Shown: positions 1-25,538 of the stretch, piece after piece
Position numbering within the stretch: position 1 is the stretch's first letter
Layout: every line of letters starts with the position of its first letter
From: a virus
DNA length: 25,538 nt
IMG/VR virus record: IMGVR_UViG_3300032046_000197
Location: 1-25,538 of that record
Direction: 5' to 3' (one strand)
The notes under the pieces: generated by a model
Databases searched by the model: none
The model's input: only the letters and a program-made list of their open reading frames with translations
Told to the model about the DNA's origin: nothing
Program-made: the position numbers and the translations under genes

Positions 1-3000
1 TTTTCACCTTCATCTATACAAAAACTATCTTTTGCGTTTTTAACAACAAAATTAACGCCATCTAGCCATGTAATTAATTCATTTCTTACACTTTCTAAAT
101 CTGATAAAATTGGAGAATCAACTAAAACATTTAATTCGTTTCCTATAATTGTTAAAAAATGTGATTTAAGAATTGTATTAGCATCAACTAATTTTGACCC
201 AGACATTTCTTTATCAAATTTTAATAACTCACATAAATATGTGTTTGAAGTTCCATCAATATATCCAATTAACGATGACTTTAATGCTGTTACTAACTCT
301 GATAATTCATTTGTTTTTTTAGACATTCCAAATAATGAAATAGTTCTACCAGGAACAGGCGATGTCGAAGTATATATATCATATCCATTTATCTCTCTAT
401 ATGTTGGGGAAAGCGTCATAGTTGAGATATCAGTTCCAAAGCTTGTATAAACAAAATTATAAGTTTTTTCATAAGCCTGAATGTATTTTTTAGTTAATTC
501 AAATATTTTATTAATATTTGCCACGTATTTTAATTCATTACTGTTTACTATCGTACCAATATATTTACCCTCAGCAACTTTATTAACATTTTTATTTTCA
601 TCTTTTTTAGGTTGAGCTGTTTGTTGTAAATTTAATGATTCTAAGAATTGTTTTGTAAATTCTTCTGCTTTCTTTCCATCAATATTACTTGTTGATATAG
701 ACCTTTCATCATACATCTCTGTATTTGCAAAGAAATTAGATGATAATGCATTTTGTAATCTTTCGACTGGTTTTGATAAACCTTGACCGCCAATAAATAT
801 AATTTGACAGTTTACGTTTGCTATCATTGGTTGAATACCTATACCTTCAGGGTTTAAATCCCATACGCCTTCCTCATATGATATGTTAACGTCACGGATT
901 ATAATTTTTGAATGATAAAAATCCCCTATTCTTAAAACACAAACAGGTGGCGGGCCAAATGATGTATTTCTTGCATTTAAATCTGAAGCGTCTGAAAGTC
1001 CTTTTATTGGAATAGTATCGCCTGGTCTAATACACTGTAACATAAAGGTTAATCTTGCATTTAATCCTTCAGGTGTTGTTGAATGAAAGCCAGGGTGAAA
1101 ATATTTTAATTTATCTCTTAATGATTTAAAAACTAATGGCGAATCTTCTTCCAATTTTTTGAAATAATAACATTCTCCAAGTGTTTTCATAATTATTCTT
1201 TTCATTGGGTCAATCATCGGTTTCTTTGAAGGAGAATTAATAATAATAAATCCATCTGGTTGAACTGTAGTTACTGGCTCGGGTGTTGCTGTTGGTTTAG
1301 TTTCTGGTTGTTTTAAATATTTTAAATCAAATTTAGTTTGCCTGCAATAAAATGCTATTGGTGAATATTTTCCTAAATTTCTAGTTCCTGATGTATCCGC
1401 TTCGCCTGTTTTTTTAAATTCCTTTCCTGTACAAATTTTTGAATATTCAGGAAAACTTGAGCCAGAATAATTTTCACCATAATTTACACTTTCAATTATA
1501 ACTTTTCCATCATAATCATATCCAAAACTTTTAACTGGATATTCTCTTTTTATAACAATAGGTTGCCCCTTTTGAACAATTGTTTTATTATTCTCCTCTG
1601 AATTTTTATTAACTTGAGTTAAATCATCAATCCATGATATTTCTGGTTGTGTATTACCATTAACGTTAATTCTATCAAAAATATCTTTTATTACACTATA
1701 ACTTCTTCTTAACGATAATTTTTCATTATAATCTTCGGTATTTGATGAAGAACAAGATGATTCTATTTTTATTGTTATTTCTTTTGCTACTTTTAAAGAT
1801 AAATCGGTTTTTAATCGAGATATATCGTCTGCATATCCATTATAACTTATATTTGCGTCAGAAAAATAACTTGATAACTTGTTTGTTTGTTCTAAAATCG
1901 CTGCGCCATCTATAGTTATTTCAGGATTATTAAATACCCATGTTACTTCATTTTTAATTTGTGGGTCGGTGCGTGGAAGTGCTGCTAAATTTGTTAATGA
2001 ATTAGTTAACCTAGTTTGATACGTGTTTTTAACAGAAGTCAAGTCATATCCTTCATATAATTCACTATATGTTTTGTCAGATTTTGTTGTTTTTAAATTT
2101 GGGCCAGGTATATCATTTTCAAATTTAAGATTAAAACTAACTGTTGGTGTGTTAGAACCATCACTTGTATTATTATCTGGCGCTGACGTAACCACATCAG
2201 AAATATTTGTTTTATATTGCCGAATAATTTGTGGGTCTTTACCTGTTTCTAAATATGATTTAATTAATTGAATATCGTCTGGTTCTAAATATGTGTATTT
2301 TCTTATTAATGAATAAAAATCAATTTCTTCGCAACCTGCAAAGAATGCATTAATATAATTGTCAGATTCTTCATCTGTCATATCTTTAAAGTGTTCTCTA
2401 ACTAGTAGATTTAAAACACTTGGATGGTCGACCACAACTTTAAATGATAACTGTGCTGTTCTGGATGTGTCCTGATATGTAAAAACTGGTTCAGGTCTTC
2501 CTAAAAATGTGTTATCATTCCACCTAGCTGAGTTATTTTCACTTATTTTTAAATCATATGGAGGAAACCACATAACTCTACCACCATTATTACCTCTTTC
2601 GCAATATGGTAAGTCATTATATGTAAATCCAGGTGTGTCAGATGTCTTCCATGCTAAGTTTTCAATTGAAAACATATATTTTTTTGCATAAAAATCACTT
2701 CCGCCAGCTGTTTTTGGAATAATATTCGTTGAACCATCGAAAGTTTTTTTACCATTGGACATTGGTGCAATGTTAATATTCCATGGTCTACTTTGACCGC
2801 CCATAACGCTATCATCTAACTTTCGAATATTTTCCGTTCTTTTCATAGTATCAGCATAGTTGAAATATGCTCTATCTTTCGTCCAAACCCTACAATACTC
2901 CATACCTGACTCTTCATTATATTTGTCAACGTATTTAATTGCAGAACCTCTGGATAATAATTCATCACCTTCTTTAAAAATTCTACTTGTTTGGTCTATA

Positions 3001-4412
3001 ATATTACCGACATGTGTACGAGCAGCTAAACCATCTTTTGGCATTGAATCTAAAAGTAATTGAGTTCTACTTAAAATTGAATTATCTCTAAATGCGTGTC
3101 CAGTAGAAAGTGATTCGTCAATTTCTCCCTGATTTTGCTCTCTATTATATGTGTGTGTTGTTGGGTCTCCATCAAAACTTGTTACATGAATTGTTTTTTC
3201 AGTTTCATATAACTTATTCTTTGAGTTTTTACTAATCCACGTTAATTTTCCACCAATACCACCCCCGTCACCAATATTTCTTCTTTTTTCGAATAACAGT
3301 GATTGGATTGGGTCGAACATTAAACTTAAATAATAACTACTTCTTATTATATTATCATTAAAGTCGTTGGTGGTATATTTCATATCATTTCCTCTATCAT
3401 CACCGATATATGCTTTACCTTCTGGGGCTTCCATTCCTAAGAATTCTCTAGCCCCCTGAGCCGCTTTATCTACATAACTGAATAGTTTTGATGATTGTTG
3501 TGACCTTGCTGTTGTTGTATAATTTGGTGCGTATGTTGAATATGATAGTAAATCAAATAATATTGCTTTCTGACCATTACCCATATACTCAATCATTAAA
3601 TCAGATGGTTTTCTTGTTAACTTAGGTCTTCTTTGAATACCAACTAATGAACCTAATAATCCTGAAACATCCTGTAAAATTGCTCCAGTTTCAGTTGTTG
3701 CCGTTGGACGATTGTTAATAGGGTTTCTTGGGTCAGTTAGATAATCGCCAGGAATTTCACTAAAAGGCATTTGTAACCCGGCAACTGTTTGTAAAAAATC
3801 AACCCCTTTTAATGCTATTGATTTTTGTACAGTAATATGATAATTTTTTTCAACTAATGGTTCTCTACCTGTAACAATGTTAATTGCAGTAGTAGTATTT
3901 CCATTAAGAGCGTCTAAAAATCTAAGTCTTCCTAATGTATTTGCTTCAAAATTTTGTTGAATTCTTGAATAAACTGGTCCTTGTTTATTGTTCCGCATGT
4001 TGTATGCGGCGAATTTCATTAATTCTGATTCTGTTTCATAATTTTCATTTAACATTATACCAACCATATTGTAATCTTGTTTTACAAAATATGGATATAA
4101 ATTTAAATTTGCACGTCTTGGTATTGTGTTTAAATTTTCAACTATAAAATAATTTACTGGTTTATATATATTAGATGTTTGTGGGTATAATAATTCAGCT
4201 GCTCTGGTGTCATATATACTATTTACAACATCACCAGGGTCGGTATTTGAAAAATCTGCAGTTCCTTGAATTTGATAATTAGCACTTGTAAATGTTTGCG
4301 GGCCATTTGGGCGATTTAATGTTCTAGCAATCAGAAAATCTCTGAATCCTTGTTTAGAACCTGGAATACTTAAACCATTTCTACTTGAATCAAAATCTAA
4401 TTTGCTTGACAT
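1..4412 (-). CDS. Large baseplate/tail structural protein with OmpA-like segment (3' end beyond window)
   Basis: The frame is open from an ATG at 4412 to the left edge, giving 1470 visible residues and no stop, so the C-terminus lies outside the window. The protein starts MSSKLDFDSSRNGLSIPG. It sits 36 bp downstream of the tape measure gene, where contractile phages usually encode baseplate hub or tail-end proteins. Residues about 600-720 contain RPEPVFTYQDTSRTAQLSFK, the kind of beta-rich segment found in tail-tube or LysM-type baseplate proteins; this is a resemblance only. Residues about 830-1032 resemble an OmpA-like peptidoglycan-binding domain: DYNEKLSLRRSYSV (894-907) and, after an insertion, VNYGENYSG and CRQTKFDL. 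The second arginine of LSLRR (R903) matches the conserved ligand-binding arginine of OmpA, but the matching aspartate position is a serine (S888). Baseplate assignment is moderately sure; the OmpA-like call is tentative. Confidence 0.7.
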   Translation of the reverse strand, partial: MSSKLDFDSSRNGLSIPGSKQGFRDFLIARTLNRPNGPQTFTSANYQIQGTADFSNTDPGDVVNSIYDTRAAELLYPQTSNIYKPVNYFIVENLNTIPRRANLNLYPYFVKQDYNMVGIMLNENYETESELMKFAAYNMRNNKQGPVYSRIQQNFEANTLGRLRFLDALNGNTTTAINIVTGREPLVEKNYHITVQKSIALKGVDFLQTVAGLQMPFSEIPGDYLTDPRNPINNRPTATTETGAILQDVSGLLGSLVGIQRRPKLTRKPSDLMIEYMGNGQKAILFDLLSYSTYAPNYTTTARSQQSSKLFSYVDKAAQGAREFLGMEAPEGKAYIGDDRGNDMKYTTNDFNDNIIRSSYYLSLMFDPIQSLLFEKRRNIGDGGGIGGKLTWISKNSKNKLYETEKTIHVTSFDGDPTTHTYNREQNQGEIDESLSTGHAFRDNSILSRTQLLLDSMPKDGLAARTHVGNIIDQTSRIFKEGDELLSRGSAIKYVDKYNEESGMEYCRVWTKDRAYFNYADTMKRTENIRKLDDSVMGGQSRPWNINIAPMSNGKKTFDGSTNIIPKTAGGSDFYAKKYMFSIENLAWKTSDTPGFTYNDLPYCERGNNGGRVMWFPPYDLKISENNSARWNDNTFLGRPEPVFTYQDTSRTAQLSFKVVVDHPSVLNLLVREHFKDMTDEESDNYINAFFAGCEEIDFYSLIRKYTYLEPDDIQLIKSYLETGKDPQIIRQYKTNISDVVTSAPDNNTSDGSNTPTVSFNLKFENDIPGPNLKTTKSDKTYSELYEGYDLTSVKNTYQTRLTNSLTNLAALPRTDPQIKNEVTWVFNNPEITIDGAAILEQTNKLSSYFSDANISYNGYADDISRLKTDLSLKVAKEITIKIESSCSSSNTEDYNEKLSLRRSYSVIKDIFDRINVNGNTQPEISWIDDLTQVNKNSEENNKTIVQKGQPIVIKREYPVKSFGYDYDGKVIIESVNYGENYSGSSFPEYSKICTGKEFKKTGEADTSGTRNLGKYSPIAFYCRQTKFDLKYLKQPETKPTATPEPVTTVQPDGFIIINSPSKKPMIDPMKRIIMKTLGECYYFKKLEEDSPLVFKSLRDKLKYFHPGFHSTTPEGLNARLTFMLQCIRPGDTIPIKGLSDASDLNARNTSFGPPPVCVLRIGDFYHSKIIIRDVNISYEEGVWDLNPEGIGIQPMIANVNCQIIFIGGQGLSKPVERLQNALSSNFFANTEMYDERSISTSNIDGKKAEEFTKQFLESLNLQQTAQPKKDENKNVNKVAEGKYIGTIVNSNELKYVANINKIFELTKKYIQAYEKTYNFVYTSFGTDISTMTLSPTYREINGYDIYTSTSPVPGRTISLFGMSKKTNELSELVTALKSSLIGYIDGTSNTYLCELLKFDKEMSGSKLVDANTILKSHFLTIIGNELNVLVDSPILSDLESVRNELITWLDGVNFVVKNAKDSFCIDEGE

Positions 4413-4427
4413 TTATACTTGTTTACT

Positions 4428-4434
4428 ATAAATA
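4428..4434 (-). promoter_or_regulatory. TATTTAT box upstream of baseplate gene
   Basis: The coding strand reads TATTTAT, ending 15 nt before the ATG at 4412. It is one of nine such boxes found before gene starts in this window and is proposed as a phage promoter element. Confidence 0.3.
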
Positions 4435-4448
4435 GAGAATTTTCAATT

Positions 4449-6335
4449 TTATTTTTGTGCTGGTGATGTATATTCCTTTGAATCTGGAATAAGATTAGTC
4501 CAAGCATCAGGTAGTTTATACATATATCTTGTCATTTCATCTAATATTGCAGAATTACTATTAAATGTATGATTTACATTCATTGATATCTTTCTATCAT
4601 ATCCTTGTTCGCCTGGCACTGGATTTACTTTTTCTTTATTATTTATATTTTCTGTATTAGTTTCATTTTTAATTGGTTCAGAATTTACACTTTGTTGAGT
4701 ATTAATATTTTTATTTCCAGTAAATAAATTTTCGCCAGTGCCTTTCATTTTATTTCCTAGATTACTTGTAATTTCTTTCATTGCATCTTGGACTTCCTTT
4801 GGATTATATCCCATAAAATCAACTAAATCTCTTGTGGCTTTACTAGCTTCATTTCTAGCAATTGCTAAAAGATAGTTTACATCCCTCATGATATTTTCAA
4901 CATGGGTTGCTTGTGTTTCAACAATTTCTTGCGGTGTTTTTTTCGTTAATTCTGTTTGATATTCTAAAAGAGCATTTGCTTGTTTTTGTGTTAATTCTGA
5001 TAATGCAATTTCTTTAGTTTCTCTTCCGACACCTAATGCTTCTTTTATTTTATTACTATTAAGCTCAATCTGCATTTTACCGTCTTTCATTTGAGATAAA
5101 TTAGTAATAAATTCTTGTTGTTCTGGTTTTAAATTTAATCCTCTTGATAATAATTCAGTGGCTGCGGATGTTCTTTCAGCATTTGCAATAATACCATTTG
5201 CTAATTCGCCATATGCAACGCCCATTGTTTCGGCCATCGCTTTAGCTTTTCTTAAATTAACGCCAGTAATTTCAAATCTACCTTGTTCTTCATTATATGT
5301 TGCAAGTGATTGTGTGGCTCCAATTAATGCATCTTGTAATCCTTCAACATTATTTGTTGCCATGTACATTAATTTTAATGGGTCATTAAAATCCCCAATT
5401 GCTCCGCCAATTGCTTGTAGATTTGCTGCCATATCAATTGCACCTTCTGGGTCCATAACCTTATTTGCAATTGTATAAACCGATTCTAAATTCATTCTAA
5501 ATTCGGTGGATTTTCTAACCATATCGGCCATTCCTTGAACACCGTTTTTAAATCCGAATTCATTTAACTTTGTAAGATTATCTCTTAATACTTTTACTGT
5601 ATTTTGTGCTTGTAATCCTAATGAAATTGATTTCCCTCCAACAATGTTAATTTGTTTTGCAACATCTCCCGCTCCAATACCTATTTTTTGAAATTCAGGA
5701 TACATCTCAATCATTTGTTGTAATGTTCCAACATATGCTGAGGCGCTTTCTCCGGCTTTATACCATGAATCAGCATTCATAGTAAGGAATTTTCCTGTAT
5801 TTTCTACCAATGATTTAGCAGCGTTTGCTAAATCCGCAAATCCTATTCCAATTCTTAATAGTGGTGGATTAGCTTCTGTAAGTTCTTCCCTGACATCTTT
5901 TGAAAATTGTCCTGTTAATCCAGCTTGTTTGTTAATAATACCAAGTAATTCCGTTTGTTGTTCATATGCAAAAAGTAATTGACTAGCGCCAGCATTTAAT
6001 AAAGATAAAGCTATTTCCCCAGCACTTTTAAATTTTCCTGTACTATCAACTAATCCACCAATAACTTCTTGCATTTTTTTATACTCTGAAGTAATTCCTG
6101 GCATTGCTCCCTTTTGTTCTTGAGTTCCTGCTATTTCGGCTAAGAATCCAACAACACCACCAATAGGGTTTTGTGTATTGGATTTATTAAAATGTTGAAC
6201 AATTATTAAACTTTCATTAGACGTTGGTCCTGGCTCAGGAGGAATAGCATTTGATAATGCTAATTTAAACGCATTATTTGCCTCATCAATACTTCTAGCT
6301 CCTCTTAAAAAATCTCTTACATTTGGTCTTGCCAT
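4449..6335 (-). CDS. Tail tape measure protein (gp29-like by position)
   Basis: The 628-residue protein is mostly helical, rich in Ala, Leu, Asn and Gln, and ends in a polar Asn-rich stretch (about 545-590) followed by a short conserved-looking tail with HTFNSNSAILDEMTR. It lies directly after the chaperone pair and before a baseplate gene, which is the usual tape measure position in contractile phages. T4 gp29 is 590 residues, so the length fits. Tape measure proteins fill the tail tube, fix its length and are ejected with the DNA. The start ATG at 6335 gives MARPNVRDFLRGARSI; it has no Shine-Dalgarno sequence and begins 11 nt after the stop of the 47-residue gene. No lytic or peptidase domain is apparent. 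The assignment rests on position and composition more than on a catalytic signature. Confidence 0.65.
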   Translation of the reverse strand: MARPNVRDFLRGARSIDEANNAFKLALSNAIPPEPGPTSNESLIIVQHFNKSNTQNPIGGVVGFLAEIAGTQEQKGAMPGITSEYKKMQEVIGGLVDSTGKFKSAGEIALSLLNAGASQLLFAYEQQTELLGIINKQAGLTGQFSKDVREELTEANPPLLRIGIGFADLANAAKSLVENTGKFLTMNADSWYKAGESASAYVGTLQQMIEMYPEFQKIGIGAGDVAKQINIVGGKSISLGLQAQNTVKVLRDNLTKLNEFGFKNGVQGMADMVRKSTEFRMNLESVYTIANKVMDPEGAIDMAANLQAIGGAIGDFNDPLKLMYMATNNVEGLQDALIGATQSLATYNEEQGRFEITGVNLRKAKAMAETMGVAYGELANGIIANAERTSAATELLSRGLNLKPEQQEFITNLSQMKDGKMQIELNSNKIKEALGVGRETKEIALSELTQKQANALLEYQTELTKKTPQEIVETQATHVENIMRDVNYLLAIARNEASKATRDLVDFMGYNPKEVQDAMKEITSNLGNKMKGTGENLFTGNKNINTQQSVNSEPIKNETNTENINNKEKVNPVPGEQGYDRKISMNVNHTFNSNSAILDEMTRYMYKLPDAWTNLIPDSKEYTSPAQK

Positions 6336-6339
6336 ATTG

Positions 6340-6346
6340 ATAAATA
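6340..6346 (-). promoter_or_regulatory. TATTTAT box upstream of tape measure gene
   Basis: TATTTAT on the coding strand ends only 4 nt before the tape measure ATG. If it acts as a -10 element, the transcript would have almost no leader. Confidence 0.25.
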
Positions 6347-6490
6347 TTAAGCAGGTGTATTTTCTAACCCGTATATATAATTCACATAATATCTTCTAAT
6401 AGAAATAGGCATTAATAGAATATCCCTATATGCAAATCCTCTTTTAATTAAAAATAAAATTTCATCTAACTGTCCTTTCTTATAATCCAT
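6347..6490 (-). CDS. Small second-frame tail assembly chaperone segment (47 aa)
   Basis: This 47-residue reading frame begins MDYKKGQLDEILFLIKRG and ends GLENTPA. It starts inside the last codons of the 249-residue chaperone gene, overlapping it by 11 nt in the +1 frame, and stops 11 nt before the tape measure ATG. The sequence looks structured, with an amphipathic helix, then YRDILLMPISIRRYYVN, resembling the C-terminal part of T4-type hub assembly proteins. Two overlapping frames before the tape measure recall lambda G/GT and P2 E/E', where a frameshift makes a longer chaperone. Here the small frame has its own ATG (6490), so translational coupling is the simpler explanation. No good Shine-Dalgarno sequence precedes it. 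Confidence 0.6.
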   Translation of the reverse strand: MDYKKGQLDEILFLIKRGFAYRDILLMPISIRRYYVNYIYGLENTPA

Positions 6491-7229
6491 AGAAAGGGCG
6501 AAAAAATTCTACCCCGAACCCAATCTCAACTTGAATGGTGTCTCCTGACGGGGTTTTTACTTCTCTTTTTAAATCAATTCCTGGTTTGTTCTCTCTAGCG
6601 TATTTTCTAAAATCTTGAGAATCCTTTATTGGTAATTTTTCAACAAAATGATGAATATTCATCATATCTCTATTACCTTCTATTGATTTAATCATCATTT
6701 CAAGGCGTTTAGTAACAATTGGAGCAACTCCAATACCATTCCAACTTTTTTCAATTTCCTCAAGTGTTTTTTCTTGCTTCTTTGTTAAAAAATTAAATGT
6801 AATTTTAACTTTAGATTTTTCCATTGTATATGGAAATTCTCCGTTAGAATCGGCAATAAGTTTAAATTCTTTAAATGAAATTTCACTTAAATCAAATGAT
6901 TCAGTAAATTCCTTACTAGTTTTTGGGTCAATGAGGAAGAATTTATATTCAGGTCCCCATGCGGTACTTCTTAAAAATATTAAAACAGCGTGTCTATCCT
7001 CATCTGCCATGTCTTCGACACTAAAATCCTTGTCTAATATTTTTCTTTTTAATAATTCATCAATAACTGTGTTATTTTGAATTAAATTTTGTGCAGATAA
7101 TATATTTTCATCTGTAGCGTCTAAATATGAAACTCTTAATGATTTCTTTTTATTTGCATATTGTATACCCATTGAAGGTAATTCAACCACATCATATTGT
7201 ATGGTTGGGTCAATTTTAAATTCTTCCAT
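6480..7229 (-). CDS. Tail assembly / baseplate hub assembly chaperone (gp26-like)
   Basis: The 249-residue protein has the layout of T4 gp26-type hub assembly proteins. An N-terminal LPSMGIQY is followed by a region listing TDENILSAQNLIQNNTVIDE, then a segment with RSTAWGPEYKF, and a C-terminal GFGVEFFRPFYGL. The family helps assemble the baseplate hub or handles the tape measure protein and is not usually part of the finished virion. It lies between tube and tape measure, where long-tailed phages keep their tail assembly chaperones. It starts after a strong terminator, so it is probably transcribed from its own promoter at a lower level than the tube gene; no TATTTAT box is seen upstream. 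The stop codon lies within the start of the overlapping 47-residue gene. Confidence 0.55.
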   Translation of the reverse strand: MEEFKIDPTIQYDVVELPSMGIQYANKKKSLRVSYLDATDENILSAQNLIQNNTVIDELLKRKILDKDFSVEDMADEDRHAVLIFLRSTAWGPEYKFFLIDPKTSKEFTESFDLSEISFKEFKLIADSNGEFPYTMEKSKVKITFNFLTKKQEKTLEEIEKSWNGIGVAPIVTKRLEMMIKSIEGNRDMMNIHHFVEKLPIKDSQDFRKYARENKPGIDLKREVKTPSGDTIQVEIGFGVEFFRPFYGL

Positions 7230-7274
7230 AAATTAATATTTTCTTATAACTATATCAATTTACAAAATCTATTT

Positions 7275-7308
7275 AAAAAAGTAAAGGTCTCTTGTTGGGA
7301 GACCTTTA
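7275..7308 (-). terminator. Intrinsic terminator after tail tube gene
   Basis: On the minus strand a 10-bp perfect stem (AAAGGTCTC/GAGACCTTT plus an outer A-T pair) encloses a 7-nt loop. It is followed by C and six Ts. It sits 25 bp past the tube stop codon and separates the abundant tube transcript from the chaperone gene. Confidence 0.85.
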
Positions 7309-7333
7309 TCTATAATAATATAAAAAAATAAAC

Positions 7334-7822
7334 CTAGTATATTAAAATACATCTATCCATTCTCAGAGTTACATCAAGAGTTGCTAAAGCATCATTGTTG
7401 TAATCTAATTCATTTCCATTTAAATCTAACATAAATGTTCCTACTAGCGTCCATTTTTGTACTACAACACCAGTTGGGTCTAGCATTTCTAAATCAATAT
7501 CTTTCTTATATCCTGCGGCGTAACCCATTCTACCGGTAACTGATTCGCAACATAAACGAAACCATTCCATTAATGCTTGAGATGCTGAGGGTCCAATTGG
7601 GTCTTTAAATTTTACCCTTATTTCGTTCCAGTTAAATCTACCAGCAACAAATGTTGAAGTATTTAAAAAGGGGATTTCAACTGAGTTTACTTTAACACTA
7701 GGTCTTGCAGCTGATGCTACAAACCATTCGTTAATTCCTAATGAACTAGGAAACCTTAATATAAATCGGTTAACTCTTAGTGGCTCATATGGAGCCGGCA
7801 TTTTCATTAATAAGTCTGCCAT
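7334..7822 (-). CDS. gp19: Tail tube protein (T4 gp19-like)
   Basis: The 162-residue length matches T4 gp19 (163). The N-terminus, MADLLMKMPAPYEPLRVNRF, leads into FILRFPSSLGINEWFVASA, and the C-terminus has LDYNNDALATLDVTLRMDR; this beta-rich pattern is typical of gp19-type tube monomers. Hexameric rings of this protein stack on the baseplate to form the inner tube through which DNA passes. It follows the sheath gene, as in T4, but across a 313-bp spacer, and is followed by a terminator, so it can be expressed strongly and separately. The ATG at 7822 is preceded by A-rich DNA with no Shine-Dalgarno sequence and by a TATTTAT box 38 nt upstream. Confidence 0.88.
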   Translation of the reverse strand: MADLLMKMPAPYEPLRVNRFILRFPSSLGINEWFVASAARPSVKVNSVEIPFLNTSTFVAGRFNWNEIRVKFKDPIGPSASQALMEWFRLCCESVTGRMGYAAGYKKDIDLEMLDPTGVVVQKWTLVGTFMLDLNGNELDYNNDALATLDVTLRMDRCILIY

Positions 7823-7853
7823 TTTTAGTTTTTTTAATTTTTATTTTATTCTG

Positions 7854-8114
7854 TTACTTAATAAATATAGTATTTCGAAAATTCAAAAAAATTTTTTTTG
7901 TTGAACACTTGTTTTTTTGAAAAATTTTTCGTTTTTTATTACTAGCAAAATTTCTAGTATTTTTTCTTCCAGTTTTTCTTTCTTCTAGTATTCTTTTTTC
8001 TAGTATTCTTTTTTCTAGTTCTTTATTAATATTAAATAAAATACTAGTTCTAGCGCCAGTAATTTTAATACTGGCCCTAGAAACTAAATAATTTAAATAT
8101 ATAATACTAGTCAT
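7854..8114 (-). CDS. Doubtful 86-aa lysine-rich reading frame in spacer
   Basis: An ATG frame of 86 codons spans most of the sheath-tube spacer. The product would be very basic and low in complexity, with a five-residue repeat (ELEKR, ILEKR, ILEER) encoded by the 15-bp DNA repeat. The frame also runs through a strong hairpin and over the TATTTAT box before the tube gene. These overlaps and the lack of any recognisable domain suggest that it may be spacer DNA. A small nucleic-acid-binding protein is the alternative. Confidence 0.25.
   Translation of the reverse strand: MTSIIYLNYLVSRASIKITGARTSILFNINKELEKRILEKRILEERKTGRKNTRNFASNKKRKIFQKNKCSTKKIFLNFRNTIFIK
7861..7867 (-). promoter_or_regulatory. 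TATTTAT box, 38 nt before tail tube start
   Basis: TATTTAT on the coding strand ends exactly 38 nt before the tube ATG, the same distance as in the sheath gene. This makes it one of the two best-supported promoter candidates in the window. Confidence 0.45.
7954..8029. repeat. Degenerate 15-bp tandem repeat, CTAG-containing
   Basis: On the plus strand ctagtattctttttt occurs twice exactly (7985-7999 and 8000-8014). It is flanked by diverged copies at 7954-7969, 7970-7984 and from 8015. Most copies begin with CTAG. It lies between the sheath and tube genes. Confidence 0.75.
8048..8082 (-). other. Strong hairpin in sheath-tube spacer
   Basis: A 14-position stem with one C-C mismatch (six pairs, mismatch, seven pairs) encloses a 7-nt A/T loop, with TTCTAG pairing to CTAGAA at the base. 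On the minus strand no T-run follows, so it is not a standard terminator. It may be an RNA processing, stabilising or attenuation element between the sheath and tube messages. Confidence 0.6.
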
Positions 8115-8135
8115 ATTACTGGGTAAATTTTCGTT

Positions 8136-10976
8136 TTATACATTATCAAATGATGCTCCCGTTGGGGTAATTATAAATTCAATATCAATAAATTCTAGTG
8201 AACGTGTTGGTTTTAAATAAATTTTACCTCTCATTGTATTAGCATCAAGGTCTTCAACATCGCTAGATACTGTTACACGGAAATCATATAAACCTCTTTC
8301 TCTTTTTATTGATTCTAGAATTGGATTAGTTAACCTCAAGAACTCATTACGAACTTGTCCATCATCCTGTTCAAATACTAATCTTACTGAAACAGCTGAA
8401 ATTAATTTTCTTGCTCTCAATAATAATCTTCTTACATTAATTCTATCTAATGCCGATTCTCTAACCTGAAGTGTTTTATTTCCCCAAATTATTGTTCCGG
8501 TATCAGAGAAAGTTGCAATTGGATTAATTCTATTTTTATATAATATATCTCTTTCATCAAGTGTTAATTTCTTAGTTGCTTTAATTGATTTTACTAAACC
8601 TCTTGAATATCCAGCAACTGCGTACCAAGGATATGATACATTATCAGTAAGAGCTATATTTCTAACAACTTCACCAGTAGGAGGAATAAATAATTGAGTT
8701 GCATTGTCTGCATCTTTTACTTGAATCCAAGGCCAGTATGTTGCTGAATAGTTTGAATCCAAACCGATTGTATCAACTGCGTCTACAACCTCATCAGCTG
8801 TACTATAATTAGGTGCTCCAATTATATACAATGAATCTGCTCTATCATCTTCAATCATATCAATTGCGTATGATGTTAGAGAACTGTGGTCATAAAAGTT
8901 AATACCAGGAGTTGCAAATATATTTATATTTACAGCTTCAGGATTCGCGAATGTGTCGATACCTTTTGTAAATGCGTAATAATCTGAATTTCCAACTGTT
9001 GTACTAAACACACCACCATTAGTTGTATGTCCACTTACATATGTTTTCTTTCCATATATATACCCATCACCGTAGGTTCTTACATTTCTGTAGATATCCC
9101 AACCATCAAATCCGCCACATACCGCTAAAGTAAATTTACGATATGAAATATTTGTTAAAACATTATCTACGCCTGTTTGTCCTTCTAAATCAAAAGGCGT
9201 AGTTTCAAATGTTGTTCCAGTGATTGTTGATGCGTTTGTTGATAAGTGGAAACCTTTAGTTGTTCCAGCTGCGGATGTTCCTTTAAATCTAAATAAATCA
9301 CTATCAATTCCAATTTGAGAAGAAAGTCCAAAAGATATTTTTTTAACTTTATCTCCAGATGAAAAAATTGGTGTTCCATCAGCAGAATATCCTGTTGTAT
9401 CTCCAGCTGTATAAAATTCTGTTTTATATCTTACAGCTCCAAGAGTTCCTGTTGAACCAAAAGATGTGTGATTAACAAATCCTTTAAATCCTGCAGGAAA
9501 TGCATCAGTTGGATGTGAATCAGCCATATTTAACATAATATATCTTGAACGTAATTCATATTCTGTATCAGATGTACCAATTTTCTTTGCTATATAACCT
9601 GGCAAATCAGGGTTCATTGAACATCTTGTATATTTTTCAAGAACAACTTGATTATCGTCTGTATCATTAAAATCTCTAACCAAAACATCAAATTCTAATG
9701 TTTCAATATCAATATTAATAAATGAAACTTTTACTTCAGTATTTGCTCCATCTCCATCAGAAACAGAAATAATGTCAAATAAATCAGCAACCACACCACC
9801 ACGTACTTCAGATACAACTGTTGGTGATGCTGGTGTATCCCATTCTGTTAAGAATGAATTACCTTCAGTATTATATAATTCAGTAAGACTTAATCCTCTT
9901 ACATAACCTTGTTCATATGCTGATTTCAGATAATTTGGATAAACTTCATATGCATAAAGTGGAACATCTGTTTTTAGTTTATCATATACCTCAGTTCCTA
10001 ATACTTTAGTAATGTATTTTGAAGATGTTGTATCTAAACTACATGTAAATAATTTTGCTCCGCTTGTTGCTCCTGATACATTAATTGTAAATTCAGCTAA
10101 AGGATTTGTACCTAAAGTACTTCCATTAACCACAAAACTTGTATTTCCTGTTACTTCAAGATTTAAAGTTTGTCCAGCATATGAACCTCTTGACCTTAAA
10201 GCCGCAACTACTACATTATTATAAAGAGATTGTACAGTTGCATTATATGTATATTGAGTTGTTTCAAATCTACTTGTACCACTGTTATAAACAAAAAGAT
10301 ATGAATATACCTTACTTGTTCCATCAGTTACAACATTATACCATTCTTTTTTATTATTATTAGTAGTATTATACAAACCTGTTAAAGGTGATAATACTTC
10401 TAATCCTGTTGTTAATCCAGTTGTTCCAGAAGAAACGGGTAATCCAATTACAAACCATTGTCCATGATTTGCAGATGTATTACCGCTATAATTAGCAACT
10501 ATATAATTTGTTATTGATTGTCCATCATATGATGTAATTCCAGATAATGTACTATAAAATGTACTACCTGTTATTGTTGCAGTTGTTGCAGATGTAGTTC
10601 CAGTTGTTAAACCAGAATATGTCCCAAGAGACATTCCACCAACTGTTTGTATTCCATATGTTTTATATGGTTTATATCCTGTTAAACCAAGAATTCTTGT
10701 TACAAATAATTGATTTGATTCATCAAGATAAGACTTTGCTACATATGGTAATTCATACTTAGGATTTCCATTACCATCTTTTAATGGTGATGTTCCGCCA
10801 AAATATGACTTAAATACATCAAAATCTTTTACTAAAATTGGTTCAAAAGCGGGGCCTTTTAATGTTTCACCCACTAATCCCAATGCACTTACTCCAACAC
10901 TTTGTGCAACAAATGTTAAATCTTTTTCTGATGTGTAAACACCAGCTGATACGAAAACTTTGTTTGAATCTGCCAT
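8136..10976 (-). CDS. gp18: Tail sheath protein (T4 gp18-like), enlarged
   Basis: This 946-residue protein is recognised by a start typical of contractile sheath proteins (VFVSAGVYTSEKDLTFV, then GLVGETLKGPAFEP) and by a C-terminal part with GTIIWGNKTLQVRESALDRI and VRRLLLRARKLISA, ending in beta strands. These C-terminal parts form the conserved inner sheath domain that meshes around the tube and drives contraction. T4 gp18 has 659 residues, so about 290 extra are present. Much of the addition is a Thr/Ser/Gly-rich region at about 115-330, likely extra surface domains facing outward. The ATG at 10976 follows A-rich DNA without a Shine-Dalgarno sequence and has a TATTTAT box 38 nt upstream. 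The next gene is the tube protein, beyond a structured spacer. Confidence 0.9.
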   Translation of the reverse strand: MADSNKVFVSAGVYTSEKDLTFVAQSVGVSALGLVGETLKGPAFEPILVKDFDVFKSYFGGTSPLKDGNGNPKYELPYVAKSYLDESNQLFVTRILGLTGYKPYKTYGIQTVGGMSLGTYSGLTTGTTSATTATITGSTFYSTLSGITSYDGQSITNYIVANYSGNTSANHGQWFVIGLPVSSGTTGLTTGLEVLSPLTGLYNTTNNNKKEWYNVVTDGTSKVYSYLFVYNSGTSRFETTQYTYNATVQSLYNNVVVAALRSRGSYAGQTLNLEVTGNTSFVVNGSTLGTNPLAEFTINVSGATSGAKLFTCSLDTTSSKYITKVLGTEVYDKLKTDVPLYAYEVYPNYLKSAYEQGYVRGLSLTELYNTEGNSFLTEWDTPASPTVVSEVRGGVVADLFDIISVSDGDGANTEVKVSFINIDIETLEFDVLVRDFNDTDDNQVVLEKYTRCSMNPDLPGYIAKKIGTSDTEYELRSRYIMLNMADSHPTDAFPAGFKGFVNHTSFGSTGTLGAVRYKTEFYTAGDTTGYSADGTPIFSSGDKVKKISFGLSSQIGIDSDLFRFKGTSAAGTTKGFHLSTNASTITGTTFETTPFDLEGQTGVDNVLTNISYRKFTLAVCGGFDGWDIYRNVRTYGDGYIYGKKTYVSGHTTNGGVFSTTVGNSDYYAFTKGIDTFANPEAVNINIFATPGINFYDHSSLTSYAIDMIEDDRADSLYIIGAPNYSTADEVVDAVDTIGLDSNYSATYWPWIQVKDADNATQLFIPPTGEVVRNIALTDNVSYPWYAVAGYSRGLVKSIKATKKLTLDERDILYKNRINPIATFSDTGTIIWGNKTLQVRESALDRINVRRLLLRARKLISAVSVRLVFEQDDGQVRNEFLRLTNPILESIKRERGLYDFRVTVSSDVEDLDANTMRGKIYLKPTRSLEFIDIEFIITPTGASFDNV

Positions 10977-11014
10977 TTTTTAAATATTTTGTTAATTAAT
11001 TTATTACTTTGTTT

Positions 11015-11021
11015 ATAAATA
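11015..11021 (-). promoter_or_regulatory. TATTTAT box, 38 nt before tail sheath start
   Basis: TATTTAT on the coding strand ends exactly 38 nt before the sheath ATG, the same spacing as before the tube gene. It lies in the 134-bp divergent region shared with the small plus-strand regulator gene. Confidence 0.45.
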
Positions 11022-11061
11022 TCTTTGATTTCATGAAAGATTGCACCGCTTTTTTAATAAA

Positions 11062-11081
11062 AGATAGTAATAGATAGTAAT
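11062..11081. repeat. Tandem 10-bp direct repeat, possible operator
   Basis: agatagtaat occurs twice back to back (11062-11071 and 11072-11081). The 10-bp spacing is about one helical turn. It lies 29 bp before the small ribbon-helix-helix-like gene and upstream of the sheath gene. Proteins of that fold often bind such tandem half-sites, so an operator role is plausible but untested. Confidence 0.35.
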
Positions 11082-11098
11082 TTATCATTTTTTATCTA

Positions 11099-11105
11099 TA
11101 TTTAT
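11099..11105 (+). promoter_or_regulatory. TATTTAT box upstream of small regulator gene
   Basis: TATTTAT on the plus strand ends 5 nt before the ATG at 11111, as close as the boxes before the tape measure and neck-like genes. Confidence 0.25.
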
Positions 11106-11110
11106 TTTAT

Positions 11111-11269
11111 ATGGAAAACTCTCAAAAAAATATTAAAATAAGCGAGAAACATCATCAAATGTTAAAGGAATATTGCGAAAAAAACGGCCTTAAAATTTAT
11201 AGGGTAATTCAAAAATGGATTGACGACGCATGTAAACCTAAAAAGAAGGACATTTACGGTGACAATTAA
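11111..11269 (+). CDS. Small ribbon-helix-helix-like protein (52 aa)
   Basis: The 52-residue product has a strand-like N-terminus (KNIKISEKHHQMLKEYCEK) followed by a second helix (LKIYRVIQKWIDDACK) and a lysine-rich tail. This beta-helix-helix order with a K-I-S strand is typical of small phage or plasmid MetJ/Arc-type DNA-binding proteins, which act as dimers. It is read opposite to its neighbours, with the sheath gene diverging on the left and the gp15-like gene converging on the right (4-nt overlap of the ends). A tandem 10-bp repeat lies just upstream. A role in self-regulation or in timing sheath expression is inference. Confidence 0.65.
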   Translation: MENSQKNIKISEKHHQMLKEYCEKNGLKIYRVIQKWIDDACKPKKKDIYGDN

Positions 11270-12501
11270 TATAAATAAAGAACGCTGATTGTCGAGCCTG
11301 ATGCTGGTATTGCTGTAAGTATAAATTCCTTTATATCGGTAATATTATAATCAAATACTTCATCTTTAACTTGTTTATCAATATCTAAACATATTAAATT
11401 CTTAATTGGTTTAATTGTTTGATAAACTTGTGATTGTCCACTACAACTAAAAGATTCAGTGAAAACATTTAATTCTTTTCCAGACTCATCTGTAAATTTT
11501 TGGTCTTTACTTTTAAAATATGTAATTAAAACCACGTCATTTTGAGATAATCCGCTAGCAAATGTAATTCTTGATGTTGTTGCAACATGATAATAATCGG
11601 TGCCAAGTTCTTGTACAATATTATTTACAGTAACTAAGATTAAAACATCCATTACTTCCCCAACATTAAAAATTGTCTGACCACTAATTGCTGTAAATTG
11701 ACTAACAGTTAACTCTATTCCTACATCAACATATTTTTTATTATAGTTATTTGACTGAATAAACTCGGTCATTAGTAATAATCTATTTATTGCTGGTTTA
11801 ACTTCAAACTCTTCATCATCAATTAATATTCCTAGCATTGTAAATGTATAATTTTGAATATAAAACCTTCTACCATCCATTGTATCCATTGGCGTGGCAT
11901 CGGTAATTGTGTCTAAAATAATTGGAATATAACTACCTTTAATTGTTGTATATGATTGACGAGATGTAAACTTTTGTAAAACTATTTTATTAAATTCATT
12001 TACGTCCCTAAATTTTGTACAAATAATACTTACATCAAATGTTAAATCAATTGCAACTGGTTGCGGAATTTTATAGATATCCACTCCAACTTGTGTCCCG
12101 TTCCATGTCGGAACTGAAGCATAAAAAATTTGTCTTCTATCTGGTATTGTTCTTTGTAAAGATGGATTAGTTCCGGGTTGTCCTTCAGGTTTTCTTACTA
12201 CAACAATAAATGGTAATTTTTGGTTACCATCCTCATCCGCAAATTCCCAGTTATTAGAAAATTCACCCCATCTTTGGATTGTTAATAATCTTTTATATAT
12301 TGGTATTTGTTCACCATCCGAGATAATTTTAAAATTTTCTCTTACAAATTCAAGCATACCCATATCAAGGTCATCATGAAAAATTGGGTCAGGTAAAAAG
12401 GTATCAGATTTAGTTATTCTTTCTAATAATTCTTTTCTTCTCTCGGTTAGTTCACTTTGAGGATATACATTAATATTATTTTTTCTTTTTGGAATTGACA
12501 T
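11266..12501 (-). CDS. Tail sheath terminator / stabiliser (T4 gp15-like) with C-terminal extension
   Basis: In this 411-residue protein, residues about 130-250 resemble T4 gp15, which caps the tail and joins it to the neck. They show IDLTFDVSIICTKFRDVNEF, then YIPIILDTI, then GRRFYIQNYTFTMLGILIDD, matching the gp15 pattern of a sampled-strand core followed by an RR-containing strand. T4 gp15 has 272 residues. The extra C-terminal part has VNNIVQELGTDYYHV and ITFASGLSQNDVVLITY, a beta-sandwich pattern common in phage accessory and fibre proteins. The gene lies just before the sheath gene in transcription order, as gene 15 does relative to 18 in T4. Its ATG overlaps the stop of the preceding gene (TAATG), so translation is probably coupled. 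Confidence 0.6.
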   Translation of the reverse strand: MSIPKRKNNINVYPQSELTERRKELLERITKSDTFLPDPIFHDDLDMGMLEFVRENFKIISDGEQIPIYKRLLTIQRWGEFSNNWEFADEDGNQKLPFIVVVRKPEGQPGTNPSLQRTIPDRRQIFYASVPTWNGTQVGVDIYKIPQPVAIDLTFDVSIICTKFRDVNEFNKIVLQKFTSRQSYTTIKGSYIPIILDTITDATPMDTMDGRRFYIQNYTFTMLGILIDDEEFEVKPAINRLLLMTEFIQSNNYNKKYVDVGIELTVSQFTAISGQTIFNVGEVMDVLILVTVNNIVQELGTDYYHVATTSRITFASGLSQNDVVLITYFKSKDQKFTDESGKELNVFTESFSCSGQSQVYQTIKPIKNLICLDIDKQVKDEVFDYNITDIKEFILTAIPASGSTISVLYLY

Positions 12502-13124
12502 TATTTTCCGTTTTTAACGTGATTATATAGAATTTCAGCAATATCAACCTCATCGGTAACTCCAGCTTCTTTTATTTTTTGAATATACATTTCAATTAAT
12601 TTTTTAAAATCATCTAATGTTGCATGTTCATATTGTTTTGTTATCGGCATCCTAGAAAATAATAATTTTTTTGATGTATCATCATTAAATTTATTTTCAA
12701 CTTCTCTTATTTTTCTAATTGAAAATTCATCAGCAACATTTTCTAAATACATCATAAATTTAGCACAATCATCAATATTAATATCAGCATTATACATTTC
12801 ATTCATTTTTTCAATTCCATATTTTTTAAATTGATATTGATGTGCTGTTTCATGAAATAAAACATAAAGAAATGTTTTAAAATTATAATGTTTTAGAATT
12901 AAAGTATTAAGAACTAATCTATCAGCTAATGATACTCCCGCAGCCGGATAACTAAAAGTATCAAAACTAATTCTTTCACATCCTGATTTCTCTATAAAAT
13001 TTTTTAAATATGGTAACATATATACTGAATCGGGATATGTTTCTGCAATTGTAGCAAAAAATTCGCCAAGCCCTTCTTGCTCAGTTATTAATTTAAGTTG
13101 TTTTTCGTTTATAAGCACTTTCAT
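12501..13124 (-). CDS. HExxH zinc metallopeptidase-like protein
   Basis: With the ATG at 13124 the product is 207 residues and starts MKVLINEKQLKLITEQ. This start is preferred to a further upstream one because a GAGGAG lies 6 nt before it and the upstream gene stops 1 nt before it. HETAH at 91-95 is a zinc-peptidase motif. YLENVADEFSIRKI at 126-139 supplies a likely third ligand, E128, matching the E-x-x-A-N-x-F-A pattern of the ImmA/IrrE-like group. No signal peptide is evident. Its place between neck-like and sheath-terminator genes suggests a role in virion assembly, ejection or maturation, but its substrate is unknown. Confidence 0.65.
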   Translation of the reverse strand: MKVLINEKQLKLITEQEGLGEFFATIAETYPDSVYMLPYLKNFIEKSGCERISFDTFSYPAAGVSLADRLVLNTLILKHYNFKTFLYVLFHETAHQYQFKKYGIEKMNEMYNADINIDDCAKFMMYLENVADEFSIRKIREVENKFNDDTSKKLLFSRMPITKQYEHATLDDFKKLIEMYIQKIKEAGVTDEVDIAEILYNHVKNGK

Positions 13125-13125
13125 A

Positions 13126-13638
13126 TTAAACTCCTCTAAATTCTGTTTCTTGTGCAGGAACGCAAACAACAGTTCTATAATATGGTTTAAAACCAAACAT
13201 ACTATGTTTATTGTCAGATATTACTTTACCTTCGTTAACAACAGTATAATATCTTATTCTTTCTTCAGTTTCGGCATAACCAATATAATCCCCATATTTT
13301 ATATCTATCTTTAATTCTTCTAAATGTTTTATATAAACATAAAACATTAAATTTCCTGGCTCCAAATACTTTGCTAATCCTTGTTTATATGTTTTATTAT
13401 CTGGTTCATTTATTCTAACCATGGCATTAAATTCTACCGGCGATAAAAATTTAATTCCATCTTTTCCAACCTCACTATAAACGTCATCTGTATCAGTTTT
13501 TTGTCTATCAACACGGAAAAGAACTAATTTCATATTAATATCCCCATGTAAAAATTCCATTCCCATACTAATATTTAAATCATAATCAGTTTCGGAAAAA
13601 AATTTAGATAATCTCGTTATAGGCAGTTTGTTCTTCAT
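13126..13638 (-). CDS. Neck / head-completion-like structural protein
   Basis: The 170-residue protein has an aspartate- and tyrosine-rich beta pattern: DDVYSEVGKDGIKFLSPVEF, then a segment with YLEPGNLMFYVYIKHLEEL, then IKYGDYIGYAETEERIRYYT. This fits a small beta-barrel head-closure or neck protein, and its place before the gp15-like and sheath genes supports that. A match to T4 gp14 is possible but not shown by clear motifs. Its ATG at 13638 diverges from the helicase gene across a 49-bp gap, and its stop is 1 nt from the next start, so it heads a tightly coupled three-gene operon. Confidence 0.45.
   Translation of the reverse strand: MKNKLPITRLSKFFSETDYDLNISMGMEFLHGDINMKLVLFRVDRQKTDTDDVYSEVGKDGIKFLSPVEFNAMVRINEPDNKTYKQGLAKYLEPGNLMFYVYIKHLEELKIDIKYGDYIGYAETEERIRYYTVVNEGKVISDNKHSMFGFKPYYRTVVCVPAQETEFRGV
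13131..13136 (-). promoter_or_regulatory. Shine-Dalgarno site deciding the metallopeptidase start
   Basis: GAGGAG lies 6 nt before the ATG at 13124. It is unusual here because most starts in the window lack such a site, and it also encodes the end of the upstream gene. Confidence 0.5.
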
Positions 13639-13642
13639 GTAT

Positions 13643-13649
13643 ATAAATA
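13643..13649 (-). promoter_or_regulatory. TATTTAT box upstream of neck-like gene
   Basis: TATTTAT on the minus strand ends 4 nt before the ATG at 13638, in the divergent gap with the helicase gene. Confidence 0.25.
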
Positions 13650-13652
13650 GTT

Positions 13653-13659
13653 TATTTAT
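13653..13659 (+). promoter_or_regulatory. TATTTAT box upstream of helicase gene
   Basis: TATTTAT on the plus strand ends 28 nt before the ATG at 13688. The two boxes in this divergent gap are separate copies, one on each strand. Confidence 0.3.
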
Positions 13660-13687
13660 TGATTCAATTTTCGTATATTTAAATTAT

Positions 13688-15439
13688 ATGCCAGGTAAAA
13701 TTCCAGAAATAGAAGCAAGGAATATCTTATTAAACTATAATGGGTTTAATAATCAGTTATTAGATTGGAAAAGAAGATTTACAACAATCAAAAATTTCCA
13801 ACTTACTCGCACGCAATCAGAGTACGTTTTAAAACATCATGAAACTGTGCCAAGGGTTGCAAGAAAATATATTAATATCGATACAAACTTTGGCGAAAAG
13901 TTAATGGAAACCAAACATCTTGTTAAACCAGTTGAAAAAATTTGGTGTGAAAAATTACTGTGTGAAAGTGATAAAGCATATCATATATGGGGTAAAGTTA
14001 CTGAAAATGAGAAACTTTATACTATGTGGATACCAAAAACTTCAATTATTCAAGAAGAAAAAAAATTAAATCGCGAGGTGGATTATTCGCCTTATGATAT
14101 TAGACCTCCTATGACTCACCAGAAGGTCGCCATTGAGAGATTACTAGCAAATGATAAATATATACTCGCTGATGACATGGGACTCGGAAAAACGACCAGT
14201 GCGGTTATTGCGTCGCTAGAAAGTAATGTTAAGAAAGTTTTAATCGTTTGCACAGCGACTTTGAAAAAAAATTGGGAAAAAGAAATACAAATTTATACTA
14301 ATAAAAGAATATTAATTGTTGAAGGTAGAAAATGGGGGTCAACATTTGACTATTATATTATAAATTATGATATATTAAAAAATTACCATACAAATGATAA
14401 GTCTGAAGAAAGCGAAGCGTATAAATTAATTGTAAACGAAAAATTTGACTTAGCAATTATAGATGAAGCTCATAACGTTTCTAATACCGAAGCTAAGCGC
14501 ACCAAGTTAATTAACGACATTATTAAAACCATTCCTAAAGTATGGTTATTGACAGGAACTCCAATGACATCAAGACCAATTAATTATTATAACTTATTAA
14601 GAATTGTTGGTTCTCCATTAACATTAAATTGGCAAGGATATGTTAAAAGATATTGTGGCGGATTCCAATTCAGAGTTGAAGGTAGAAAAATATGGAGTAC
14701 TAAAGGCGCAACCAATCTTGATGAATTAAGAGAAAGAACAAAAAATATTGTTTTAAGAAGATTAAAAACAGATGTATTAGACTTACCAGATAAAATCATT
14801 ACTCCAATTTTTTTAGATTTGAAAAGTACCTACTATGATGAGGAACTTGAGGAATTTATGAGAATAACTAAAGATAGCAAGAAAAAAGAATCTATTAGTA
14901 TTACATTAAATCGTCTTATGAAAGTAAGACAGGTAATTGCATATGAAAAAGTTCCATATACTTGTGAATTAATTGATAAATTTATTGAACAAGATAAAAA
15001 GGTAATTGTTTTTACGAATTTTACCATGAGTCTTGATATGATACATGAAAAATATAAAAAAAATTCAGTAGTTCTTGATGGCAGAATGTCTCAAGATAAA
15101 AGAGAAATTAGTATTAATAAATTCCAAAACGATAGTAAAATAAAGGTTTTTATTGCAAATATTAAAGCCGGTGGTGTCGGAATTAATCTAACATCAGCTG
15201 AGGGTGTTATAATGAATGACTTATCATTTGTTCCTTCGGACCACTCTCAAGCCGAAGATAGAGCAATGAGAATTGGGCAAAAAAATTCAGTTCTTGTTTA
15301 TTATCCTGTATTTGAAAATACTATTGAACAGATTGTTTATAATATTCTTCAAAGAAAGAAGGCAATAATCGACCAAGTTCTAGGGGATGGTGAATACTCT
15401 GAAGGATTTGCAGACGCTTTACTTAAAGAGATTCTTTAA
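13688..15439 (+). CDS. SNF2-family (superfamily 2) DNA helicase/translocase
   Basis: With the ATG at 13688 the product has 583 residues; a start 20 codons upstream would overlap the divergent gene. An N-terminal region (1-140) precedes the two-lobed ATPase: Q-motif-like RPPMTHQKVAIERLL, Walker A DDMGLGKTT (162-170), DEAH (259-262), TGTP (289-292), then lobe 2 with VFTNF, GGVGINLTSAEG (495-506) and SQAEDRAMRIGQ (520-531), the Q-x-x-x-R-x-x-R-x-G-Q signature of SNF2 proteins. Such proteins move on double-stranded DNA to remodel forks or displace proteins; in phages they probably aid replication, recombination or repair, as T4 UvsW does, though UvsW is a different subfamily. It converges with a small gene that it overlaps by 21 nt. 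Confidence 0.9.
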   Translation: MPGKIPEIEARNILLNYNGFNNQLLDWKRRFTTIKNFQLTRTQSEYVLKHHETVPRVARKYINIDTNFGEKLMETKHLVKPVEKIWCEKLLCESDKAYHIWGKVTENEKLYTMWIPKTSIIQEEKKLNREVDYSPYDIRPPMTHQKVAIERLLANDKYILADDMGLGKTTSAVIASLESNVKKVLIVCTATLKKNWEKEIQIYTNKRILIVEGRKWGSTFDYYIINYDILKNYHTNDKSEESEAYKLIVNEKFDLAIIDEAHNVSNTEAKRTKLINDIIKTIPKVWLLTGTPMTSRPINYYNLLRIVGSPLTLNWQGYVKRYCGGFQFRVEGRKIWSTKGATNLDELRERTKNIVLRRLKTDVLDLPDKIITPIFLDLKSTYYDEELEEFMRITKDSKKKESISITLNRLMKVRQVIAYEKVPYTCELIDKFIEQDKKVIVFTNFTMSLDMIHEKYKKNSVVLDGRMSQDKREISINKFQNDSKIKVFIANIKAGGVGINLTSAEGVIMNDLSFVPSDHSQAEDRAMRIGQKNSVLVYYPVFENTIEQIVYNILQRKKAIIDQVLGDGEYSEGFADALLKEIL

Positions 15440-15628
15440 TTCTTTAATTCTATCAGATAATAGTTTATCTAAAAATTCATCTTCATAATCACCAATATTA
15501 ACTTCAAGTCTAGGAATTGTTGGATGAAAAGTCACCGTATTTTCCTTTCCTTCAGTCTGATATATAAATTCTATTTTGTTCTTTGAACAGATTAATAGCA
15601 ATTCGTTTAACTTATTCATATTTTCCAT
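15419..15628 (-). CDS. Small hypothetical protein (69 aa)
   Basis: With the ATG at 15628 the product has 69 residues and starts MENMNKLNELLLICSKN. This start is chosen because a longer frame would run into the gp13-like gene. It reads as an N-terminal helix, two short strands (IEFIYQT, TVTFHP) and a charged C-terminal helix (DEFLDKLLSDRIKELKNLF). I do not recognise the family. Its end overlaps the helicase gene by 21 nt. A TATAAATA lies upstream on its own strand, in the 41-bp divergent gap. Confidence 0.5.
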   Translation of the reverse strand: MENMNKLNELLLICSKNKIEFIYQTEGKENTVTFHPTIPRLEVNIGDYEDEFLDKLLSDRIKELKNLFK

Positions 15629-15648
15629 TATAAAGTTAAATATAAGGA

Positions 15649-15655
15649 TATTTAT
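15649..15655 (+). promoter_or_regulatory. TATTTAT box upstream of gp13-like gene
   Basis: TATTTAT on the plus strand ends 14 nt before the ATG at 15670, in the 41-bp divergent gap. Confidence 0.3.
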
Positions 15656-15669
15656 ATAAAAAAACAAGT

Positions 15670-16791
15670 ATGTCAACAACAACTATTATATCAGAACCAG
15701 AAAAAGAAAAATTATATACCCAAGTTTTACATTTATTAGGTGCGCCAGTTAGAGGAATTGAATTAACTGAAGAACAAATGGATACATTTTTAGAATTATC
15801 GCTTTCGGAATATGAACAATATGTTAGTGACTGGCTTATTGAATCCCAATGGTCCGCATTAATAGGTATAGATGTTGATACTCAATCGCTAGCACGAGCA
15901 TTTACAACAAGAAGTGTAGATTATGAAACACAATTTACATATTCTTATTCTAAAATCGTTGGATTACAAGCAGGTGGACCAAGTGAATTAAAAAAATCAT
16001 ATTTTGATTTATCAGCAAATACACAAAATTATTTAATACCAGCCGGTAGAGAAATTAATGAACTTTTATGGTTTACACGAGCAGAATTAACCGATTCTAT
16101 TATTGACCCATTTTTAGGCGGATTTGGTGGGCTTGGCGGTGTTGGGTTTGGCGGTGTCGGTGGTTTTGCACAACAAGGTTCAGCTGGTTCTTATTTTATG
16201 TTGCCAGCATTTGACTTACTTTTAAGAATGCAAGATAGAAACATAAAAAATAGATTAATTGGTGGAGAATTAACATACAGAATAACAGCCGGTCCAAATG
16301 GAACTAAAAATGTCCATTTATCTAACGTTCCTGGCGGTAGATTTGACTTCGGTTCTATTCAAAATAATAGAAATAGGGTATGGTATTGGTATTATGAGAC
16401 AGAAGATAGAGAAACATGTTTAGATAAAAATAAAGATGTTGTAAAATTACCATCAGATGTTGAAACTGAACAATTAACTTGGGATAAAATTAATAATCCA
16501 GCTAGAAATTGGGTAAGGAAATATCTTATTGGCTATTCAAAAGAAGGATTAGCAAGAATTTGGGGTAAATTTTCAGGAGAATTAGGTGCGCCAGAAGCTC
16601 AAGCAAAATTAGATTATCAATCATTACTTACTGAAGGTAGAGATGAAAAAATGAAATTAGTTGAAGAATTAATGGCAAGATTAGAAAGACTCCGCCCCGA
16701 TAAACTTCTTGAAAGAAAAGCTAATGAAGCGGAATATCTTAATAGAGCATTAAAAATGAGACCATTCCAATCACCATTTCAGGCAATTTAA
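15670..16791 (+). CDS. Neck protein (T4 gp13-like)
   Basis: The 373-residue protein resembles T4 gp13 (309 residues), a neck protein that closes the filled head and joins it to the tail. The N-terminal helical part has ELTEEQMDTFLELSLSEYEQ, as in connector-associated proteins. The C-terminal part has ARNWVRKYLIGYSKEGLARI and WGKFSG, followed by a long helix with EGRDEKMKLVEELMARLERL, the gp13 pattern. Residues 149-172 form a glycine-rich insert (GGFGGLGGVGFGGVGGF) that T4 gp13 lacks. Unlike the other neck and tail genes it is on the plus strand, and its stop codon abuts that of the DNA polymerase gene with no bases between. Confidence 0.65.
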   Translation: MSTTTIISEPEKEKLYTQVLHLLGAPVRGIELTEEQMDTFLELSLSEYEQYVSDWLIESQWSALIGIDVDTQSLARAFTTRSVDYETQFTYSYSKIVGLQAGGPSELKKSYFDLSANTQNYLIPAGREINELLWFTRAELTDSIIDPFLGGFGGLGGVGFGGVGGFAQQGSAGSYFMLPAFDLLLRMQDRNIKNRLIGGELTYRITAGPNGTKNVHLSNVPGGRFDFGSIQNNRNRVWYWYYETEDRETCLDKNKDVVKLPSDVETEQLTWDKINNPARNWVRKYLIGYSKEGLARIWGKFSGELGAPEAQAKLDYQSLLTEGRDEKMKLVEELMARLERLRPDKLLERKANEAEYLNRALKMRPFQSPFQAI

Positions 16792-19707
16792 TTAAATGTT
16801 GGTTACGTGAAATGCGTAGTCATTATTATCATTTTCAATAATTTCATCCTCATTATCAATAGAACTTTTTTCTTTTAAAGAAAGAACTTTTCTATTATGT
16901 TCCACCCATTTTTGGTCTACTAATTCTAATGTACCGGGAGGATACATATAAAATGGGTCACGTTGAACTCTATTCCAAAATTCAACTTCTCCTTCAGATA
17001 ATGTCATAACATCGTCATAGTTATCTTGTCCGTCTTCTTTTATTGGATGTCCGCTATCTAGCTCGCATTGAAGTTTTGTAAAATACGGCCTTTTTGCGGG
17101 GTCTTCAATCAATATTTCATCACGAATATCAGGATGAAAAACAACTAACAATGGTTCTACCCGGCTATTAAATGTACTTAAATATTTTGCAACGTTATAA
17201 TCACCCACCATGTTAGGGTTATTTTGTATTTCAGATTCAGGAATCATATAACACATAATTTTAACAGAAGTATCATGTGGCGGTATTTTTCCATTAGTTA
17301 ATTTATATTCTTTTAATTGTTTTGTTGTCCATTTTTCTTTAAATGAAACAACTTTTTTAACATCACCATCACCTTTTTTGTCACCATTATTAACATAATA
17401 AATTGTTTCACCTAAAACCGCTTTATAATTGTTTTGGATAATTAACTCCATATGAGCTTGACGTGACATTAATGCTCCTGACTTTGTTGTCTTTTTAATA
17501 TGTTTCTTATAATCTTCTACCGATTGTTTTACACGAGCTTTATTTGCCATCTTAACTAATGGTATCTCTTTATTATATATCATTTCAATATATTTGTAAT
17601 ATAATTCAAGAAATTGTAATCCATCTCCGTTTAAAAGATGTTTTAATCCTTCATCCAAGAACTCGACAACATATTGTTGTAATTTTTTAGATTTAATGGT
17701 ATTACCGGTTAATTTTATTTTTTCTTTACCTTTTTTAATTATTTTAATAATATAATTCTTCCTTGAAAGATTAATACTAGCCGGTGCTTCGTAGTCAATA
17801 TCTAATCCCATCGTACCTCTCATGAATATATCATTAAACTCAGCTGTATCAGCCTTAGCCCCCTTATATTCTTTTCCTGCTTCAACCAAAGAGTTTAATC
17901 CTTTACCAATATAGGTATGAGATTCAATATCATCAGGAAGTGAAAAATTAACACCGTCAGTATCCATAACTAATGGAACATATCCTTTCTTTACAAAGAA
18001 CATAATCATCATACGAAGACATTGCCTACCTCCGCAAGTAGTCATTTCACCTTTATTCATGTCTCCCCATGGAAATATTTGCGGAGCGGATAATGAACCG
18101 AAATAAGCATTAATAAAAATCTTTAACGGTAATTGTTTTCTATCGTGCATCTCAGATAAAACTGGGTCAGTTTTTTCATAAAACTCTTTAAGACGTTTAC
18201 TTACAAGACGAATAGCAAGGAAATAAATTAACATAGATTTTTGTACATCCATAACATCACAATCTGGAAACACATCATTTTCAATCATGAATGATGGATA
18301 TAACGATGAAAAGTCAAATTTAATAATTCCTTTAGAAAATCCAACCCTTAATAACCTTGATAATCCCCCTACAAATTTTCTTTTAGTATCTTTTAGTGGT
18401 ATTGCTAGTTTATTCTCATATGACCATGCTAACATTATAATTTTCCACAATGTAGCTGTTCCCATTGTGGCAACTCTTTCATATGTTGTAGGAACTAATT
18501 TAGAAAGTAAGAATGTAGATTGACTAAATGAGTCGTCAACCACCATGGTTTCATATAAATCATCATCAAGATATTGTTCTACAATTTTACTACCATTCCA
18601 TGTTTCATATCGGCCAGGAAATCTTTCTAAAAGATTTTCAGTTCCAGGGTCTCCAACCTTTTTATATCTACCTGTTTGAGGATTTAAATAATAATCTTCA
18701 TTTGCAAGATATATTTTAGAAATATATGCCCCATCAACATAAACTCGATTTGGCTTTTCTTTTTCCAAAAATTGAGTAATATATTTTAATCCCCAAGATT
18801 TTATTTCTGAATTAATTGCTTGCGCTCTACGAACCGCATGTGCAACATCAATTATATTAAATCCCCATATAACATATTGGTTATATGATTCAACTTCATT
18901 TGCTAGTTTTAATGTTCCATCTTTTCTCTTAATACCAGTAGAGGTAAAAATTTTTGTGAATTCTTGGACATCTATTCCCAAAATTTCGGCTCTTTTTAGG
19001 ATAAACGGCCAGTCAAATGATGCTGAGTTATATCCACCAATTATTGTAGGTTTTAATTTTTTTATAATATTAAAAAATTCTTCAATACACTCCTCTTCTC
19101 CATTTTCACCAAGAGCACTGATTGTTTTTTGTAAACCACGATTATCTTTAACACCAATAAGAATAATCTCATCAGTTTCAGGATTTAAACCAGTGGTTTC
19201 AATATCAAACACAAATCGGTACACATCCTGATAATCCTCAAGCCCTTTAAATAGACGTTTCTTTTTTTGAACCAAATATTGTTCTGCTGGCGTTAAAACA
19301 GTAAAGTTTTTTTTATATTTTTCACTCCATGGGTCTAATCCACCCTCTTTAAAAAAACTAATAAGATGAGTATAACTTTTTATTGATTTAACCATGAAAG
19401 GCATTCCTTCCATAAGTCTCTTATTGCCATGTGTTTCTAATTTTTCAATTAGAATACCATGTTCACTCATCTTTCTTCTCTGTTCTTCCTTATCACCTTT
19501 ATAAAAATTTAAAGATGTAAGGTCACCTACCCATAAAAACGGTGTAAATGTATCCGATTTTATTATTTTACCCTTTTCAGGGTCCTGTATGATTTTGAAA
19601 ATTTTATTAGTTCGGTAATCGTACTCGATACCAACAATGTATTGCTCTGGGTCTGCACCATTTAAGAAGCTTTCTATAACTTCTTGGGAAATTACTTCTT
19701 TTACCAT
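16792..19707 (-). CDS. gp43: Family B DNA polymerase with 3'-5' exonuclease (T4 gp43-like)
   Basis: This 971-residue replicative polymerase (T4 gp43 has 898) has every core motif in order. Exonuclease motifs: FDIETTG (167-173, D168 and E170), GYNSASFDWP (225-234, D232) and YLDDD (379-383). Polymerase motifs: A, FDFSSLYPS (464-472); B, KIFINAYFG (529-537); C, MDTDG (581-585, with D582 and D584 as metal ligands). The exonuclease and polymerase sites therefore look intact. The A-to-B spacing of about 64 residues is shorter than in T4/RB69 polymerases, suggesting shorter fingers. The C-terminal tail is acidic and Asn-rich, as in sliding-clamp-binding tails, though no clear clamp motif is seen. 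No TATTTAT box precedes the start, which fits a different, perhaps earlier, expression class. Confidence 0.95.
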   Translation of the reverse strand: MVKEVISQEVIESFLNGADPEQYIVGIEYDYRTNKIFKIIQDPEKGKIIKSDTFTPFLWVGDLTSLNFYKGDKEEQRRKMSEHGILIEKLETHGNKRLMEGMPFMVKSIKSYTHLISFFKEGGLDPWSEKYKKNFTVLTPAEQYLVQKKKRLFKGLEDYQDVYRFVFDIETTGLNPETDEIILIGVKDNRGLQKTISALGENGEEECIEEFFNIIKKLKPTIIGGYNSASFDWPFILKRAEILGIDVQEFTKIFTSTGIKRKDGTLKLANEVESYNQYVIWGFNIIDVAHAVRRAQAINSEIKSWGLKYITQFLEKEKPNRVYVDGAYISKIYLANEDYYLNPQTGRYKKVGDPGTENLLERFPGRYETWNGSKIVEQYLDDDLYETMVVDDSFSQSTFLLSKLVPTTYERVATMGTATLWKIIMLAWSYENKLAIPLKDTKRKFVGGLSRLLRVGFSKGIIKFDFSSLYPSFMIENDVFPDCDVMDVQKSMLIYFLAIRLVSKRLKEFYEKTDPVLSEMHDRKQLPLKIFINAYFGSLSAPQIFPWGDMNKGEMTTCGGRQCLRMMIMFFVKKGYVPLVMDTDGVNFSLPDDIESHTYIGKGLNSLVEAGKEYKGAKADTAEFNDIFMRGTMGLDIDYEAPASINLSRKNYIIKIIKKGKEKIKLTGNTIKSKKLQQYVVEFLDEGLKHLLNGDGLQFLELYYKYIEMIYNKEIPLVKMANKARVKQSVEDYKKHIKKTTKSGALMSRQAHMELIIQNNYKAVLGETIYYVNNGDKKGDGDVKKVVSFKEKWTTKQLKEYKLTNGKIPPHDTSVKIMCYMIPESEIQNNPNMVGDYNVAKYLSTFNSRVEPLLVVFHPDIRDEILIEDPAKRPYFTKLQCELDSGHPIKEDGQDNYDDVMTLSEGEVEFWNRVQRDPFYMYPPGTLELVDQKWVEHNRKVLSLKEKSSIDNEDEIIENDNNDYAFHVTNI

Positions 19708-19737
19708 AATTATATATTTTAGTTTAACATATTAGCT

Positions 19738-19753
19738 TACGGCCTAAACCGTA
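19738..19753. other. Short inverted repeat upstream of DNA polymerase
   Basis: TACGG and CCGTA flank a 6-nt loop in the 86-bp gap between the polymerase gene and the 122-residue gene upstream. The stem has only five pairs and no clear T-run, so it may be an operator or weak hairpin. The rest of the gap is plain A/T-rich DNA. Confidence 0.3.
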
Positions 19754-19793
19754 GTTAGTCTTAATGTCTAAAATATACGAAAAAATAATTAAA

Positions 19794-20162
19794 TTAAAAA
19801 ATAGTGATGAATAATTTTTCTTTTACAGGTAAAATTAACTTAGTTGTCGGGACTAAATTAGTATCTAAAAATTGAACAGTAACTTTACCCTCATATTTAC
19901 CAATTTTTGCTGTCTGAGCTTCAGTAAATCTATGTACAATATAATATTCATCAGTAGTTTGATTATATTTTTTATCTCTAGTTGTGATTGAACAAGGAGA
20001 ACTTAATATTTCAGCCTCTTCTGTTTCCATATTAAACATATCAAATGTTATATCAGAATTTTCAAGAAAATCATTAAATGATGATTTATCATTTTTTCCA
20101 TCATCTATTAGCCTTAGTTTTAATATCGGCTCCGATGCTCCTTGTCTTATAAAAAATTCCAT
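19794..20162 (-). CDS. Small beta-rich protein, possible receptor-binding adaptor domain
   Basis: The 122-residue protein opens MEFFIRQGASEPILKLRLID and closes VPTTKLILPVKEKLFITIF, with ITFDMFNMETEEAE and GKYEGKVTVQFLDT between. This strand pattern resembles the N-terminal immunoglobulin-like domain of BppU-type adaptors that attach receptor-binding proteins to a baseplate. The match is by pattern only. The gene is the last of the glycosyltransferase operon, 23 nt after the 1400-residue gene, with its own TATTTAT box. It could be an acceptor or partner of the glycan enzymes, or simply a tail protein. Confidence 0.4.
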   Translation of the reverse strand: MEFFIRQGASEPILKLRLIDDGKNDKSSFNDFLENSDITFDMFNMETEEAEILSSPCSITTRDKKYNQTTDEYYIVHRFTEAQTAKIGKYEGKVTVQFLDTNLVPTTKLILPVKEKLFITIF

Positions 20163-20178
20163 TGTTTTACCGTTTTAT

Positions 20179-20185
20179 ATAAATA
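20179..20185 (-). promoter_or_regulatory. TATTTAT box upstream of 122-aa gene
   Basis: TATTTAT on the coding strand ends 16 nt before the ATG at 20162 and begins directly after the stop of the 1400-residue gene. Confidence 0.3.
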
Positions 20186-23100
20186 TTAGGCATTTGGATT
20201 CTCTCTTAATTTAGTTAATTCTTCTAATGGATATTCGCAAGCATTTACGTCCCAATTATATATAGTACTATCAACGCCAACGTGTAAAACGCCGCCAGGT
20301 ACACATAACACAAAATTATTATCATTATTTTTTCCTGGCGAATTTTTGTTCCACCAACTTAATTCCCAATCTAATCCAGCATTCCATGATGAATTATATG
20401 ATTCACCATAATGAGCATCTAAATGAAGTGGAAATAATGATTTTAAATCTCTTACTCTCATAAACATATGTCCAGCTCTTAATGAGCGTTTTTCACATAA
20501 ATTTCCAAATCGTGTATTTCTCCAACCAAGTTCTTCATGCTCTTTACTCATATATCCAGTTGTAAAGAAAATTTCTTGATTTTCATTTAAAATATTACAA
20601 TATGTAGATAATGGTTCATTAAAAAGGTTATCTTGGTCAGTAAATTGTATAAAATCATATTCATCAATATTCACATCTTCTAACATTTGTAATAATGCTC
20701 CCCTTTGTCCCATATTAAAGTCAGAATTATACACCGTAAACCTATCATCAATATTTTCGTTAATAACTTTTAATATTTCTTCCTTCATTTCAGGATTTGA
20801 GTTCTCAACAATATAAACATCATTTATATAATTTTCATTTTTAATGTCTTTTAACGAATTTATTACATTTTTAATATGATGAGGTCTATTAAATGATGTT
20901 AATAATGTAATTATCTTTGGTTTTTTAATTAAATTCGGTAAAACGTTTGTTTCAAATTCATTAACTATCTTTTTCCATGAATAATTTGTTCTCACAAAAT
21001 CTGAAAATTCTTTTAAGTATCCAGTTTCAATCGTTTTATCATAACTTTCATATAACGCCATCATGCAATTAGTTAATGTGTTAATTTCCGGCTCAGCCCA
21101 TTCTCCTAACATCCATGGGTGATTTTTTACAGGAACTAATTTATAAGGAATTTCATAATATTTTCCTTTTATTAACTCGCATACACCCGGCTCAGATGTT
21201 GTTATTACTGGTAATCCACAAGCCATGGCTTCAAGCACTGTCATTCCAAAAGTATCAGCTCTTGATGGATAAACATACACATGACATTCCTTATATAATT
21301 CTAAAACTTTATTATGCCCTTCATTACTAACATGCCAGAATATATTTTTATATTTATCAACGTATTCTTTTACCCTTTCTCCATCATAGAAGACCATCCC
21401 ATCATTTGATTTCAAATGTAATTCAACATTCTCATTTGTTCCATATAACTTGGTAAACGCTTCTAACAATTGAAAAATTCCCTTTCTGTCTGAACATTCG
21501 CCAACATATAAGAATTTAAACTTTTCTCCTTTAATTCTAGGGGTGTATTTAAACTTTTCTGGGTCAATTCCATGTGGAAATACGTATATCGGTTTTTTAA
21601 CTCCTAATTTAATCATTCTTTCTTTTGAACGATTTGATGGGGTTAATATATAATCAGCCAGATTACAATTATTTGCGAAGTTTGGAATACCTCCTGTTGT
21701 ATCAACGCCAGTATATATTACTTTATTATTAAATTCAGATAATTCCGATATCATGTCAGGATATGAAAACATGATACCTAAATCATGATTTTTTGGTTTT
21801 GCAAGAGAAATATGAATTAATGGATTATCTGTTTCAGTTGCTCCGATAATAGATTTACATGAAATATCGGTTTCATTTAAATTTTCCAAGATTCTTTGAG
21901 ATAAAATACCCATAGAAGCATAATCATCATACTTTGCTAACCATGTTAATTTATTTTTTTTAGGAAACGTTTTTATTTCTTTTCCATCTGACGTAATTAT
22001 ATTTACTTTTTTCCCTATCGTTAAAGAAGTAATTAAATCTGATATTTCCATCTCTGGTGTACATTCAAATAAATTTATTTTTTTTAAAATTTCTTTATCA
22101 TACCTAATTTTTTCAAAATTTTCTCCTGATTTATTAATTGCAATGTATATAAATTTATCATCATTTATAATTTCTTTAAGACGGTCATATTCTAAATCAT
22201 TTAATAATGTAATTGTATCACATTCTTTATATTTTTTGAATTTTAATTTATTTTCTTCCATCGATTTTTTAGTTTCATCTTTATCTAATAAACTAAACGA
22301 AATTCCCTGAAGATGTACTATTGGAAAATCAATGTATTGAGATTCCCCTAAATCATCCTTATACGCATAGTATCCTAATTCATATCCATTTAGTTCCACT
22401 CTATAAGATAGTTCCATATCATCAACATAACCCTTGTCAAAACCTTCATTTAGTAACCCTATTTTATTTAAAACAGATTTTCGAGCAATAAAACAACATC
22501 CTAAAATAAATTCATTCGATTTTACAGGTCCAATAAGTCCATATTTATCATTTTCTAATAATGGTAATAACAAATCCTCCCAATTACTAAATAACCCAGC
22601 GTCACTATTCATACAAAGTATAAACTCGTTTTTTGCTAATTTAAAACATTCATTTACAGCTTTAACAAATCCAATTCCTTCTGGCACTTTATATATAACA
22701 GCATTAGAGATATTAAATGGATTATCTTTTATGAATTTTTCTAATATTTTATTATCTTGGTCTGAAGAACCGTTAGAATACAATATTAATTCATTAATTG
22801 CAGTAGAACTTGATAATGTTTTCTCCAACATTTCCATCGTCAACTTACTATTTCCATAAACAGGAACAACTAAGCTTAATGGCGGATATTTTGATAGTTC
22901 TTTTTGTGTTTTTTTTGTTTTTCCGTACTCTAATACGCCAATTCCAGCAAATCCACCTTTATGCTTTGCTGCGTTATAAAAATATTCATTTATTTCTTTA
23001 TCAATTAATTTTGTGTGTATAAACTCTTTTGATTCGTATTTTTGAGATAAATCCGTCCATAATGTAGACACAAAACAATTCCATTCAGCGTGATATTCAC

Positions 23101-24388
23101 TTGCAATTACGTCATGAAAGGCTACGATTGAATTTTCATGTAAAAATTCTTTATAAACATTAAAATCATTTTTTGACCCCTCATAACTATGGTCACCATC
23201 TATAAAAAGAAAATCAACTTTTCTACCATTTAATAGTTCTCTAACTCTACCGATTAAATAATTGTCCTGTGAATTACCATTTATTGCAAAAAATTGTTTA
23301 TTATGTAAATTTGCTTGTTCTAATGCGTCTGAAATAACATAAACTCTCTCCTCAAATCCATGACCGCCATGTGGGCCAGTAGGGTAATCAATACTAAAAA
23401 TAATTTCAGAACTAGGAAGTTCAAACCATCTTGCTAATGTTCCTCCTCTTGCTGTTCCAATTTCCATTATAATTTTTGGATTATGATTTGCAACTTCTAG
23501 TTGTAAATTTTCAATCTCTAAAGGAATTTGCATCGATTGCGTTTTTCTATACGCCATCATCGGCCTCAAATATTGTCTGTCAAATGTATTTTTAAAAAAT
23601 ATTTCATGTCTATAAAATTCCATTGGAAAAAAGTCTGGTATTGAATCATGTTTTTTCATTTTAATTTCTGACCGGTCAAATAAATCCCTACCATTATACA
23701 TGTTATCTTTTATTATATTAATATCAGTATATTCAGGAAGATTAAATTCTTGATGTGAAAAAGATATTATTTTCTCTTTAATTTCTTCAGGAGAATTAAA
23801 AAACGAAAAATGATATCCACCATCTTCTATATGTTTACAATTATATCTATATTCTCGCACCTGAGAAAAATTAGTAAGAGTTCTTAATGTTTTATCGTTA
23901 ATAGCAGTAGTTCCAAACCATTCAATTAACACTTCACATATTGGAGAATAATAAAAAGTTTTAAACATAAATGATGTTGCATCCATGGTTTGATTTTTTG
24001 TTTTATCCCATGCTTCGTCAAATTTTTCAACTTTAGGAAACTCATCCACATCGGATAATAAAATTAATGTGTTTTCATCTGATAACTCTTTTATTTTATC
24101 ATACATGTAATCTCTTTGCTTCTTTTCTAAATAAAATTTATCGTTTTTTATTTCTTTTAAATCTGAGTCAATTGGTTCATAAATAACATAATGTATTTTA
24201 TCTCTATATTTTTCAATTTGTGGAAAATATTTTAATAAAGTTAAATTCTTTTTTATTCCAGTAAATGTAGTATTTCCTTCGCATATTATAAAATAATCGA
24301 CATGAGAATATAAATAATCTAATCTCATTTTTAACATTTCCATTTCTCCTGAAAATAATATTGCATCAATAACTTTGTATTCTTTCAT
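20186..24388 (-). CDS. Five-domain glycan-synthesis protein: GT17, methyltransferase-like, GT2, GT4, GT2
   Basis: This 1400-residue single chain reads as five enzyme domains. Residues 1-265 resemble glycosyltransferase family 17 (LFSGEMEMLKMRLDYLY, CEGNTTFTGIKKNLTLL, DVDE at 113-116 as the metal motif). Residues about 285-490 look like a Rossmann methyltransferase of the CmcI/Methyltransf_24 type (EIGTARGGT 309-317, FIDGDH 395-400, HD 425-426). Residues about 503-700 are a GT-A family 2 enzyme (LSLVVPVYG, NSDA, YVDDMELSYR). Residues about 810-1155 are a GT-B family 4 enzyme (LYVGECSDRKG 960-970, PSRADTFGMTVLEAMACGLP 1041-1060). Residues about 1158-1400 are a second GT-A enzyme (ITLLTSFNRP, FTDQDN 1249-1254). 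Key residues are present in each, so all may be active. The start overlaps the upstream methyltransferase stop (TAATG). A role in decorating virion proteins or cell-surface glycans is inference. Confidence 0.85.
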   Translation of the reverse strand: MKEYKVIDAILFSGEMEMLKMRLDYLYSHVDYFIICEGNTTFTGIKKNLTLLKYFPQIEKYRDKIHYVIYEPIDSDLKEIKNDKFYLEKKQRDYMYDKIKELSDENTLILLSDVDEFPKVEKFDEAWDKTKNQTMDATSFMFKTFYYSPICEVLIEWFGTTAINDKTLRTLTNFSQVREYRYNCKHIEDGGYHFSFFNSPEEIKEKIISFSHQEFNLPEYTDINIIKDNMYNGRDLFDRSEIKMKKHDSIPDFFPMEFYRHEIFFKNTFDRQYLRPMMAYRKTQSMQIPLEIENLQLEVANHNPKIIMEIGTARGGTLARWFELPSSEIIFSIDYPTGPHGGHGFEERVYVISDALEQANLHNKQFFAINGNSQDNYLIGRVRELLNGRKVDFLFIDGDHSYEGSKNDFNVYKEFLHENSIVAFHDVIASEYHAEWNCFVSTLWTDLSQKYESKEFIHTKLIDKEINEYFYNAAKHKGGFAGIGVLEYGKTKKTQKELSKYPPLSLVVPVYGNSKLTMEMLEKTLSSSTAINELILYSNGSSDQDNKILEKFIKDNPFNISNAVIYKVPEGIGFVKAVNECFKLAKNEFILCMNSDAGLFSNWEDLLLPLLENDKYGLIGPVKSNEFILGCCFIARKSVLNKIGLLNEGFDKGYVDDMELSYRVELNGYELGYYAYKDDLGESQYIDFPIVHLQGISFSLLDKDETKKSMEENKLKFKKYKECDTITLLNDLEYDRLKEIINDDKFIYIAINKSGENFEKIRYDKEILKKINLFECTPEMEISDLITSLTIGKKVNIITSDGKEIKTFPKKNKLTWLAKYDDYASMGILSQRILENLNETDISCKSIIGATETDNPLIHISLAKPKNHDLGIMFSYPDMISELSEFNNKVIYTGVDTTGGIPNFANNCNLADYILTPSNRSKERMIKLGVKKPIYVFPHGIDPEKFKYTPRIKGEKFKFLYVGECSDRKGIFQLLEAFTKLYGTNENVELHLKSNDGMVFYDGERVKEYVDKYKNIFWHVSNEGHNKVLELYKECHVYVYPSRADTFGMTVLEAMACGLPVITTSEPGVCELIKGKYYEIPYKLVPVKNHPWMLGEWAEPEINTLTNCMMALYESYDKTIETGYLKEFSDFVRTNYSWKKIVNEFETNVLPNLIKKPKIITLLTSFNRPHHIKNVINSLKDIKNENYINDVYIVENSNPEMKEEILKVINENIDDRFTVYNSDFNMGQRGALLQMLEDVNIDEYDFIQFTDQDNLFNEPLSTYCNILNENQEIFFTTGYMSKEHEELGWRNTRFGNLCEKRSLRAGHMFMRVRDLKSLFPLHLDAHYGESYNSSWNAGLDWELSWWNKNSPGKNNDNNFVLCVPGGVLHVGVDSTIYNWDVNACEYPLEELTKLRENPNA

Positions 24389-24996
24389 TATTTTTTGTTT
24401 TTAATTTTTATAAAAAGTTCTGGTTCTCTTATATTCATTGGATAATATTGAGAAACAATAAAATTATTTTTTTCTAAATATTGAACACAAGAATCTCCTC
24501 TATCATCAATATCTAATTTTAATTCAGAAATATTACAATGAATTTCCGAATCAACATTAGGATATGGTACAATTATTAAAATATATCCAGATGGTTTACA
24601 TACTCTTGAAAATTCTTTTAATGCTTTAATTGGATTTAAAATATGTTCCAAAGCATGACTACACCATACTACATCAAAAGTATTGTTATTAAATGGAAGG
24701 TCTGTTGCTGATGATTTTATAAAAACATCTTTATCAACAATTTTTTTTGCTACATTTAATTTATCTTGATTTATATCAACCCCAATTACATTAAATATTC
24801 CTTTAGATATTAAATGTTTAATTCCTACACCAGCTCCACATCCTACATCTATAACGGAACTTTCTTTATTTAATAAAGGTAAAAGAAATATATCTAAAGA
24901 ATTGATTTGACCCTTTTTCCAACTTTCGTTTTCATTTTCAAAAGACGCAGCACGTATTTGTACAATTTCGTAATCCTCATAATTATCAAATTTCAT
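24388..24996 (-). CDS. Class I SAM-dependent methyltransferase
   Basis: The 202-residue protein has the Methyltransf_11 pattern. Motif I is VIDVGCGAG (48-56), the acidic ribose-binding end of strand 2 is VIGVDI (70-75), the motif before strand 4 is ATDLPF (97-102), and the post-motif is SHALEH (113-118). The substrate is not evident; sugars are likely because of the company it keeps. Its ATG lies 1 nt after the upstream methyltransferase stop, and its own stop overlaps the ATG of the 1400-residue glycosyltransferase protein, so the three genes form a coupled operon. Confidence 0.85.
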   Translation of the reverse strand: MKFDNYEDYEIVQIRAASFENENESWKKGQINSLDIFLLPLLNKESSVIDVGCGAGVGIKHLISKGIFNVIGVDINQDKLNVAKKIVDKDVFIKSSATDLPFNNNTFDVVWCSHALEHILNPIKALKEFSRVCKPSGYILIIVPYPNVDSEIHCNISELKLDIDDRGDSCVQYLEKNNFIVSQYYPMNIREPELFIKIKNKK

Positions 24997-24997
24997 G

Positions 24998-25538
24998 TTA
25001 TCTTTGTTTTCGTTTTAATGCCCAATCATATCCATCTTTAGAATATAATATTAATTCAAAATTATTTTTCTTACAAAACTCATTAACGGCTTCCATAACG
25101 CCAAAATCAGAATATTTAAAATAATCATGCCCGCACATAAATCCTGTCTTTTTTAATTTAGGAAGATAAATTTTTAAATCCGATTTTGCACAATCATATA
25201 AATGGCAAGCGTCTAAGTATATAAAATCAAAATACCCATCTATAAAATTTTTAACCACATTATATGAAAAGTCTTTTAATACAAATACTTTATTATTTTT
25301 TATTTCATTTGAAAAATTATTTAAAACCATTTCATACATCTCTTCACTTGAATATGCTGTACAAAGATTTAACCTATTTCCATACATTGGTGTTTTTCCA
25401 TTTTCATCTGAACCAACAATCCAAGGGTCAACTAAATATAATTTTTCAGGATTTAAAATATCCAAAATTTGTTTACTAAAGTCCCCTTGATATGTTCCTA
25501 GTTCGATACAAACTGGATTTGGTTGAATATCTTTTAAT
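24998..25538 (-). CDS. Class I methyltransferase, Methyltransf_24-like (5' end beyond window)
   Basis: The frame is open to the right edge, so the start is not in the window; 179 residues are visible. An apparent start at 25465 would be a TTG and would remove motif I, so it is unlikely. VCIELGTYQGDFS near the visible N-terminus is the SAM-binding motif I. LYLVDPWI follows as the second strand, and FDFIYLDACHLYDCAKSDLK and GHDYFKYSDFGV match the acidic and histidine motifs of the Methyltransf_24 group. A similar fold lies inside the 1400-residue protein of the same operon. The substrate is unknown, probably a sugar or other glycan precursor. Confidence 0.8.
   Translation of the reverse strand, partial: LKDIQPNPVCIELGTYQGDFSKQILDILNPEKLYLVDPWIVGSDENGKTPMYGNRLNLCTAYSSEEMYEMVLNNFSNEIKNNKVFVLKDFSYNVVKNFIDGYFDFIYLDACHLYDCAKSDLKIYLPKLKKTGFMCGHDYFKYSDFGVMEAVNEFCKKNNFELILYSKDGYDWALKRKQR

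Follow-up and report, generated by a model that had tools for sequence, protein, structure and literature searches.

A fused five-domain glycosyltransferase–methyltransferase chain in a tailed phage whose relatives carry Gly-X-Ser collagen-like fibres

Here we describe a tailed phage, represented by metagenomes only, that encodes four glycosyltransferase (GT) domains and a methyltransferase domain in one protein of 1400 amino acids. The protein lies on a linear IMG/VR fragment of 25.5 kb (record IMGVR_UViG_3300032046_000197, positions 1 to 25,538; hereafter the window) and is read from a single ATG-started open reading frame without an internal stop (Table 1). The chain is without a membrane segment and is therefore taken as cytosolic; it probably builds a short glycan, O-methylated at least in part, on a fibre of the phage itself, the likeliest sites being the serines of (Gly-X-Ser)n repeats. 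Its activity, substrate, sugars and order of action are predicted.

Table 1. Features of the chain and its neighbourhood in the window
Feature	Position	Strand	Basis
GT17-MT24-GT2-linker-GT4-GT2 protein, 1400 aa	20186..24388	-	Open frame; Pfam; domain order shared by relatives
GT17 domain, aa 1-257, exchanged as a unit among relatives	23618..24388	-	PF04724 1.5e-25; swap break in L010 at aa 257
Methyltransf_24/CmcI-type methyltransferase domain, aa 281-497	22898..23548	-	PF13578, PF04989; EIGTARGGT and FIDGDHSY motifs
GT2 domain, aa 498-719, polypeptide-GalNAc-transferase-like GT-A fold	22232..22897	-	PF00535; VIA-align Z about 17
Conserved linker unit, aa 720-811, alpha/beta, after each GT2 in relatives	21956..22231	-	Relatives; model
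GT4 (GT-B) domain, aa 812-1155	20924..21955	-	PF00534 2.2e-24; BshA/3oy2/SdgB-like fold, Z 24-28
C-terminal GT2-type GT-A domain, aa 1156-1400	20186..20923	-	PF00535 6.6e-6 when cut out; relatives
Methyltransf_11 gene; stop overlaps the chain's ATG (TAATG)	24388..24996	-	ORF listing, Pfam
Methyltransf_24 gene; 5' end off contig	24998..25537	-	ORF listing, Pfam
122-aa conserved neighbour, marks variable locus in sister phages	19794..20162	-	Comparison with sister contigs
Family B DNA polymerase, fixed flank of locus	16792..19707	-	Pfam; sister contigs

Profile searches found five separate domains, in the order that the preliminary description had read from the letters alone. Against Pfam gathering scores, Glyco_transf_17 (PF04724) matched aa 4–238 (1.5e-25, 90.5 bits, cut-off 26), Methyltransf_24 (PF13578) aa 309–427 (1.4e-10, 42.5 bits, cut-off 26.3) and RMNT_CmcI (PF04989) aa 282–428 (24.3 bits, cut-off 23.2). 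Glycos_transf_2 (PF00535) followed at aa 505–620 (4e-17; 63.1 bits for the whole protein) and Glycos_transf_1 (PF00534) at aa 950–1074 (2.2e-24, 86.3 bits), while the fifth domain, a second PF00535 at about aa 1164–1294 (6.6e-6, 26.6 bits, cut-off 23.3), was seen only in the cut-out segment. GT2 and GT4 are joined by a conserved linker of about 90 aa, a unit additional to those first described; a Pfam search with it gave nothing over the cut-off. Metal-binding or catalytic motifs had been described for every domain, and these are present in the methyltransferase (EIGTARGGT and FIDGDHxY), GT2 (NSDA), GT4 (DxFGMTxLEA) and C-terminal GT-A (FTDQDN and GLDWE) domains. The GT17 site departs from this, since it reads LSxVDEFP and the first Asp of DVD is therefore not conserved.

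AlphaFold2 models of the two halves of the chain (mean pLDDT 67.7 and 72.5) contained separate folded units. The GT4 domain (about aa 809–1157) aligned with solved transferases at Z up to 28.4, its neighbours at Z 24–28 being BshA, the chlorovirus enzyme 3oy2, which it resembles through fold only, and SdgB-like enzymes. GT2 with the linker (aa 497–794) reached Z of about 16–18, with polypeptide GalNAc transferases, WrtF and heparosan synthase as neighbours; neither fold speaks to the donor or acceptor. Residues 190–305 and the C-terminal 80 residues were modelled with low confidence, so that the GT17 and last domains rest on sequence profiles. GT2, GT4 and Methyltransf_24 domains act also on LPS and exopolysaccharides, a point against a fibre as target.

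In order to find relatives, we scanned viral contigs with a three-sequence alignment and assigned domain order by per-domain BLAST. The scan yielded 18 contigs with close relatives (L-numbers below), besides the window and a 5-kb strain (L003); an N-terminal scan for further members added zero new five-domain contigs. A single open reading frame holds the full GT17-MT24-GT2-linker-GT4-GT2 order in L004 (1378 aa) as well as in L010 (1382 aa), and L009, L015 and L011 have it in copies truncated where the contig ends; identity per domain is 50–75%. Longer forms are L016 (1598 aa), with an extra methyltransferase-like part ahead of GT4, and L008 (2287 aa), with nine catalytic domains (FkbM-MT, MT24, GT17, MT24, GT2, GT2, MT24-like, GT4, GT2). 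Shorter forms are reduced to GT2-GT4-GT2 (L006, L012 and L014) or to GT4-GT2, sometimes preceded by an additional N-terminal part (L002, L005, L007 and L013), and in L019–L021 the last domain alone forms a free-standing 248-aa gene. That domains stand as separate genes in some of these phages (L002, where a separate gene begins at the linker/GT4 junction, L006 and L019) would be expected if the frame were an assembly chimera; the same five-domain frame, with conserved junctions, nevertheless recurs as single open reading frames in separately assembled IMG/VR contigs, which excludes an assembly error and leaves that explanation with hardly any probability.

The chain is modular, its domains being gained, lost, duplicated and swapped among phages, GT17 above all. 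L009 and L010 share 52–64% amino-acid identity to residue 257 (GT17) and 96–100% from about residue 258, and their nucleotide identity breaks sharply at the GT17 domain border. L004 and L016 are 34–56% identical in GT17 and 48–96% in the rest, and L016 and L008 show the reverse pattern, with 80–92% in GT17 and mostly 46–78% in the rest. L004 and L015 have no nucleotide change in GT17 and a dS of about 0.66 in GT4 and the last domain. Together, these patterns indicate that catalytic domains move by recombination as units. Where domains had enough synonymous changes for a Nei–Gojobori estimate, dN/dS was 0.05–0.5, and these domains are under purifying selection. The earlier proposal of an assembly line for a defined, possibly methylated, glycan is thus partly supported, since the parts, their order, the purifying selection and the extended and split forms fit multi-step assembly with methylation.

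A fused glycan-building chain of this kind was not found in the tailed-phage records or literature searched. Named phages gave just partial matches, about 25–30% identical, to single domains, and none to the C-terminal domain. We rejected a bacterial origin of the fusion, as a scan of 84,980 genomes returned only GT2 or GT4 pieces at 22–31% identity. Fused virion-glycan enzymes are already known from chloroviruses, and the phage chain exceeds the cases described so far in size and modularity. PBCV-1 A064R (638 aa, GT-GT-methyltransferase) has activities proven in vitro, and mutants of its domains define antigenic classes (PMC9614988); PBCV-1 A111/114R (860 aa) has three GT domains assigned as GalT-XylT-FucT (PMC7826918). 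The window chain falls within the class that these proteins represent, single viral chains that combine at least two GTs, some of them also with a methyltransferase. Like it, A064R combines several GTs with a methyltransferase, and makes the methylated terminus of a glycan on the virion, but it has three domains where the phage chains have five to nine, belongs to a eukaryotic algal virus, acts on a capsid N-glycan and uses other GT families, and the function of the phage chain is predicted. A111/114R, likewise a multi-GT viral chain, makes a virion glycan outside cellular organelles, but is without a methyltransferase and has a domain order not common to the window chain. The two are the nearest functional counterparts, with no relationship in sequence detected; the A064R chain was absent among the phmmer matches of the window protein in the PDB. 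E. coli K4 chondroitin polymerase and Pasteurella heparosan synthase, Foldseek matches of the N-terminal half, also fuse two GT-A domains, but they have only those two, make a capsule polymer and are without a methyltransferase.

The preliminary description had left virion proteins, DNA and the host surface equally open as targets, and it is the genome context that favours virion fibres. Collagen-type Gly-X-Y repeats were found in 14 of the 18 family contigs (13–14 over the curated PF01391 score on the contig that holds the chain) and in 2 of 47 sister contigs from the group to which the window belongs. The raw p value is 5e-9, and about 6e-5 when lineages are collapsed by hand before counting; as contigs are fragments and related to each other, p values here overstate the association and serve as a guide. 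The repeats are of the form (G-[LITAQ]-S)n, where X is mostly Leu, Ile, Thr or Ala, and are almost proline-free at X and Y; they are Gly-X-Ser repeats instead of the proline/hydroxyproline-rich repeats of the collagen triple helix, and have serine as the third residue of the triplet (423 of 435 in the L008 contig). In L008 the fibre gene lies upstream of the nine-domain chain, and at eight other loci (L006, L010, L012–L014 and L019–L021) the chain is separated from the tail sheath/tube genes by fibre genes. Four family contigs lack a collagen match (L002, L005, L015 and L017); three of them start within the chain or close to it, and in L002 the fibre genes are glycine-rich instead. The window, too, ends inside the operon before a fibre gene would appear, and there is no PF01391 match in the fragment, so that we infer the fibre and a GT9-like gene of this phage from its relatives. 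A hydroxyproline/hydroxylysine route, as in animals and mimivirus, was rejected, the 2OG oxygenase PF13640 occurring in only 1 of the 18 family contigs.

Phages that share the tail backbone without the chain family provide a second association. Among 37 such control contigs, picked by the tail-tube gene, 18 carry a TibC/Aah-type O-heptosyltransferase (TIGR04414), 16 of them over the curated cut-off. Collagen-type fibres were found in 11 of the 18 contigs with TIGR04414 and in none of the 19 without (Fisher p 4e-5), and, among control contigs of at least 20 kb, in 7 of 8 with and 0 of 7 without. These counts cover whole contigs (11/37 with fibres); counting within 10 kb of the tail-tube gene (6/37) understated the fibres because the fibre gene is often further away. 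All six tested family contigs on that backbone have fibres and none has TIGR04414, so that the two cassettes look like alternatives. TibC modifies serine, and not threonine, of adhesins (PMC4358343). TIGR04414 was absent among the best 25 of 27 NCBIfam families matched by the window chain, and the L008 chain gave no match to it either; at a threshold of 200 bits, L163 and further proteins of sister phages are members. Upstream of the chain, relatives retain a GT9-like gene (51–95% identical among relatives); a TibC identity for these neighbours found no support, with zero TIGR04414 and zero PDB matches, which counts against the fibre reading. In the simplest reading, Gly-X-Ser fibres in these phages are accompanied by a serine-glycosylation cassette, and the chain with its GT9-like partner is one version of it.

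Because of this upstream gene and the two methyltransferase genes in the window, the chain probably covers only part of the pathway. Glycosylation would begin on serine through the upstream GT9-like transferase, the polypeptide-GalNAc-transferase-like GT2 domain or both; extension of the glycan would fall to the GT17, GT4 and C-terminal GT-A domains, and methylation of its sugars to the MT24/CmcI domain together with the two methyltransferase genes that flank the chain. A GT17 swap would alter the glycan on the virion, comparable to the antigenic classes of chlorovirus A064R mutants. We propose, tentatively, that recombination of whole catalytic domains acts as a glycan switch on the Ser-rich, proline-free fibres, with sugars perhaps replacing hydroxyproline in their stabilization.

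Pelagimyophages keep GT genes together with tail fibre genes in host-recognition clusters, also carry collagen-repeat proteins, and have transferases that were interpreted as modifiers of host O-chains (PMC7029224). By analogy with that proposal, the chain could remodel host O-antigen or capsule during infection and so block superinfection, a reading in keeping with GT2, GT4, GT9 and CmcI-type methyltransferases being typical of O-antigen and exopolysaccharide loci. We consider it rather unlikely, given that the chain has no transmembrane segment, that the scanned genes of the locus included none named as a lipid-carrier transferase, flippase or polymerase, and that fibre genes track the GT cassettes, the alternative cassette being a protein-serine glycosyltransferase family.

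The locus itself bears on which virion protein might be modified. In the window, the two methyltransferase genes and the chain are directly followed by the 122-aa gene and DNA polymerase B. The same slot is variable in sister contigs, which encode there surface-type proteins with PA14/GLEYA, laminin-G or FKBP domains; L008, whose 122-aa gene is 84% identical, comes from the same group as the window. These neighbours, and the GT4-GT2 pair directly before the tail sheath gene in L002, where a Gly-X-Ser fibre is not in view, would fit glycosylation of another virion protein (sheath, capsid or a PA14/laminin-G-type surface protein), yet the sister phages that encode those surface proteins are without the chain, which makes such a target improbable compared with the Gly-X-Ser fibre. 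Glycosylation or hypermodification of a DNA base is very improbable: some phage glycosyltransferases do glycosylate DNA, for example in T4, but a base-synthesis gene was not recognized in the window, the association seen is with fibre genes and, to our knowledge, four GTs with a CmcI/rhamnosyl-type O-methyltransferase exceed any known base modification.

Modification of the fibre has partial parallels in other systems. TibC/Aah enzymes also O-glycosylate serine on surface adhesins, and TIGR04414 fills the same slot in Gly-X-Ser sister phages, but each is a single GT9-type enzyme and the window chain falls outside the family. Mimivirus L230 likewise puts sugar on the virus's own collagen-like proteins, but by lysine hydroxylation followed by glucosylation, whereas here the Gly-X-Ser repeats are proline-free and the 2OG oxygenase is rare. 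BclA of the Bacillus exosporium is a collagen-like glycoprotein whose oligosaccharide ends in an O-methylated sugar, anthrose; it differs in belonging to a bacterial spore without a fused multi-domain enzyme, and Thr is typical at Y in Gram-positive collagen-like proteins.

Our analyses place the TibC-type serine heptosyltransferase family in phages, adjoining collagen-like fibres. If the proposed function of the chain is correct, these phages possess a glycan factory for their fibres that is reshaped by recombination, a counterpart of antigenic glycan variation; phage GTs, often read as modifiers of DNA or the host surface, would be tied to virion protein glycosylation, and the chain would offer a testable system for programmable glycan assembly within one protein.

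A Bacteroidota host is plausible for these phages. Genes of the window's group are without Shine-Dalgarno motifs (8 of 133, against 13 of 133 at a control offset), relatives of the tail sheath include Flavobacterium and Microcystis phages, and those of the polymerase include Salinibacter phages.

Of the 37 tailed-phage contigs that share the tail backbone of the five-domain family but lack the family itself, 18 carry genes that profile assignment placed among the TibC/Aah-type protein O-heptosyltransferases (TIGR04414). Some of these genes stand in tandem or form long frames with fused GT4 domains, and Gly-X-Ser fibre genes adjoin TIGR04414 genes in tailed-phage contigs. Further glycosyltransferases were found near the family chains themselves. 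In family member L004, the second gene downstream from the chain belongs to PF11397, a family more familiar from eukaryotes, and a second multi-domain chain in L002 is neighboured by glycine-rich fibre genes and a GT4-GT2 gene. Among the family contigs, 2OG-Fe(II) oxygenases were found only in G004, the contig of L006.

Features in the window and in related viral contigs
Feature	Contig	Positions	Remarks
TIGR04414 TibC/Aah-type gene	L163	6696-7898
TIGR04414 TibC/Aah-type gene	L221	2591-4879
PF11397 GlcNAc glycosyltransferase	L004	13944-15212	9.8e-71
Second multi-domain chain, 1268 aa	L002	3172-6978	GT9-like, GT4 and further GT-B-like part
2OG-Fe(II) oxygenase genes	G004	30833-31717	tandem pair
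Putative GIY-YIG homing endonuclease-like gene	L003	716-1408	identified by eye
DNA polymerase B frame	L055	10446-14432	1328 aa versus usual ~965
SNF2-type helicase	window	13628-15439	strand opposite to most neighbours
SprT-like metalloprotease	window	12501-13196	weak match; adjoins SNF2-type helicase

The start sites of the window genes and their relatives lack Shine-Dalgarno motifs, which occur there less often than in the control; this suggests a Bacteroidota-like host for these phages.

At the flank of the locus, the putative GIY-YIG gene of L003, a strain almost identical to the window, lies between the chain and the conserved 122-aa gene. The extra length of DNA polymerase B in L055 is perhaps an intein or insertion; in other contigs (L025, L050, L053) this gene is split or preceded by a small gene.
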